Shown: positions 1 to 64,000 of the stretch, piece after piece
Layout of the letters: each line of letters begins with the position of its first letter
How positions within the stretch are numbered: position 1 is the stretch's first letter
Origin: Candidatus Limnocylindrales bacterium
GTDB lineage: Bacteria > Desulfobacterota > Binatia > UBA1149 > CAITLU01
Direction: 5' to 3'
NCBI GenBank assembly: GCA_035571835.1
Contig: DATNBU010000017.1
Location: 294,687 to 358,686 of the forward strand
DNA: 64,000 bases
Notes under the pieces: generated by a model
Seen by the model: the letters and a program-made list of their open reading frames with translations, nothing else
Databases searched by the model: none
Told to the model about the DNA's origin: nothing
Program-made: the position numbers and the translations under genes

Positions 1-1
1 C

Positions 2-1150
2 GCGGGCGACGGAACGTGGCGCATCACGCTCGATCCGCTGGTTGCGAACGCGGGCCCGCTGGGACTGATCATCCAGGGAACCAACCAGATCGCATTGACC
101 GGAGTGATGGTCGGCGAAGTCTGGCTGTGCGGCGGCCAGTCCAACATGGTGCTCGAGCAGCCGGGACCGGTGCGCCTCGCGGCGAATCCGGAAGTGCACG
201 CGCTGCGGTTCAACGACTGGTCGGACGCTCCCGGCGACATCTGCTGGGAGTTCGCGCTGACGATGCACGACGTGCTCGGCGTTCCGATCGGCATCATCAA
301 CAACGCGAAAGGCGGCACGCGCATCCGCACGTGGCTTCCGCCGTCGACGATCAATGATCCCGATCCGAAAGTGCCGGAGATTCTCGCGAACTATCCGATC
401 TGGGGCGACGTCTGGCAGGAAGTCGGCGTACATCTGGTTCCGTACGCGATGCGCGGCGTGATCTGGTGGCAGGGCGAGGCCGACAGCCGCACGGCCAATG
501 ACCACCGCTACATCCTCCCCGCGATGATTCGCGCATGGCGGCGCGAATGGAACCAGGGCGATTTCCCGTTCGTCTACGTCCAGCTGCCCAACGGCAAAGG
601 ACTTCCGTTCGGCGAGCCGGTGCGAAACCTTCCGGCGGGCAGTCGCGGCAGCCCGTGGGCGTCGACGCTGCGGCAGGCATTCATCGACACGCTCGACGTC
701 GTTCCGAACACCGCCATGATCGTCACGTCGGACCTGATCGGCGGCATTCATCCGCCGCCGCAGGAATATCCCGAGTACGCCGCGCGGCTCGCCGACGCCG
801 TCCTCGTCGAAGTCTACGGACAGGACTTCACGTATTCCGGCCCGATCGTCGAGTCGGCCACGGCCGAAGGCAGCAGCGTTCGCATTCGCTATCGCTCGCA
901 CACCGCCGACAGCCTCCAGTTCACCGGCGCCGCCCTCCAGGGATTCGCGCTCAGCGCCGATCACGAGAACTGGGAATGGGCCGACAGCGCGGCCATCGAC
1001 GGCAACCAGGTCGTGGTCGCGAGCTCGCTCGTCCCGTCGCCGGTCGCCGTGCGCTACGGCTTCGCGTCGAAGTTCCGGTGGGCAAATCTTTACAACGAAA
1101 GAGACATGGTCTCCGGACCGTTCCAGATCGACGTCGAGCCGGCTCCATGA
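2..1150 (+). CDS. Sialate O-acetylesterase-like SGNH hydrolase, 5' end cut by window
   Basis: Exported carbohydrate-esterase-like enzyme of the SGNH fold. The reading frame is open from base 2 and already encodes DGTWRITLDPL, which aligns with residues near 100 of two full-length relatives at 6713-9584, so about 100 N-terminal residues lie outside the window; 382 residues are visible. The nucleophile block reads GGQSNM and the late Asp-x-x-His region reads DLIGGIHP, both typical of the family. WWQGEAD, another family block, is present. The family removes O-acetyl groups from sialic acids or other sugars; the substrate here is unknown. The stop overlaps the start of the next gene (ATGA), so the two are probably co-translated. 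Confidence 0.85.
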   Translation, partial: AGDGTWRITLDPLVANAGPLGLIIQGTNQIALTGVMVGEVWLCGGQSNMVLEQPGPVRLAANPEVHALRFNDWSDAPGDICWEFALTMHDVLGVPIGIINNAKGGTRIRTWLPPSTINDPDPKVPEILANYPIWGDVWQEVGVHLVPYAMRGVIWWQGEADSRTANDHRYILPAMIRAWRREWNQGDFPFVYVQLPNGKGLPFGEPVRNLPAGSRGSPWASTLRQAFIDTLDVVPNTAMIVTSDLIGGIHPPPQEYPEYAARLADAVLVEVYGQDFTYSGPIVESATAEGSSVRIRYRSHTADSLQFTGAALQGFALSADHENWEWADSAAIDGNQVVVASSLVPSPVAVRYGFASKFRWANLYNERDMVSGPFQIDVEPAP

Positions 1151-2604
1151 ACAGACTTTTCCGTTTTTTCCTCGCCGTTCTGGCGGTCCTGGCGCCGGCA
1201 GGTTACGCCGGCGCGCATTCGAGCACGCCGGTGCTGATCCAGGTCACGCGGAACACTGTGGGCGAGATCGAGGCGCCGAAGATTCGCTCGCAGCAGGGCA
1301 GCTCGATCGTGTTCGTCTCCGACGGCGACGTGCTCGGTCCCGGCACCGCGCCCGGTCACCGCGAAGTCTACATGTACAGCGCCGAGAGCGGCGCGATCAC
1401 GAGGATCACCAATACGGTCGCCGGCGAGAGCTATGAAGCTTCGCGCGAGACCGACGACGTCAACAGCGGCCGCGACGTGCTGGTCGCATTCGTCTCGACG
1501 GGCGATTTCGATCCGTCCGTCGGCAACGCCGACCACAATCCGGAAATCTTCCTGTGGTTCGAGCAAGACGGCTCGTTCCTGCAGGTGACCGACACCGTGG
1601 CGCCGGTCGTCAACGGCGAAGTGTACGCGAGCGAAAGCGGCAAATGCCTGACGTTCCGCAGCAACGCCGATCTCGACGACAACGACGGCTCGGACGTCGG
1701 AAATCCCGGCAGGGGTTTCGGGAACGCGGACGGAAGCGACGAGGTCTTCAACCTGTCGTTTGGCGACAACGATCTCGACCGCAACTTCTGGGTCACGACG
1801 CAGGTCAGCAACGGGCCGGCGGGCACGGCGAGCTCGCATCCGGTGGTCGGAGGCTACTGGTTCACGCGCCAGTGCCGCTCGAATGCGTACCAGTCCGATC
1901 ACGACCAGCTCGGCAACGGCTCGTCGGGGTCGCACATCTACAACTACACGAAGAACACGGGCGTGATCGAGCAGCTGTCCAAGCCCGGCGCCGGCATCAA
2001 CCGCAACCCGGCGATGTCGAGCGCCAGCAACTTCGCGCGCGGCCCGTTCGTCGTCTACGAGACCGATACCGATCCGATCGGCAACGGAAGCTCATCGTAC
2101 GAGCTGTTTCGCTTCCGCCTGTTCAAGAACGAGCTGTGGCAGTACACGTTCGCGACCGAGGACAGCGCGCGCCCGGCGATCAGCGACGGCGGCGGCCGGA
2201 TGACGTTCGAATCGAAGGCCGATCTTTTCCGGCCGAACCGGCCGCTTCGCACCGGCGACATTCCGCCGTTCAACAGCGATGCGAACCCCGAGATCTTCCT
2301 GACCAAGGGAAAGCACCAGATCACGCAGGTCACCGAAACCGTCGGTTGCGAGAACAACTTCCCGACGCTTCGCGACACCGGTGACGCGGTTGCATTCCGT
2401 TCGACGTGCGACCTCGTCGGGCTCAATCCCGGCGGCGTGCCGCAGGTGTTCCACTACGTGCTCGTCGATCGCGACGATCCGCTCGCGACGACCGCCGGCT
2501 GCCAGACGGCCGACGGCTGCTGCAACGAGGCCAACGGCTGTTTCTATCTGCTGTTCGGCGCGAAGCAGTCGCCGCCGCGCGAAGGCATCCACCCGGATTA
2601 CTAG
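1147..2604 (+). CDS. Exported PD40/TolB-like beta-propeller protein
   Basis: Protein of 485 residues with a clear signal peptide (MNRLFRFFLAVLAVLAPAGYAGA). The ATG at 1147 is chosen because it starts this signal peptide and overlaps the preceding stop by 4 bases. The mature part repeats blocks such as GAITRITNT, SFLQVTDT and HQITQVTET, each followed by VAFxS or MTFES-type strands, which is the pattern of WD40-like PD40 propeller blades. The C-terminus (from about residue 440) is a distinctive cysteine-rich module, CQTADGCCNEANGC followed by FYLLFGAKQ, which recurs in a broken copy at 4464-4595. Function is unknown; probably an extracytoplasmic binding or surface protein. Confidence 0.8.
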   Translation: MNRLFRFFLAVLAVLAPAGYAGAHSSTPVLIQVTRNTVGEIEAPKIRSQQGSSIVFVSDGDVLGPGTAPGHREVYMYSAESGAITRITNTVAGESYEASRETDDVNSGRDVLVAFVSTGDFDPSVGNADHNPEIFLWFEQDGSFLQVTDTVAPVVNGEVYASESGKCLTFRSNADLDDNDGSDVGNPGRGFGNADGSDEVFNLSFGDNDLDRNFWVTTQVSNGPAGTASSHPVVGGYWFTRQCRSNAYQSDHDQLGNGSSGSHIYNYTKNTGVIEQLSKPGAGINRNPAMSSASNFARGPFVVYETDTDPIGNGSSSYELFRFRLFKNELWQYTFATEDSARPAISDGGGRMTFESKADLFRPNRPLRTGDIPPFNSDANPEIFLTKGKHQITQVTETVGCENNFPTLRDTGDAVAFRSTCDLVGLNPGGVPQVFHYVLVDRDDPLATTAGCQTADGCCNEANGCFYLLFGAKQSPPREGIHPDY

Positions 2605-2614
2605 AGGGGGTGTC

Positions 2615-4318
2615 TTATGGACGGGTCCTCGCCTTGAACGAGTCGTGTTGATTGATGTCTGCGCCGGCGACGGAATACTGCGACGTCGCGCAGAAACCAT
2701 TCGCGCCGACGAGACGTACCGTGAGGATGGCCGACTCGTCGAAGTAGCTGGTGTCACTTACCGGCGGAGGAATCGCCGCGACCCCGTACGACGAGCTCGC
2801 CTTGAACATGGCATCGGATTCGGTCGGTGACGGGCGCATCCTCAAGTTGCGAACTTCATCGGGGTTGAAGCCCTGCGCTGCGTGGAACGACCATCCGCGG
2901 GGATCGAAGTCGGTCCACCTCGTTGCCTCGTCGTATCCACCATAAGCGTCGAACCAGGTCTTCAGCCGCTCTACGCCGGAGATCTCCTCGTACACGCATA
3001 GCGTGAACCGATTGTCGATTGTCGGCGTTCCGAGCTCGCTGTGATCGAAGGGCTCGCCTTTCTTCCAGGTCCACGTGAGCGAGTCGCGGGGCCTGCGGAT
3101 TTTCAGCACCGTATCGCCGGCCAGATAGCAACTCGCCCAGTCGGAGATGACGTGGAGACAATCGGATTCGACGAGCGAGCCTTCGCCGTCGAACGTCGCA
3201 TCGGGAGACCCGTCGGTGTTTACGCGCACGACCGCGGTGGTCGTGTTCCCACCATGGTGCCAGGATCCCGCGCCAACGAGCTTACCGTCGGCCTGAAGCG
3301 CCATCGCCGTAAACTCGCCGTAGGCCATGTCGCCTCCGCCCGCGTCCGTGGAGGAGATGCCGCTTACGCCGAAGGTGGTGTCGACGGTACCGTCGCCGTT
3401 CCAGCGATCCGCTGTGAGCCCGCCGCCATACGGTGCAACGATCCGTCCATCCGGCTGAATGATCAGATCCCGTCCGCCGCTGCCGGAGTAGCCGGGAGGA
3501 TTCAGGACCCCGTCCGCAGCGAACGTAGTGTCGAAGGTCCCGTCGGGGTTGTACCGTGCGATCACGCCCTCCGACTCCAGCCCATACTTGACGACGACTT
3601 TGTCGTCCGGCTGGACGGCGACGCCGCCAGGCCGGCCGTCCGTCAGGCGGGAATCCGAGCTCGCGTGGAACGTTCCATCGAGCGAACCGTCGGGATGGAA
3701 CCGCGCGATCGGCATCGGCCCGCTGCTCACGACGACGATGTCGCCATCCGGAGCGATCGCGACATCCCATGCCCGCGCATCGATTCCGAGGCTGGCGCTT
3801 CCGCCAGAGCCGAACGCAGCGTCGGGTGTGCCGTCTTCGTTGAAGCGTAGAAGTGCACTCCCGGCGGCAAGGATCTTCCCGTCATCCTGGATCGCGATCG
3901 GCTCGATCGAAACGGCCGTGGTCACGATCCCCCCGATTCCGAAATCCGGATCGAGACTGCCGTCGGAGAGATACCGCACCAGCCGGAATTCGTCGTCCAG
4001 CAGCGCGCTCGCCACGATTTTCCCGTCGGTCTGTATTGCGAGGTCGTAGGGGGTCTCGAAACCGCTTCCAAGCGTTGTCAGGACGACCCCGTCCCCTCCG
4101 AACGTTCGATCCGGCGCACCGTCGGCATGGTAGCGAGCGACCGCAAACCGTGAATAGGACGAGTGAATCGCGACGGCGATACTCCCGTCGGTGTGCACGG
4201 CGACTGCGGTGGCATACGACTCCAGCCCGAGAAGCGAGGCCAGTTGGGCTTGCGTCGCCGATGCCGAGAGAAATACCCCACAAAGCGCGCCGATCACGTC
4301 GCGAACGAGACAGTACAT
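2615..4318 (-). CDS. Exported delta-60 repeat protein
   Basis: 567 residues. The start at 4318 gives a signal peptide (MYCLVRDVIGALCGVFLSAS, cleaved near AQA); the frame is open further upstream, but that extension runs antisense through a neighbouring gene fragment and is not protein-like. Residues about 30-390 contain seven or more delta-60 repeats with the pattern xDGSxDxTFGxxG followed by AVQxDGKIVxxG (for example DGAPDRTFGGDGV, DGSLDPDFGIGG). The last 150 residues form a separate domain beginning DTVLKIRRPRDSLTW and containing LCVYEE, of unknown role. Such repeat proteins are usually secreted or surface-exposed. It is convergent with the propeller gene, with only 10 bases between stops, and may have been inserted here (see inversion at 4427-4462). 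Confidence 0.8.
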   Translation of the reverse strand: MYCLVRDVIGALCGVFLSASATQAQLASLLGLESYATAVAVHTDGSIAVAIHSSYSRFAVARYHADGAPDRTFGGDGVVLTTLGSGFETPYDLAIQTDGKIVASALLDDEFRLVRYLSDGSLDPDFGIGGIVTTAVSIEPIAIQDDGKILAAGSALLRFNEDGTPDAAFGSGGSASLGIDARAWDVAIAPDGDIVVVSSGPMPIARFHPDGSLDGTFHASSDSRLTDGRPGGVAVQPDDKVVVKYGLESEGVIARYNPDGTFDTTFAADGVLNPPGYSGSGGRDLIIQPDGRIVAPYGGGLTADRWNGDGTVDTTFGVSGISSTDAGGGDMAYGEFTAMALQADGKLVGAGSWHHGGNTTTAVVRVNTDGSPDATFDGEGSLVESDCLHVISDWASCYLAGDTVLKIRRPRDSLTWTWKKGEPFDHSELGTPTIDNRFTLCVYEEISGVERLKTWFDAYGGYDEATRWTDFDPRGWSFHAAQGFNPDEVRNLRMRPSPTESDAMFKASSSYGVAAIPPPVSDTSYFDESAILTVRLVGANGFCATSQYSVAGADINQHDSFKARTRP

Positions 4319-4426
4319 GAGCTTGCCATTACCAGAGAGCCCAACTTCAGCGCAATGACGTGTTCGCCGGCAGGTCGAAGAGCGTGGTTCGAGGGGGCCT
4401 TGAAACCCGGCGGGCCGCCCAGCCCC

Positions 4427-4462
4427 GTTGCGATCGACGAATACGTAGTGGAACACCTGCGA
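4427..4462 (-). repeat. Inverted 36-bp fragment of the propeller-gene C-terminal region
   Basis: On the minus strand this segment encodes SQVFHYVFVDRN. It matches QVFHYVLVDRD of the intact propeller gene (bases 2441-2475, plus strand), differing at 3 of 35 bases. The continuation of the same domain is found immediately to the right but on the opposite strand (4464-4595). The piece has therefore been flipped relative to its own continuation, marking a recombination breakpoint at about 4463-4466. Confidence 0.75.
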
Positions 4463-4463
4463 T

Positions 4464-4595
4464 ACCAATCCGCTCGCGACGACCGCCGGTTGCCAGACGG
4501 CCGACGGCTGCTGCAACGAGGCCAACGGCTGCTTCTACCTGCTCTTCGCGGCCAAGCAGTCACGGCCGCGCGAAGGCATCCACCCCGAGTACTGA
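4464..4595 (+). pseudogene. 3' remnant of a second propeller-type gene (C-terminal cysteine-rich module)
   Basis: Reading frame TNPLATTAGCQTADGCC followed by NEANGCFYLLFAAKQS and ending in HPEY with TGA at 4593-4595. It is nearly identical to the last 43 residues of the propeller protein that ends at 2604. No start codon or body of the gene is present to the left; the expected upstream part is the flipped 36-bp piece at 4427-4462 and then unrelated sequence. It is best read as the tail of a paralogue whose body was lost or replaced when the delta-60 gene arrived or when the segment inverted. It ends one base before the stop of the convergent gene at 4597. Confidence 0.75.
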
Positions 4596-4596
4596 A

Positions 4597-6570
4597 TCAT
4601 TCCGTGTGACATCCGCCGTCGCAGCCGTCGCCGGCCTCGGTGTTGCCATCGTCGCAGGTCTCGCCGTCGTCGACCTCCGAGTTTCCGCAGTAAGGGCAGT
4701 CCGCGCGCCCGAGGCCGATCACCAGGCCCGCTACTGGCGAGACGTTGCCGAGGATGACCGGAGGATTGTCGGCGTGGGCATAGCGCATCCAGCTCTGGCC
4801 GCCCGACGTGCGCACCGAGCTACCCGCGAGCGTCGTCAGGTCGTCGAATGCCGTCAGCGTCGTGTACGTGCCTTCGCCATGGCTGCTCAGCGAGCCGGAC
4901 AACTCGACGTTGCATCCATCGATCTCGATCTCGCCGTCTTCGCCGCGGATCTTGATGACTCCCGGGACGCCGACATTCGCGTGGTCGGAAAAAAGCTGGA
5001 CGCTTCCGCCGTAGCCGGACGACTTTGCGCTCGCATTCGCGTGGCCGCGGAAGTCGACGTTTCCGCCGGCTCGAATTTCGAGGATCCCGCCGTCGGTGGC
5101 GGCAAGATTGACATCCCCCGACTCGGATACGACCACATCGCCGTCGGCGAAGATCTCGGCATAGCCGCCGTACCCGTAGTCGAACGCCAGCGATTTCCCG
5201 GAGAACTGGCCGTCCAGCTGCACGTCTCCGCCGGACTCGACGTAGAGCCACCCGCCGCCCGACCCGGACGAATTTGCCGAGATACGGCCGCCCAGTTTGA
5301 CGTTGACGCCGCCGTAGACGAGGAGCGCGCCGCCGGCTCCGTACGGTACCGCGCCGTTGGCGGCCACGCGGACGTCCGAGGCGATCGTTACCTTTCCTCC
5401 CGCCTCGAGATCCACCTCACCACCGTTGCCGCCTCCATCGTCGCTGAAGTAGCTGCTGCCATAGCCGTTCGCGAGCAGCGAGAACGTCCTGTTTCCGTCG
5501 ACGAGGATATCGCGGTCGGCGATTGCGGTGATTCGACCGCCCCATCCTCCATTGGTCCGGGAGCTCACGTTGATCCGCGCGGCGATCGTGATGTCGCGCC
5601 CGGCGGCCAGTTCCAGACCGTCGACGTCGTAGTAATTGCTGCCGGTCAGATCGATCGGCGCCGAGATCACCGTATCCTGCGAAGCGTCGATCGAGACGTG
5701 CCCGCCTCGCCAGAGATTTGCGGTCGCCCGGATCTCTCCGCTGATGCTGGCGTCTCCGTCGAGCGCATGGACCGTCAGGCTGCCGGCCGCGTAATCCGCA
5801 GAACAAGACAGGTCGACGTCGCCAGCGATCGACACCGAGCCTGCCGCGCGCAGCGTAACGCTGGCAGGAGCGTCCGAGCGCCCGTCGATGCCGCCGCCGA
5901 TCATGATCGAACCGTCGCCGACCGTGCACGTACCGAGGTCGCAATCGGCGTCGTCGGCGCACGCGACGCTGGTTCCCTCGTGAAGGCGCGAGCAGGTCGG
6001 CTGCGAGCCGCATGCGCCGAAATCACAATCGGCGTTGGTACTGCAGGAGAAATAGCTCTCGGAGTTCGTACAGCTGGAGCCGTTGCAGGGACCTGCCTGG
6101 CAACGATCATCGGAAGTGCATATCAACTGTGCATTGCCCGAGCAGCGGTAGTAACCGCAGGTTCCGAGCTGGCAGCTGGCGTTCGTTTCGCAGGTGTCCG
6201 CCGGGCCGCCGGTCGAACAAAGACGTCGTGTCGTGATCGTGATCTTTCCGCTTTCGGTCTGGCCGGAGCCAAGCGTGACGCGCGATCGGATGGCCGGTTC
6301 GGTCGTCGCGGCATGGAACAGTCCGCTCAGGATCGTTCCTTCGCCGTCGCCGAAATTCAGCTGACCGGCGCCAGTCACGTTGACCGTGCGCGTCTGGAAG
6401 TCGAGGACCGCTCCGTCAGTTACGTCGACCGGACCGGTGATATTGCAGGGATCGGCGTCGCTCGCACAGACGTCGTCGGCGATAGTTGCCGTAAGCGCAT
6501 GCGCGTGTGCGGCGGACAAAAGAATGACGGCGCAGGCCGCCGCGACGGCTCCGTACCTTCGGATTTGCAT
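4597..6570 (-). CDS. Large exported protein with C-terminal cysteine-rich DDGN repeat
   Basis: 657 residues with a signal peptide (MQIRRYGAVAAACAVILLSA, cleaved near AHA). Residues 30-130 resemble the start of filamentous-haemagglutinin-like beta-helical proteins (TDGAVLDFQTRTVNVTG). A cysteine-rich stretch follows at about 140-230 (CxxxGGPADTC, CGYYRC, CNGSSC, CGSQPTC), then about 350 residues of Gly/Ser/Asp-rich repeats such as AGGKVTIAS, SGGDVQLDGQ and AGGNVDFRG, the signature of a right-handed beta-helix. The C-terminus is a single Myxococcus-type cysteine-rich repeat (CGNSEVDDGETCDDGNTEAG). Probably a surface or secreted adhesive protein; no enzyme motif is visible. Confidence 0.75.
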   Translation of the reverse strand: MQIRRYGAVAAACAVILLSAAHAHALTATIADDVCASDADPCNITGPVDVTDGAVLDFQTRTVNVTGAGQLNFGDGEGTILSGLFHAATTEPAIRSRVTLGSGQTESGKITITTRRLCSTGGPADTCETNASCQLGTCGYYRCSGNAQLICTSDDRCQAGPCNGSSCTNSESYFSCSTNADCDFGACGSQPTCSRLHEGTSVACADDADCDLGTCTVGDGSIMIGGGIDGRSDAPASVTLRAAGSVSIAGDVDLSCSADYAAGSLTVHALDGDASISGEIRATANLWRGGHVSIDASQDTVISAPIDLTGSNYYDVDGLELAAGRDITIAARINVSSRTNGGWGGRITAIADRDILVDGNRTFSLLANGYGSSYFSDDGGGNGGEVDLEAGGKVTIASDVRVAANGAVPYGAGGALLVYGGVNVKLGGRISANSSGSGGGWLYVESGGDVQLDGQFSGKSLAFDYGYGGYAEIFADGDVVVSESGDVNLAATDGGILEIRAGGNVDFRGHANASAKSSGYGGSVQLFSDHANVGVPGVIKIRGEDGEIEIDGCNVELSGSLSSHGEGTYTTLTAFDDLTTLAGSSVRTSGGQSWMRYAHADNPPVILGNVSPVAGLVIGLGRADCPYCGNSEVDDGETCDDGNTEAGDGCDGGCHTE

Positions 6571-6712
6571 GGCGGCGGTCCCCTTGCGATCGATGCGCTC
6601 GTGTCGCGCGTTACAACACTACTTCCGTGCTCGAGCCAAAAACCAAGCCTGGTCGATCCGCACCAGCCAATTCGACGAGGACGCGAGTCGATAACGACAG
6701 ATCTGTACCTGC

Positions 6713-8164
6713 TTACGGCGCCGGCGTTTCCGTAGTCGAGAACGGCGCAGTGCCGAGGCCGGTGCCGTTGAAGAGATTCGCCCAAGTCGGGAAGTGATCC
6801 CACGCGTAATGCACGACGGTCGGCGCGGCGATCGCATCGTTCCAGACCACGACTTCGTTGCCCTGGATCTCGGCCTCAGCCCACACGAAATTCTCTCCGT
6901 CTTCGGAGATCGAGAATCCCTGCAGCGGGCCGCCTTCGGCAACGAGACCTTCGGCGGTGTTCGGCTTGAAGCGAAGACGCACGCGACCGGCAGCTTCGAG
7001 CGTCATCGACGCGTAGATCGGACCCGAATACGCGAAGCTCTCGCCGTATGCGCTGCCGCCGAGCGCGGCGTTGGCGAGGCGGTAGCCGTAGAGCTCGCGG
7101 TCCTTCGGATGCACCGCGCCTTCGACGTCGACCGACACCATCAGCGTCGTTGCCGGCTCGCTGAGCCCGTTGAACGTCGCCTGGCGCATGCGCACGGCAA
7201 TGCCTTCCGCAGGCGGCGCGAGCGGCAGCGGAGCAACGGTTTGTTCGAGCTGCAGCCCGCCGCCGGTCGGAAGCTGCACGAGCACGAACGGAATGTTCCC
7301 GCTCTGCCAGTCGGCACGCCACGATCGAATGAGCGCGGGCAGCAGGTGATAGAAAATATCGATGTTGCCCGGATGCTGGCGCGCGAGCTTCAGATCCTGT
7401 TCGCCCTGCCAGTAGAGAACTCCGCGGATTGCGTACCCGGCAAACGGCTGCACCTGCCGCTCGTATTCGTCGCCCCAGCTGTCCCACGTCGAAACGATCG
7501 CCTGCACGTCCGGATCCGGATCCGATGCGGCCGACGGCGACAGCCAGTTGCGCATCGACGTGCCGCCGGCTGCGCGATTGATCAGACCGATCGGCACGCC
7601 GAGCTCGGCATTGAGCTCGCGCGCGAACGCGAACGCCATCGCCGACGGTCGCTCGTCCCACTGGCCGCCGCGACCCATCGTGCGGATGGTCGGGTACAGG
7701 TCGAGCTCGCTTTGCCGCGGTCGGCGTATGACGAGGTTCGATTGCCCCGCGCATACCCAGACATCGCCGGCGAGAACATTGCCGATGGTGATCGTGTTGT
7801 TGCCATGCACGACGAGCTCGTACGGGCCGCCGGCAGCGACCGGATCGAGCTCGACCCGCCACGTGCCGTTGGCAGCCGCGACCGTGCTCTTGGTCTGCGA
7901 AGCGATCGTGACTTCGACCGCTTCGCCGGGATCCGCCTTGCCGAAAACCGGAACGACGGCATCGCGCTGCAGCACCATGCCGTCCGAGAACAGCGACGGC
8001 GGCTCGCCCTTGGACGAATCGAGCGCGAGACTTACGTCGGCGCCCGCGCGCGCCGGGCCGAGCGTTACGACAAGCGCTGCAGCCGCCACGATGGAAAGGC
8101 CGCGAACGCCGCAGAGGCCCGCAGACCGGAGCGCAATGCGGATAAATGAGCGGACGGAAATCAT
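6713..8164 (-). CDS. Sialate O-acetylesterase-like SGNH hydrolase
   Basis: 483 residues, exported: an N-terminal hydrophobic segment (about residues 22-40) ends in ARAGA. The domain order is a beta-sandwich (MVLQRDAVVPVFGKADPGE, TWRVELDPV), the SGNH nucleophile block CAGQSNL (Ser142), the YWQGEQD block, and the catalytic Asp-x-x-His-like block VDVEGAVHPKD. Met of the usual GQSNM is Leu here. It lies 10 bases downstream of a paralogue on the same strand, so the two form an operon. It hydrolyses O-acetyl esters on sugars if family function holds; substrate unknown. Confidence 0.85.
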   Translation of the reverse strand: MISVRSFIRIALRSAGLCGVRGLSIVAAAALVVTLGPARAGADVSLALDSSKGEPPSLFSDGMVLQRDAVVPVFGKADPGEAVEVTIASQTKSTVAAANGTWRVELDPVAAGGPYELVVHGNNTITIGNVLAGDVWVCAGQSNLVIRRPRQSELDLYPTIRTMGRGGQWDERPSAMAFAFARELNAELGVPIGLINRAAGGTSMRNWLSPSAASDPDPDVQAIVSTWDSWGDEYERQVQPFAGYAIRGVLYWQGEQDLKLARQHPGNIDIFYHLLPALIRSWRADWQSGNIPFVLVQLPTGGGLQLEQTVAPLPLAPPAEGIAVRMRQATFNGLSEPATTLMVSVDVEGAVHPKDRELYGYRLANAALGGSAYGESFAYSGPIYASMTLEAAGRVRLRFKPNTAEGLVAEGGPLQGFSISEDGENFVWAEAEIQGNEVVVWNDAIAAPTVVHYAWDHFPTWANLFNGTGLGTAPFSTTETPAP

Positions 8165-8174
8165 GCGCCCGGCT

Positions 8175-9584
8175 TTACGGCCACGGGGCCGGCGCGGCGT
8201 CGGTCGTGAACGTCGGGCAGCCGAGCTCGCCGATTTCGGAGTAATTGAACAGATTGGCGAACGTGTAGTCCTCGTCGTAGCCGTAGCGGACTTCGACCGG
8301 AGTCGGAACGTCGTCGCTCCAGACGACGACTTCTTCGCCCTGGATTTCGGCGTTCGCCCACACGTAGTGCTGGCGATCGGCGGTAATCGAGAATCCCTGC
8401 AACGGACCGCGCGAGTGCAGCTCGTTTGCGGTGTGCTCGCGGAAGCGGATGCGGACCTTGTTGCCGTCCTCGATCGACATGCCCTGGTAGGTCGGACCGG
8501 TAAACGTCATGTCGTAGCCGTAGACGAAGCCGAGCACCGCGCTCTCGATGCGCAGCAGGTAGCCGGCGCGGTCCTTCGGATGCAGGCCGCCGACCAGATC
8601 GGACGACGTGATGACCTGCGTCTCGGGCAGCGCGAGACCTTCGATGAACGCCTGGCGCATGCGCGCGACGGGGAACGGATCGTCGTTGTCGGCGGCCGGA
8701 TACGGGCTCGGCAGCGGCTGCTCGGGCTGCAGGCCGCGCCCGACGGACTCCTGAAGGAAAAGAAACGGAAGGTCGCCGCGGTTCCAGGCGTTGCGCCACG
8801 ACTGGATCATCGCCGGGAATGCATGGCTGTAGAACGGACCCGGATCGGCACGCCGCCGGATGTCGCTGGCGCCCTGCCACCAGATGAAGCCTTTGACCGC
8901 GAAGCCGGTGACGCCGTCGATGACGGCCTCGTACGACTGGCCGTAGTCGCCGGTCGCGACGACCTCCTGGATCACCGGATCGGTAGAATCGACAACCGAA
9001 GGGCCGAGCCACGTGCGCACGAGGCCGGACGATCCGCGCATCGCGCGCTGCAGCACGCCGACCGGAACGCCGAGGTCCTCGTTCAGCGTTCGCGCGAAAT
9101 CGAACGGCAGCCCGCCGGGTCGGCTGGTCCACGTGGTCTTGAACACGCGAGCGTTCGGATAGTCATCGACCTCGCCGGGCCACGGACGCTTGATCATCAT
9201 GTTCGACTGGCCGCTGAGCACCCAGATGTCGCCGAACAGCACGTCGTGCAGCGTGATCGTGTTGTTGCCCTGGATGACGAGGTCGTAGGGCCCGCCGGCC
9301 GGCACCGGGTCGAGCTCGACGCGCCAGTGGCCGCTGGCGGGAGTGACGGTCGTCTTGGTCTGGCCGGCGACCGAGACGCTGACTGTTTCGCCGGGATCGG
9401 CCTCTCCATAAACCGCCGCGTTGGTATCGCGCTGCAGCATCATGTGGTCGTCGAAGAGCTGCGGAACGCGGCCGTGGTCGATGTCGATCGCCAGCGTGAC
9501 GTCGGCCCGACCCGGCGCCGCCGGGAAGAGCGACAACAGCATGACGACGGCGGTGAGCGCACCCAGTGAACCGAACTGTCGCAT
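8175..9584 (-). CDS. Sialate O-acetylesterase-like SGNH hydrolase (paralogue)
   Basis: 469 residues with a signal peptide (MRQFGSLGALTAVVMLLSLF, cleaved after PGRA). Motifs: HMMLQRDTNAAVYGEADPGE, SGQSNM (Ser127), IWWQGASD and SDLVGGLHPKD, all expected of the sialate O-acetylesterase family at normal length. First gene of a two-gene minus-strand operon with 6713-8164; with the partial gene at the left edge it makes three paralogues within 10 kb. The degree of divergence suggests old duplications with different sugar-ester substrates rather than redundant copies. Confidence 0.85.
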   Translation of the reverse strand: MRQFGSLGALTAVVMLLSLFPAAPGRADVTLAIDIDHGRVPQLFDDHMMLQRDTNAAVYGEADPGETVSVSVAGQTKTTVTPASGHWRVELDPVPAGGPYDLVIQGNNTITLHDVLFGDIWVLSGQSNMMIKRPWPGEVDDYPNARVFKTTWTSRPGGLPFDFARTLNEDLGVPVGVLQRAMRGSSGLVRTWLGPSVVDSTDPVIQEVVATGDYGQSYEAVIDGVTGFAVKGFIWWQGASDIRRRADPGPFYSHAFPAMIQSWRNAWNRGDLPFLFLQESVGRGLQPEQPLPSPYPAADNDDPFPVARMRQAFIEGLALPETQVITSSDLVGGLHPKDRAGYLLRIESAVLGFVYGYDMTFTGPTYQGMSIEDGNKVRIRFREHTANELHSRGPLQGFSITADRQHYVWANAEIQGEEVVVWSDDVPTPVEVRYGYDEDYTFANLFNYSEIGELGCPTFTTDAAPAPWP

Positions 9585-10001
9585 GAACCCCTCTATCAGT
9601 TCCGGCGGGTGTCGGGGCCACGCGAACGAGGTGCCCGGCTGCCTGAATTGGTCGCCGAATATCGACCGCTACCGGGCCGCTAGTCAACCCGCATTGCCTG
9701 GACTGCCGGAACTGCTTTGCGCGGGCCGGGGCTTCTTCCCGCGCATTCCCGTCTGAAGCGCGGCGTGAGTCGCGAAGGCGTCTCCCGCGGCGTCAATCCG
9801 GACCGCATATCTGCGACATCGGTAGCTGCACTTCCCAGCTCTGGGAATCCTGGATGCACGGAAATCGTCAACTGCGCCGAAAAACAGCGACTTCCGCTCG
9901 CACGCCGCGTTGGCCGAGTCCTTGCTTTCGGCGCTGTACGCCGCACGGCGTCTCAAGAGGAATCTGGGGAATTTCATGGACAGGCGCGGGAGAGAAAAAC
10001 C
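9585..10001. other. Divergent intergenic region, 417 bp
   Basis: Lies between the esterase operon (minus) and the cytochrome oxidase operon (plus), so it must hold both promoters. A purine-rich ribosome binding site (GGGAGAG) precedes the cytochrome c start at 10002. I looked for an FNR/ANR box (TTGAT-N4-ATCAA), the common cbb3 regulator site, and did not find one. No RNA gene or repeat seen. Confidence 0.4.
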
Positions 10002-10406
10002 ATGACCGAAGTTGTCGTCACGCAGCGAGCCGATCGCATGGGCCTGGCCGTCGCGCTGCTCGCGGCAGTTTTCATGCTGATCGCGAGCATCGCATCGGCC
10101 GAAGAGATTCCTGCGGCAGCGACGCAGGAGGCCGACACGGTCTGGCAGCAGCGCTGCTCGACGTGTCACGGCGCCGGCGGAAAGGGTGACGGCGCTGCGG
10201 CAGCAGCGCTCGTTCCGAAGCCGCGCGATTTCACGTCGGCCGACTGGCAGAAATCGGTCACCGACGACCATCTCCAGAAAGTCATTCTCGAAGGCGGCCA
10301 ATCGGTCGGGCTGAGCATGCTGATGGTCCCCAACGCGGATCTGGCCCCCAAGCCGGACGTCGTCAAGGCGCTCGTCGCCCATGTTCGCGGCCTCGGCGCC
10401 AAGTAG
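10002..10406 (+). CDS. Small class I c-type cytochrome
   Basis: 134 residues. The ATG at 10002 follows GGGAGAGAAAAA and precedes a signal peptide or anchor (MGLAVALLAAVFMLIASIAS at about residues 13-32). One haem-binding motif CSTCH is at residues 52-56, and a methionine-rich segment (GLSMLMVPN, about residues 104-112) supplies the axial Met. The domain resembles the CccA/cytochrome c family. It sits 12 bases before ccoN and is probably the first gene of the oxidase operon; a likely role is electron donor to the cbb3 oxidase. Periplasmic, free or membrane-anchored. Confidence 0.85.
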   Translation: MTEVVVTQRADRMGLAVALLAAVFMLIASIASAEEIPAAATQEADTVWQQRCSTCHGAGGKGDGAAAAALVPKPRDFTSADWQKSVTDDHLQKVILEGGQSVGLSMLMVPNADLAPKPDVVKALVAHVRGLGAK

Positions 10407-10418
10407 GAACTCGCCGAT

Positions 10419-11864
10419 ATGAGCAATGCGGTGGCAGTGGCGCCGGACGACTACGACTACGGCGTCGTCCGCCAGTTTGCGGTGATGTCGCTGGTCTGGG
10501 GCATCGTCGGAATGCTCGTCGGGCTGATCCTTGCGATCCAGCTCGCATGGCCGGACGTCACGCCGGCGGTTCCGTTCCTTAGCTACGGAAGGCTGCGGCC
10601 GCTGCATACCAACGCGGTCATCTTCGCGTTCGGCGGCTGCGCGCTGTTCGCGTCGGCGTACCTCGTCGTGCAGCGAACGTGCGGAGTGCGCCTGTTCGCG
10701 CCGGCGCTCGCGAAGTTCACGTTCTGGGGCTGGCAGCTCGTGATCGTGCTTGCCGCCATCACGCTTCCGCTCGGGTACACCACGGCAAAAGAGTACGCGG
10801 AGCTCGAGTGGCCGATCGATCTGCTGATCGCGGTCGTGTGGATTTCGGTCGGCGTCGTGTTCTTCGGCACGATCATGCGTCGCAAGACGCCGCACATCTA
10901 CGTCGCCAACTGGTTCTTCGGCGCGTTCATCATCACCGTCGCGCTGCTCCACGTCATCAACAGCCTCGAGATCCCGGTCTCGCTCTTCAAGTCCTACTCG
11001 ATCTACGCCGGCACCGTCGATGCGATGGTGCAGTGGTGGTACGGCCACAATGCGGTCGGTTTCTTCCTGACCGCGGGCTTTCTCGGAATGATGTACTACT
11101 TCGTTCCGAAGCAGGCCGGGCGTCCCGTGTATTCGTACCGACTTTCGGTCGTGCACTTCTGGGCGCTGATCGGCATCTACATGTGGGCCGGCCCGCATCA
11201 TCTGCACTACAGCGCGCTTCCGGACTGGGCGCAGAGCCTCGGCGTCGTCTTCTCGATCCTGCTGTGGGCGCCGTCCTGGGGCGGAATGATCAACGGGCTC
11301 ATGACGCTCTCGGGCGCATGGGACAAGCTGCGCACCGATCCCATTCTCCGATTCATGATCGTCGCGCTGTCGTTCTACGGAATGTCGACGTTCGAAGGGC
11401 CGATGATGTCGATCAAGACCGTCAACGCGCTCACCCACGACACCGACTGGACGATCGCGCACGTGCACTCGGGCGCTCTCGGCTGGGTCGCGATGATCAC
11501 GATCGGCTGTCTGTACGCGATGCTCCCGAAGCTGTGGGGCAAGCAGAAGATGTACAGCACGCCGCTCGTCAACGTGCATTTCTGGCTGTCGACGGTCGGA
11601 ATCGTCCTCTACATCGCGGCGATGTGGATTGCCGGCCTCATGCAGGGCCTGATGTGGCGCGCGTTCAACGAGGACGGCACGCTGACCTACACGTTCGTCG
11701 AAGCGCTGCAGGCGACGCATCCGTATTACGTCGTGCGCGTCGGCGGCGGCCTCGTGTTCTTCATCGGAATGCTGGTGATGGCGTGGAACGTCTGGTGCAC
11801 GCTGACGGCGGAGGAAGCCGACGAGCCGGTGCTCGAAGCGCTTGCCGAACCGGCTGTCGGCTGA
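10419..11864 (+). CDS. ccoN: cbb3-type cytochrome c oxidase subunit I
   Basis: 481 residues with about twelve membrane segments. This is the catalytic subunit that reduces oxygen at a high-spin haem b3/CuB centre. Visible markers: [14 protein letters not shown] (haem b ligand His), [11 protein letters not shown] (CuB His), [11 protein letters not shown] (the two further CuB His), and [11 protein letters not shown] (His pair for haems). Length is normal for the family. It is followed by ccoO, ccoQ and ccoP. cbb3 oxidases have high oxygen affinity and serve micro-oxic respiration. Confidence 0.97.
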
Positions 11865-11883
11865 GCGGGTCCGGGGAACCGTC

Positions 11884-12495
11884 ATGGCAAACCAGACGCC
11901 TTTCGAGAAGAACATCGGCCTGATGGGAGTGCTGATCGTCGTCGTCGTCAGCTTCGGCGGCCTCGCCGAGATCGTCCCGCTGATGTTCCAGGACGACGTT
12001 TCGGCTGCAGTCGAAGGCATGAAGCCGCTCGACGCTCTCGCCCTCGAAGGCCGAGACATCTACATCCGCGACGGCTGCCACGTCTGCCACACGCAGATGG
12101 TCCGGCCGCTGCGCGCGGAAACCGAGCGCTACGGTCACTACTCGGTCGCCGGTGAATCCGTCTACGAGCATCCGTTCCTGTGGGGCTCCAAGCGCACCGG
12201 GCCGGATCTCGCGCGTGTCGGCGGCCGCTACAGCGACGAGTGGCACAAGGTGCACCTTCGCAACCCGCGCGACGTCGTGCCCGAGTCGAACATGCCGGCG
12301 TTTCCATGGCTGTTCGACAACGCGCTCGACGGTGAAAACACCGGAACCAAGATGAAAGCGCTGCGCGCCGTCGGGGTGCCGTACACCGACACCGACATCG
12401 CAGGCGCCAAAGCTGCCGTTGCGGGAAAACAGGAAATCGATGCGCTCATCTCCTACCTGCAGCAGCTCGGCCTCGTCATGAAAGGCAAGAGGTAG
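11884..12495 (+). CDS. ccoO: cbb3-type cytochrome c oxidase subunit II (mono-haem)
   Basis: 203 residues. The ATG at 11884 has a good GGGGA site upstream and starts right before the family N-terminus ([20 protein letters not shown], the membrane anchor). The single haem motif is CHVCH at residues 65-69 ([20 protein letters not shown]), followed by the signatures [15 protein letters not shown] and [11 protein letters not shown] that supply the axial Met. It passes electrons from CcoP to CcoN on the periplasmic side. Confidence 0.97.
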
Positions 12496-12499
12496 GGCC

Positions 12500-12700
12500 A
12501 TGCCGATTGCGGGATGGATCGACGAGGGAGTCATTCGCGGGATCGGGACGGTGCTTCTGCTTCTGTCGTTCGTCGCACTGTGCGTGTGGGCGTGGGCCCC
12601 GGCGCAGCGGCGCCGCTTCGAAGACGCATCGATGCTGCCGTTCGTCGACGTCGGTGATGCGAACTTCCGCCCGGATGCTGCACGCAAGGAAGCACGATGA
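12500..12700 (+). CDS. ccoQ: cbb3 oxidase small subunit CcoQ
   Basis: 66 residues with one membrane helix (about residues 14-33, GIGTVLLLLSFVALCVWAWA), then the family tail RRRFEDASMLPFVD. It starts 4 bases after ccoO and overlaps ccoP by 4 bases (ATGA). CcoQ stabilises the assembled oxidase. Confidence 0.9.
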   Translation: MPIAGWIDEGVIRGIGTVLLLLSFVALCVWAWAPAQRRRFEDASMLPFVDVGDANFRPDAARKEAR

Positions 12701-13638
12701 GCGCGCCCGATGCAGCAGCCGCCGCCGTCGGACTGACGGGAGGGTGGAGCGCGTACGTTACGCTGATCGTCGTCGTCAACGTCGTCGCATCGGCGTGGAT
12801 CCTGTTCTGGGCGCGAACCAAAAGCGTCGATGACGGTGCTGCCGGCGAGACGATGGGCCACTCGTTCGACGGAATCGAAGAGTACGATCTTCCGCTTCCG
12901 CGCTGGTGGCTGTGGATGTTCGTCGGGACGATCGTCTTCACGATCGTCTACTGCGTGCTTTATCCCGGCCTCGGCAGCTTCGGCGGTACGCTCGGCTGGT
13001 CCGCAAAAGGTCAGTACGACGACGAAGTGCGCGACGCGCAGGCGAAGTACGGGCCGATCTATGCCGCGTTTGCGGCAAGGCCCATTACGGACCTGATTCA
13101 CGATCCGCAGGCCGTCGGCATCGGCCAGCGGCTGTTCGCGAACAACTGCGCGGCCTGCCACGGCGCCGACGCGCGCGGCGGCGTCGGCTTTCCAAACCTG
13201 ACCGACGACGACTGGCTGTTCGGCGGAGAGCCGGAGACGATCCAGACGACGATTCTCGGCGGGCGCTTCGCGATGATGCCGCCGTTTGCGCCCGCGCTCG
13301 GCGGCGATCAGGGCGTCAAGGAAGTCGTGGCGTATGTGCTGAGCCTTTCGGGCCAGCCGGCCGACGCAAAGCTCGCCGAAGCCGGCAAGGCGCGCTTCAA
13401 CACGATCTGCATCGCGTGCCACGGCATGGACGCCAAAGGCAACAAGGCGATGGGCTCGCCGAACCTGACCGACGACATCTGGCTCTTCGGCGGCAGCGCC
13501 GAGGACATCGAGTTCGGGCTGCGGAGTGGCCGTTCCGGCAAGATGCCGGCGCATGCCGACATCCTCGGCGAGCAGAAAGCGCACCTGGTTGCGACGTACG
13601 TCTACAGCCTGTCGCATCCGGACGTCGCCGCGAGATAG
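12697..13638 (+). CDS. ccoP: cbb3-type oxidase subunit III (di-haem)
   Basis: 313 residues. Two membrane helices near the N-terminus (about 20-40 and 68-88) flank HSFDGIEEYDLPLPRWW, a hallmark of CcoP. Two haem motifs follow: CAACH at 151-155 and CIACH at 238-242, each with a downstream Met (AMMPPF and KMPAHA). It receives electrons from soluble cytochrome c and hands them to CcoO. Coupled to ccoQ by a 4-base overlap. Confidence 0.97.
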   Translation: MSAPDAAAAAVGLTGGWSAYVTLIVVVNVVASAWILFWARTKSVDDGAAGETMGHSFDGIEEYDLPLPRWWLWMFVGTIVFTIVYCVLYPGLGSFGGTLGWSAKGQYDDEVRDAQAKYGPIYAAFAARPITDLIHDPQAVGIGQRLFANNCAACHGADARGGVGFPNLTDDDWLFGGEPETIQTTILGGRFAMMPPFAPALGGDQGVKEVVAYVLSLSGQPADAKLAEAGKARFNTICIACHGMDAKGNKAMGSPNLTDDIWLFGGSAEDIEFGLRSGRSGKMPAHADILGEQKAHLVATYVYSLSHPDVAAR

Positions 13639-13642
13639 AGCG

Positions 13643-15184
13643 ATGAGCGCCGTGCATGCCCCGCGGACGGTCGACGACGCTGCGCGATCCTGCGCGACCG
13701 TCGAAAGCTCGCCGTCGGGCGCATCGGGCCGCAAGCCGGCGCAAAAGCAGATACCGCTCTACGCGCCTCGGGAGGAAATCTACCAGCGCGAAATCCACGG
13801 ACCGTGGCAGAAATGGCGGGCGCGGATTCTTTTCGTTCTCGCCGGATTCTACGTCGTCGTTCCGTGGGCAACCTGGAACGGCCGGCAGGCGGTGTGGTTC
13901 GACGTGCCGGCGCGCAAGTTCTACCTGCTCGGCGTCACGTTCTGGCCGCAGGATTTCATCTTTCTCGCCGGCCTCCTGATTCTCGGTGCGCTCGGCCTGT
14001 TCTTCTTCACGACCATCGCCGGCCGGCTGTGGTGCGGGTATGCGTGTCCACAGACCGTCTGGACCAGATTTTTCATGTGGATCGAGTGGCTTGCCGAAGG
14101 CGATCGCAACCGGCGCATTGCGCTCGATCGCGGGCCGTGGAATCGCGACAAGATCCTGCGCAAGGCCGCCAAGCACGGCGCGTGGCTGGCGTTCTCGGGC
14201 GTCGTCGGCGTGACGTTCGTCGGATACTTCCTGCCGATCCGCGAGCTGCTTCCGCGCATCGGCGCGTGGCAGGTCACGCCGCCGGAGATGGTGTTTCTCG
14301 CCGTCGCGTCGCTGGCGCTTTACGCCGACGCCGGATTCATGCGCGAGCAGATCTGCAAGTACGCGTGCCCGTACGCGCGCTTCCAGGGCGCGATGTTCGA
14401 CCGCGCGACGCTGACGATCTTCTACGACCCCGCCCGCGGCGAGCCGCGCGGCCACCGCAGGAAGAATACCGATCTGGCGCGCGCGAACCTCGGCCACTGC
14501 ATCGACTGCAGGCTCTGCGTGCACGTGTGCCCGACCGGCATCGACATCCGCGAAGGCACGCAGTTCGAATGCATCGGCTGCGCCGCATGCATCGATGCCT
14601 GCGACAGCGTCATGGAAGAAGTCGGCTATCCGAAGGGCCTCGTCCGCTACACGACCGAGAGCGCGCTGGCCGGAAAACCGAAACCGCTGCTGCGCGCACG
14701 CGTCGTCGGTTACGGCGCGGTTCTTGCGATCGGTGTGGTGGCTTTCGTCGTTGCGCTCAGCCAGCGCATGCCGCTCGGCGTCGACGTGATCCGCGACCGG
14801 GCGCGCCTGTACCGCGAGATCTCCGGCGGGCAGATCGAGAATGTCTACACGCTCAAGCTCATGAACAAGTCCCAGCAGGGCCAGACGTACCGGATCGGGG
14901 CCGAAGACGGGTTCACGTTGATCGCGCCGGCCAGCGTCGCGGTTGCTCCGGGCGAGCTCAAGGACGTTCCGGTCCAGCTGCGCGCCGACCGCGCAAAGCT
15001 TGCAGCCACGTCAACGCCGGTTTCGTTCGTCGTCGAGTCCGAGAGCGATCCGTCGATTCGCGTGCGCGAGAGCGGCCGCTTTCTCGCGCCGGCTCCGATC
15101 GCAGCGGCGAAGCACGAACACGAGCACGACGACGAACACGGCGAGGAACACAAAAAGCAGCACGAGAAGGCGGGACCACTATGA
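13643..15184 (+). CDS. ccoG: cbb3 oxidase accessory polyferredoxin CcoG/FixG
   Basis: 513 residues. The ATG at 13643 (4 bases after the ccoP stop) is preferred to upstream in-frame starts inside ccoP. Membrane segments include ILFVLAGFYVVVPWATW and others; the CxxxCP motif RLWCGYACPQTVW is present. Two 4Fe-4S clusters are encoded around residues 286-321 (CIDCRLCVHVCP and CIGCAACIDACD). The periplasmic C-terminal part is an Ig-like domain. CcoG reduces Cu(II) for delivery to the oxidase. Unusual feature: the last 25 residues are a His/Glu/Asp/Lys-rich tail (starts KHEHEHDDEHGEEH), a possible metal-binding segment. It overlaps ccoH by 4 bases. Confidence 0.93.
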   Translation: MSAVHAPRTVDDAARSCATVESSPSGASGRKPAQKQIPLYAPREEIYQREIHGPWQKWRARILFVLAGFYVVVPWATWNGRQAVWFDVPARKFYLLGVTFWPQDFIFLAGLLILGALGLFFFTTIAGRLWCGYACPQTVWTRFFMWIEWLAEGDRNRRIALDRGPWNRDKILRKAAKHGAWLAFSGVVGVTFVGYFLPIRELLPRIGAWQVTPPEMVFLAVASLALYADAGFMREQICKYACPYARFQGAMFDRATLTIFYDPARGEPRGHRRKNTDLARANLGHCIDCRLCVHVCPTGIDIREGTQFECIGCAACIDACDSVMEEVGYPKGLVRYTTESALAGKPKPLLRARVVGYGAVLAIGVVAFVVALSQRMPLGVDVIRDRARLYREISGGQIENVYTLKLMNKSQQGQTYRIGAEDGFTLIAPASVAVAPGELKDVPVQLRADRAKLAATSTPVSFVVESESDPSIRVRESGRFLAPAPIAAAKHEHEHDDEHGEEHKKQHEKAGPL

Positions 15185-15720
15185 CCACCGCCGTCCGCAT
15201 CATCGCCGAAGCGCCGCCGCGGTCTTCGCTGCGCACGGATACCAAAGCCTGGTACCGGCAGTTCTGGCCGTGGTTCGTGATTTCGCTTCCGGCCGTCAGC
15301 GTCCTGTTCAGCGTGGCTACGCTCGTGGTCGCGGTGCGCAGCGCCGACTCGCTGGTTCGCGACGACTGGTACGACGCAGGCATGACGATCAATCGCGAGT
15401 TCTCGCGTGAGCATGCAGCCGCCGCGCTCGATCTGAAGGCGACGCTGCGCGTGGCGGAAAGTGGACGGCTCGAGCTGGTGCTCGACGGCACGGCCGCCGA
15501 TCCCGTGCGGCTCGACGTGGCGATGTCGTGTCCGTCGGATGCGTTGCGCGACCAGCTCGTTGAGCTTTATCCGGTTAGTCCACGGACGTTTGCATCGCGC
15601 GACCCGCTCGCGAGCACCAGAGGCCACTGGGACGTCGCGATCACCCCGCCGGATTCTTCCTGGCGCGTCGCCGGGCGCATCGAGCTCACCTCGAGCGCCG
15701 TACTCGCCGCACGGCATTGA
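15181..15720 (+). CDS. ccoH: cbb3 oxidase assembly protein CcoH/FixH
   Basis: 179 residues. One membrane helix (about 28-51, WPWFVISLPAVSVLFSVATL) is followed by DDWYDAGMTINRE, the conserved FixH block (family consensus D.YY..G...N), and a periplasmic beta-rich domain ending in WRVAGRIEL. Coupled to ccoG (ATGA overlap) and six bases before ccoI. Required for cbb3 assembly. Confidence 0.88.
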   Translation: MTTAVRIIAEAPPRSSLRTDTKAWYRQFWPWFVISLPAVSVLFSVATLVVAVRSADSLVRDDWYDAGMTINREFSREHAAAALDLKATLRVAESGRLELVLDGTAADPVRLDVAMSCPSDALRDQLVELYPVSPRTFASRDPLASTRGHWDVAITPPDSSWRVAGRIELTSSAVLAARH

Positions 15721-15726
15721 AGCGAC

Positions 15727-18255
15727 GTGAGCATTTCCGCGACATGCTTTCATTGCGGCCTGCCGGTCCCGCCGGGCGTCCGCCTGCATGCGGTCATCGA
15801 CGGCGAGCCGCGCGCAATGTGCTGCCGCGGCTGCATGGCCGTCGCCGATCTGATCGCCGGCCGCGGCCTTGCGGCGTACTACCGCTATCGCGAAGCGCCG
15901 GCGGCGAATCCCGAGCAGACGGCCCGTACGAACGACGAGCTTGCCTGCTACGACGAGCCTGCGCTCGAAAAGTCGTACGTGCGCCGCGGCGACTTCGACG
16001 AAAAGTCCGCGACGCTGTCTATCGACGGCATGCGGTGCGCGGCCTGCGTATGGCTGCTCGAACGCACCCTCCGCGCGTGTCCGGGCGTGATCTCTGCGTC
16101 CGTGAACCTCGGCGCCGAGCGCGCCGAGCTATCGTGGCACGCCGATCGAACCAAGCTGTCGGTCGTTCTCAGCGAGCTCTCGAAGATCGGATACGCCGCG
16201 CGCCCGTACCGCCCCGACTGGAACGAGCAGGCACGCACCGACGAGTACCATGCGGCGCTGCGCCGTCTGATCGTCTCCGGGCTCGGCGCGATGCAGGTCA
16301 TGATGTACGCGGTCGGCCTTTATGCCGGCGCGCTCGAGGGCATGGCGGATGCGCATCGGCTGCTCCTGCGCGTCGTCAGCGGCATCGTCGCGACGCCGGT
16401 GCTGTTCTATTCGGCGCGGCCGTTTTTCTCCGGAGCATGGCGCGACCTGCGTAACCGCCGGCTCGGCATGGACGTACCGGTCGCGCTCGCGCTCGCGATT
16501 GCGTACTCGGCAAGCGTCTACGCGACGGTGATGCGCACCGGCGAGGTCTACTTCGATTCGGTCGCGATGTTTGTGTTCTTCCTTTCGGTCGGACGCTTCG
16601 TCGAGATGCGCGCCCGACAGCGGGCATCGGCGGCGGTGGAGACTGCACTGCGCCGGCCGCCGGAAACCGCGACGCGGATCGTCGAGGGCAACGCGACGGT
16701 CGAAAATCCGGACAGCCCGGGTTTTCGTACCGAGGTCGTCTCCGCGTACGAGCTCGCGCCCGGCGATCGCGTGCTGGTGCGTCCCGGAGAATCGTTCCCG
16801 GTCGACGGCACGGTCGCGAGCGGCAGCGGCTGGGTCAACGAATCGATGCTGACCGGCGAGCACTGGCCGCGCGAGAAACGCTGCGGAGATGCAGTGGCCG
16901 GAGGCACGCAGAACGGCGAAAGCCCGCTCGTGGTCGTCGCCGTTCGCACGGGCGCCGATACCGCATGGTCCGCCATCGTGCGGCTCGTCGATCTGGCGGG
17001 GCGCGCGCGTCCCGGCATCGCGCGCCTTGCCGATCGCGTGGCGCAGATCTTCGTGCCGGCCGTGCTTGCGATTTCCATGGCGACTGCCGCCGCATGGTGG
17101 CAGCTCGATTCGTCGCGGGCGTTCTGGATTGCGCTGTCCGTCCTGGTCGTCACGTGTCCGTGCGCGCTCTCGCTGGCAACTCCAGCCGCGCTGACCGCGG
17201 CTGCCGGCGGTGCGCTGCGCCGGGGAATCCTGCTGCGCAGCGGACACACGCTCGAGATCCTTCCGCGGGTAACCCACGTCGTGTTCGACAAGACCGGAAC
17301 GCTCACGTTCGGCCGCTTCCGCCGGCGCGCGCTGCGGCGGTTCGGCAGCGTTGCCGAGGCACGCTGCCTCGCGATCGCGGCGGCTCTCGAGCGTTACTCC
17401 GAGCATCCGATCGCGCGCGCATTCGACGACGTCGACTCGTCGCGGATCACGCTCGCGGACGTGACGGCGTCGGCAGGCGCAGGCGTCGAAGGTCGGCTCG
17501 ACGGGCGCGTCGTGCGCATCGGCTCGCCGGCGTGGGTGCGCGAGCTGTGCCGCCGCGACGCCGGCGCGACGACAACCGCTGCGGATACGAGCAGCATCCT
17601 GCTCGGTGACGAGTCCGGACCGCTGTGCGGCTTCGACCTCGAGGATGTCGTGCGTCCGGGCGCGCGAGAGCTGGTCCGGCGGCTCGAGCAGGCCGGTCTT
17701 CACGTGATGCTCGCAAGCGGCGATGCGAAGGGGCCGGTCTGTGCGCTCGCCGGCGATCTCGGAATCCGCGATGCGAGGTGGGGAGCCAGTCCCGAGGAGA
17801 AGCTCCGCACGGTGCGCGAGCTTCAGGAACGGGGCGCGGTCGTGCTGATGGTCGGCGACGGCGTCAACGACGCGCCGGTGCTCGGCGCCGCGCAGGTTTC
17901 GATTGCGATGGGCAGCGGAACCGACCTCGCGCGCAGCCGCGCGGGCGCCGTTCTGATGAAAGAAGATCTTTCCGCGATCGCCGACGCGCTCGTGCTGGCG
18001 GGCCGCACACGCCGCGTGATGCGACAGAACCTTGGCTGGTCGATCGCGTACAATCTCGTTGCGCTGCCGCTCGCGTCGACCGGACACATCACACCATGGT
18101 GGGCAGCGATCGGCATGTCGCTCAGCTCGCTCGTCGTCGTGCTGAACGCCGTGCGGCTCGGCAAGCCCACGTCGTCTGCGCCTGGCGCCGAAGGTCGTCC
18201 GTCGATCGACATGGTGGAGCGCGCACTGCGGCCGCAGCTCGAGGAGGCGGCATGA
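15727..18255 (+). CDS. ccoI: Copper-transporting P1B-type ATPase CcoI/FixI
   Basis: 842 residues, GTG start. The N-terminus has a zinc-ribbon-like CFHCG and CCRGC pair typical of CcoI, then a heavy-metal domain ([12 protein letters not shown], near residue 104). The membrane metal site is CPC ([14 protein letters not shown], near residue 478), the phosphorylation site DKTGT is at Asp521, SEHPIARA and [10 protein letters not shown] complete the ATPase. It exports Cu(I) to the periplasm for the CuB centre. The stop overlaps ccoS by 4 bases. Confidence 0.96.
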
Positions 18256-18461
18256 GCATCATCTTCGTGCTGATCCCGATCGGACTCCTGCTGCTCGCGC
18301 TCGCGATCGCGGCGTTCTTCTGGGCCGTCGGGAGCGGCCAGTTCGACGACCTCGAGACCCCCGGCACGCTCGTGCTGTTCGACGAGGAGCCGAACCGGCC
18401 CGCGCCGGTGGGCGGGCGGCAAGCACGCGAAGCGATACCGGCAACGACGGTGCCGCGATGA
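18252..18461 (+). CDS. ccoS: cbb3 oxidase maturation protein CcoS
   Basis: 69 residues. One membrane helix ([20 protein letters not shown]) is followed by [17 protein letters not shown], the invariant CcoS signature. Overlaps ccoI and the next gene by 4 bases each. Needed to insert redox cofactors into the oxidase. Confidence 0.95.
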
Positions 18462-19198
18462 ACATTGCGCTGGCAGGCCTCGCGATGGGCTTTCTCGGCA
18501 GCTCGCATTGCATCGCGATGTGCGGCGGACTTGCCGCTGCGCTGCCGTCGGCGACCGGCAACAGCGCTCGCGGTCGCAACGTGCAGCGCACCGCCTGTTA
18601 CAACGCCGGACGCATTGCGAGCTACGCCGTCGCCGGCGCGATCGCCGGCGGCGCAGGCGCTGCGTTCGCCGGTCTTGGCGGTGCGAGCGGCGTGCTCGTG
18701 CTGCGCGGCGTGTCCGCGCTGCTGATCATCGCCGTCGGTCTGTATGTTGCGGGCTGGTCGAATGCCGTCGTGCGCATCGAACGCCTCGGCGGCGGCATCT
18801 GGCGCACCATCGCTCCGCACGCGCGCCGTGCGCGCGAGTCCGACTCGCTGGTTGCGAGCACGCTGTTCGGTGCGATGTGGGGCTGGCTGCCGTGCGGCCT
18901 CGTCTACAGCGCGCTGGTCGTCGCGGCGTCATCCGGCTCGAGCGCAAGCGGCGCGATGACGATGGCCGGCTTCGGCCTCGGCACGCTGCCGGCAATGACC
19001 TTGATCGGCGTCGCCGCAGGCCGGGGCGTGCGGCTGCTGCGCGGAACCAGGGCCAGGCAATTTGCCGGCGCGCTCGTCATCGTGTTCGGCGCGTGGACGC
19101 TCGCGTCGGCCGCGGTTTCATCGGTCGAGGTCGCGGCGCACGGACCGGCGTGCCACGCGGTTCACGCTCCCAAAGCAGGAGCGGTGTGGGCGAAATGA
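18458..19198 (+). CDS. SafE/UreH-like (DsbD_2) six-helix membrane protein
   Basis: 246 residues, about six membrane helices. The first helix carries MGFLGSSHCIAMCGG, the standard signature of the sulfite exporter TauE/SafE (DsbD_2/UreH) proteins found next to ccoS in many genomes, and WGWLPCGLVYSAL supplies the second conserved Cys. The paired Cys-containing helices suggest thiol or copper handling in oxidase assembly rather than sulfite export. Coupled to ccoS by a 4-base overlap; last gene of the operon. Confidence 0.85.
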   Translation: MNIALAGLAMGFLGSSHCIAMCGGLAAALPSATGNSARGRNVQRTACYNAGRIASYAVAGAIAGGAGAAFAGLGGASGVLVLRGVSALLIIAVGLYVAGWSNAVVRIERLGGGIWRTIAPHARRARESDSLVASTLFGAMWGWLPCGLVYSALVVAASSGSSASGAMTMAGFGLGTLPAMTLIGVAAGRGVRLLRGTRARQFAGALVIVFGAWTLASAAVSSVEVAAHGPACHAVHAPKAGAVWAK

Positions 19199-19601
19199 CC
19201 CAACAGGGATGGTCCACATGCCAGCCTTGGCCGCGTGAGACGCCGGTCGGTGGCGGGGACTGGCCCGACCAGCGTTCGAGGCCTTTGCTGCGGCTCGCGC
19301 GGCATCGCATTTGTCGACCGGCGAGATGCGCACGAGCGTAGACTTATCCTCTGCAACTCGATCAAAGCAGTTTTCAATGTGCGACGTTCGGAACAATGCG
19401 GGTACATGCGCAGCAGCATATTAGGTCAATTCTCGCATTCGATACCCGCGTGCGAGAAGGGGCTCGACATCTCTCCAGAACTTCCCGCGACGGGCAACTG
19501 GCGAATGGCATGAGCTTGTTTCAGATGCTCGCCGTGACCAAACCGTAATCGCGGCTTGGCGGATATCCCGTTCGCTAGGTATAGGAGATTTGAACTAGGC
19601 A
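19199..19601. other. Intergenic junction between the cco operon and the A/T-richer island, 403 bp
   Basis: Base composition falls visibly from about 19330 onwards, so the island edge probably lies here. No integrase, tRNA or clear target duplication was found. A weak promoter-like pair for the TIR gene is TTGGCG at 19556-19561 and TATAGG at 19580-19585, with an 18-base spacer; it is only a guess. The short open frames here are not protein-like. Confidence 0.35.
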
Positions 19602-20258
19602 ATGAAGACAGTATTTGTCAGTCACGCTACCACTGATCGACCGTTCGTCGAGGGTCAGCTCATTCCGTTCATGCACTCACACGGCTTGCAGACTTGGTAC
19701 TCGAAGGACGCCATCAGCACGGGAGCTCACTGGGAAAGGGCCATTCGCGCTGGTCTGCAGGCCTCGGACTGGTTTCTGCTTGTCGTCTCGCGAAGCGCGA
19801 TTGCCTCGGAATGGGTCGGTTGTGAAGTTGATTGGGCGCTGGAGAACCGGGCTTCTCGTCTGGTCCCCGTAGTCATTGCGGACGCGAGTGCAAGCGAGCT
19901 TCATCTTCGCCTGCGTCTGATTCAATCGGTAGATTGGAGATCATCGCCGTCTGAGGCGAAAAGGAAGTTGCTCGCAATATGGGGGATCTCCAGTCGTACA
20001 GAAAACGCTGACCCCGCCCGCCCGCATGAAGATCTAAAATTTGATGATTACTTGTACGCGCGACCAAAAAACTGGCACTGCATTTTTTGTGGATGGAAGT
20101 GCAACGAAGATTATAACGACTACCTCTGCAAGCAATGCAGCAAGATACGTCCATTCGTGGGCGGCTCGGCCACCATGGTCAAGTGTGGGTCATGTGAAGG
20201 TTATAGTCTTGGACTTGCTGAGTACTGCGAGTGGTGCGGCAAACGCTTTCGCGCGTAA
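19602..20258 (+). CDS. TIR-domain protein with C-terminal double zinc ribbon
   Basis: 218 residues. Residues 1-125 are a TIR domain: MKTVFVSHATTDRPFVEGQ (strand A), TWYSKDAISTGAHWERAI (BB loop region), SDWFLLVVSRSAIASEWVG and CEVDWALENRA. Glu75, in the WVxxE pattern, aligns with the catalytic Glu of TIR NAD-hydrolases. After a linker, residues 155-218 hold four CxxC pairs (CIFC, CKQC, CGSC, CEWC), two likely zinc ribbons that could bind nucleic acid or protein. Bacterial TIR proteins commonly act in anti-phage defence by destroying or converting NAD+. It is convergent with the kinase-TIR gene (132-base gap). Not long enough for any sensor beyond the zinc ribbons. Confidence 0.85.
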   Translation: MKTVFVSHATTDRPFVEGQLIPFMHSHGLQTWYSKDAISTGAHWERAIRAGLQASDWFLLVVSRSAIASEWVGCEVDWALENRASRLVPVVIADASASELHLRLRLIQSVDWRSSPSEAKRKLLAIWGISSRTENADPARPHEDLKFDDYLYARPKNWHCIFCGWKCNEDYNDYLCKQCSKIRPFVGGSATMVKCGSCEGYSLGLAEYCEWCGKRFRA

Positions 20259-20390
20259 CCCTTTCCTATCGAGGCACGTCTGATGGCGGCTGGGGTGCTC
20301 CAGCACTGCACATGCGGCTTACGCTTTTTCCCCGCGAGTACGCTCGAGGATCGATGATGCTGAATTGCCCGCGGCATCGACCGAAGCTTT

Positions 20391-23300
20391 TCAATTGGAT
20401 GTGGCGAGCGTTTGCTTCACCAGTTGAACGAGATCGGCAATTGCGTGATCCACATATACGTTCTGCTGGTCGAGAAGAAGAATCGCGTCGTAGTCTAGTA
20501 GAGCTTTTACTGCTGGGTCATCCGATGCGATGTTTTCGCGCTCGAATCCCTCCTGAAACACGGGGATCATAGGCCGGCCAAACTGATAAGCCGCCCCAAT
20601 CTCTTCCCGGACCCAGCGTGACTCCAGTGTTCCAGGTGCGAGCAAACAGACAAAGACCTCGCAATCCTGAATTGCGCGCAACAGTTTCTCGGGAAACCTG
20701 ACCGCACCGTCGAGCCGCTTGGTATCAACGAACGTCGCGATGCCATACGAGTCCTTGAGCTTGTCAGAAATAAAGCGGGCCGCCATTGAACTCTTCTCAC
20801 GGTTGTAACTGAGGAAAACCGGCGGCGCGTTATCCGATCGCAGTTTTCCATTGAGAGACGAATCGAATGCCTTGAAGAATATTTCCATCGACTCAAAGCG
20901 CTTCTGCGGATCAGTAGCTAAGCCGCGCTCCAGCACGTTGGACAACGGCGCGGGGAAATCTGGCCAACGATTTCGCTTCGCCTCCTCGTGAGCTTTCGTA
21001 GGGCCACGAAGGAAATTGCGCGCTCGCTGCTGGGGATCGTTCTGTCCATGAAACGGACGCGAACCGGTCACCAGAAGGTAAGCAAGAGCCGCAAGAGCGA
21101 ACTGGTCGCTGCTCGCCGTCGCCGATTCCGCGTCCCACTGTTCGGGCGCCATGAAAGCGGGTACCCCGGTAACAGGACTGCGACCCGCGCTAACCGAGCT
21201 GACAAAATCTGTAAGATACGCGTTCTCTTCGGCATCGAAACAGACGGCCGTCGGCTTCAAGTTGCCGTGGACCATGTTCTGGCGGTGTGCGTATGTTAGC
21301 GCGCTGGAGAGTTGCTGCATCCATTTGACGATCAAATTCCGCGCGATCGGTTGCGTAGGCAAGAGTCGATCGGCCAGATTGCCGCCGTCCATAAGTGTCG
21401 AACACAGGTAAGGTATTCGAAGAGATTTCCCTTCGACCGTAATCTCTGCCGTCCCATAATCGCGAACGGAGCATATATGAGGATGTTGAAGTTGCTGTGC
21501 AATTCTGGCCTCTCGTTCAAAGTCTTCGCAGTATCCCGCGTAGTTCGTTAGCTCTGCTGAGAGCAATTTAATGGCGACCTTTCCTCCGCGCGTGTCGTCG
21601 GCACTGTAAACCGCACTCTTAGCGCTCGATCGAAGACAAGTGCCGAGATTGTAGCGGCTAGCGATCGTGTGCCCGGTGAGATCCGGCAGGGTGGTGTCCA
21701 GAGCGTGGCGGAACGTAAAAACCGTGTTTCCGATCCGGATGCTGGCGCCGAAGAACAATGGTGTCTCCTCCTCCGCCACGATTCGTCGGCCATTCATGAA
21801 AGTACCGTTCGTGCTTCCGAGATCGAGGATTACAAACCCCGAATCGACGCGGCGAACTCGTGCGTGGCGTCGAGAAAGTTCCGGATCGGAGAACCGAAGG
21901 TCACAGCCCGCATCGCGTCCGATCTCGAATTCTGATCGAGCGATTGCGTAGCTGCGCCCGACTGAACCTGCGTCACTCGATTCTGTGATTACGATCTGCG
22001 CCTGACTGGAGCTCGTAGGCGTGACCATCTGCGTAGGGTCAAATGCGCTCTCGGCGGCGGATGCTTTGCCCGCAGCAACGGCATGCGGATTAGCCGGCGG
22101 CGTTCGGAGAGGCGCGGACGGTGCGATTCGAGTCGCGTCGCCCGTGTCTACGGGATCTGACCCGTCGTGCGTCGCAATCTCGACGCGCTCTGGCGTCGGT
22201 TTGTCGCTATTCCGGGGAGGGTTTTTTTCCGACTCAGGATTCAGGTTGGGCGACGGAGGCGTCTGTCGTTCAACGCGGCCCAAGGCTGCAACAAAGGCGC
22301 CGCCAATCGCACGAAGTCGCGCAAATAGCCTGAAAACAGGCTGACCAGTCTGAAGATTTGACCCTTCGCGATTCTCGACGTCCGGCCTTTCGCGAACAGA
22401 ACCACGCCTCGCGTTTTGCGCAAACGGCGCAATTATACGCTCACGGGTTCGCTCAGCGTGCTCTCGTAGTGCGGAAACACGCGCGGCTTGGTCGGCTGTC
22501 GGTGGGATGTCCTCGACTTGGTCGAGAATAGTCAGGCAGAGCGCAACGTCACCTGTTTCAAGCGCTACATTCGCATCATCGATGAGACGGTGGGCTAGAA
22601 GCTGACGTCGCTGCGAGGCCTCGAACTCGCGCGCCTCTTCGAGTATCGCACGAACCGAAGAGTGTTCAGGGAGTTCCAGAAGGATCGCCTCGCATCTGGA
22701 GATGACCTCCGTCGCGTTTCCAATCCGTAGCATCCCCTTCAGCGCGGGCATTTCAGATTCGAGTTCGTGCGCCCGAATGATGCCGCGCCGCAACGCATTG
22801 AGTCGGGAATCGAGTTGGCCTTCCAAATCCTGCAAGGTTTGGAGGCCGATCTGGCGACCGGCGCTAACATCGACTGCTTCGGCAATGGCACTGCCGACTC
22901 GCTTCTCGAACGATTTCTGAAGCTTTTGCAGCTCCGAAAGTCGAGGGGCTAGTTTCTGGCGTAGCTTCCCAGCTTCTGATCTTAGACGATCAAGAACCGA
23001 CTCGAGCTCGAACTTCATCTCGTCAAGGTCGGCAAATCGATCAGTAGCCTCCCTTCGAATGGCACGCTCAACGATGACTGCGAGATCCTCCGGTATCTTC
23101 TGATCGAGGCTCCGTAGCGGCGGGATCTTTGCCGATCGAATATGATCCAGAAGCTCTATCGGATCGTCGCCTTGGAACGGTGGCCGATAAGCGAGCATCT
23201 CGTAGCAAACCGCGCCGAGGGAATACTGGTCGGACCTCGCATCAGCGCGACCACGAACCTGCTCTGGCGACATATACTTCAGGGTGCCCATGATCATTCC

Positions 23301-23792
23301 GGTACGTGTCGAAGACGTGGACGCCGTCATCTTCGCGATTCCGAAATCAATGATCTTGACGCGACCATCGCGTTGAACGATCACATTGCCTGGCTTGACG
23401 TCGCGATGAATTATTCCCTGACTGTGTGCATAAAAGAGCGCATCGCAGAGCTGGATCATGATCCAGACTTTTTCTTCTATGTCGATCTTGACGTGATCAG
23501 CGAGGAGCCGCTTGAGTTCCTGACCCTCGAGAAGCTCCATTACAATGAAGATGCGGTCATCTTCTTCTCCGACATCGTATATTGTGACGATGTTTTGATG
23601 GCGGAGACCGGCACACGCCTGTGCCTCTGAGATGAATCGGGTTCGAAGTTCGTCGTTGGTTTCGACGTCTGGCGAAATCGATTTTAGGGCAACGAAACGA
23701 TTCAGACGTGAATCGCGCGCCTTGTAGACCGTGCCCATGCCGCCACGGCCAATTCGTTCAACAAGCTCATATTTTCCTATACTCTCGGCCAT
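20391..23792 (-). CDS. Ser/Thr kinase - FHA - pseudokinase - TIR fusion protein
   Basis: 1133 residues. Residues 8-270 are a PknB-type kinase with intact motifs: GRGGMG, Lys37 in VALK, HRD (129-131), DFG (149-151) and SPEQ. Residues 270-460 are charged and helical, probably coiled coil. A Pro/Ser-rich linker (about 505-610) leads to an FHA domain (612-695; GRD, SRRHARV, GSTNGT), which binds phosphothreonine peptides. Residues 713-980 are a second kinase fold that keeps Lys742 (VAIK) and APEQW but has HGN in place of HRD (842-844) and lacks the DFG glycine (DFV), so it is likely a pseudokinase. Residues 990-1090 are a TIR domain (PPVFLSYNREKSSMA, ESRWVREEIGAAY) with Glu1064 at the NADase catalytic position. 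No membrane segment. The parts suggest phosphorylation-controlled TIR activity; that function is inferred. Confidence 0.88.
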   Translation of the reverse strand: MAESIGKYELVERIGRGGMGTVYKARDSRLNRFVALKSISPDVETNDELRTRFISEAQACAGLRHQNIVTIYDVGEEDDRIFIVMELLEGQELKRLLADHVKIDIEEKVWIMIQLCDALFYAHSQGIIHRDVKPGNVIVQRDGRVKIIDFGIAKMTASTSSTRTGMIMGTLKYMSPEQVRGRADARSDQYSLGAVCYEMLAYRPPFQGDDPIELLDHIRSAKIPPLRSLDQKIPEDLAVIVERAIRREATDRFADLDEMKFELESVLDRLRSEAGKLRQKLAPRLSELQKLQKSFEKRVGSAIAEAVDVSAGRQIGLQTLQDLEGQLDSRLNALRRGIIRAHELESEMPALKGMLRIGNATEVISRCEAILLELPEHSSVRAILEEAREFEASQRRQLLAHRLIDDANVALETGDVALCLTILDQVEDIPPTADQAARVSALREHAERTRERIIAPFAQNARRGSVRERPDVENREGSNLQTGQPVFRLFARLRAIGGAFVAALGRVERQTPPSPNLNPESEKNPPRNSDKPTPERVEIATHDGSDPVDTGDATRIAPSAPLRTPPANPHAVAAGKASAAESAFDPTQMVTPTSSSQAQIVITESSDAGSVGRSYAIARSEFEIGRDAGCDLRFSDPELSRRHARVRRVDSGFVILDLGSTNGTFMNGRRIVAEEETPLFFGASIRIGNTVFTFRHALDTTLPDLTGHTIASRYNLGTCLRSSAKSAVYSADDTRGGKVAIKLLSAELTNYAGYCEDFEREARIAQQLQHPHICSVRDYGTAEITVEGKSLRIPYLCSTLMDGGNLADRLLPTQPIARNLIVKWMQQLSSALTYAHRQNMVHGNLKPTAVCFDAEENAYLTDFVSSVSAGRSPVTGVPAFMAPEQWDAESATASSDQFALAALAYLLVTGSRPFHGQNDPQQRARNFLRGPTKAHEEAKRNRWPDFPAPLSNVLERGLATDPQKRFESMEIFFKAFDSSLNGKLRSDNAPPVFLSYNREKSSMAARFISDKLKDSYGIATFVDTKRLDGAVRFPEKLLRAIQDCEVFVCLLAPGTLESRWVREEIGAAYQFGRPMIPVFQEGFERENIASDDPAVKALLDYDAILLLDQQNVYVDHAIADLVQLVKQTLATSN

Positions 23793-23980
23793 CTGAAGAG
23801 CTCCGGGCGATTGTGAATCGGGAGTTTAATGGACGTCGCGTTCGTTAGTCGAGCTCTGCTCGCGGCCCAAGCCTACGGAAGAGTCGAGGAGGTGTCGGCA
23901 GTCACCTCGATCCGATTTCGCCGCATTTTCCTCGCCAGGATATATTCCCTCCACCTTAAATCGGTGGCCGTGCGGTTCGC

Positions 23981-24856
23981 CTACTCATCCAGTTTTGCCA
24001 TCCACCCACGGTTTTCCGCGGAGATCACGTCTTCGCACTGTCGGACGAATTCTGACCACGCCGCACCCGAAGCATTCGTCTTTAGTGCACGCCATTCGGC
24101 GAGAAGATCGGTGAGCTGTCGGGCAGTCGCCGCAAACGTGGTAGCTTGGAAGTCATAGCGGCTTGCAGCTGCATGAGCCGTTATGGCTCCGGTGACCGTC
24201 GTGACCACGGCGACCCAGGGACCCAAAACGATTTTTGAATCCGATCCGACGGCGGTAACGATTCCACCCATCACGGCGGCGGCTAGTCCTAGAGCAAGTT
24301 CGATCAGCCTGTATTGCTCCGCGCGGGTCGCATTCCAGACCGATTTTGGGCGATAGTAAGAATTGATCTGTTCGTCGATTCGGAGATTCAAGTAATCTTC
24401 CGGCTTGGTGAAAGATGGAGCGGCCATTTTGATCTCACCCGTTTTTGCGCGCGCAAGCTCTAGCCCCATTCCCCATTCACGAATTTCTTTGCATTTTGTG
24501 CGGAGGGCGGCCGCCGGATCCGTGAGCGATGCGTACTTGTCGACCTGAGCGAGAAATTGGAAGACCTCGGTTTTGATGGCTTCCGATATCGATCGAGCAC
24601 GTTGCCAACAACTTGTGTGTTCTCGCGAGAGGAAATTCGCCGTCACAAATGGTGCTACTGTCAGACAAGCTGCGCCTGCTGCCGCAATTCTCGTGTTACC
24701 ACCGAACGAAGCCGCAAGGGTCTGCAATAGTGCACCGCTCGCTGTAAGTACCAAGACGGCTGTTCGGGAAATCGCGATTGAACGTTTGAGCCGATCTGCG
24801 GTAACTGACCATCCAACATGTTCATTCCATTGCGCACGCACGTCGGCCTGACTCAC
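23981..24856 (-). CDS. SLATT/DUF4231-like membrane protein with two helix pairs
   Basis: 291 residues, GTG start. Two pairs of membrane helices are visible at about 29-50 and 55-76, and at 186-204 and 210-231. The second half follows the SLATT pattern: an amphipathic lead (IDEQINSYYRPKSVWN), two helices, a soluble helical part, then FVRQCEDVISAENRGWMAKL, which matches the ExxI..E...W ending of that family. SLATT proteins are predicted pore-forming effectors of nucleotide-dependent conflict systems. It reads in the same direction as the kinase-TIR gene and lies 188 bases upstream of it, so they may share a transcript. Family assignment is by motif and topology only. Confidence 0.65.
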   Translation of the reverse strand: MSQADVRAQWNEHVGWSVTADRLKRSIAISRTAVLVLTASGALLQTLAASFGGNTRIAAAGAACLTVAPFVTANFLSREHTSCWQRARSISEAIKTEVFQFLAQVDKYASLTDPAAALRTKCKEIREWGMGLELARAKTGEIKMAAPSFTKPEDYLNLRIDEQINSYYRPKSVWNATRAEQYRLIELALGLAAAVMGGIVTAVGSDSKIVLGPWVAVVTTVTGAITAHAAASRYDFQATTFAATARQLTDLLAEWRALKTNASGAAWSEFVRQCEDVISAENRGWMAKLDE

Positions 24857-25357
24857 GGCTGGTCCTCAAGGCGTCGACTATTGCGGGTCGCAGATAGGCC
24901 ACTCAGTGGGTATTGCATAGAGTCCTTTCCACCCGATTGTAATCCGCGTTATCGATCTGGCTTAAGCTATGGATTTCTATTCAAGTGTCTGCGTGTGTAG
25001 AACCGCAATGACGGTCTGCGGCCGAGCTAATGTGCCAAGTCTGCAATCCTAAGGAAACGTCTGCAGTTTCATGTCCCGTCATGCCTTGAGTCTGCCCTCA
25101 ACTTGCACGATTGGACGCGTCGTCGACCTGGCAACGTGCGCATCCGAACGCGACAGCAGGTAGATGCTGGCTGTAGGGCTCATTGGCGGGACCTCAACCC
25201 TGCAGCTTTTGTGCACGGAGTACAGACTATCGGACAGGGAACCGAAGATCGCAGCAGCGCGTACGCAACGGAAATGCCCGCTGGAATTCCTCTGTGGCCG
25301 TCTGACTAAATCACCTTGCGAAGGACCTTGCTTGCAAAGCCACGAGCGGCGCAGCCA
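24857..25357. other. Gene-free right flank of the island, 501 bp
   Basis: Lies between the start of the SLATT-like gene and the stop of the CotH gene. Moderately A/T rich on the left, returning to G/C-rich sequence near 25320. Open frames here lack protein-like composition. It must hold the promoter of the SLATT-like gene. No tRNA, repeat or convincing terminator seen. Confidence 0.4.
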
Positions 25358-28300
25358 TCAGTCTGCGACCGGCACCGCCGGCACGCACAGCTCGGCTTCG
25401 CGCGACGTCGAAAAGATCGATTCCGCAAACAGATCGGCAGCGTTCACGCCGAGCGCCGGGATGTGCACGGGCGATAGTTTGCTGCGGGCCGCCTTGTAGC
25501 AGAGCAGGTGCCGTCCCGGCGTCTTGACCGGGCCGTCGACGGCGGCCGGCACGCAGACCTGGGTCGGCGGACGCAGCACGTAATCGCGCGACTCGAACAG
25601 ATCCTCGAAGTGCACCTGCGCGTTCGGCGGGAAGTAGCGCGGCAGGTTCTTCGACAGCGACGCGCGGTAGCACTTGTAGAAGTCGACGCCGTGCGAACCG
25701 AAGTCCGGCGACGAAACCGGCGCCGCCAGATCGATGACGGCCGGCGCAAGCAGGCGAAGCGGCTTGCCGATGTCGAGATAGAACGGACCGAGCGCGCTGT
25801 CGTAGTGCTGCGCGAAGAGCGGCACGTGCAAAGGCTCGCCGTCGATCGGCTTCAGCGGATACGACCGCAGATGCGTCGAGTCGTCGATCGCCGCGGTGCC
25901 GTCGCGTTCGCCGGCAACGCAGATCGATTGCGCGACCGGCAGCTCGTAGCTGACCGCGCCGTCGAGCTCGTCGTCGATCGTGATCTCGACCGGCGCGAAC
26001 GGCTGGCCCTGCTTCGCGGCGTAGCAAAGGAAGCTGTCGCCGGCGTCCGGTGCTTCCGTGGCGTGCGACGCCGACGAACACTGCAGGTCGGCCATGTCGA
26101 TGGTTCCGTCGGCGTCGTTGTCGATGCCGTCGTTGCACTCGGGCACCTCGGTCTCGGCGCTTGCGCCCGCACACCCGGCGTCTGCAAGGTCGATGAAGCC
26201 GTCTCCATCGTCGTCGATGCCGTTCGAACAATGCGGCGGTTCCACCGAACCGGGCGTACCGGCGTTCATCGCGCTCGCCTTCCAGCCCGACGCGAGTCCC
26301 CACGCCGAAAGGTCGGCCGTCGCATCGCGAATGACGAGCGACCTTCCGGGACCGTCGGTCGACGGATACCACGCGTCGTCGTACTCGAAATCGTGGATCA
26401 CCGAGTTGTCGGCGGCCACGAGCGTGATGCGCTCGCCGCCGTTGTCGAGGCGCCCGCTGTACTGTCCGAGCACCGGATGGCCGGGTCCGTAAACTGCCGG
26501 GAACGTCGTCGTGCTCTCGACCGCAACCGCAACTGCTCCCGCGCCGAGCATCGTCGCGGGGAAGTTGAACGTGACGCCGGCAGTCAGGCGCACGCCGGCA
26601 AGGCTCACCGGCGACGCGCTGATGTTGCGGATCTCCAGGTATTCGGCCCCGGTGCCGGCCGACGGATTGTACATGAGCTCGGTGATGCGCAGCGGCGATA
26701 CCGGCGTGAACGCGGTGTCGGAGATTGCGCTCCACACATTGCCGGACGAAAGCGCGCGCGCGCGGATCGTAACCGCTGCGCTCAGCGTGATCGCTCCGGA
26801 GTACGGACTTGCCGACGGTGAGACCGCGCCGCCGGGAATGCGCGGATCGCTGCCGTCGGTGGTTACCCAGATGACGGCTCCGGCCGGCCCCGAGATCGTG
26901 ACCTGATCACCGGCGAAGAACTGGCCGCCGTTTTTCGAGAATTCCGGTGCATCGACGGACGGATACAGGCCGGCGCTGCGGAACTGGTCGACCTGGATGC
27001 GCGTGCGCGCCGGAAAGTAGTTGAGCAGCAGCCGCTGGTTCTCGGCGATCCATTCGATGTCGCGCGTGTACGGGATCGTGCGGCGATGATCGCCCCAGCG
27101 CGCCGATTCGCCGACGATGGCGTGGTAGATCTGGTCGCGGCGCTTGCGCCAGCGCACCTTGGCGGCTTCCGGTGTCAGCGCACCGCCGTTGAAGAAGTGC
27201 TTGTGCACGCGATCGGCGAACGCGAGGCGGAACTCCGGGCTCTTGCGCAGGTTCGCGTAGACCGCGCCTGGCGTGTCGATGGCTCCGAGGCTCACGCGAT
27301 TGGCGTTCGGCGAGTTGAACGTGTCCTCGCCGTCCCAGTTGAAGAAGCGGAATCCGGCTCCGGCCTCGCGCTTCCGGCCGGCGTACCAGTTCTTCTCCGG
27401 CCAGTCGTAGTTGGCTGCGTAGATGTTCGAGATCATGTAGTCGGAGAAGTTGTCGACGTCGAGGTACTGGCGCACGGCATCGTAGCCGGCGAGCGTCTCG
27501 ACCGGTCCGGCCGCGAGATCCTGCAGCGTGTCCCACGAATTGCGGTCGCCGTCGATGACCTTGCCGGCGTTGAGCGCATCGTAGTCTTCTTCGACGCCGC
27601 CGAAGTACGACGCGAGGAACGGACCGCTCGGCCTTTCGGTCGGACGGTACATGCCCCAGTAACGGCCGTTGATGAACAGCTGCACGTACGTCGTGTGCGC
27701 CGAGGCCTGTCCCATCGCGAGCTGCGTGTCCTTGAGCCACGTGTCGCGAATGTATTCGGCGCGTGAGAAGCCGGCCGGCCACGAATTGCCGTGCGTGGCC
27801 GTCAGCGTGATCGTATCGAAGCTGTCGACCGGCGAGTCCGGGAAGAACGGATAGACGAGCTTGGACGGCCCGTAGATGCTCTTGAACAGCAGCCGCAGCG
27901 AGTATTTGCCCATGTCCGAAAGGCGGCTGACGCCGCCCTGGATGCGAATTCCGCAATTGATCTGGAAGCCCGCCGCGCCGTCGTCGCGGATCATTTCGAC
28001 CGAGGTCGGCCGTTCCCACTCCACACCGGTGCCGAGGCGGTGGTTGTAGATCCCGTTCTGCGGTCCGAACAGGTGATCGACGTCGGTGACGATCGAAAGT
28101 GCCGGGATCGCCTTGAGATCGCCGATGATCTCGGATGCATAGCGCGGGTCGTTTACGACATCCGGATCCATGTCGTAGTCGGCTCCGGCGAAGAGATACT
28201 CCGGCGGCTGGTCGGCAATGGTCTGCGTCAGGATGTCATTGAGATAGATGTACGTGTGCGTGACCGACGGCGTCGGATCGAGCCCCGGACCGAACGCCAT

Positions 28301-29008
28301 TGCGCGGATCATCGCGTTGGTCGTCACGCTGATCGGCGCTGTGTACGGGGTGCCGTGCGTGGGCGTCGGATCACTGCCGTCGGTCGTATAGTTGATCGTC
28401 GCGCCGGGTGTCGCCGTCGAGATCGTGACCGCAATCGGCGCGTCGTAGTAGCCGCGCGCCGGACTGAACGTGACCGGTGCGGTCGTCACGCAGTCCGCAG
28501 TTTCGTTGTTGGCCGCGCCGGGCGTCGGAATGATGAAGCAGCGCTCGGTGACGAGGTCGGATGCGAGACCGTAGCTGCGGTCGGTCGACATCGCCGGAAA
28601 CGACGGAACGTATTCGTCGATCACGGTCGTGCCGTCGGCTGCGATCAGTCCGAGATACTCTCCGCTCGACGAGAGCTTGAAGTTGGTGTGCAGCGGCTGC
28701 CCGGAGACCTGACGGTTCTTGTCGGACGTCCAGACGATCAGGTACTGGCCGGCGCCGAGTGTGGTTGCCGGGAATTGCCATTTGGTCGGCAGCGACTCGT
28801 CGTCGGTCAGGTACATGCCGCCGAGATTCGCGGTCGACGCGCTGTTGTTGAAGATCTCGACCCAGTCCGAATACTCGCCGTCCTCGTCGGTGATCGTCGT
28901 AGCGTTGGAAGCCATCAGCTCGGAGATCACGAGCGCTCGCGCCTCGCACGGAAGGAGAAACAGCGCAGCGAAAACGGCCGCGAACGGGCGAAGCGAGAAT
29001 GGACGCAT
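25358..29008 (-). CDS. Large exported CotH-kinase / lamin-tail protein
   Basis: 1216 residues. The ATG at 29008 is chosen over one nine codons upstream because GGAGGG lies four bases before it and it begins a signal peptide (MRPFSLRPFAAVFAALFLL). Order of domains: lamin-tail (LVISELMASN, about 25-140), chitobiase C-terminal-like (TINYTTDGSDPTPT), CotH (about 270-640; GIRIQGGVSR, GKYSLRLLFK, NGRYWGMYRPTERP, FRFFNWDGEDTF), a second chitobiase-type domain (WVTTDGSDPR), a second lamin-tail (LRITELMYNPS), two EF-like CxNGIDDDGDG repeats, and a 230-residue C-terminal module with paired FLCYAAK/LLCYKAA motifs. CotH proteins can be secreted protein kinases; the others are surface-binding modules. Confidence 0.88.
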   Translation of the reverse strand: MRPFSLRPFAAVFAALFLLPCEARALVISELMASNATTITDEDGEYSDWVEIFNNSASTANLGGMYLTDDESLPTKWQFPATTLGAGQYLIVWTSDKNRQVSGQPLHTNFKLSSSGEYLGLIAADGTTVIDEYVPSFPAMSTDRSYGLASDLVTERCFIIPTPGAANNETADCVTTAPVTFSPARGYYDAPIAVTISTATPGATINYTTDGSDPTPTHGTPYTAPISVTTNAMIRAMAFGPGLDPTPSVTHTYIYLNDILTQTIADQPPEYLFAGADYDMDPDVVNDPRYASEIIGDLKAIPALSIVTDVDHLFGPQNGIYNHRLGTGVEWERPTSVEMIRDDGAAGFQINCGIRIQGGVSRLSDMGKYSLRLLFKSIYGPSKLVYPFFPDSPVDSFDTITLTATHGNSWPAGFSRAEYIRDTWLKDTQLAMGQASAHTTYVQLFINGRYWGMYRPTERPSGPFLASYFGGVEEDYDALNAGKVIDGDRNSWDTLQDLAAGPVETLAGYDAVRQYLDVDNFSDYMISNIYAANYDWPEKNWYAGRKREAGAGFRFFNWDGEDTFNSPNANRVSLGAIDTPGAVYANLRKSPEFRLAFADRVHKHFFNGGALTPEAAKVRWRKRRDQIYHAIVGESARWGDHRRTIPYTRDIEWIAENQRLLLNYFPARTRIQVDQFRSAGLYPSVDAPEFSKNGGQFFAGDQVTISGPAGAVIWVTTDGSDPRIPGGAVSPSASPYSGAITLSAAVTIRARALSSGNVWSAISDTAFTPVSPLRITELMYNPSAGTGAEYLEIRNISASPVSLAGVRLTAGVTFNFPATMLGAGAVAVAVESTTTFPAVYGPGHPVLGQYSGRLDNGGERITLVAADNSVIHDFEYDDAWYPSTDGPGRSLVIRDATADLSAWGLASGWKASAMNAGTPGSVEPPHCSNGIDDDGDGFIDLADAGCAGASAETEVPECNDGIDNDADGTIDMADLQCSSASHATEAPDAGDSFLCYAAKQGQPFAPVEITIDDELDGAVSYELPVAQSICVAGERDGTAAIDDSTHLRSYPLKPIDGEPLHVPLFAQHYDSALGPFYLDIGKPLRLLAPAVIDLAAPVSSPDFGSHGVDFYKCYRASLSKNLPRYFPPNAQVHFEDLFESRDYVLRPPTQVCVPAAVDGPVKTPGRHLLCYKAARSKLSPVHIPALGVNAADLFAESIFSTSREAELCVPAVPVAD

Positions 29009-29281
29009 GGATCCCTCCGGAAGCGAGTTGGGCAACCGGTTCTATCGCCCCGGCCGGGCCTGAGTAAACCGACTATTCAGATTGGCCCGGCGGACGATTC
29101 CGAACCGCCCGTCGCAGACGAAAAACCCGGAAAATGTGATGCAGTCCTCGTGACTTTTCGACGGCCGTGGCGGCGTTCCAGGACCCGATGCTGTTCGCAA
29201 CGCCGCGGAAACACTCCGTCATTCCGTGGCTGGCCGCGGCGCTGCCAGGCTGTAATCTCGGTCGCTTTGGAGCGGCCGAGC

Positions 29282-30325
29282 TCAGTGCGTACGGGAGCGC
29301 GTGGACGACGACTGTTTCGCATATTCGCTCGGCGCAACGCCCGTCCAGCGCTTGAACGCGCGCGAGAACGCGCTGGTGTCGGCAAAACCGAGCACGAACG
29401 CGATCTCGGTAACGGGCAGGCGGCCTTCGTCGAGATAGTTCTTCGCGAGCACGAGCCGGGCCTCGGCGAGCATCTCCTTGAACGACGTCTGCTGGGTGGC
29501 GAGCAGCCGCTGGAGGCTGCGCGCGCTGGTTCCGAGGCGTCGTGCGATCTGCGGCTTCGTCGGCGCGCCGCTCGGCAGGCATTCGATCAACGCTTCGCGG
29601 GTCTTGCGCAGCACGTCGTGTTCGGCGTGGCGCGCGAGATAGCGCACGACGACTTCGTCGTTCTGGCGCGCGAGCTCGGCGTTGGCGGCCGGCAGCGGGC
29701 GATCGAGGTCTTCCCTCGAATAATCGACGAACGTCGCCGGCTGTCCGAACGCGACCGGTGCGCGCAGCGCGCGCTCGAACGGCGACGGATCCTCCGGCGC
29801 CGGACGTTCGAGCGAAATGGCCAGCGGACAATAATCGCGGCTTCCGATCAGCAGGCCCGCCTGCCGTACGGTGACCGCGACGAACGCGTCGACGGCCTCC
29901 CACGGGACGATTCCGTTGCCGGCCGACACGTCGATGAAGAAGCGTGCGCGATCGTCCAGGTCCTCGAGACGAAGCTGGATGATCTCGCCGATCAGGCGGC
30001 GGTAGCGGATGATGCGCTCGAGCGCCTCTCGAAGCGTCGCGCTCGCGAGCACAGCGTAGCCGAGCGCATGAAACGTCGTCTGCATGGTGTAGCGCGCGGC
30101 GACCAGCCCGAACGCCGGGTTGCCGCTCTCTTCGACCGCGAGCTGCCACAACCGCGTCAGCGACTCGCGCGGGATGCGGGCATCGGGGTCGGCGAGTGCA
30201 GCCGAATCGATTCCGGCACGCGAGGCGATTGCGGTGCCATCCAGCCCCTCGCCGTCGAGAGCGCGCACGATCGTCGCGCTCCAGCTCGAGAGCGTCGATC
30301 GGGACTGGTCGGGAGCGGTTGCCAT
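29282..30325 (-). CDS. AraC-family transcriptional regulator
   Basis: 347 residues. The N-terminal 200 residues form the arabinose-binding-like (Arabinose_bd) domain (FHALGYAVLASATLREAL). The C-terminal 100 residues are a double helix-turn-helix (ARRLGTSARSLQRLLATQ and VTEIAFVLGFADTSAFSRAF, then WTGVAPSEY). This type is often an activator of aromatic or lipid catabolic genes. Divergent from the dioxygenase gene at 30449 across 123 bases, so it probably controls the catabolic cluster. Confidence 0.92.
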   Translation of the reverse strand: MATAPDQSRSTLSSWSATIVRALDGEGLDGTAIASRAGIDSAALADPDARIPRESLTRLWQLAVEESGNPAFGLVAARYTMQTTFHALGYAVLASATLREALERIIRYRRLIGEIIQLRLEDLDDRARFFIDVSAGNGIVPWEAVDAFVAVTVRQAGLLIGSRDYCPLAISLERPAPEDPSPFERALRAPVAFGQPATFVDYSREDLDRPLPAANAELARQNDEVVVRYLARHAEHDVLRKTREALIECLPSGAPTKPQIARRLGTSARSLQRLLATQQTSFKEMLAEARLVLAKNYLDEGRLPVTEIAFVLGFADTSAFSRAFKRWTGVAPSEYAKQSSSTRSRTH

Positions 30326-30448
30326 GTTTCGATCGTATGCCCGGGACGCTCGTCTGGTCCGCGTTTGGGCCGCATCTGGCCCGAGGGAACAACAAGAAGG
30401 CTCCTCCGGCCAAGCGCCGGACGCCGCAGGCCGCGCATACTATGGCCC

Positions 30449-31417
30449 ATGGAGACCACGAACCAGCACACCAATGGAGCCGCCGGTCCCGTGATCCGCG
30501 TGGCGGACGCCTGCTTTCCACGATTCCAGGCGCCGGACCTCGGCCGCATGCAGGCGTTCCTCGAAGCGTTCGGGATGCAGACCGCCGCGCGCACCGATAC
30601 GGCGCTCTACATGCGCGGCACCGACGGCGATCCGCACGTGCACGCGACGCATCTCGGCGAGCCGGCGTTTCTCGGGCTCGCATTCAAGGCGTCGTCACGC
30701 ACGGACCTCGAGCGGCTCGCGGCGGCGACCGGGTCCGCCATCGAAACCCTCGACGAGCCCGGCGGCGGCGAGGCCGTGCGGCTTCGCGATCCGGATGGAC
30801 GCATGGTCGACGTCGTGTTCGGCATCGAGGCCGTGCCTGCCATCCCCGTGCGGACGCATCCGCCGCTCAACTCGGGCGAACGCCGCGAGCGCGTCGGCAC
30901 GCTTCAGCGCGTCGGGCAGGGCCCGGCGCAGGTCAAGCGCTTCGGGCACTCGGCGATCAAGACGACGCGGCTTCGCGAAGTTTCCGAATGGTATCGCCGC
31001 ACGCTCGGGCTTCTGGTGTCGGACGACATCTACATGGAAGGGCCCGAGCAGCCGATCGGCAGCTTCCTGCGCTGCGACCGCGGCAGCGATCCCGCCGACC
31101 ACCACACGCTGCTCCTGCTCGAGGCTCCCGAGGCAAAGCTCGGCCACTGCGCATGGGAAGTCGCCGATTTCGACGACCTGATGGTCGGGCGCGAACATCT
31201 GCTGATGAACGACAACGGCGGCCATCCGTACTGGGGCATCGGGCGACATATCCTCGGCGGGCAGATCTTCGACTACTGGAAGGATCCGTTCGGCTTCACC
31301 GTCGAGCACTGGACCGACAGCGACCTGCTGCGTGCCGACGCTCCCGCGGGCTCTCACCACATCATGAACGCTCTCAACCAGTGGGGGCCGATGCCGCCAC
31401 CCGATCTCGATTTCTGA
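30449..31417 (+). CDS. Extradiol (VOC-fold) ring-cleavage dioxygenase-like protein
   Basis: 322 residues in two vicinal-oxygen-chelate domains. The ATG at 30449 starts METTNQHTNGA. The metal-binding triad of catechol 2,3-dioxygenase-like enzymes is visible in the C-terminal domain: His in KRFGHSAIKT, His in LGHCAWEVADF and Glu in FTVEHWTD. DPFGF and HILGGQIFDYW match the same family. It is expected to open a catechol or similar ring using Fe(II). First gene of the cluster that ends at 35144. Confidence 0.85.
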   Translation: METTNQHTNGAAGPVIRVADACFPRFQAPDLGRMQAFLEAFGMQTAARTDTALYMRGTDGDPHVHATHLGEPAFLGLAFKASSRTDLERLAAATGSAIETLDEPGGGEAVRLRDPDGRMVDVVFGIEAVPAIPVRTHPPLNSGERRERVGTLQRVGQGPAQVKRFGHSAIKTTRLREVSEWYRRTLGLLVSDDIYMEGPEQPIGSFLRCDRGSDPADHHTLLLLEAPEAKLGHCAWEVADFDDLMVGREHLLMNDNGGHPYWGIGRHILGGQIFDYWKDPFGFTVEHWTDSDLLRADAPAGSHHIMNALNQWGPMPPPDLDF

Positions 31418-31427
31418 AGGAGCCGGC

Positions 31428-32207
31428 GTGAACCTCGGAATCCGCGGCCGATCGGCCATCGTCTGCGCATCGAGCAAAGGGCTCGGAAAGGCCTGCGCGA
31501 CCGCGCTCGCGCGCGAAGGCGTGAGCGTCACGATCAATTCCAGAAACGCGGAGCATCTTGCCGCAGCGGCCGAAGAAATCCGGCGTGAGACAGGCGCGGT
31601 CGTGACCGAAGTGGTCGGCGACATCGCGGCCGAATCGACGCGCAAAGCGCTGCTCGAAGCGTGCCCGTCGCCGGATATCCTGGTCACCAACAACGGAGGC
31701 CCGATGCCGGGCCGCTACCAGGATTGGGACCGCGACGCGTGGATCGCGGCGCTCGACGCGAACATGCTGGCTCCGGTGCTGATGATCGGCGCCGTCGTCG
31801 ACGGCATGGTCGAGCGCGGTTTCGGCCGCATCGTCAACATCCTTTCGGCGATGGTGAAGTCTCCGCTCGCGCCGATGGGTCTTTCGGCGGGCGCGCGCAC
31901 CGGCCTCATGTCGTTCTGCAAAGGCGTTTCGCGCGAAGTCGCGCCGTTCAACGTGACGATCAACAATCTGCTTCCGGAGCGCATCGACACCGAGCGCCAG
32001 CGCTTCATGGCCGAGCTCGCGGCGGGCATGCGCGGACAGACCATCGAGCAGGCGTACGACGACATCCGCGGTTCGATCGCGGCGCGTCGGCTCGGAACGC
32101 CCGCGGAGTTCGGCGACGCATGCGCGTACCTGTGCTCGTCGCAGGCCGGATTCCTGTCCGGCCAGAACCTCTCGCTCGACGGCGGCACCTATGCAGGAAT
32201 TCTCTGA
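31428..32207 (+). CDS. SDR-fold oxidoreductase with altered active site
   Basis: 259 residues, GTG start 10 bases after the dioxygenase stop, preceded by AAGGAG. A Rossmann fold is shown by IVCASSKGLGKACA and VTNNGGP. Ser140 is in place, but the residue 13 after it, normally the catalytic Tyr of YxxxK, is Ser153 and the Lys is Arg157 (LSAGART). A branch of SDR proteins with such a Ser/Arg pair exists, so this may be natural for the branch, with a changed or lost reductase function. Probably part of the catabolic cluster. Confidence 0.88.
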   Translation: MNLGIRGRSAIVCASSKGLGKACATALAREGVSVTINSRNAEHLAAAAEEIRRETGAVVTEVVGDIAAESTRKALLEACPSPDILVTNNGGPMPGRYQDWDRDAWIAALDANMLAPVLMIGAVVDGMVERGFGRIVNILSAMVKSPLAPMGLSAGARTGLMSFCKGVSREVAPFNVTINNLLPERIDTERQRFMAELAAGMRGQTIEQAYDDIRGSIAARRLGTPAEFGDACAYLCSSQAGFLSGQNLSLDGGTYAGIL

Positions 32208-32211
32208 GCGG

Positions 32212-32288
32212 AAATCGGGGACAGACACCGATTTCCCGAAATCGGTGTCTGTCCCCGATTTAACGAAATCAGTGTCTGTCCCGGATTT
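32212..32288. repeat. REP-like repeat cluster: inverted pair plus one extra copy
   Basis: Three 23-bp units related to the motif GGGGACAGACACCGATTT: one at 32212-32234, its inverted partner at 32239-32261, and a diverged direct copy of the second at 32266-32288. The first two form a near-perfect hairpin with a 4-base loop. The third unit ends six bases before the start codon at 32295. The same element is at 55660-55709, and a shorter relative at 39410-39441. Such repeats are typical of REP elements moved by RAYT-type transposases; no transposase gene is in this window. Confidence 0.85.
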
Positions 32289-32294
32289 TTCGCG

Positions 32295-34001
32295 ATGAAG
32301 ACGATTGAAACCGATGTGCTCGTGGTCGGCGCGGGGCCGACGGGTCTCTCCGCAGCGCTTTTCCTCGCGCGCGCGGGGCTGTCGTCGCATGTCGTCGAGC
32401 GGCGGCCGGGACCGCAGCGCGCGCCGGCCGCGCATGTCGTCAACGCGCGCACGTTCGAGATCTGGCGCCAGGCCGGCCTCGACATGGACGCGATGCTCGC
32501 GCTCGCCAAGGATCCGCGTGACGCCGGGCAGGTGCACTGGGTAACCAGGCTCGGCGGCGAGATTCTCGGGAGCCTTCCGTACGAGCGCCAGACGGGCGAC
32601 GTGCTCGATGTGACGCCGACTCCGCTTCGCAACCTGTCGCAGCACCGGCTCGAGCGCTTCCTGGCCGAGGAGATCTTCGCGAAGACCGGCGTGCGGCCGG
32701 CGTATGCGCATCGCTGGGACGACTCGACGCAATCCGGCGGCGGCGTCACGTCGCGCGTGCGCGACGTCGCGACCGGCGATGTCTACGAGGTGCGAAGCCG
32801 CTACGTGATTGCCGCCGACGGCGCGGGAAGCCCGCTTCGCAAGTCGCTCGGCATTTCGTGCCTCGGCCCGGACCGCATCCAGGCGTTCGTGATGATCCAC
32901 TTCGAAGCGAACCTGCGGCCGCTCGTTGCGGACAACCCCGGCGTGATCTTCTGGATTTCCGATCCGTCGTGCGCCGGATGCCTCGTCGCGCACGACATCG
33001 ATCGCGAGTGGGTCTTCATGCACGCGTGGGATCCGTCGGTCGAATCGTTCGAGAGTTATGACGACGCGCGCTGCATGGATCTGGTGCGGCGCGCGATGGT
33101 CGCCAGCGACATTCCGCTGACGATCCGCGCCGCCGCGCCGTGGCTGATGACGTCACAGATCGCCGAGCGATACCGCGAAGGCCGCATCTTTCTCGCCGGC
33201 GACGCCGCGCACCGCTTCCCGCCAACCGGCGGCATGGGCCTGAACACCGGCGTGCAGGACGCGCACAACCTCGTCTGGAAAATTGCCGCGGTCGAAAAAG
33301 GCTGGGCGGACCCGACGATCCTCGACACGTACGAGAGCGAACGCCGGCCGGTCGCGAGCTACAACGCCGAGCAGAGCCTCGCGAACGCGGTCCGGCTGAT
33401 GGAGGTTCCCGTCGCGATGGGGACCGCCGATCTACCGGACGCCGCGCGCCGCAGCTTCGACGAGATGCTCGAGAGTCCTCGGCGTCGCGCGGAAGTCGCT
33501 GCAGCCATTGCGAACCAGGCCGAGCATTTCGACATGCTCGGGCTGCAGATGGGCTTCGCGTATCCGGAGGGCGCAGTGCTGAGCGACGGAAGCGAAGCGG
33601 TCGGCCTGTCGAATCCGATCCGCGAATTCGTGCCGTCGAGCCGGCCGGGCTCGCGGCTTCCGCACGGCTGGATCGTGAAGAACGGCGCGCGCGTCTCGAC
33701 GCTCGATCTGATTTCTACCGACAGGCTCACGCTGCTGGTGCCGAAAGGATCCGGTTTGTCGACGACGAGCATTGCTGCGCCGATTCGCGTGGTCGAGTGG
33801 GGTAAAGACGTCGACGATCCGGACAACTGGTGGGAACATGTCGCGGCACTGGCCGGCGGCGGCGGTCTTCTGGTGCGACCCGACCAGCACGTCGCGGCGC
33901 GTTTCGTGCGCGTGCCCGCGGCGGACGAGCTGATGGCCGTTCTGGAAAAGTTGCAGTTTCTGTCGCACGCCGGCGGTGCGCGCCGCGCAGCCGGAGCCTG
34001 A
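32295..34001 (+). CDS. FAD-dependent aromatic monooxygenase (PHBH/MhpA type)
   Basis: 568 residues. The N-terminal FAD site is VLVVGAGPTGLSAA, the NAD(P)H/FAD-linking block is YVIAADGAGSPLRK, and the second FAD block is LAGDAAHRFPPTGGMGLNTG. The family hydroxylates phenolic rings to dihydroxy products, which would supply a substrate for the neighbouring dioxygenase. The C-terminal thioredoxin-like part is present. The start is certain from the FAD motif, but a repeat unit occupies the place of a ribosome binding site. Confidence 0.92.
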   Translation: MKTIETDVLVVGAGPTGLSAALFLARAGLSSHVVERRPGPQRAPAAHVVNARTFEIWRQAGLDMDAMLALAKDPRDAGQVHWVTRLGGEILGSLPYERQTGDVLDVTPTPLRNLSQHRLERFLAEEIFAKTGVRPAYAHRWDDSTQSGGGVTSRVRDVATGDVYEVRSRYVIAADGAGSPLRKSLGISCLGPDRIQAFVMIHFEANLRPLVADNPGVIFWISDPSCAGCLVAHDIDREWVFMHAWDPSVESFESYDDARCMDLVRRAMVASDIPLTIRAAAPWLMTSQIAERYREGRIFLAGDAAHRFPPTGGMGLNTGVQDAHNLVWKIAAVEKGWADPTILDTYESERRPVASYNAEQSLANAVRLMEVPVAMGTADLPDAARRSFDEMLESPRRRAEVAAAIANQAEHFDMLGLQMGFAYPEGAVLSDGSEAVGLSNPIREFVPSSRPGSRLPHGWIVKNGARVSTLDLISTDRLTLLVPKGSGLSTTSIAAPIRVVEWGKDVDDPDNWWEHVAALAGGGGLLVRPDQHVAARFVRVPAADELMAVLEKLQFLSHAGGARRAAGA

Positions 34002-34004
34002 AAG

Positions 34005-35144
34005 ATGCTGGCATTCGTATTCAACCTGATGGCGTCGCTGCAGGGTTCGTGGGAGCCGGCATTTCAGGAAGCGCTGAAAGAAGGCGAACGTGGGGACGTC
34101 CAGATCGCGGATCTCACCGACGCACTGACGTTCGCACGCGCCGACGTCGACGGACGCCGCCGAGTTCTCGCTGTAACGCGCTATCGCGGCGGCAACATCG
34201 ATGCAGTCGATCTGTCGGCCGTTCTTTCTTCCAATCCGACGGATCCGATCGCGGCCTTCGGGCAGCGCGGCTACGACCAGCTGCTTTCCGATATCCGAAC
34301 CGCGCCGCCGGGCGCGCACGTGCGCGTTCCGGCATCCGCGCTCGTCATCCCGTTCGATTGCGCCGATCACCACATCGCCGTCGGCACGAACTATCCCGAG
34401 CACGCCGACGATGCCGGAACGGTGCGCCCGTTCCTGTTTCCCAAGCTGGTCCAGGCCGGAGCGTCCGGCGATGACGTCGCGGTGCGCGGCGGGCTGCTCG
34501 ACTACGAAGTCGAGATCGCCGTGGTCACGCTCGAGCCGCTGGCCGGCCGGGATCCGGATCACCTCGGCCTCGTGCTTGCCAACGACTTCACCGATCGCGA
34601 GGCGCTGATGCACGCGGTCGATCGCCACGACATCGAATCGGGCAAAGGCTTCACGACCGGCAAGAGCTTTCCCGGCTATCTCCCGGTCGGAAACCTTTTC
34701 GTGATTCCGCGCGACTGGAAGACTTTCGTGCGCGGCCTCGAGCTGCGGCTGTTCGTGAACGAAGCGCTCCGCCAGCGATCGTCGTCATCGGAAATGGTCT
34801 GGGACGTCAGCGAAGTGCTCGCGCAGACCCTCGCCCGCAAAGGCGTGCGCTGGGAGCATCGTGGGAATGACATTCCACTGTTCGACGGCGACGCGATTCC
34901 CGCGCGGACGCTCATTCTGACAGGTACGCCGCACGGCACCGTGTTCAGCGGCGTACCGGCTGCGGTGATCGCATCCGGGCTCGTGCGATGGCTCGCGGGC
35001 GGATGGAACGAAGGGCTTCCAGGAAATGTCATCCGCGCATATGTCGATGCGGCACGCCACGCCGAAGCGTACCTTCAGCCGGGAGACGAAGTCTTCATCC
35101 ACGTCGCGCGGCTCGGCGAGCTGAAGAGTCGCGTCGTCGACTGA
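34005..35144 (+). CDS. Fumarylacetoacetate hydrolase-family protein
   Basis: 379 residues. FAH fold blocks: VGTNYPEHADD, LLDYEVEIAVVTLEP (metal-binding Glu residues), LANDFTDREALMH, GKSFPGYLPVGNLF and LTGTPHGTVFSGVP. The family splits C-C bonds in the acyl products of ring cleavage, or hydrates or decarboxylates them. It starts three bases after the monooxygenase and closes the cluster. Longer than the usual 280 residues because of an N-terminal cap. Confidence 0.88.
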   Translation: MLAFVFNLMASLQGSWEPAFQEALKEGERGDVQIADLTDALTFARADVDGRRRVLAVTRYRGGNIDAVDLSAVLSSNPTDPIAAFGQRGYDQLLSDIRTAPPGAHVRVPASALVIPFDCADHHIAVGTNYPEHADDAGTVRPFLFPKLVQAGASGDDVAVRGGLLDYEVEIAVVTLEPLAGRDPDHLGLVLANDFTDREALMHAVDRHDIESGKGFTTGKSFPGYLPVGNLFVIPRDWKTFVRGLELRLFVNEALRQRSSSSEMVWDVSEVLAQTLARKGVRWEHRGNDIPLFDGDAIPARTLILTGTPHGTVFSGVPAAVIASGLVRWLAGGWNEGLPGNVIRAYVDAARHAEAYLQPGDEVFIHVARLGELKSRVVD

Positions 35145-35145
35145 C

Positions 35146-36747
35146 TCAACGCACGCGCGACGCAGCCGCACGCACGCCCTCCTGCCAGCTCGAAGAGGAC
35201 GTATCGATGCGGATGCCCCCGGACCATTCGACGGGCTCCTCGAATTCCGCGCGGATCGAATCGTACAGGCCTGGACCCGCTTCCGACGCATCGTTGCCGG
35301 CCGCGGCGCGCTCCGCCAGCCGCTCGAGGATTTCTTCGCGTGGTGCGACCACTTCGACGAGCATGCAGCGCACGTCGTGTTCTCGCGCCCACTGCGCTGC
35401 AGCGTCGCGCCACGCGCGCCGCGAATACGTCGCATCGAGGATCGCCGTCCGTCCGGATACCACGACATGGCGCGCTTCTTCGAGCATGCGACCGTAGATC
35501 GCTGCGCGGCCGGCGTCGCTGTAACGACCCTGTGCGTACGATCCGCCGCCCGACGGTGCGGACACGTGCCGGCGTACGCGGTCCGACGAGATCACGACAC
35601 CGCCGGTCGCGTCGGCGATGGCTTCGGCAACCGTCGTCTTGCCGGTGCCGATCATTCCACACAGCAGCACGACTGCGCCCGGGCCGCGCGGCTCGAGAAA
35701 CCGGAAGCCGAGATCCAGATGCTCCCGGGTGCTGTCCTTCGCGTGCGCCCGCTGCTCGTCGGGCAGCGTCCGGTCTACGGCGACGAGCGACGCAACCTTC
35801 GCACGCACCAGCGCCCGGTAGCTCAGGAAGTAATCGACGACGCTGAACAGGTGGTAGTCGCCGCTCGCTGCGGCATAGCGGCGAAGGAACCTGCCGGCAA
35901 GGTCGCCGCGGCCGCGGTACGTCAGGTCCATCGCCAGGAACGCAGCGTCCGAAGCGGCGTCGATGCGCCGGAAGTCCTCGCGGAATTCGATGCAGTCGAT
36001 CATCACCGGATCCGATTCGTCGCGCTCGAACCACACGTGCTCCGAGTGGAGATCGCCGTGTCCGTCGACGACGCGCCCGCGCGTGCGGCGCGCCTCGAAA
36101 TCCTCGCGCCTCGCCGCGACGAGCTCGCCGGCCCTGCGCCGCAGCTCTTCGACTTCGTCCGGCGGCGCGATCTCATGCGGCGCAGCGCGCAGCGCATCGA
36201 CGTTCGCTCGCGCCGGTCCGGTGGTGCGCGCAAGCCATTCCTCGCTGGCAAAGGGAGCCGGTGCGCCGAGCGAATGCTCGTGATGGAACGCGGCGAGCCG
36301 AACGGCGATGCGGTCGATCTGCGATACCGTCACCGCGCCGCGCTCGACGAGGCTTCGCAGATCGCGGCCTTCGGCAAGACGCCGCATGACGACGCAGTGC
36401 TCGACCGCAAGCGGATCGCTGCTCGGACCGTCGGAAATCGCGCCGATGCGGACGCGCTCGCCATCGAAGATGACCGGTGCGATCCCGAGATACACGTCCG
36501 GCGCGAGCCGGCGATTGAGCGCGATCTCGCGAACGCTGTCCGCAAGACGCTCGCCCGGATCGCTGAAATCGAGGAAAGCGAGCTTTACCGGGCGGCGAAG
36601 CTTGTAGACGTGACCGGCGGTCAGGAACACGTGAGAAATATGGGTGTCGACGCGAGCAATGCCCCCGGCTGCCCCCGGATCATCCGGATAGGCCGCCGCA
36701 TCGAGGAGGCGGGCGAGCCACGGGTAATCGCGTACGGTCCCATCCAT
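35146..36747 (-). CDS. Bifunctional APH-like / P-loop kinase protein
   Basis: 533 residues. The N-terminal domain (about 30-340) is aminoglycoside-phosphotransferase-like: HVYKLRRPVKLAFLDFS, the catalytic loop HGDLHSEHVWF and the metal site MIDCIEF. The C-terminal domain (about 355-520) is an AAA_33-type P-loop kinase with GMIGTGKTT and ILDATYSR. This two-domain arrangement is widespread, and its substrate is unknown; drug resistance should not be assumed. Convergent with the FAH gene, one base between the stops. Confidence 0.85.
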   Translation of the reverse strand: MDGTVRDYPWLARLLDAAAYPDDPGAAGGIARVDTHISHVFLTAGHVYKLRRPVKLAFLDFSDPGERLADSVREIALNRRLAPDVYLGIAPVIFDGERVRIGAISDGPSSDPLAVEHCVVMRRLAEGRDLRSLVERGAVTVSQIDRIAVRLAAFHHEHSLGAPAPFASEEWLARTTGPARANVDALRAAPHEIAPPDEVEELRRRAGELVAARREDFEARRTRGRVVDGHGDLHSEHVWFERDESDPVMIDCIEFREDFRRIDAASDAAFLAMDLTYRGRGDLAGRFLRRYAAASGDYHLFSVVDYFLSYRALVRAKVASLVAVDRTLPDEQRAHAKDSTREHLDLGFRFLEPRGPGAVVLLCGMIGTGKTTVAEAIADATGGVVISSDRVRRHVSAPSGGGSYAQGRYSDAGRAAIYGRMLEEARHVVVSGRTAILDATYSRRAWRDAAAQWAREHDVRCMLVEVVAPREEILERLAERAAAGNDASEAGPGLYDSIRAEFEEPVEWSGGIRIDTSSSSWQEGVRAAASRVR

Positions 36748-36854
36748 CCGCGCCTTCTAGCGGCCGTCGGTCTCTCGTACGAGCGCGGTGCGGCCCGCGA
36801 TTGTGAATTTTGCCCGGTGTTTCCCGCCATTGCCGAGGTTACACTCGCCCGCTC

Positions 36855-39041
36855 ATGCCCAGCCCTGGCCTCACCAGGCGGACGCCGCGAACGCTGCGGT
36901 TGCCCGTCCGTCCTCGAATGCTGCGCGGTGTGCTTCCGGCGTTTCGCCGGTGGATGCCGTGCGGGCTGCCCGGTCGGACGCTTCGCATGCAGCGGCCGGC
37001 GGGCTCCATGGTCCTTGCGGCATTCGTGATCGCGTCGTGCCGCCCTGCTGCGGCAATCGACACGGCCGACCGCTGCTTCGTCGACAAGATGCGCGCCATG
37101 CGCGTGGTTGCGGCGCGCGAGTTCCGTTGCGGCGACGACGAGCAGTGTCTCGACAAGGCGGCGGTGCACGCCGACCACATCGTCGACGCGGCCGATGCTC
37201 GCGCGTCCGCCGCGGGCTTCACGTGTCCGGCGACCACCGAATCGCTCGGCCTCGCCGGCGCGGTCTCGTGGCCGGTGCGTTTCGTTCAGGACCAAGCCGG
37301 CAGCGGCCCCGATCACTGCAACTCGCGGCAGACGCGGGCGGCGGCCAGATTCGCGTCGGCGTACAGCCGCTGCGTTTCGCTGCGCGTGACCGACCCGCCC
37401 GCTTTTGACGAATGCGCCGGGAGCGCGCGCGAGTCGTTTGCCACGGCATGGAATGCCGCGCTGGCCGCCGATTCCTGTCCGGGAGCCGGCGACAGCGAAG
37501 CGGCAGCGCGTATCGAAGAGGAAATCGAACAGAGCGCGGCGCGTCTCGAAGTGCGCTGCGGCGACGGCCACGTGGCCGGAACCGAAGAGTGCGACGACGG
37601 CAACACCGACCCGAACGACGGCTGCAGCGCCGACTGCCGCACCGAATCGTGCGGCCGTGTTGCGGGTGAGGTCCGCTGCATCGTCTGTCCGCCCGATTCG
37701 GTGCCGAACGATGCGTACGACGCATGCCGCTGCGACGACGGTTTCGGCGGCGAGCCCGGCGCGTGCGTCGACGTCGACGAATGCGCTGCCGCCGAGAGCC
37801 CCTGCCCCGTCGAGTCGCCGTGCGTCAATCTGAAAGGCACGTACGCGTGCTCGATCGCATGCACCGCCGATGCGCTGCATGCGGCGCTCGCATCATGCGG
37901 CGCGCCGAACGGTGCGATCGCGTTCAACTGCACCGACACGGTGATTCCGATCCCGGGCGGCATGGCCGGTGCGCTTCTTCGCGAGAGCCAGTGCAACGGG
38001 CTCGTCATCGACGGCGCCGGCCGCAACATCACGTTCGAGCTCGATCCGGTCTGCTGGCAGACGCCGCTTCTGCCCGAACAGTGTCCCGGCGGCCTCGAGG
38101 AAGACGGCACGTGCTGGTGCCCGAACGTCGATTCGGGCGAGGAATTCCTGCTGCTGCGCGGCAACGACAACGTCGTGCGCGACCTGACGGTGCGCGGGTT
38201 CTTCGAAGGCATTCCGGTGCGCGGCCGCGGCAACGTCGTCGAGAACGTGCGTTTCGATCGTATGTGCGACGACGCATTCGGCAGCGTGATGACCGGCATC
38301 GGCAACGAGTTCCGTCACCTGACGGTCACCCGGGGATGCGACAAGTGCTCGGAGAACGGCGGCGTCCTCGAGGACACCGACCCCGATCCGCGCGTCGCCG
38401 AGCATTACAATGCGATCCTGTCGGACATCGACTTCGACGGCTGCCGGACGCCGGTGCGTGCGGCGTCATCCGGCCGCTTCCGTCTCGACAACCTGCGCAT
38501 GCATCCGGCGGAGGAGCCGGACTTTCCGTGCGACGGACCGCGTTTTTCGGCCGGCAGCGACGCGTCATCGGTGGTCGTCGAGATGACCGGCAGCACGATC
38601 GAAGACTGCCGTCACGGCGTGCGGCTCGGCCGCGGCACCGATGCGGTGATTTCGAGCTCGCGCATTGCCGGCTGCGCGCTGCGAGGGATCCGCGCGGCGG
38701 GCACGGCGCGGGTTTCGGTCGAAGAATCGCGGATCGAAGATAACGGCGGCTCCGGATCGTCCGAGCCGGGTTTCGGCGGTGCCGCGGCCGTCGGCAGCGC
38801 CGCGCTCGATCTTGGCGGCGGCAGTCTCGTCATCGATGGTGCGCCGCGTTCGAGCGCCGGCGGCAACTGGCTGTGCGGCAATCATGGGCCGAACGGAACG
38901 CTGCGCGACCTCGACATCGAGGCGGGCCTTACCGCGACTGCGATCGGCAACTGGTGGTGCTCGCTCGATTCGCCGGCCGGCCGCATCGTCGGCGATGCGT
39001 CGATCGATCCCGTCCTTCCACGCGCTCCGCTCGAACCGTAA
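36855..39041 (+). CDS. Exported right-handed beta-helix protein with cysteine-rich and EGF-like repeats
   Basis: About 728 residues. The true start is uncertain: 36855 is the first ATG, while 36987 would give a compact signal peptide (MQRPAGSMVLAAFVIASC). Regions in order: a Cys-containing helical domain (DRCFVDKMRAMRVVAAREFRC), one Myxococcus-type cysteine-rich repeat (CGDGHVAGTEECDDGNTDPN), an EGF-like calcium motif (DVDECAAAESPCPVESPC), then a beta-helix of the parallel pectate-lyase type (NDNVVRDLTVRGFFEGI, GSTIEDCRHGVRLG, SSRIAGCALRGIRA). No catalytic set of a lyase is evident. Probably surface-located; substrate unknown. Confidence 0.8.
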   Translation: MPSPGLTRRTPRTLRLPVRPRMLRGVLPAFRRWMPCGLPGRTLRMQRPAGSMVLAAFVIASCRPAAAIDTADRCFVDKMRAMRVVAAREFRCGDDEQCLDKAAVHADHIVDAADARASAAGFTCPATTESLGLAGAVSWPVRFVQDQAGSGPDHCNSRQTRAAARFASAYSRCVSLRVTDPPAFDECAGSARESFATAWNAALAADSCPGAGDSEAAARIEEEIEQSAARLEVRCGDGHVAGTEECDDGNTDPNDGCSADCRTESCGRVAGEVRCIVCPPDSVPNDAYDACRCDDGFGGEPGACVDVDECAAAESPCPVESPCVNLKGTYACSIACTADALHAALASCGAPNGAIAFNCTDTVIPIPGGMAGALLRESQCNGLVIDGAGRNITFELDPVCWQTPLLPEQCPGGLEEDGTCWCPNVDSGEEFLLLRGNDNVVRDLTVRGFFEGIPVRGRGNVVENVRFDRMCDDAFGSVMTGIGNEFRHLTVTRGCDKCSENGGVLEDTDPDPRVAEHYNAILSDIDFDGCRTPVRAASSGRFRLDNLRMHPAEEPDFPCDGPRFSAGSDASSVVVEMTGSTIEDCRHGVRLGRGTDAVISSSRIAGCALRGIRAAGTARVSVEESRIEDNGGSGSSEPGFGGAAAVGSAALDLGGGSLVIDGAPRSSAGGNWLCGNHGPNGTLRDLDIEAGLTATAIGNWWCSLDSPAGRIVGDASIDPVLPRAPLEP

Positions 39042-39061
39042 AAACGACCGGAAGTATGGAC

Positions 39062-39382
39062 ATGTCGAACGAGGGCAGGAAGGATGTGGCCACGATGATC
39101 CGCTGCAACCACAGGTTCGCTCGCCCGCTGCTTCTTGGTGCATGGCTGCTGATGACGCCGCCCGTTCCTTTGGGAACCGAGCTGCCTCCGATCTCGAGAT
39201 GGACGCAGGCGTCGTCGCATGAAACCTCCGCGGACTGCGAGAAGAGCAGGGAACAGATGCGCAGCAGCGCGCGCTTCATCGTTACGAGCGTGCCCAACGC
39301 GAGTGCGCTGGCAATTGCCGCGGCGCTCGGCCGGCTGCAGGCAAGATGCATCGAGAACGCTCCGGCCGCAGCCAAACCGTAA
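39062..39382 (+). CDS. Small exported hypothetical protein
   Basis: 106 residues from the ATG at 39062, chosen because GGAAG stands seven bases before it; 39095 is an alternative. A hydrophobic segment (RPLLLGAWLLMTPPVPLG) looks like a signal peptide. The mature part has two Cys and an Ala-rich helix (NASALAIAAALGRLQARC). No family recognised. It follows the beta-helix gene by 20 bases and may be co-transcribed. Confidence 0.45.
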   Translation: MSNEGRKDVATMIRCNHRFARPLLLGAWLLMTPPVPLGTELPPISRWTQASSHETSADCEKSREQMRSSARFIVTSVPNASALAIAAALGRLQARCIENAPAAAKP

Positions 39383-39409
39383 TTTCGACCGGCTCCTGCG
39401 ATTCAAAAA

Positions 39410-39441
39410 AAAGGGGACAGGCACACGCGCCTGTCCCCTTT
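39410..39441 (-). terminator. REP-like hairpin acting as a rho-independent terminator for clpB
   Basis: Two 13-bp arms (AAAGGGGACAGGC and its complement) with a 6-base loop. On the minus strand the hairpin is followed by a run of eight T, 16 bases after the clpB stop codon. The arm shares GGGGACAG with the repeats at 32212 and 55660, so a mobile repeat appears to serve as the terminator. Confidence 0.7.
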
Positions 39442-39457
39442 CTCGATGTCCGTTGCT

Positions 39458-42064
<2,607 letters not shown>

Positions 42065-42301
42065 ATCCGCTCCCTTGCGAGCTTGTCGCGGGACCGCGAC
42101 TTATTCCGAAGTAAGCACGAAGATCCGGGGGGCAACCGGGAAATCCCGTGCGCCGGGCCGGCGGCCGATCGGCCGCCGCGACTGCGGAAAACGTGGCAAA
42201 ACATGTCCGGCCAGTCCAGCGATCTGCGGGCGCGCGTGCGGCGAAATGCGCCGGCTGTACGGCGCATCCATTGACCAGCCTGCATCGATCGGGATACCTC
42301 G

Positions 42302-43708
42302 ATGCACCAGATGCGGTCGCGTTTCAGATTCCCGGCGCTCGTCGGAGCCTTCATCGGGGCGGCGTGGTGCCCGCATGTGGCGGTGGCCGCACCCGATCAC
42401 GTCGTGATCGCAATCATGGAGAACCGCTCGTACGATTCGATCATCGGCTCGGCCGATGCGCCGTACATCAACAGTCTGGTCGCGGATGCCGCGCTGATGA
42501 CGGCGTCGTACGGCGTCACCCATCCCAGCCAGCCGAATTACTTCTGGCTGTTCTCGGGCTCGAACCAGGGCGTCACCGACAACACGTGTCCGGTCGGGCC
42601 GTTTGCGACGGACAATCTCGGCAGCCTGCTGGTCGCGGTCGGCTACACGTTCACCGGATATTCCGACGAGCTGCCTGCTGCGGGATCGACGGTCTGCAGC
42701 TCGGGTGCATACCGGCGCAAGCACAATCCGTGGGTCAGCTTCTCGAACATCGCTCCTGCGCAGAACCAGCCGTTCACTGCGTTTCCTGCGGATTTCACGA
42801 CGCTGCCGACGGTATCGATCGTGGTGCCGAACCAGCTTCACGACATGCACGACGGAACCATCGCCGAAGGCGACGCGTGGCTCGCAGCCAACCTCGACGC
42901 CTACGTCCAGTGGGCCGGCGATCACAACAGCCTGTTCGTGCTGACGTGGGACGAGGACGACAACCTCTCGGGCAACCATATTGCCACGCTCATCCTCGGC
43001 GCGGGGGTGGTGCCCGGCGCGTATGCGCAGGTCATCGACCACGTCGATCTGCTGCGGACGATCGAGGACCTCTACGGCCTCGGTTACGCAGGCACGAGCG
43101 CGTCGGCGACGCCGATTGCGAACATTTTCGCGTCGTGCGGCAACGGCATCGTCGAGAGTCCTGAGGAATGCGATGGCAGCGACGCGGGCTGTGGCGCGGG
43201 CGAGAGCTGCAGCGCGTGCCAGTGCGTGACGATCGCCGCGTGCTCGAGCGGAATCGTGCTGTCGGACGTCTCGCTGAGCCTCGCGGCGGATCCGTTCACC
43301 GTGCGGCTCCGGGCGAGCGCGATTCTTCCCGCTCCGTTTGCCGGCGTGAATCCACCGGTGGCCGGAGTTCGCGTCCGCGTCGACAGCGCGAGCGGCACCG
43401 ATGGTTTCGACGCCACATTGCCCGGCGGCGCCGCGTGGACGACGAACAGTGCCGGAACGCGCTGGACGTATGTCGACCCGACCGCAAGCGTGGCCGGCAT
43501 CACGAAGGCCGTCGTCATCGATCGGTCGGCGAAACAAAGCGGCGAGATCCGGATTCTCGTCAAAGGCCGCGGAGGGGCGATCGTGCTGCCCGCACCCACC
43601 GGGATCCGAACAGCCGTCGTGTTCGGCGATCCGGACGAATGCGCGTCGGCCGAGGCCGCAGACACGCTTTCGTGCTCCGGCGATTCCGAACGCGTGCGCT
43701 GCCGGTAG
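42302..43708 (+). CDS. Exported phosphoesterase-family protein (acid phosphatase / phospholipase C-like)
   Basis: 468 residues with a signal peptide (about 1-30). The start of the phosphoesterase fold is VVIAIMENRSYDSIIG, with downstream VTHPSQPNYFWLFSG, FVLTWDEDDN and GNHIATLILG, the metal-binding blocks of the PF04185 family. After residue 280, CGNGIVESPEECDGSDAGCG is a cysteine-rich repeat, then a C-terminal beta-rich domain of unknown role. Substrate may be a phosphodiester or phosphomonoester; not decided by sequence. Confidence 0.85.
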   Translation: MHQMRSRFRFPALVGAFIGAAWCPHVAVAAPDHVVIAIMENRSYDSIIGSADAPYINSLVADAALMTASYGVTHPSQPNYFWLFSGSNQGVTDNTCPVGPFATDNLGSLLVAVGYTFTGYSDELPAAGSTVCSSGAYRRKHNPWVSFSNIAPAQNQPFTAFPADFTTLPTVSIVVPNQLHDMHDGTIAEGDAWLAANLDAYVQWAGDHNSLFVLTWDEDDNLSGNHIATLILGAGVVPGAYAQVIDHVDLLRTIEDLYGLGYAGTSASATPIANIFASCGNGIVESPEECDGSDAGCGAGESCSACQCVTIAACSSGIVLSDVSLSLAADPFTVRLRASAILPAPFAGVNPPVAGVRVRVDSASGTDGFDATLPGGAAWTTNSAGTRWTYVDPTASVAGITKAVVIDRSAKQSGEIRILVKGRGGAIVLPAPTGIRTAVVFGDPDECASAEAADTLSCSGDSERVRCR

Positions 43709-43793
43709 CTCGATCCGGATCGGCTGCCGTGCTTAACATGCGCGCGGCCCGGACCTCGTCGCCGGCCGAATCGATCTCGAAAGGAACACGCTC

Positions 43794-44096
43794 ATGGAAG
43801 AGAAAGACCGTCTCGGCGCCAAGCTGCACGACAAGGGCAGGGGCGACGAAGACCAGTACATGGCACAGGTGGAGCGCGAGCGTCTCGCCAGGCTGAGCGC
43901 CGGCGGAGGCGTCGGTGCGCGTGCGTGTCCGCGCGACGGCGACTCGCTCGTCACGCGCATCGAGCACAAAGTCTCGGTCGACGTCTGTCCGACCTGCCAT
44001 GGAATCTGGCTCGACAACGGCGAGCTCGAAACGATTCTCAGGAACGAAGAAGAACCGAGCGTGACACGCTGGCTTCGCGTGCTGCTCGGCCGTTGA
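43794..44096 (+). CDS. TFIIB-type zinc-ribbon protein
   Basis: 100 residues, ATG with AAAGGA upstream. The C-terminal half has CPRDGDSLVTRIEHKVSVDVCPTCHG in which the first C and CxxC pair bind zinc, followed by IWLDNGELE, the zf-TFIIB signature. The N-terminus is highly charged. Role unknown; probably a cytoplasmic accessory protein. Confidence 0.75.
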   Translation: MEEKDRLGAKLHDKGRGDEDQYMAQVERERLARLSAGGGVGARACPRDGDSLVTRIEHKVSVDVCPTCHGIWLDNGELETILRNEEEPSVTRWLRVLLGR

Positions 44097-44108
44097 GCCG
44101 GCCGAACG

Positions 44109-44735
44109 GTGTTCACCGGCATCATAGAGGACGTCGGCCGCGTCGCCGGGTCGGAAGACCTGGAGGCCGGACGTCGACTCTCGATCGCCACGTCGCTTCC
44201 CGTTGAGACGTTCCAAACCGGCGAGAGCATCGCGATCGCCGGCGCCTGCATGACGGTCGTATCGGCGGCCGGCGGCTGCTTCGCCGTCGACGTGTCGGCC
44301 GAATCGCTGCGCCGTTCGACGCTTGGCGATCTGGCCGTCGGCGACGCCGTCAACCTCGAGCGCGCGATGCGCCTCGGCGATCGTCTCGGAGGCCACATGG
44401 TCTCCGGCCATCTCGACGGCACGGGCACCGTCGACTCCATCCGCGACGAAGGCGAATCGAAGGTGTTCACGTTCCGGGTCGACGCGGCGATGACGAAAAT
44501 GATCGTCGAGAAGGGCTCGGTCGCCGTCGACGGCATCAGCCTGACGTGTTTCGGCTGCCGCGACGGATGCTTCGATGTCGCGGTCATCCCGCACACGCTG
44601 GCCGTCACGACGCTCGGTCTGCGCAAGCCGGGAGCGCGCGTGAACATCGAGCTCGACGTGATGGGAAAGTACGTCGCGCAGCTCGTCGACGCTGCGATCG
44701 CGGCGCGCATCGACGCCGGAGGGCGGCGCCCGTAA
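44109..44735 (+). CDS. ribE: Riboflavin synthase alpha chain
   Basis: 208 residues, GTG start (MFTGIIEDVGRV, the standard N-terminus). Two lumazine-binding repeats each carry a GxH/DGxS block: MVSGHLDGTGTV and VAVDGISLT. It makes riboflavin from two 6,7-dimethyl-8-ribityllumazines. It lies 12 bases after the zinc-ribbon gene. No FMN riboswitch was found upstream. Confidence 0.95.
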   Translation: MFTGIIEDVGRVAGSEDLEAGRRLSIATSLPVETFQTGESIAIAGACMTVVSAAGGCFAVDVSAESLRRSTLGDLAVGDAVNLERAMRLGDRLGGHMVSGHLDGTGTVDSIRDEGESKVFTFRVDAAMTKMIVEKGSVAVDGISLTCFGCRDGCFDVAVIPHTLAVTTLGLRKPGARVNIELDVMGKYVAQLVDAAIAARIDAGGRRP

Positions 44736-44743
44736 CCGCGCGG

Positions 44744-46090
44744 CTACTTCGTTCCTGATGCCCCGAGGAACGGCAGGATCGCCGCAAGCGGATTGACCTG
44801 CGAATCGAGCGTCTTTCCGATCCCTGACAACAGTCCCATCACGCGCAGCACCAGCATCAGGTCCGACGGCGCGCGCACGATCGGGTTCGCCCGGATCGCG
44901 GCGAGCAGCTCGGTCTGGATGCGGTCGACCATTTCCATGTTCGCGTATGCGCGGCCGGACTGCAGCGCCTGGCCGAGAAACAGCTCGCCGAGCGCGACGA
45001 ACGTGTCGTCGCCGCCGTCGCGCAGCCGGAATCCGAGCGCACGGAACGCTTCACCGGTCGCATGCGGATCCTTGCCGATGATCGCCACGGTGAGCCGGAT
45101 GATGCCGTCGCGAAGCTCCGGCGTGAATGCCTTGGCGAGGCCGAGGTCGAGCACGACGAGCTGGATCCCCGTCGGTTCCTTGCGGATCAGGAGATTTCCG
45201 GGATGCGGATCGCCGTGGAAAAACCCGTGCTCGAGGATCTGTCGCACACACACGCGCGTGAGCAGCTCGGCGACCTCGTGCTTGTCGATGCCGAGCGCGG
45301 CCAGCGCATCGAGATCGGTGATCTTGACTCCTTCGATGAAGTCCATCGTCAGCACGTGGCGTGACGTGAGCTCGGCGATCGGGACCGGAAAGCGCACCGA
45401 AGGATCTCCGGCAAAATCTGCGGCGAAACGGCGGGCGTTGGCGGCTTCGCGCACGAAGTCGAGCTCGAGCGGAATCAGGTTCTTCACTTCCTCGAGCACG
45501 ATGCGCAGGTCGAAGTTGCGCTCGATGCGCACGAGCAGGTGCACGAAGAACGAAAAGTTCGCGAGGTCGGTCGCGACTACCCGGTCGATGTCGGGGTACT
45601 GCACCTTGATCGCCACGTCGCGACCGTCCGTCGTGCGTCCGCGATGCACTTGCGCGAGCGATGCCGATGCGACCGGAGTCTCGTCGACCGTTGCGTAACA
45701 CTGCTCGAGCGGGCGTCCGAGGCTCGCCTCGATGTGCGGGCGGATCTGGCCGAACGGACGCGGCGGCACGCGATCGTGCAGCTCGCCGAGCACACGGATG
45801 AAGCTCGGCGGCAGCACGTCGGCGCGGCTGCCCATGAACTGGCAGACCTTGATCAGCAGGCCTTCCATGTCGACGGCGGCGTCGCGCAGCCGGCGCGCGG
45901 CGCGCTCGTGCTGATGGTCGTACCAGTCGGCTTGCGCGCTGCCGCCGGTGATCCGGCCGTGAATCTGGCGCGCCTTGTAATCGGCGTAGACGGACACGAC
46001 GAGCCGCGCGACACGCAGGAAGCGCCGCGTACGTACCGGCAACGGCAGTGGCTGCGCCCGAAGGACGGCCGGAGATTCGAGCTCGTTCAA
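44744..46090 (-). CDS. UbiB/ABC1-family atypical kinase
   Basis: 448 residues. Family blocks: ASASLAQVHRG (the Ala-rich loop), VAIKVQYPDID, LELDFVREAANARRF, HGDPHPGNLL and LDLGLAKAF. The KxGQ motif reads KVCQ (LLIKVCQFMGSRADVLP), with Cys in place of Gly. UbiB proteins bind ATP and help lipid or quinone metabolism. The C-terminal hydrophobic segment fits a membrane anchor. Close to cytochrome and prenyltransferase genes. Confidence 0.88.
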   Translation of the reverse strand: MNELESPAVLRAQPLPLPVRTRRFLRVARLVVSVYADYKARQIHGRITGGSAQADWYDHQHERAARRLRDAAVDMEGLLIKVCQFMGSRADVLPPSFIRVLGELHDRVPPRPFGQIRPHIEASLGRPLEQCYATVDETPVASASLAQVHRGRTTDGRDVAIKVQYPDIDRVVATDLANFSFFVHLLVRIERNFDLRIVLEEVKNLIPLELDFVREAANARRFAADFAGDPSVRFPVPIAELTSRHVLTMDFIEGVKITDLDALAALGIDKHEVAELLTRVCVRQILEHGFFHGDPHPGNLLIRKEPTGIQLVVLDLGLAKAFTPELRDGIIRLTVAIIGKDPHATGEAFRALGFRLRDGGDDTFVALGELFLGQALQSGRAYANMEMVDRIQTELLAAIRANPIVRAPSDLMLVLRVMGLLSGIGKTLDSQVNPLAAILPFLGASGTK

Positions 46091-46105
46091 GCGCGTCGGA
46101 CCCCG

Positions 46106-46351
46106 TCAGCGACCGCTGCGCGACCCGCGCCCGCCGATATCGGACTCGCGCTCAATTTCGTCCATTCGCGACTCGCTTTTGAGCTCGTCGATGCGTTCCG
46201 AAAGCCGCCTGGTGGCCTGCGTCGCGCGCCAGGCGAAGAAGAAGACCAGAAGGAAGACGAGGCCGTAGGCCGCACCGACGTGGTGAAGCTGCCGTGCGGC
46301 AAGATCATCGGCTGCTGATCCTGCCTGGGTTTCCGCCGTCGTCTCGTTCAT
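46106..46351 (-). CDS. ccmD: Haem exporter small subunit CcmD-like
   Basis: 81 residues. The ATG at 46351 overlaps the ccmC stop by four bases. One helix, AAYGLVFLLVFFFAWRATQA, is followed by a charged tail (TRRLSERIDEL), the CcmD pattern. Its place after ccmC supports the assignment. CcmD holds CcmE to the haem-export complex. Confidence 0.8.
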   Translation of the reverse strand: MNETTAETQAGSAADDLAARQLHHVGAAYGLVFLLVFFFAWRATQATRRLSERIDELKSESRMDEIERESDIGGRGSRSGR

Positions 46352-47097
46352 CGCGGTAGGTTCCTTGTTTCGGCGGCACCGGGCGATGAGCCCGGTCGAT
46401 GAAAGTCGGCGGCCAGATCGCCTTCGAAAAGCTCGATCCACGCCGCCGCGCGAAGCTCGGCGAACTTGATCGCCCACAGCCATGCGAGAAGCGGCAGGAA
46501 GGCCGCGAGACTGACGAGCAGCGTCGTCACCATCCGCGGATCGTCGATGCCGCCTTTCGGATTGTTGATGACCTGCGGATGGATGGTGTTGAACATGCGG
46601 GTTGCGAGAATCACCAGCGGAATGATCGCCGCGCCGAGGATGGCGAGCACGGCGGCGTAGCGCGGCGCCATTTCATTGTCGCGCGCGAAGATCCGCAGCA
46701 GCACGTACGATGCGAACACGAGCCACAGCACCAGGAACGTCGTCAGTCGGGAATCCGGCGTCCACCACGTGTTCCAGGCGGTGTGCGCCCAGATCGAGCC
46801 GGTACCGAGCACGATCGTCGCAAACACCATCCCGACCGATACCGCGGCGTGCGCCGCGTGATCCCAGACAACTTTTCGCGACAGCAGGAACGCGACGCTC
46901 GCGAGCCCGGCGCCGACGAATGCCACGTAGCAGAACGTGGCCGCCGGCACGTGCCAGTAGAAGATCCGCTGGCTGAATCCGAGTGTTTTTTCGGTGGGCA
47001 CCCAGAAGAAGATCTGGATGAGCGAGACGAGCATCAGCGGAAGAGCGATGAGCGGCGCCACGCGCAGGATCCACTTCTGTATTTGCGAGGCTGCCAT
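46348..47097 (-). CDS. ccmC: Haem exporter permease CcmC
   Basis: 249 residues with six membrane helices. The tryptophan-rich haem-handling motif is GSIWAHTAWNTWWTPDSRLT, with His residues in FYWHVPAATF and NTIHPQVINNPKG, as in CcmC. It loads haem on CcmE in System I cytochrome c maturation. Separated from ccmB by 106 bases; overlaps ccmD. Confidence 0.95.
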   Translation of the reverse strand: MAASQIQKWILRVAPLIALPLMLVSLIQIFFWVPTEKTLGFSQRIFYWHVPAATFCYVAFVGAGLASVAFLLSRKVVWDHAAHAAVSVGMVFATIVLGTGSIWAHTAWNTWWTPDSRLTTFLVLWLVFASYVLLRIFARDNEMAPRYAAVLAILGAAIIPLVILATRMFNTIHPQVINNPKGGIDDPRMVTTLLVSLAAFLPLLAWLWAIKFAELRAAAWIELFEGDLAADFHRPGSSPGAAETRNLPR

Positions 47098-47203
47098 CGT
47101 TTTGCCGCGGGCCAGTGTGCTGGTGCCGGCCCGGCGAGTCTAATCCGCCGCAACGGCTGCGGCCGGCGAAGCGAGCGGCCGCGCGGGCCTCCCGCCGCGC
47201 CGA

Positions 47204-47863
47204 TCAGTCGACGAGCACGAATTCGAACAGCATCCAGCCGGCTGTCACGACGACGATGTCGAAGGTGACGAGAAGCTGCCCCGGCATGCCGAGTGCACCT
47301 GCGCCTGCCCCGCCGAGCGCGAGCTGCGTGGCCTGCACGGCGGCGATCAGAAGCGGGATCTGCAGCGGCAGCACCAGCAGCGGCAGCACCATTTCACGGG
47401 CGCGTGTCCCGAGGGCGGCGAGCGCGAACAGCGTGCCGACCGCCGCGAGACCGACTGTCCCGAGCAGCAGCACCGCGACCAGCGCGACGGGACTTGCCAG
47501 CAGGGAAACTCCGTACATGAGCGAGAACGCGGGTACGAGAAGCGTCTCGAATGCGACCAGCAGGATCACGTTGACCGCGAGCTTGGCCAGAAAGATCGTG
47601 CCGCGGTCGAGCGGAGAAGTGAGCAGTCCTTCAATGCACGCGTTCTCACGCTCGATGAGAAACGTTCGCCCGAGCGCGAGCACGGCCGCAAAGACGACGG
47701 CGACCCAGAGGATTCCGGCGCCGAGCCGGGCCGAATCCTCCGGCCTGAGCGCAAGCGCGAACTGGAAGACCACCAGCACGAGCAGGCCGAGCACGAACAG
47801 CGCCGGCAGCGTTTCGCGCGAGCGGGCTTCGAGCACGAGATCCTTCCACAAAAGCGCAAGCAC
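47204..47863 (-). CDS. ccmB: Haem exporter permease CcmB
   Basis: 219 residues. The GTG at 47863 is chosen: AGGA stands seven bases upstream and the resulting protein has the family length. Starts VLALLWKDLVLEARSRE, the conserved CcmB beginning, with EGLLTSPLDRGTIFLAKL further in, and about six helices. Forms the ABC exporter with CcmA, whose stop lies 17 bases away. Confidence 0.93.
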   Translation of the reverse strand: MLALLWKDLVLEARSRETLPALFVLGLLVLVVFQFALALRPEDSARLGAGILWVAVVFAAVLALGRTFLIERENACIEGLLTSPLDRGTIFLAKLAVNVILLVAFETLLVPAFSLMYGVSLLASPVALVAVLLLGTVGLAAVGTLFALAALGTRAREMVLPLLVLPLQIPLLIAAVQATQLALGGAGAGALGMPGQLLVTFDIVVVTAGWMLFEFVLVD

Positions 47864-47880
47864 GCGGATTCCTGCTCCCG

Positions 47881-48669
47881 CTATCTCGATGATCCGGCGG
47901 GCGCCGCGATCTCTGCGCAGCGCGCCGAAATTTGTGCGGCGTCGGGTACGCCGACGCCATTGCCGTCCGCCGCGCTGTCCCACGCGACCTGCCCGCGGTC
48001 GAGGATGACGGCGCGCGTGGCCGACTCGAGCGCACGATCGATGTCGTGCGTGGCCATGACGATGGTGACGCCCTGCGCGCGCCGTTCGTCGAGGATCTCG
48101 CTCAGCAGGCGGGCTCCGGCCGGATCGAGGCCGGTCAGCGGCTCGTCGAGAAGCAACAGGTCGGGTGCGTGGAGCAGCGCGCGCGCGAGCCCGAGACGCT
48201 GCAGCATACCGCGCGAATACGTGCCGACGAGCTTGGTGCTTGCATGCGCGAGCCCGACGCGCGCAATCATTGCGTCAGCGCGCGATGGATCGTGCACTGC
48301 GAAAAGGCGGCCGTAATACGCAAGGTTCTCGCGCGCATCGAGGTCGCGATACAGGAACGACTCGTGGCCGAGATAACCGATCCGGCGCCGCAGGTTCGCG
48401 CTCGCCGGCAGCGCCGCTCCGAACAGCTCGACGGTGCCGGACTCCGCGCGCAGGAGGCCGGCCAGCATGCGCAGCAGCGTCGTCTTGCCGGCGCCGTTGG
48501 CGCCGAAGATCGCGACGCACTCGCCGCGCGTGACCACGAGATCGACGCCGCGCAGCACCGGTACCGCAGCGAAACGGCGCCGCAACGACTGGATGCGGAT
48601 TGCCGGACCGGACTCTTCGGATGCGGCCGTGGTGCCGGCAGCAGCATGGCTGGTCGCAGCGCTCGTCAT
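47881..48669 (-). CDS. ccmA: Haem exporter ATP-binding subunit CcmA
   Basis: 262 residues. Walker A is GANGAGKTT, the signature is YSRGMLQRLGLARAL, Walker B is LLLLDEPLTGLDP, and the switch His is in ATHDID. Energises CcmB-CcmC function in cytochrome c maturation. First gene of a ccmABCD operon on the minus strand; ccmE, F, G and H are not in the window. Confidence 0.95.
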   Translation of the reverse strand: MTSAATSHAAAGTTAASEESGPAIRIQSLRRRFAAVPVLRGVDLVVTRGECVAIFGANGAGKTTLLRMLAGLLRAESGTVELFGAALPASANLRRRIGYLGHESFLYRDLDARENLAYYGRLFAVHDPSRADAMIARVGLAHASTKLVGTYSRGMLQRLGLARALLHAPDLLLLDEPLTGLDPAGARLLSEILDERRAQGVTIVMATHDIDRALESATRAVILDRGQVAWDSAADGNGVGVPDAAQISARCAEIAAPAGSSR

Positions 48670-48685
48670 GGAAAAAGGGTGTGTC

Positions 48686-49981
48686 TCAGGCTGCGCGGCC
48701 GAGAGCCATCGGACTGCCCATATCGCGCGGGCGCGTGATCAGCCACAGCACGTAGAACAGATGACTGGCGACGGCAGCCGCGAGCAGGAAGAGATCGAGA
48801 TTGCCGGTCACGGCGGCGAACAGGAGCGCGTACGCGATGCCGTCGCGCTGTACGAAACGCGAGACGAACTCGTCGCCGGCGGCCGGAGCATGCGATGCCG
48901 GCGCGCCGCGCATCGTCGAAAGCGCCTGGACGCCGGCAGGCTCCGCGGACGCCGCTGCGCTGGAGCGTGTCGCGGACGTGCGCCTGCGCGCGTCCCAGGA
49001 TTCCCTGATGACGAAGACATACGCGATGCCGGTGCTGACGAGCACGCCGATGGTCGCAATCGTTGCCAGCAGCACGCCGGACGATTCGCGCGCGGCTCCG
49101 CCGGCCAGGCTCCACAGCAGCGCGATGTGCAGCACGGTGTCGCCGGCCAGATCGAGCTTCTCGCGGATGTCGGCGTCGGTGAAGCTTGCGCGCGCCAGCA
49201 CGATGCCCGACGCGCCGACCAGCCGCGCGAGAAAGTAAAGGAACGCGCCGACCACGCCGGCGGTAAAGCTTCCGCCTTCGAGGATCCACGCCGCAGCAAG
49301 GCCGATGACGAGCTTGATCGCCGAAATGCCCGCGGGCCCGAGCGCGGTGCCTCCGAGCAGCTCGGCCAGCGGTGGAGCGAGTGTCGGGCGCAAGCGCAGC
49401 ACGGGAAGCACGCGCTGCGGTCCGAACAGGTTCTCGATCAGCTTCTCTTCGGCATGCGCAGTCGAAACGTTGTCGCTCAGGCGCTGCTCGGAATGCGAAT
49501 CCAGATCGACGAGAGCGGCGTCGCGCGCCGAGTCCTCGTGAATCAGCGCGCCGAGGGCGGACGCAGCCGACGTCGTGCCGAGCTGCGCGGCAACACGCAC
49601 GGCGTCTTCCCGCGTCACGCAGGCGATCGGCGCCGAGATGCAGCCGCGCTCGCAGACACGGCCGAACGCCGGGAGCCTGCCGGCGTCCCGAATTGCGATC
49701 ATCGCCGTCAGCGAAAGGTACCATTCGGCGGCAATCGCGAGCATCGCGTCGTGCGGAGCGCCGGGAAGCTCGGCGAACTGATCGGCAGGCATGCAGCGCG
49801 TGGACGAATCGAGAAGCCCGCGGATTTCGGCGCCGAGCGCGCGGCGCTCGGGCGGATAGACGACGATGACGTCGAGACCGAGCAGGTGGCCGGCCTGCAC
49901 GTGGCGCTGCACGGACGGCACTCCGGCCAGCGTGGTAAGCGCTCCCCGGCCGCTGACCAGTACAAGGAGCGTTTCGGCCAT
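48686..49981 (-). CDS. Divergent CDP-alcohol phosphatidyltransferase-like membrane protein with nucleotidyltransferase-like N-terminus
   Basis: 431 residues. ATG at 49981; a much longer open frame upstream is not protein-like. The N-terminal 100 residues (LLVLVSGRGALTTLAGVPSV, VIVVYPPERRALGAE) resemble a MobA-like nucleotidyltransferase but lack a clear GxGTR motif. The C-terminal half has six or so helices and a partial CDP-alcohol motif: Ala263-Arg264, then Asp277 and Asp281 (REKLDLAGD), while the leading Asp-Gly and the central Gly are replaced. The two-domain layout recalls enzymes joining inositol phosphates to CDP-inositol. It may be inactive or have a different substrate. Divergent from the UbiA gene. 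Confidence 0.6.
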   Translation of the reverse strand: MAETLLVLVSGRGALTTLAGVPSVQRHVQAGHLLGLDVIVVYPPERRALGAEIRGLLDSSTRCMPADQFAELPGAPHDAMLAIAAEWYLSLTAMIAIRDAGRLPAFGRVCERGCISAPIACVTREDAVRVAAQLGTTSAASALGALIHEDSARDAALVDLDSHSEQRLSDNVSTAHAEEKLIENLFGPQRVLPVLRLRPTLAPPLAELLGGTALGPAGISAIKLVIGLAAAWILEGGSFTAGVVGAFLYFLARLVGASGIVLARASFTDADIREKLDLAGDTVLHIALLWSLAGGAARESSGVLLATIATIGVLVSTGIAYVFVIRESWDARRRTSATRSSAAASAEPAGVQALSTMRGAPASHAPAAGDEFVSRFVQRDGIAYALLFAAVTGNLDLFLLAAAVASHLFYVLWLITRPRDMGSPMALGRAA

Positions 49982-50134
49982 CGACAGCCTGTATATCGAG
50001 CCGGACCCCGGTAATCGAGCGGAAAGCTCGCAGCCGCCGGGCGAAGAGCGCGCAAGCATCGGTGCCGTGCCCGCAGGCGATTCTCGCATCATGACGGTTT
50101 GCGCCAGTGGCGACGGCCCGCGAAACTCCGGCCC

Positions 50135-51154
50135 ATGACTTCGAGAAGCTCCGTGGTTTCGAACTGGGGCGCCGTGATCGCGACCCAGAATCTGCCGAGA
50201 GGCGCCGAGATGGATCTCGTCTCGCGCTGGCTGCTGATCATTCGCGCAAGCGTTTTCCCGATGACGCTGTGCTCGGGCCTGATCGGCGGGCTGCTCGCCG
50301 TGCATTCGCCGGATACGAGCTTCGGGTGCTTTTTCCTCGCGCTCGTCGGCCTCGTGGTCGCGCACGCGGCCAACAACATGATCAACGACCTGTTCGACGT
50401 GATCGGAGGCGTCGATACGGCCGGTTACGTTCGCACGGTGTACGCGCCGCACCCGATCCTGTCGGGCCTGATCTCGAAGCAGGGGCTGATTGCAGCGATC
50501 CTCGTCGCCAACGTCATCGATCTTGCGATCCTCGTCCAGCTCGTCTCGCTGCGCGGGTGGCCGGTGCTCGTGTTCGCGCTGTCGGGCCTGTTCATCAGCG
50601 TCTTCTACGTGGCGCCGCCGCTCAAGCTGAAGCACCGCGGCCTCGGCGAGCCCGGCGTTGCGATCGTGTGGGGACCGCTGATGATCGGCGGCACGTACTT
50701 CGTGACGACCGGCTCTGCGCCGCCGTGGGTGTTTCTCGCGAGCCTTCCGTACGCGATGCTGGTGACGACCGTGCTGTTCGGGAAGCACGTCGACAAGCTC
50801 GATTCCGACGCGGCGAAGGGAATCCGAACGCTGCCGGTCATTCTCGGACGGGAACGTGCGCTGTCGTGGACGCGCGCGATGATGGCGGCGTATTTCGTGC
50901 TGGTCGCGCTGCTCGTCGTTACCGGCGTCGTCAGCGCATGGTGCCTGCTCGTGGTCGCCGCAATTCCGCGCCTGCTCGAGACGCTCGAGACGTTCCGAAA
51001 GCCGCCGCCGGACGGGCCGCCGCCGGGCTATCCGATCTGGCCGCTGTGGTACGTTGCGTGGGCGTTCCGTCTCAATCGCCGCGCCGGCGGGCTGTTCGTG
51101 CTCGGGCTGCTCGCCGATTGCCTGATCCCGCTGCACGTCTCGCTGCATCCGTAG
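50135..51154 (+). CDS. UbiA-family prenyltransferase
   Basis: About 339 residues, with eight to nine helices. First Asp-rich motif NNMINDLFDVIGGVDT, second KHVDKLDSDAAKGIRTLP; the order and spacing match the UbiA/MenA family. It would transfer a polyprenyl chain to an aromatic acceptor such as a quinone precursor, or a related ring. The start may be 50135 or 50210 (GAGAGG precedes the latter). It stands next to the UbiB-like gene and ccm operon, which fits quinone metabolism. Confidence 0.85.
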   Translation: MTSRSSVVSNWGAVIATQNLPRGAEMDLVSRWLLIIRASVFPMTLCSGLIGGLLAVHSPDTSFGCFFLALVGLVVAHAANNMINDLFDVIGGVDTAGYVRTVYAPHPILSGLISKQGLIAAILVANVIDLAILVQLVSLRGWPVLVFALSGLFISVFYVAPPLKLKHRGLGEPGVAIVWGPLMIGGTYFVTTGSAPPWVFLASLPYAMLVTTVLFGKHVDKLDSDAAKGIRTLPVILGRERALSWTRAMMAAYFVLVALLVVTGVVSAWCLLVVAAIPRLLETLETFRKPPPDGPPPGYPIWPLWYVAWAFRLNRRAGGLFVLGLLADCLIPLHVSLHP

Positions 51155-51344
51155 CGGCACAGCGGCTCGGCACATGGTGGCGGTGCCTTACCAGCATCCA
51201 CCGCGTGCCCGCCGATCGGGCAGCGCGCGTGTGCGGCGTTCTCTTGCCGGGCAGCGCTGCGGGCGCTCGGACGCGCGAAACTCCCGCAATTTCGCGGACG
51301 CACCAACGCCTGCGCGGAAATTGCGCTGGCCCCGGCGACTGCGG

Positions 51345-52667
51345 GTGCCGTGGCATGGCCGTTGCTGCTTCGACCGCGTGCTCGGTCTCGTCATGACGGC
51401 AGGCGGCGCACGCGGCGCCTACCAGGCCGGCGTAATGCGCCGGATCGCCGAGATTCCGTCGCTGCGCAACGCACCGTCGCCGTTTGCGATCATTACCGGC
51501 GCTTCGGCCGGGGCGATCAACGGGACGGCGCTTGCAGCGCGCGCAGCCGACTTCGGCGATGCCGGCGTCGACGTTGCGCGGCTGTGGTGCGAGCTGACCG
51601 TCGAGAAGGTTTTCCGCTCCGACATTCCGTCGCTCGTGACCACCGGCGCACTGCTCGCGCGCGATTTCCTGCTTGGCAGCATCCTCGGCCACACGGTCAC
51701 GCACGGAATCTTCGACACGTCTCCGCTCGAGGCGATGATGGAAGCGGCGTTTCCGCCGCACGGGATCGCCGATGCGATCCGTCGCGGACAGCTCTACGCC
51801 GTCGCCGTTACGGCAACGAGCTATCACTCCGGTCGGTCGTATACGTTCGTGCAGGGGCGGCGCGGGCATCCGGTCTGGTCGAAGTCGCGGCGGGTCGTGC
51901 TGCCGGCAGTCCTGACGCATCGCCACGTGCTCGCGTCCTCCGCGATCCCGATCCTGTTTCCGCCGGTCCGTATCGAGGAGGACACGGGGGGACTGTGGTT
52001 CGGCGATGGCGCGCTTCGCCTCGTTGCGCCGATGAGCCCCGCCATCCGCCTCGGCGCAACGCGTATCCTCGCGGTCGGCGTGCGTTCGTCGAGGGCGGCC
52101 GATACGCTCGCGCACGAGGAACGTGCGCCGACCACTGCCGACGGTGAGTCCGGACATCTCGCCTGTCCGCCTCTTGCCCAGGTCTGCGGCGTATTCTTCA
52201 ACGCGATCTTCCTCGATCATCTCGACGCCGACATCGATCACCTGCGCCGCATGAATACGCTGCTCGCGAATCATGTTCCGGCAGTCCACGAAGGAGCAGC
52301 CGGTGAGCCGGCCGCGCCGGCAGTCGAAGGCATGCGGCCGATCGAATCGCTGGTCGTGTCGCCTTCCGAGGATCTCGCGCTGATTGCCCAGCGATTCGCC
52401 CACCGGATGCCGCGCATCGTTCGCTACGTTCTCGACGGTCTCGGCATCCCCGACGCGCAGAGCGCCGACCTGATGAGCTATCTTCTGTTCGACGGGGCGT
52501 TCACGAGAACGCTCGTCGAAATTGGCTGGCGCGACGCCGATGCGCGCGCGGCCGAAATCGAGGATTTCATCCGCGGCGCCGAGCCGATGGCAGAACGGGT
52601 CACGCGCGCACCGCGAAAGCTGCGCGCGGTGCCGACGGTCGCCGGGGAAGCGGCCGAGCGCGCGTAG
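51345..52667 (+). CDS. Patatin-like phospholipase
   Basis: About 440 residues. The nucleotide-like loop GGARGAYQ, the nucleophile GASAGAING (GxSxG) and the Asp motif FGDGALRL are all visible, which define the patatin fold. GTG at 51345 is proposed; 51378 is an alternative, and the open frame extends further upstream with unlikely sequence. The family hydrolyses phospholipids or acylglycerols. The C-terminal 170 residues form an added helical domain. Confidence 0.82.
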   Translation: MPWHGRCCFDRVLGLVMTAGGARGAYQAGVMRRIAEIPSLRNAPSPFAIITGASAGAINGTALAARAADFGDAGVDVARLWCELTVEKVFRSDIPSLVTTGALLARDFLLGSILGHTVTHGIFDTSPLEAMMEAAFPPHGIADAIRRGQLYAVAVTATSYHSGRSYTFVQGRRGHPVWSKSRRVVLPAVLTHRHVLASSAIPILFPPVRIEEDTGGLWFGDGALRLVAPMSPAIRLGATRILAVGVRSSRAADTLAHEERAPTTADGESGHLACPPLAQVCGVFFNAIFLDHLDADIDHLRRMNTLLANHVPAVHEGAAGEPAAPAVEGMRPIESLVVSPSEDLALIAQRFAHRMPRIVRYVLDGLGIPDAQSADLMSYLLFDGAFTRTLVEIGWRDADARAAEIEDFIRGAEPMAERVTRAPRKLRAVPTVAGEAAERA

Positions 52668-52774
52668 CCGACACCCGGGATCGCCGCGTTTCCAAACCCG
52701 CCCGTTCCGCATAAGTTCCCGCCGCCGGCAAAGGGAAGCCTTGCCGAGCCCCCGACCTTCAAGGAGTTCGTTTC

Positions 52775-53956
<1,182 letters not shown>

Positions 53957-53979
53957 ACGAGACGGAATCCATTCAAGGG

Positions 53980-54054
53980 AAGGCTTGCCTGCCAACCGGG
54001 GCAGGAATGCAGTGCGCTTCGCAAAGAGGCTCATGACCGGGGCAGGCAGCCTTT
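53980..54054 (+). terminator. Possible terminator after the thiolase gene
   Basis: Arms AAGGCTTGCCTGCC (53980-53993) and GGCAGGCAGCCTT (54041-54053) pair with one bulge, and the second arm is followed by TTCTTTTCG. The 47-base loop makes it weak; inference only. Confidence 0.3.
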
Positions 54055-54078
54055 TCTTTTCGTGCTACAACTCGAGTC

Positions 54079-54549
54079 GTGGATACGACTCGTAAAGTGA
54101 TCCTGGTCGCGAGCGCATCGAGCCCGGACCGTGCGATTGCGCTCGAGCGCCTGCTCGGCGCCGCGGCGGCTCGTTCCGGCTGGGGGGAGCGCCTGGAGAT
54201 CCGCGTCGGAGGCATCGAAAGCGGTGCCGGCCGGCTCAGCGATGCCGGAACGGCTGCGCTCAAGGCGCTCGGCATCGACGCCGAAGGCTCGATCTGTCCC
54301 GATCTCGACCGCCGCCCGCAGCTTCTCGAGAACGCGGCAATCGTCGTCTGCGATCGCGGCGACGTGGCCGATGTGCTCGTCGACTGGGACGAAGCCGGCG
54401 AAGCCACGTTCGTCTGCGTGAGCGAGCTCGCCGACTCCGACGACGGAAGCGACGACGAAGACGCTTTGCCGATCGGCGACGAGGTTCGCGGCTACGAAAG
54501 TCGCATCGACGAAGTGCTGCGACGCACGGTGGCAGACAGCGCGGCCTGA
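54079..54549 (+). CDS. LMW-phosphotyrosine-phosphatase-like fold, no catalytic Cys
   Basis: 156 residues, GTG start. The order of segments (VILVASASSPDRAIALERLL, LEIRVGGIESGAGRLSDAG, ALKALGIDAEGSICPDLD, NAAIVVCDRGDVADVL) follows the LMW-PTP fold. The normal CxxxxCR loop at the N-terminus is replaced by ASASSPDR, so the phosphatase reaction is not expected. Might be a binding or regulatory relative. Assignment by fold pattern, moderately sure. Confidence 0.5.
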   Translation: MDTTRKVILVASASSPDRAIALERLLGAAAARSGWGERLEIRVGGIESGAGRLSDAGTAALKALGIDAEGSICPDLDRRPQLLENAAIVVCDRGDVADVLVDWDEAGEATFVCVSELADSDDGSDDEDALPIGDEVRGYESRIDEVLRRTVADSAA

Positions 54550-54661
54550 GCGCTGCCCGCAACGCTACTCTGCTGCGTCTCGCGCAACCACAGCGGGCGC
54601 TTCACGACGGGAAATGCCGGCGCATTGAATGAGCGCATTTCCTTGACGTATAACCGAAGGC

Positions 54662-55660
54662 TTGGAGAATTCCCCGGATACGTCTCCCGTCGCTTCCGTT
54701 CCGCAAGCTCGTGGAGTCGAACGCGGCAAGGAGCGGTTGCTCCGCTGGCGTCCGCTTCGCCAGGCCGCTGCGATCCTCGTGGCGGCGCCGGTTCTCGTCG
54801 CGCTGCGTCTCGGCGATCCAGGGCCCGGCACCACCGAATGGCCGCTCGCCGAGCTGCCCGAACCGTCGGGCATCGTCTATCACCCGATTCGCAAGACCCT
54901 GTTCGTCGTCGGCGATGAAGGCGACATCGGCGAAGTCTCACTCGACGGAAAGCTCGTGCACGAGCTGCATCTCGGCGGAGATCTCGAGGCCATTTCCGTC
55001 GATCCGAAGAGCGGCCTTCTGTATGTCGCGCGCGAAGGTCACGAAGTGATCTTCGAAGTGCGGCCCGACGATTTCAGGATCGTGCGGCGTTTCACGATCG
55101 ATCGCAGCTACAAGGGAGACCCCAACTTTCTTCGGCGCGGCGGAGACGGCGTCGAAGGCCTCGCGTTCGTTCCCGACGACAGTGATCCGGAAGGCGCGCA
55201 TCTGTGGGTCGTCAACCAGTACGATCCTCCGGTGCTCGTCGAGCTCGCGATCCCGATGCGCACGTCGAAGGAGAAGTTTCTGACGGCGACGATCCGGCGC
55301 GCGATTCCGATCGATTCCGCGCCGCTTTCCGAAGTCACGTGGATGCCGGGGTCGCGCGAGTTCCTCGTGCTCTCCGCGCTGTGGAAGCGCGTCTCCGTGC
55401 TCGACGCCGACGGCAACTACGAGCGCAGCGTGCGCATCCCCGGATTCATGCCGGAGGGAATCACCGAGCTGCCCGGCGGCCGTTTCGCGATCGCACAGGA
55501 CTCCGGCGGCCTCGTCGTGTGGAAACCCGAGAGCGACCCGTTCCGCGGCGACGCTGCCACCGGGCCGCCGCCTCCCGACAAGCGCGACGACGTCCGCGGA
55601 GCCGCCTCCACGTTGCCGGTTGCCGCAGCGCGCAAGCCGCCGCCCAAAACCGCCCACTGA
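54662..55660 (+). CDS. SdiA-regulated-family beta-propeller protein
   Basis: 332 residues. A TTG start at 54662 is used because no better codon lies before the membrane segment (LRQAAAILVAAPVLVAL at about 33-49). The rest is a propeller with ELPEPSGIVYHPIRKTLFVVGDEG, GGDLEAISVDPKSGLLYVAREG and VEGLAFVPDDSD, matching the SdiA-regulated domain. Function in the family unknown; probably periplasmic and membrane-anchored. A REP-like repeat begins at its stop codon. Confidence 0.72.
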   Translation: MENSPDTSPVASVPQARGVERGKERLLRWRPLRQAAAILVAAPVLVALRLGDPGPGTTEWPLAELPEPSGIVYHPIRKTLFVVGDEGDIGEVSLDGKLVHELHLGGDLEAISVDPKSGLLYVAREGHEVIFEVRPDDFRIVRRFTIDRSYKGDPNFLRRGGDGVEGLAFVPDDSDPEGAHLWVVNQYDPPVLVELAIPMRTSKEKFLTATIRRAIPIDSAPLSEVTWMPGSREFLVLSALWKRVSVLDADGNYERSVRIPGFMPEGITELPGGRFAIAQDSGGLVVWKPESDPFRGDAATGPPPPDKRDDVRGAASTLPVAAARKPPPKTAH

Positions 55661-55709
55661 AATCGGGGACAGACACCGATTTCGTCAAATCGGTGTCTGT
55701 CCCCGATTT
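55660..55709. repeat. REP-like hairpin repeat
   Basis: Two 23-bp inverted arms (55660-55682 and 55687-55709) with a 4-base loop. The arm contains GGGGACAGACACCGATTT and is the same as the first two units at 32212. It starts in the final base of the preceding stop codon. Could stop or stabilise transcripts between genes. Confidence 0.85.
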
Positions 55710-55826
55710 CGATCCGCGGCGGCAGTCGATGTCGCCGTCAAACTCGAATATTGTCGGCTTTTTGCGAGAGCCCGAGTTCCCGATCAGGTTCCCACGTTCC
55801 CAGGTTCCGATGACGACCGGCAAGCG

Positions 55827-57434
55827 ATGACAACCAGCAAGCACACATCGAAGAAGACTCCTTCCGCGCCGAGGTCCGGTGCCCGAAAGCCGACCGCCCT
55901 GGTCACCCGTACGCAGCCGAGGAAGCTCGCGGCTGTCGTGCTCGCGGCCGGACAGGGCAAGCGAATGCTCTCTCCCCGCGCGAAGGTCGTTCATGAGATC
56001 GCTGGATTGCCGCTGGTCTCGCATGTGCTCGCGGCGATCGAGCCGCTCGGCTGTGCGCCGGCGGTCGTCGTGGTCGGCCACGACGCCGATTCGGTATGCG
56101 CCGCGATTGCCGGAAAGGCCGCGACCGCCGTGCAGCGCGAGCAGCTCGGAACCGGGCACGCCGTGCTGCAGGCGCGCAAGGCTCTCGCCGGCTTCGACGG
56201 CGACGTGCTCGTTCTTTGCGGCGACGTTCCGCTGCTGCGCACCGAGACCATCCGCGAGCTGGTGCGCCTGCACCGCCGTGTCGGTGCCAAGGCCACCGTG
56301 CTGAGCGCCGTCGTCGACGATCCGTCGGGATACGGACGCATCGTGCGTGGCGAAACGGACGGCGACATCCGCATCGTCGAGGATGCCGATGCGAGTCCCG
56401 ACCAGCTCGAGCTCGACGAGATCAACACCGGCACGTACTGCTTCGACGCGGGCTTCCTGTTCCAGCGCCTTTCACGGCTCGAACGCAACAACGCGCAGGG
56501 CGAGTACTACCTGACCGACCTCGTCGAAGCCGCCGCCGCCGACAACTCGGCCGCGTGCGTGACGCTCGAAGACGGCGAAGAGGGCCACGGCGTGAACACG
56601 CGCGCCGACCTCGCGCGCATCGAAAGCATTCTGCAGGAGCGGCTGATCACTCGCGCAATGGAAGGCGGCGTCACGTTTCTCGACCCTGCGACCGCAATCC
56701 TTTCGACGCGCACGCAGATCGGACCCGAGACCGTCATCGGCCCCGCGGTCCGGCTCGAAGGCGATGTCCGCATCGGTCGCGGCTGCGTTCTCGAGGGCTC
56801 GACGCACCTTCGCGATACCGTCGTCGAAGACGGCGCGCTGCTGCGCTGGGGCGTCGTCGCCGATCGCGCGCACATCGGATCCGGAGCGCGGGTCGGGCCG
56901 TTCGCGCATCTGCGGCCCGAAGCCGAGCTCGGCGAGGACGTGCACATCGGCAACTTCGTCGAGGTCAAGAAGGCCACCGTCGGTGCGCGTTCGAAGGCGA
57001 ATCATCTCGCCTACATCGGCGACGCGACGGTCGGCCGCGACGTCAACATCGGCGCCGGCACGATCACCTGCAACTACGACGGCGTCGACAAGCACCGGAC
57101 AATGATCGGAGATCGCGTGCAGATCGGCAGTGACACGCAGCTGGTCGCCCCGGTCAGCGTGGGCGCCGACGCGTACATTGCGGCCGGATCGACGATCTCG
57201 AAGGACGTCGAGGCGGGCTCGCTCGCATTCAACGAAAAACCGCAGCGCGGCCGCAGCGGATGGGTCGAGGCGTTCCGCGCGCGCAAGGCCGCAGCCAAGC
57301 CTTCGCTTGCGAAGTCCGCAACCAAGCCTTCGCTCGCCAAGTCTGCGGGCAAGTCGTCGCTCGCCAAACCTGCGGCCAAGCCTTCACTCGCGAAGCCTGC
57401 AACCGGGACCGCGCGCGCGGCAAGGAAGCGATAA
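55827..57434 (+). CDS. glmU: Bifunctional N-acetylglucosamine-1-P uridyltransferase / glucosamine-1-P acetyltransferase
   Basis: 535 residues. ATG at 55827 leaves a 32-residue basic extension before KLAAVVLAAGQGKRM, the nucleotidyltransferase signature. Other blocks are VQREQLGTGHAVLQA, CGDVPLLR, and EINTGTYCF. The C-terminal left-handed beta-helix hexapeptide repeats (IGPETVIGPAVRLEGDVRIG, ANHLAYIGDATVGRDVNIGA, TITCNYDG) carry the acetyltransferase. The last 47 residues hold four copies of a 9-residue AKPSLAKSA-type repeat, absent from ordinary GlmU. Gives UDP-GlcNAc for peptidoglycan and lipopolysaccharide. Followed after four bases by glmS. Confidence 0.95.
   Translation: MTTSKHTSKKTPSAPRSGARKPTALVTRTQPRKLAAVVLAAGQGKRMLSPRAKVVHEIAGLPLVSHVLAAIEPLGCAPAVVVVGHDADSVCAAIAGKAATAVQREQLGTGHAVLQARKALAGFDGDVLVLCGDVPLLRTETIRELVRLHRRVGAKATVLSAVVDDPSGYGRIVRGETDGDIRIVEDADASPDQLELDEINTGTYCFDAGFLFQRLSRLERNNAQGEYYLTDLVEAAAADNSAACVTLEDGEEGHGVNTRADLARIESILQERLITRAMEGGVTFLDPATAILSTRTQIGPETVIGPAVRLEGDVRIGRGCVLEGSTHLRDTVVEDGALLRWGVVADRAHIGSGARVGPFAHLRPEAELGEDVHIGNFVEVKKATVGARSKANHLAYIGDATVGRDVNIGAGTITCNYDGVDKHRTMIGDRVQIGSDTQLVAPVSVGADAYIAAGSTISKDVEAGSLAFNEKPQRGRSGWVEAFRARKAAAKPSLAKSATKPSLAKSAGKSSLAKPAAKPSLAKPATGTARAARKR
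57294..57401 (+). repeat. Four 27-bp tandem repeats at the end of glmU
   Basis: Each unit encodes a 9-residue block such as AKPSLAKSA or GKSSLAKPA. Units start at 57294, 57321, 57348 and 57375; they differ mostly at third positions and at Ser/Pro and Ala/Thr/Gly sites. The tail is Lys/Ala-rich like a linker or a histone-H1-like segment. Confidence 0.85.
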
Positions 57435-57438
57435 CGGT

Positions 57439-59268
57439 ATGTGCGGAATCGTCGGATACGTCGGGCACCGCGAAGCCGAGGGCGTGCTGGTCGGAGGCCT
57501 GCGCAAGCTCGAATACCGCGGATACGATTCCGCCGGCCTTGCGATCCTCGACAGCGGCCGGCTCGACGTTCGCCGTGCAGTCGGCAAGCTCGACAATCTC
57601 CAGTCGCTTCTGAACGGCCATCCGATGGCCGGCACGACCGGGATCGGACACACGCGATGGGCGACGCACGGCCGTCCGTCCGAGCGCAACGCGCACCCGC
57701 ATCGCGCCGGCGACATCGTCGTGATCCACAACGGCATCATCGAGAACTTTCTGCAGCTGCGCGGCGAGCTCGCCGCTGCGGGCTGCGAGATGACGTCGGA
57801 TACCGACACCGAAGTGATCGGGCACCTGATCGAAATGGAGCGGCGCAGCGGAAAGACGCTGGCAGACGCGACGCGCGCAGCGATCGGCCGACTCCGCGGG
57901 TCGTTCGCGATCGTCGCATTGTCGTCGTCGGAGCCCGACCGCCTGGTGGCGGCCAAGAATGCGACCCCGGTCGTCGTGGGCATCGGCGACGGTGAGAACA
58001 TCGTAGCGTCCGACATCCCGGCGCTGCTCGACTACACGCGCGACGTGCTGTTCCTCGAGGACGGCGAGATGGCCGAAGTGACCGCAACGTCGGTCGTGGT
58101 CACGACGTTCGCCGGCGCGCCGGTCAATCGCGCGTCGCGCCGCATCACGTGGGATCCTGTGACCGCGCAGAAAGGCGGATACAAGCACTTCCTGCTCAAG
58201 GAGATCCACGAGCAGCCGGTCGCGATCGTCGACACGCTTCGCGGGCGGCTCTGCCAGGACACGCAGACGGTCTGCCTGGATGAGCTCGAGGCCCTCGAGA
58301 AGCAGCTCGACCGCATCGACCGCCTGACGATCGTCGCATGCGGCACCGCGTGGCATGCCGCACTGATCGGCCGCTACGCGATCGAGCGCCTCGCCCGCAT
58401 CCACGTCGACGTCGATTACGGCAGCGAATACCGCTACCGCGATCCGGTCGCCGACGAGCGCACGCTGATGATCGTGGTTTCGCAGTCGGGCGAGACGGCC
58501 GATACCCTCGCGGCGGTCGACGCCGCGCACGAGCGCGGCGCTCCGGTGCTGGCGATCTGCAACGTCGTCGACTCGTCGATCGCGCGCCGTGCCGACCACG
58601 TGCTGTACACGCATGCCGGCCCGGAGATCAGCGTCGCGAGCACCAAGGCGTTCACGACCCAGCTGTCGGCGCTCTACCTTCTCGCGGTCTGGCTGGGGCG
58701 CCGCAAGGGCGCGCTGTCGAGCGAGGACGAGGCGCGCTACGTGCAGGCGCTCGTCGAGCTTCCGCTGCTGATGGAAACCGCGCTCAAGGAAGAAGAGAAG
58801 ATCGCGCGCATCGCGCGCCAGATCTCGCCGGCGACCGACATGCTCTACCTCGGCCGCGGCGTGAACTATCCGGTCGCGCTCGAGGGCGCACTCAAGCTCA
58901 AGGAAATTTCGTACATCCACGCCGAGGGCTATCCGTCCGGCGAGATGAAGCATGGGCCCATCGCGCTGATCGACGAGACGATGCCGGTGCTGGTGCTCGC
59001 GCCCAAAGACGACGTCTACGAGAAGACGATCAGCAACCTGATGGAAGTCCAGTCGCGCGGCGGCCGCATCTTCGCCGTCACCGACCAGGCCGACGACGAG
59101 CTCATGCGAATCTCCGAGTGGGTCATTGCGGTGCCTCACACCGAAAGCCTGATGATGCCGGTGCTGCTGACCGTGCCGCTTCAGCTTCTGGCGTATCACG
59201 TGGCCGTCGAGCGCGGCACCGACGTCGACCAGCCGCGCAACCTCGCCAAGAGCGTGACCGTGGAATGA
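57439..59268 (+). CDS. glmS: Glutamine-fructose-6-phosphate aminotransferase
   Basis: 609 residues. Cys2 of MCGIVGYVG is the glutaminase nucleophile; KLEYRGYDSAG and GIGHTRWATHG complete that domain. Two SIS sugar domains follow (CGTAWHAALIG, SQSGETADTLAA, VASTKAFTTQ, YPSGEMKHGPIALID). Makes glucosamine-6-P for the GlmU pathway. Just four bases after glmU, so co-expressed. No glmS ribozyme recognised. Confidence 0.97.
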   Translation: MCGIVGYVGHREAEGVLVGGLRKLEYRGYDSAGLAILDSGRLDVRRAVGKLDNLQSLLNGHPMAGTTGIGHTRWATHGRPSERNAHPHRAGDIVVIHNGIIENFLQLRGELAAAGCEMTSDTDTEVIGHLIEMERRSGKTLADATRAAIGRLRGSFAIVALSSSEPDRLVAAKNATPVVVGIGDGENIVASDIPALLDYTRDVLFLEDGEMAEVTATSVVVTTFAGAPVNRASRRITWDPVTAQKGGYKHFLLKEIHEQPVAIVDTLRGRLCQDTQTVCLDELEALEKQLDRIDRLTIVACGTAWHAALIGRYAIERLARIHVDVDYGSEYRYRDPVADERTLMIVVSQSGETADTLAAVDAAHERGAPVLAICNVVDSSIARRADHVLYTHAGPEISVASTKAFTTQLSALYLLAVWLGRRKGALSSEDEARYVQALVELPLLMETALKEEEKIARIARQISPATDMLYLGRGVNYPVALEGALKLKEISYIHAEGYPSGEMKHGPIALIDETMPVLVLAPKDDVYEKTISNLMEVQSRGGRIFAVTDQADDELMRISEWVIAVPHTESLMMPVLLTVPLQLLAYHVAVERGTDVDQPRNLAKSVTVE

Positions 59269-60164
59269 TCGCAGTCGAGACCGCCGCAGGCAGAGCCGGC
59301 TCGGCGGAGCCCAGCCTGTTTACGACCGACGCGGTTGCGTACTCCCGGTCGTGGAGGATCGCGGCCGCAGCGCTGCGGATTTTCTCGCGCGGCGGCCTGT
59401 TGCTGATGCTTGCGGCGCTGACACTGTCAGCCACGCCACCGTCCAATCCGTTCAAGATGATGCGGCTGTTTGCGGCATTGTTCCTCGCGCCGGAGCTTGC
59501 ATCGTGGTTCATCGCGCGCGCGTTCGCCGCATCCATTCGAGTGGACGACGGGCGCCTGCGCATCGAATCGCGCGACGAGACCATCGAGATTCCGTTGTCG
59601 TCGATCGCCGCCGCCGAGCCGTGGAGATTTCCGGCTCCGGCGCTCGGCCTGGGGATGCTGCTGCGGTCCGGCCGGCGCATCCCGCTGGAGATCCGGACCG
59701 AGGATCCGGTTGCCCTCGTCGATGCGATGATTGCGGCCGGAGCTGCGCCGGAGCTGCGCAACGGGCTCGAGCATCCGCTGGTGATGTTCGCACGCGCCAG
59801 GCTCGCGCATGGCCCTGGCCGGCTCGAGAACCCGTTCCTCAAGTTCGTTCTGTTCTCGCTCGTGCCGACGATCCCGATCTTCCGGCTGCACCAGTACATC
59901 GCGTACGGCGGAGCGTTCGGCGAGTACTACACGTACGGGCTCCAGATGTATCTGGTCGGTTTCGGCATCTGGTGGGCGAAGCATGCGATCTGGCTGGTGC
60001 TGATCGCAGCGGCGTTTCGTGCAGTCGTCGAAGTCGTCGCATTCGCCGTCGCGGCTGCCGCGCCTTCTCTCGCGACGGGTGCCCGGTTGATCCTCGAGGT
60101 CCTCCAGCGCCTGCTTTACTACATCGGAATCCCGCTGCTGATTTACCTGCGCCTGACGGCGTAG
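59265..60164 (+). CDS. Hypothetical membrane protein
   Basis: 299 residues. ATG at 59265 overlaps the glmS stop (ATGA). About four to five helices are visible: GGLLLMLAALTLSA, MMRLFAALFLAPELASWFIA, AIWLVLIAAAFRAVVEVVAF and YYIGIPLLIYL. A beta-rich loop with IRVDDGRLRIESRDETIEIPL sits between. No known family recognised. Coupling to glmS suggests an envelope role, but that is inference. Confidence 0.75.
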   Translation: MIAVETAAGRAGSAEPSLFTTDAVAYSRSWRIAAAALRIFSRGGLLLMLAALTLSATPPSNPFKMMRLFAALFLAPELASWFIARAFAASIRVDDGRLRIESRDETIEIPLSSIAAAEPWRFPAPALGLGMLLRSGRRIPLEIRTEDPVALVDAMIAAGAAPELRNGLEHPLVMFARARLAHGPGRLENPFLKFVLFSLVPTIPIFRLHQYIAYGGAFGEYYTYGLQMYLVGFGIWWAKHAIWLVLIAAAFRAVVEVVAFAVAAAAPSLATGARLILEVLQRLLYYIGIPLLIYLRLTA

Positions 60165-60230
60165 ACAGACGAGCCTGCGCTGACGGCGCGGGGTTGTTCC
60201 TGCGTCGCTCTGCGCGCCGCACGCTCCAAT

Positions 60231-60265
60231 AAAAAGGCCCGGATGCATCGGGGTGCATCCGGGCC
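60231..60265 (-). terminator. Rho-independent terminator for the SGNH hydrolase gene
   Basis: A 12-bp G/C-rich hairpin (arm GGCCCGGATGCA, loop of 6) lies 39 bases after the minus-strand gene ends, and on that strand is followed by TTTTTATTGG. It may also slow transcripts arriving from the plus side, which are followed by CTTCT. Confidence 0.8.
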
Positions 60266-60304
60266 CTTCTACCTTCGGCCGTTACCGGCCTCAGGCTCGT
60301 TGGA

Positions 60305-61405
60305 TCACGGAGTAGCCGGGTTGAAGACCGACAGGGCCCAGCCCATGCGCTCGTGTCCATAACGGTTCCAGAACGACGTCTTGCCGCCGACGTACGAGCT
60401 GTCCGGGAGATCCGGCGGACCGGAGCCGCTGGCGTCGCCGCCCGGCCAGATTCCGGTGCCGACCGTTCCGCCCGCGTAAGTCGGATGCGTGTCGTCGGAC
60501 TGGATGTAGTCGTAGCTGGTCGTCGAGCTCGCGTAGTGCGTGTTGGCGTCGCGGATCGTCGACTTGAGCGTCGACGTGATGCGCGTGACGTACGCCGCTT
60601 CCGACTCGCCCTGGACGTACTTGAGCGCGTTGGAATCGATCTGGCCGTCGCCGTTGCTGTCGTAGTCCGCGCCCATGAAGTTCGCGAAGCTGTCGACGCA
60701 CACGAAGCCGTACGTGTTGGCCGTGTTGCATGCACGCCAGTTCATCTTCGCGAGGTACGGAAGGAACTTGTTGCGCATGTTCACCGGCGAGCCCGTGGCC
60801 GGATCGTAGCAGCTGCTGTTGACGTTGTCCGCGTTGTAGCCCGGGTAGAAGAGGTTCGAGATCGCCTTCACCCGCACATTCGCGCCCTTGTTGGCGTTGA
60901 TGTACGACATCGCCGCGTTCTGGTACGTCGTGCAGTTGTTCAGCGCGGTATCGAGCACGCCGAAGTTGCAGGCGCCCGACTGGCCCTTCAGGTTGCTTCG
61001 CGCCTGGAGACCGTCGTTGCCGCACATCTCGAACGTGACGACGCGAGTGTTCGACGTCTGCATGTACGAGCGCTCGTTCACGATCTTCTCGTTGTAGACG
61101 CCCGAGGCGAGCGCGCCGGACTTGCAGCGGCGGATGCTCTCCATGTCGGCGTTCCACTTGTTCTGCAGGTAGTCGGCGTCAACGGTCGGCGCGGCGAACA
61201 GCGCCTCTTCGAACAGCGAAGTGTTGTATCCGGCGTAGATCGAGTCGCCGTATGCCGTCACGCGGTACTTCGCACTGGTGCCCGCGCGGTCGATGGTCCA
61301 GGACATGTTCTGAGTCAGCGTGCTGGCGTAGGCCTGGGTGCCCAGCACGATAACTCCGATTGTCGAAAGCAGAGTGAAACTCCGCCGCAAACTCCTCTGA
61401 TTCAT
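60305..61405 (-). CDS. Exported SGNH/GDSL-type hydrolase
   Basis: 366 residues. ATG at 61405 has GGAGGG eight bases upstream, and the signal peptide is MNQRSLRRSFTLLSTIGVIV with YAS cleavage. Catalytic Ser55 in AYGDSIYAGYN, oxyanion Asn in FEMCGNDG, and Asp/His in DDTHPTYAGG, giving a complete SGNH set. A DSNGDGQID loop is calcium-binding-like, and several Cys can form disulfides. Esterase or lipase substrate unknown. Confidence 0.85.
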   Translation of the reverse strand: MNQRSLRRSFTLLSTIGVIVLGTQAYASTLTQNMSWTIDRAGTSAKYRVTAYGDSIYAGYNTSLFEEALFAAPTVDADYLQNKWNADMESIRRCKSGALASGVYNEKIVNERSYMQTSNTRVVTFEMCGNDGLQARSNLKGQSGACNFGVLDTALNNCTTYQNAAMSYINANKGANVRVKAISNLFYPGYNADNVNSSCYDPATGSPVNMRNKFLPYLAKMNWRACNTANTYGFVCVDSFANFMGADYDSNGDGQIDSNALKYVQGESEAAYVTRITSTLKSTIRDANTHYASSTTSYDYIQSDDTHPTYAGGTVGTGIWPGGDASGSGPPDLPDSSYVGGKTSFWNRYGHERMGWALSVFNPATP

Positions 61406-61768
61406 TCGTACCCTCCGGTATGTGTTCTGCGATTGGGATGTCGCGGCCTTTGCTCGAGGTGGTCTCCGCGACTCAGCATGGTGTACCACTCTGCATGCCG
61501 CACGGGAAGGCTTTTGGACCAACAAAAAGCGGTAAGTAACGGTATCTAGTGCACTTTTTTCAAATTACCATACGCAATTGCGTACCGTAACAACCCGTCC
61601 GGGGCCTACGCAGTTGCGTACCGGACGAGTCGATCCGCGGGATGGCCGGCATTCGGAGATCGGGCGGCGGATGGTCCGGCGGGCTGTCCCGGAGCCGGAA
61701 TCGCACGGGAATCAGCTGCCCGGCTCCGGCGTTTTGGTCCGGTCGTGCGGCCGCGATACGGTCGCGCG
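61406..61768. other. Divergent intergenic region, 363 bp
   Basis: Contains promoters for the hydrolase (minus) and glutathione peroxidase (plus) genes and the paired palindromes at 61571-61620. GGAGGG before the minus start. No RNA gene seen. Confidence 0.4.
61571..61620. promoter_or_regulatory. Two palindromic operator-like sites, 36 bp apart
   Basis: TACGCAATTGCGTA at 61571-61584 is a perfect 14-bp palindrome; TACGCAGTTGCGTA at 61607-61620 differs at one base. Both are followed by CCG. The pattern suits a TetR- or similar dimeric repressor controlling one or both divergent genes. No candidate regulator gene is next to it. Confidence 0.55.
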
Positions 61769-62257
61769 ATGAGCACACTTTACGATTTCCGCATTCGATC
61801 CATCGACGGGAAGACGCGTTCGCTCGACGAGCTGCGCGGAAAGACCGTCCTGATCGTCAACGTCGCTTCCCAGTGCGGGCTGACGCCGCAGTACGCGGGC
61901 CTCGAGGACCTGCAGAAAAAGTACGCGGACAAGGGCTTCACCGTGCTCGGCTTCCCGTGCAACCAGTTCGCCGGCCAGGAGCCCGGAGACGAGGGCGAGA
62001 TCCAGAAGTTCTGTTCGACGACTTACGGCGTGACGTTTCCGCTCTCGTCGAAGGTCGACGTCAACGGCGACTCCCGCGACCCGATCTATGGCTGGCTCGC
62101 CGAACAGCCGACCGCGCCCGACGGGCCGGGCGACATCAAGTGGAACTTTGCCAAGTTCCTGATCGGTCCCGACGGCAACGTGGTCGCGCGGTTTTCGCCA
62201 ATGGTGACGCCCGACGATCCGGCCCTCGTAGCCGCGATCGAAAGCTCCATAGGCTAG
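61769..62257 (+). CDS. Glutathione peroxidase (Cys type)
   Basis: 162 residues. The ATG at 61769 starts MSTLYDFRIRSIDG, the standard start. Peroxidatic Cys36 is in NVASQCGLTPQ; FPCNQFAGQEP and IKWNFAKFLIG supply the Gln and Trp/Asn. No selenocysteine. Reduces hydrogen or lipid peroxides, probably with thioredoxin. Could be under the palindromic sites upstream. Confidence 0.93.
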   Translation: MSTLYDFRIRSIDGKTRSLDELRGKTVLIVNVASQCGLTPQYAGLEDLQKKYADKGFTVLGFPCNQFAGQEPGDEGEIQKFCSTTYGVTFPLSSKVDVNGDSRDPIYGWLAEQPTAPDGPGDIKWNFAKFLIGPDGNVVARFSPMVTPDDPALVAAIESSIG

Positions 62258-62406
62258 CTGCCGAACCGCGGCCGCGGGCAACGCCGGCGGCTGCCCATTC
62301 CACTTCGTCCGCCGTGCCGTGCGGCGGCGGACGCGCGCGTGCCGTCTGTCTCCGCACCCGGCGTGACTCGTTTGGCAACGTTGCCGAGGGGGGTATAGTC
62401 CCGCCA

Positions 62407-63549
62407 ATGTTCGCGAAATCTCCTCAGCCGCTGCAGGCCGCCAAGGCCTCGCCGATCTCACCGGTAGCCGATGTGATCGACGAGATCCGCCGCGGACGGA
62501 TGATCGTGCTGATGGACGACGAGGACCGCGAGAACGAAGGCGACATCGTGGTTGCGGCCGAGAAGGTCACCGTCGAACAGGTCAACTTCATGATCCGGCA
62601 CGCGCGCGGCCTGATCTGCATGCCGATCACCGAAGACCGCATGCAGAAGCTCGGACTTCGCATGATGGTGCCCGAGAACACCGCGCCGCTCGGCACCGGC
62701 TTCACCGTTTCGATCGATTCGCGCTCCTCGACGGCGGGCGGCGTAACCGCGGCCGATCGCTGCCGCACGCTGCGCCAGGCCGCCGACCCGACGTCCGAAG
62801 CCAGCGACTTCGTGATCCCTGGCCACATCTTCCCGCTGCGTGCCCGCGAGGGCGGCGTGCTGGTACGAACCGGCCAGACCGAAGGCTCCGTCGATCTTTG
62901 CCGGCTCGCAGGGCTCGAGCCCGCCGGAGTGATCTGCGAGATTCTCAACGAGAACGGCACCATGGCGCGGCTGCCCGACCTCGTCCGTTTTGCCGAGACC
63001 CACGGCCTCAAGATCTCTACGGTGGCCGACCTGATCCAGTACCGGCTTCAGAACGAGTCGCTGGTCCGGCGCATCGCCAGCGCCCGCCTGCCGACAAAAT
63101 ACGGCGGAGAGTTTACCGCTCACGTCTATTGCTCGAGTGTCGAAGAGGGCGAGCACATTGCGCTCGTCAAAGGCTCGATCGATCCCGAACGCCCGTTGCT
63201 GGTCCGGGCGCATGCCGAATATCTGCCCGGAGACGTTTTCGCGTCGGTGCAGCGAAACACGGGCGACGTGCTGCACCGGGCCATGGCCAGGATCGCGGCG
63301 GAAGAGAACGGCGTGCTGCTCTACGTCCGCCGGCACCGGCGCGGCGCCGAGATGCTGGCGGAGGCGGGAGGGGGCCCGGCCACCACCAATCCCACCGCCC
63401 GCCTTGCGAGCTTCAAGGACTACGGCATCGGAGCGCAGATCCTGCGCGACCTCGGCGTGAGGCGCATCCGGCTGCTGACCAATTCGCCGTTCCGGCTCCC
63501 CAACCTCGCCGGTTATGGGCTCGAGGTCGTCGAGGTCGTCAGTATCTGA
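62407..63549 (+). CDS. ribBA: RibBA-type protein: DHBP synthase with degenerate GTP cyclohydrolase II domain
   Basis: 380 residues. The N-terminal 3,4-dihydroxy-2-butanone-4-phosphate synthase has DDEDRENEGDIVVAA, ARGLICMPI and GHIFPLRAREGGVL, all conserved. The C-terminal cyclohydrolase fold is present (LVRAHAEYLPGDVFASVQRN, RLLTNSPFRLPNLAGYGLEV), but the three zinc cysteines are Tyr272, Arg283 and Thr285, so GTP cyclohydrolase activity is improbable. The butanone-phosphate half should still work in riboflavin synthesis. Another GTP cyclohydrolase is expected elsewhere in the genome. Confidence 0.88.
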   Translation: MFAKSPQPLQAAKASPISPVADVIDEIRRGRMIVLMDDEDRENEGDIVVAAEKVTVEQVNFMIRHARGLICMPITEDRMQKLGLRMMVPENTAPLGTGFTVSIDSRSSTAGGVTAADRCRTLRQAADPTSEASDFVIPGHIFPLRAREGGVLVRTGQTEGSVDLCRLAGLEPAGVICEILNENGTMARLPDLVRFAETHGLKISTVADLIQYRLQNESLVRRIASARLPTKYGGEFTAHVYCSSVEEGEHIALVKGSIDPERPLLVRAHAEYLPGDVFASVQRNTGDVLHRAMARIAAEENGVLLYVRRHRRGAEMLAEAGGGPATTNPTARLASFKDYGIGAQILRDLGVRRIRLLTNSPFRLPNLAGYGLEVVEVVSI

Positions 63550-63728
63550 GCTCGCCGAACGGGCCTGGCTCGAAGGGGCGGCCGGCGCGCGGTGACGGGG
63601 GTCTCACGCCGAGCGGAAAATCGATCAAGCTCTAGCTATGACGAGGGCTTTCGGTTACCAACAGGGGTACACGCCGATGGCCGAGAGGCCCGGCAACGCG
63701 GTACGGTCCGGCATCCCGGGAGGTGCTT

Positions 63729-64000
63729 ATGAGAAAGTTCACTCTAGTCGCAGCGCTCTTCTCACTCATGATCGCCAACGTCGCGCTGGCCGGAGACACC
63801 ATCGGCTATGTCAAGACGATGACCGGCAAGGCTTCGGTTGTTCGGGCAGGTGCTGAGCACCCGCTCGCCGTCGGCGCTCCCCTCTACGAAGACGACCTTC
63901 TCAAGACCGCGGCGGAGTCGAGTCTCGGCGTCACGATGAAGGACGGCACCATGCTGTCGGCCGGTCCGGAGACAGAGCTGCTTCTCGACAAGTACGCATA
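63729..64000 (+). CDS. FecR-domain exported protein, 3' end cut by window
   Basis: The visible 90 residues begin MRKFTLVAALFSLMIANVAL (signal peptide, cleaved after ALA), then GYVKTMTGKASVVRAG and LYEDDLLKTAAESSLGVTMKDGT, the FecR-domain pattern. GGGAGG lies seven bases before ATG. Periplasmic; FecR domains bind or sense, and often sit in signalling or polysaccharide systems. The rest is outside the window. Confidence 0.75.
   Translation, partial: MRKFTLVAALFSLMIANVALAGDTIGYVKTMTGKASVVRAGAEHPLAVGAPLYEDDLLKTAAESSLGVTMKDGTMLSAGPETELLLDKYA

What the first reader, a model, noticed from the sequence alone, without database searches (positions are those of the whole stretch)
20391..23792. Kinase, FHA, pseudokinase and TIR fused in a single 1133-residue protein
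An intact PknB-like kinase, a phosphothreonine-binding FHA domain, a kinase fold with HGN instead of HRD, and a C-terminal TIR with the NADase Glu are in one chain. One model is that kinase and FHA sense or relay a signal, the pseudokinase acts as a switch, and TIR depletes NAD+. I know of kinases and TIRs separately in bacterial defence but not this order of domains.
Basis: partly seen in the sequence, partly recalled or inferred. Interest (0 to 1): 0.87.

Follow-up and report, generated by a model that had tools for sequence, protein, structure and literature searches.

The report
Kinase-gated TIR protein with pore partner
A bacterium carries, on a foreign-looking stretch of DNA, a single protein joining a working-looking kinase, a phosphate reader, a dead kinase and an NAD-cutting TIR enzyme, next to a membrane protein that often accompanies TIR enzymes elsewhere, which suggests a self-contained immune switch controlled by phosphorylation.

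Summary
Window 20391-23792 (-) encodes 1133 aa with Pkinase 8-252, FHA 623-688, a second kinase fold with HGN/DFV in place of HRD/DFG, and TIR_2 992-1082. E1064 aligns with the WV..E glutamate of SARM1 (its name E642 is recalled) and is invariant in 13 of 13 TIRs. Among 139 distinct TIR cores in the fetched loci, only this one shares a frame with a kinase.

The gene lies in a ~6 kb low-GC island with a TIR-zinc-ribbon gene and a four-TM DUF4231+SLATT gene. Relatives of that SLATT protein sit directly beside a TIR gene in 7 of 10 loci opened (5 of 8 counting one plasmid type once), once with two ThsB-like proteins. Best reading: a TIR-SLATT (Thoeris-like) conflict system whose TIR is gated by an in-chain kinase/FHA/pseudokinase unit. 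The N-terminal half comes from a genus-type STK family.

It is a new variant of a predicted kind. NADase activity, gating and defence are inferred, and the architecture is a singleton here.

The parts
20391..23792 (-). P0001: kinase / helical region / FHA / pseudokinase / TIR protein, 1133 aa
   Evidence: ORF; Pfam
23037..23771 (-). N-terminal PknB-like Ser/Thr kinase, residues 8-252, catalytic motifs complete (D131 at 23400-23402)
   Evidence: Pkinase; motifs
22353..22982 (-). region 271-480 (helical, inferred), shared with a genus-type STK family
   Evidence: no Pfam match for 271-599
21963..22457 (-). Ala/Arg/Pro-rich linker 446-610 with DATRI (552-556) and DPTQM (585-589), candidate phospho-Thr sites (inference)
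21729..21926 (-). FHA domain, residues 623-688, pThr-binding residues present
   Evidence: FHA; motifs
20886..21656 (-). pseudokinase, residues 713-969; HGN at 21261-21269
   Evidence: second Pkinase stretch; motifs; model matches PknB 5u94, Z 30.3, 260 aligned, rmsd 2.2
20394..20840 (-). TIR domain, residues 985-1133; candidate catalytic Glu1064 at 20601-20603
   Evidence: TIR_2; SARM1 alignment; Glu invariant in 13 of 13
23981..24856 (-). P0002: DUF4231 + SLATT_1 protein, 291 aa, four hydrophobic segments; candidate membrane effector, upstream on the same strand
   Evidence: Pfam, NCBIfam SLATT_1 2.6e-29, hydropathy, TIR neighbours of relatives
19602..20258 (+). P0003: TIR_2 (4-123) plus four C-terminal CxxC pairs (zinc-ribbon-like), 218 aa; Glu75 in the W+4 position; convergent with P0001
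   Evidence: Pfam 1.5e-20; cysteines and Glu
19300..25300 (.). low-GC island (1-kb windows 0.54-0.60 against 0.63-0.71 outside) holding the three genes

Best explanation
The three low-GC genes form a horizontally acquired conflict (probably anti-phage) cassette of the TIR-SLATT type that works like Thoeris. P0001 is its sensor and signal-making enzyme. The N-terminal kinase and the helical region detect an infection-linked cue. The kinase phosphorylates threonines in the linker or in partner proteins. The in-chain FHA domain reads the phospho-threonine and rearranges or multimerises the chain, and the kinase-dead domain next to the TIR works as the clamp or scaffold that transmits this. The freed or clustered TIR then cleaves NAD+ into an ADP-ribose-type product. 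The four-TM DUF4231+SLATT protein P0002 responds by opening the membrane, stopping growth or killing the infected cell. P0003, a second TIR with zinc ribbons, is a further signal maker or regulator. Shown: domains, residues, island, recurrent TIR/SLATT adjacency. Inferred: activities, order of events, trigger, defence role.
For: Domains and residues. Low-GC island against high-GC flanks. The conserved Cco block ends at the island; in the stretches of G001, G002 and G006 that carry this block, the cassette proteins gave no match at 1e-15. SLATT relatives lie directly beside TIR genes in 7 of 10 loci opened: Caballeronia (nSTAND1-WD40 protein; TIR is the record's label, with a PADLOC bSEFIR match at residues 8-64; the Pfam table was cut at 25 of 46 rows), Streptomyces, E. 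coli, Klebsiella and Salmonella 5.2 kb plasmids, G363 and G453. In G453 the partners match PADLOC ThsB models at 7.6e-66 and 1.7e-56. Published prediction that SLATT is an ADPr-derivative-regulated membrane effector and recurs with TIR in firmicute phages (PMC9503650, passages); also PMC7159879 (passages).
Against: 3 of 10 SLATT loci have no adjacent TIR (Rhizobium, TIR gene about 5.5 kb off; G030 and G421, G421 on a 7.3 kb contig). The enterobacterial SLATT proteins are only about 20% identical to P0002 (E near 1e-4) and were reached through the Caballeronia protein; counting only loci found with P0002 itself the adjacency is 4 of 6. The architecture is a singleton: no conservation supports the joint action of kinase, FHA and TIR. 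P0001 and P0002 are 188 bp apart, not overlapping. None of ten flanking ORFs given to Pfam is a recognised defence gene. P0002 gave no PADLOC match and its model was poor (mean pLDDT 49.7). No activity was tested.
Confidence: 0.52

Rival explanations
1. P0001 is a stand-alone NADase effector: kinase and FHA relay a signal, the pseudokinase releases the TIR, and NAD+ depletion itself kills the cell; P0002 is an independent or regulatory membrane gene.
For: The TIR is closest in the PDB to SARM1, an NAD+ hydrolase (E 3.1e-10), with the Glu aligned; phosphorylation-linked gating by FHA is plausible from the domains.
Against: Does not explain why DUF4231+SLATT relatives recur beside TIR genes, including ThsB-type TIRs, which in Thoeris make a signal for a partner (PMC9503650, passage).
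Confidence: 0.27
2. An ordinary signalling protein: a member of the genus's STK family that gained FHA, a second kinase and a TIR used as a scaffold, with a physiological rather than immune role.
For: Residues 1-446 are 65% identical to a chromosomal STK in the same genome; family members in both genomes of the genus lie near PP2C phosphatases.
Against: Low-GC island unlike three paralogs measured (GC3 0.59 against 0.76-0.80); no PP2C among the neighbours tested; SLATT and a second TIR as neighbours; intact TIR Glu.
Confidence: 0.14
3. Chimera, mis-assembly or decaying gene.
For: Only one copy was found in the searches made.
Against: One open frame of 1133 codons with similar GC3 in all six segments (0.58-0.62), on a 382 kb contig; intact motifs in kinase 1, FHA and TIR.
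Confidence: 0.03

Closest known systems
TIR-SLATT gene pairs predicted in conflict systems (PMC9503650; PMC7159879; passages read)
   Same: A TIR gene beside a SLATT gene; the same adjacency was seen here in Caballeronia, Streptomyces, enterobacterial plasmids, G363, G453
   Different: Here the TIR is fused behind kinase-helical-FHA-pseudokinase; the partner carries DUF4231 as well as SLATT_1, so four hydrophobic segments rather than two
Thoeris (ThsA/ThsB)
   Same: TIR enzyme beside a partner effector; in G453 the TIRs beside the SLATT gene are ThsB-like; P0001's TIR segment alone passes Pfam's ThsB_TIR cut-off by a hair (21.5 against 21.2 bits)
   Different: No SIR2-SLOG ThsA in the cassette; NCBIfam's Thoeris type III ThcB4 model scores 47.9 against a cut-off of 220; the TIR is closest to SARM1 in the PDB
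nSTAND1-WD40 gene clusters with TIR and DUF4231/SLATT (Caballeronia pNK84, G363)
   Same: The SLATT partner is 33-36% identical to P0002, beside a TIR-annotated nSTAND1-WD40 gene or a TIR-TPR gene with an nSTAND1-WD40 gene next to it
   Different: There a STAND NTPase with a propeller is the likely sensor; here a kinase/FHA/pseudokinase unit
PknB-type STKs of the same genus with PP2C nearby
   Same: Kinase and helical half of P0001, 65% identity over 1-446 to the closest full-length paralog
   Different: Six such kinases gave no FHA or TIR in Pfam at 0.001
PD-T4-6 and other PADLOC kinase models
   Same: Kinase domain matches
   Different: Generic kinase similarity; in the 25 of 40 rows shown the best stretch covers the first kinase only

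Membership tests
Hanks-type Ser/Thr kinase (N-terminal domain) | kinase fold with Lys, HRD, Asn and DFG | tested here: met
Stk1/PASTA kinase (NCBIfam NF033483) | extracellular PASTA domains | tested here: not met
   whole-protein score 472.8 passes the 450 cut-off with two stretches, best 6-279, but no PASTA in Pfam
Pseudokinase (second kinase domain) | kinase fold lacking catalytic Asp and metal Asn | tested here: met
   HGN, A849, DFV; fold Z 30.3 to PknB
Pseudokinase (second kinase domain) | no phosphotransfer activity | not testable with these tools
   needs assay; K742 and D862 are kept, so nucleotide binding is possible
NADase-type TIR | TIR domain with catalytic Glu | tested here: met
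   TIR_2 over cut-off; E1064 aligned with SARM1, 13 of 13. By sequence only: the TIR part of the model was pLDDT about 50-75 and the fold lists were filled by the kinase
NADase-type TIR | cleaves NAD+ | not testable with these tools
   needs assay
TIR-SLATT conflict system | TIR gene adjacent to a SLATT gene | tested here: met
   adjacency in 7 of 10 other loci opened
TIR-SLATT conflict system | SLATT gated by an ADPr-type signal | not testable with these tools
   prediction in PMC9503650 (passages)
Thoeris | ThsA with SIR2-SLOG (classical type) | tested here: not met
   no SIR2 or SLOG in the three cassette proteins
Thoeris | ThsB-type TIR | tested here: inconclusive
   P0001's TIR segment 21.5 bits against a ThsB_TIR cut-off of 21.2, but 17 bits as whole protein; P0003 18.5 bits and PADLOC ThsB 1.1e-5; P0001's PADLOC table was cut at 25 of 40 rows
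GAP1-N1 / MoxR-vWA conflict systems | GAP1 GTPase or vWA/MoxR genes | tested here: not met
   absent from the cassette proteins and from ten flanking ORFs

The most novel reading that the evidence does not exclude
A one-chain phospho-switch immune receptor: an active kinase phosphorylates its own linker (two D-x-T-[RQ]-[IM] sites just before the FHA), the FHA captures the phosphothreonine in cis or between chains, and the kinase-dead domain converts this into TIR activation whose product opens a DUF4231/SLATT channel. Kinase, reader, pseudokinase and NAD-signal enzyme would stand in for the STAND NTPase sensor found beside the same SLATT partner elsewhere.
Probability: 0.28. Interest if true: 0.8.

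Novelty: new variant of a known kind. Interest (0 to 1): 0.63.

Why it matters
Bacterial TIR enzymes are known to be gated by STAND ATPases, Argonautes, CARF or STING-type sensors (from general knowledge and the abstracts listed). If protein phosphorylation gates a bacterial TIR, Ser/Thr kinases and NAD-derived immune signals would be joined in one molecule. One protein would then test whether phosphorylation is an input to TIR immunity, whether a bacterial pseudokinase can act as an allosteric switch, and whether SLATT proteins are the membrane effectors of TIR signals, as has been predicted.

Tried and rejected
Rejected: assembly chimera (GC3 uniform along the gene). Naming it a PASTA kinase or PD-T4-6: scores come from generic kinase similarity. 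Naming it Thoeris: no SIR2-SLOG ThsA. A kinase linked to SLATT elsewhere: none of the six loci scanned there had a kinase hit.

Led nowhere: viral-contig scans for the FHA-pseudokinase-TIR part and for P0002 gave no relative (short peptide patterns, close relatives only). The genome-contig scan used six short peptides; its five loci match the kinase part alone (within residues 15-277 of a 434-aa query). tblastn of the TIR against plasmids: none at 1e-5; of the whole protein: 0 of 1009 matching plasmid records reach 80% coverage. No tRNA in the window. Between the two island flanks the longest shared direct word is 10 bases and inverted 12, while 200 shuffles gave 8-12, so no element boundary is shown. 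The far-flank LTD/CotH gene had no match in G001 at 1e-20, so no clean empty site was shown. The P0002 model is too poor to use. In the P0001 model the FHA part is under pLDDT 50, and the fold lists are filled by the kinase domain, so no TIR or FHA fold match is claimed. The D-x-T motif was chosen after looking at the linker; 1 of 2000 shuffles had two or more, so it is only a lead.

Limits of the uniqueness claim: the 148 genomes of the class that the tool returned and samples of 297 and 345 of the phylum were searched; other phyla could not be used as a centre. Only TIR frames of about 440 aa or more were fetched on purpose for the fusion test, and the match list was cut. In one search my TIR profile found nothing in 3 of the 50 loci L041-L090 (L073, L078, L085); one search showed no kinase frame in them. 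Kinase-TIR fusions in other phyla are not excluded; I recall such combinations being listed in domain databases but saw them in no call. Literature: ten searches ran; no title or abstract in the rows listed describes a kinase-FHA-TIR protein, but several lists were cut. Five papers were opened: passages of PMC7159879, PMC8195603, PMC9122126 and PMC9503650, and abstract, outline and passages of PMC13174449; none was read whole.
Full report
OBSERVATION. The frame at 20391-23792 (-) is real and intact: 1133 codons from ATG. Pfam gives Pkinase 8-252 with a second kinase stretch, FHA 623-688 and TIR_2 992-1082, over curated cut-offs; searched apart, the pieces score 1.2e-29 (second kinase), 3.4e-19 (FHA) and 3.7e-14 (TIR_2). 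Kinase 1 has all catalytic motifs. The second has HGN for HRD, Ala for the metal Asn, DFV for DFG and a degenerate glycine loop, but keeps the Lys and the Asp of DFV. In the alignment of eleven kinases one other, from a planctomycete (L032), also has HGN. A structure model of residues 600-1133 puts its residues 107-382 on PknB with Z 30.3, 260 aligned, rmsd 2.2, so the second fold is a kinase.

TIR. The best PDB relatives by sequence are SARM1 chains (3.1e-10), then nematode tir-1; Cat1 is at 0.026. The alignment puts E1064 at the Glu of SARM1's WV..E motif (the name E642 and its catalytic role are recalled). The same Glu is invariant in 13 of 13 TIRs aligned. This makes an NAD+-cleaving TIR likely but does not prove it.

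ORIGIN OF THE PARTS. Residues 1-446 are 65% identical to a 1138-aa STK of the same genome and about 51% to a 1224-aa one; a third matches the kinase alone at 71%. The region 271-480 found relatives in 2 of 148 genomes of the class, this one and its only same-genus genome. Family members lie near PP2C phosphatases in both. So P0001 combines a genus-type kinase half with a different C-terminal half. Its GC3 (0.59) is unlike three paralogs measured (0.76-0.80), so a simple recent duplication in this genome does not explain it.

ISLAND AND PARTNERS. In 1-kb windows GC falls from 0.67-0.71 to 0.54-0.60 across about 19.3-25.3 kb and rises again to 0.63 and more. Three genes with family matches lie inside: P0003 (TIR plus four CxxC pairs), P0001, and P0002 (DUF4231 16-113 and SLATT_1 155-285, four hydrophobic segments). 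On the left is a Cco/FixI-type block that is conserved in G001, G002 and G006; in the stretches of those genomes that I fetched the cassette proteins gave no match. The right flank is not conserved, so the insertion site is not defined.

SLATT NEIGHBOURS. I opened ten loci with relatives of P0002, besides its own. A TIR gene is the direct neighbour in seven: Caballeronia pNK84, Streptomyces plasmid, E. coli, Klebsiella and Salmonella plasmids of 5.2 kb, G363 and G453. The three enterobacterial plasmids are one type, so five of eight. They are distant (about 20% identity to P0002) and were reached through the Caballeronia protein; of the six loci found with P0002 itself, four have the adjacent TIR. 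The three misses are Rhizobium (TIR gene about 5.5 kb away), G030 and G421. Two further E. coli plasmid hits were not opened. TIR genes are few per genome (65 of 148 class genomes have a TIR_2 match, at most 15 in one), so this adjacency is hardly chance. In G453 the SLATT gene overlaps a ThsB_TIR gene that overlaps a second TIR gene, all three at GC 0.38-0.42 in a 0.59 locus; the TIR partners match PADLOC ThsB models at 7.6e-66 and 1.7e-56. In Caballeronia the adjacent gene is annotated TIR and carries nSTAND1 and WD40; Pfam's rows shown (25 of 46) do not include TIR, PADLOC lists bSEFIR at residues 8-64. In G363 the order is TIR/SIR2_2, nSTAND1-WD40, TIR-TPR, SLATT. The sensor side varies while the SLATT partner stays, and here the sensor side is the kinase/FHA/pseudokinase unit.

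RARITY. In the 97 relatives other than its own genome no match at 1e-15 to residues 600-1133 went beyond the kinase part. In 4149 frames from 199 loci, 139 distinct TIR cores were found, 105 of them in frames of 400 aa or more; the only frames with both kinase and TIR were two partial copies of the window's own gene. Earlier tests of the phylum's and the class's TIR loci agree. No plasmid record covers 80% of the protein (0 of 1009). Other phyla were not surveyed by whole genome.

MECHANISM. Published work predicts SLATT as an ADPr-derivative-regulated membrane effector and reports TIR next to 2TM SLATT in firmicute phages (PMC9503650, passages) and SLATT beside TIR or PNPase effectors in GAP1-N1 systems (PMC7159879, passages). 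The latter also notes mostly inactive S/T/Y kinases and sporadic FHA domains among effectors of conflict systems. STAND-FGS systems can carry TIR, kinase or FHA among alternative N-terminal domains (PMC8195603, passages). Combining this with the anatomy, I favour a kinase-gated TIR whose product opens P0002. The linker holds DATRI and DPTQM before the FHA, candidate phosphosites; this is inference and was picked after the fact. NCBIfam also lists FhaB and OdhI models over the FHA and the stretch before it, below their cut-offs; that OdhI is controlled by FHA binding of its own phosphothreonine is recalled.

VERDICT. Observation confirmed; interpretation partly supported. It is a new variant of the predicted TIR-SLATT kind and works like Thoeris without meeting its membership test (no SIR2-SLOG ThsA; ThsB type inconclusive). 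Conservation is absent, so the functional claim rests on intact motifs and on the recurrent partner.

Noticed in passing
L092, L095, L105, L106, L111, L112 (class genomes G383, G030, G413, G090, G092, G096): Pairs of small adjacent TIR frames of 138-204 aa in tandem, related to P0003's TIR, in six genera of the class; G005 has two TIRs in one 307-aa frame.
   Followed up: no
L167, L168, L169 (E. coli, Klebsiella, Salmonella 5.2 kb plasmids): A tiny mobilizable plasmid type carries a DUF4231/SLATT gene convergent with a TIR gene (ThsB_TIR in the E. coli copy tested): a compact test bed for the TIR-SLATT idea.
   Followed up: partly
L165 6962-8888: Three overlapping low-GC genes, SLATT plus two ThsB-like TIRs, with no ThsA among them: a Thoeris-like operon with a SLATT partner.
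   Followed up: partly
L164 5353-14380: Cluster TIR/SIR2_2, nSTAND1-WD40, TIR-TPR, SLATT.
   Followed up: partly
L032 2494-3564: A planctomycete kinase-fold protein also has HGN instead of HRD.
   Followed up: no
P0001 against NCBIfam NF033483: With two kinase stretches the whole-protein score passes the PASTA-kinase cut-off although no PASTA domain is present, so automatic naming could mislabel this protein.
   Followed up: yes
L010 and L009 (own genome C2): A chromosomal cluster with several related STKs, a PP2C fused to a cNMP-binding domain, and weak FHA matches nearby.
   Followed up: partly
window 25358-29035 (-): Large LTD/CotH/chitobiase-C protein beside the island, with a 48% relative in G003.
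   Followed up: no
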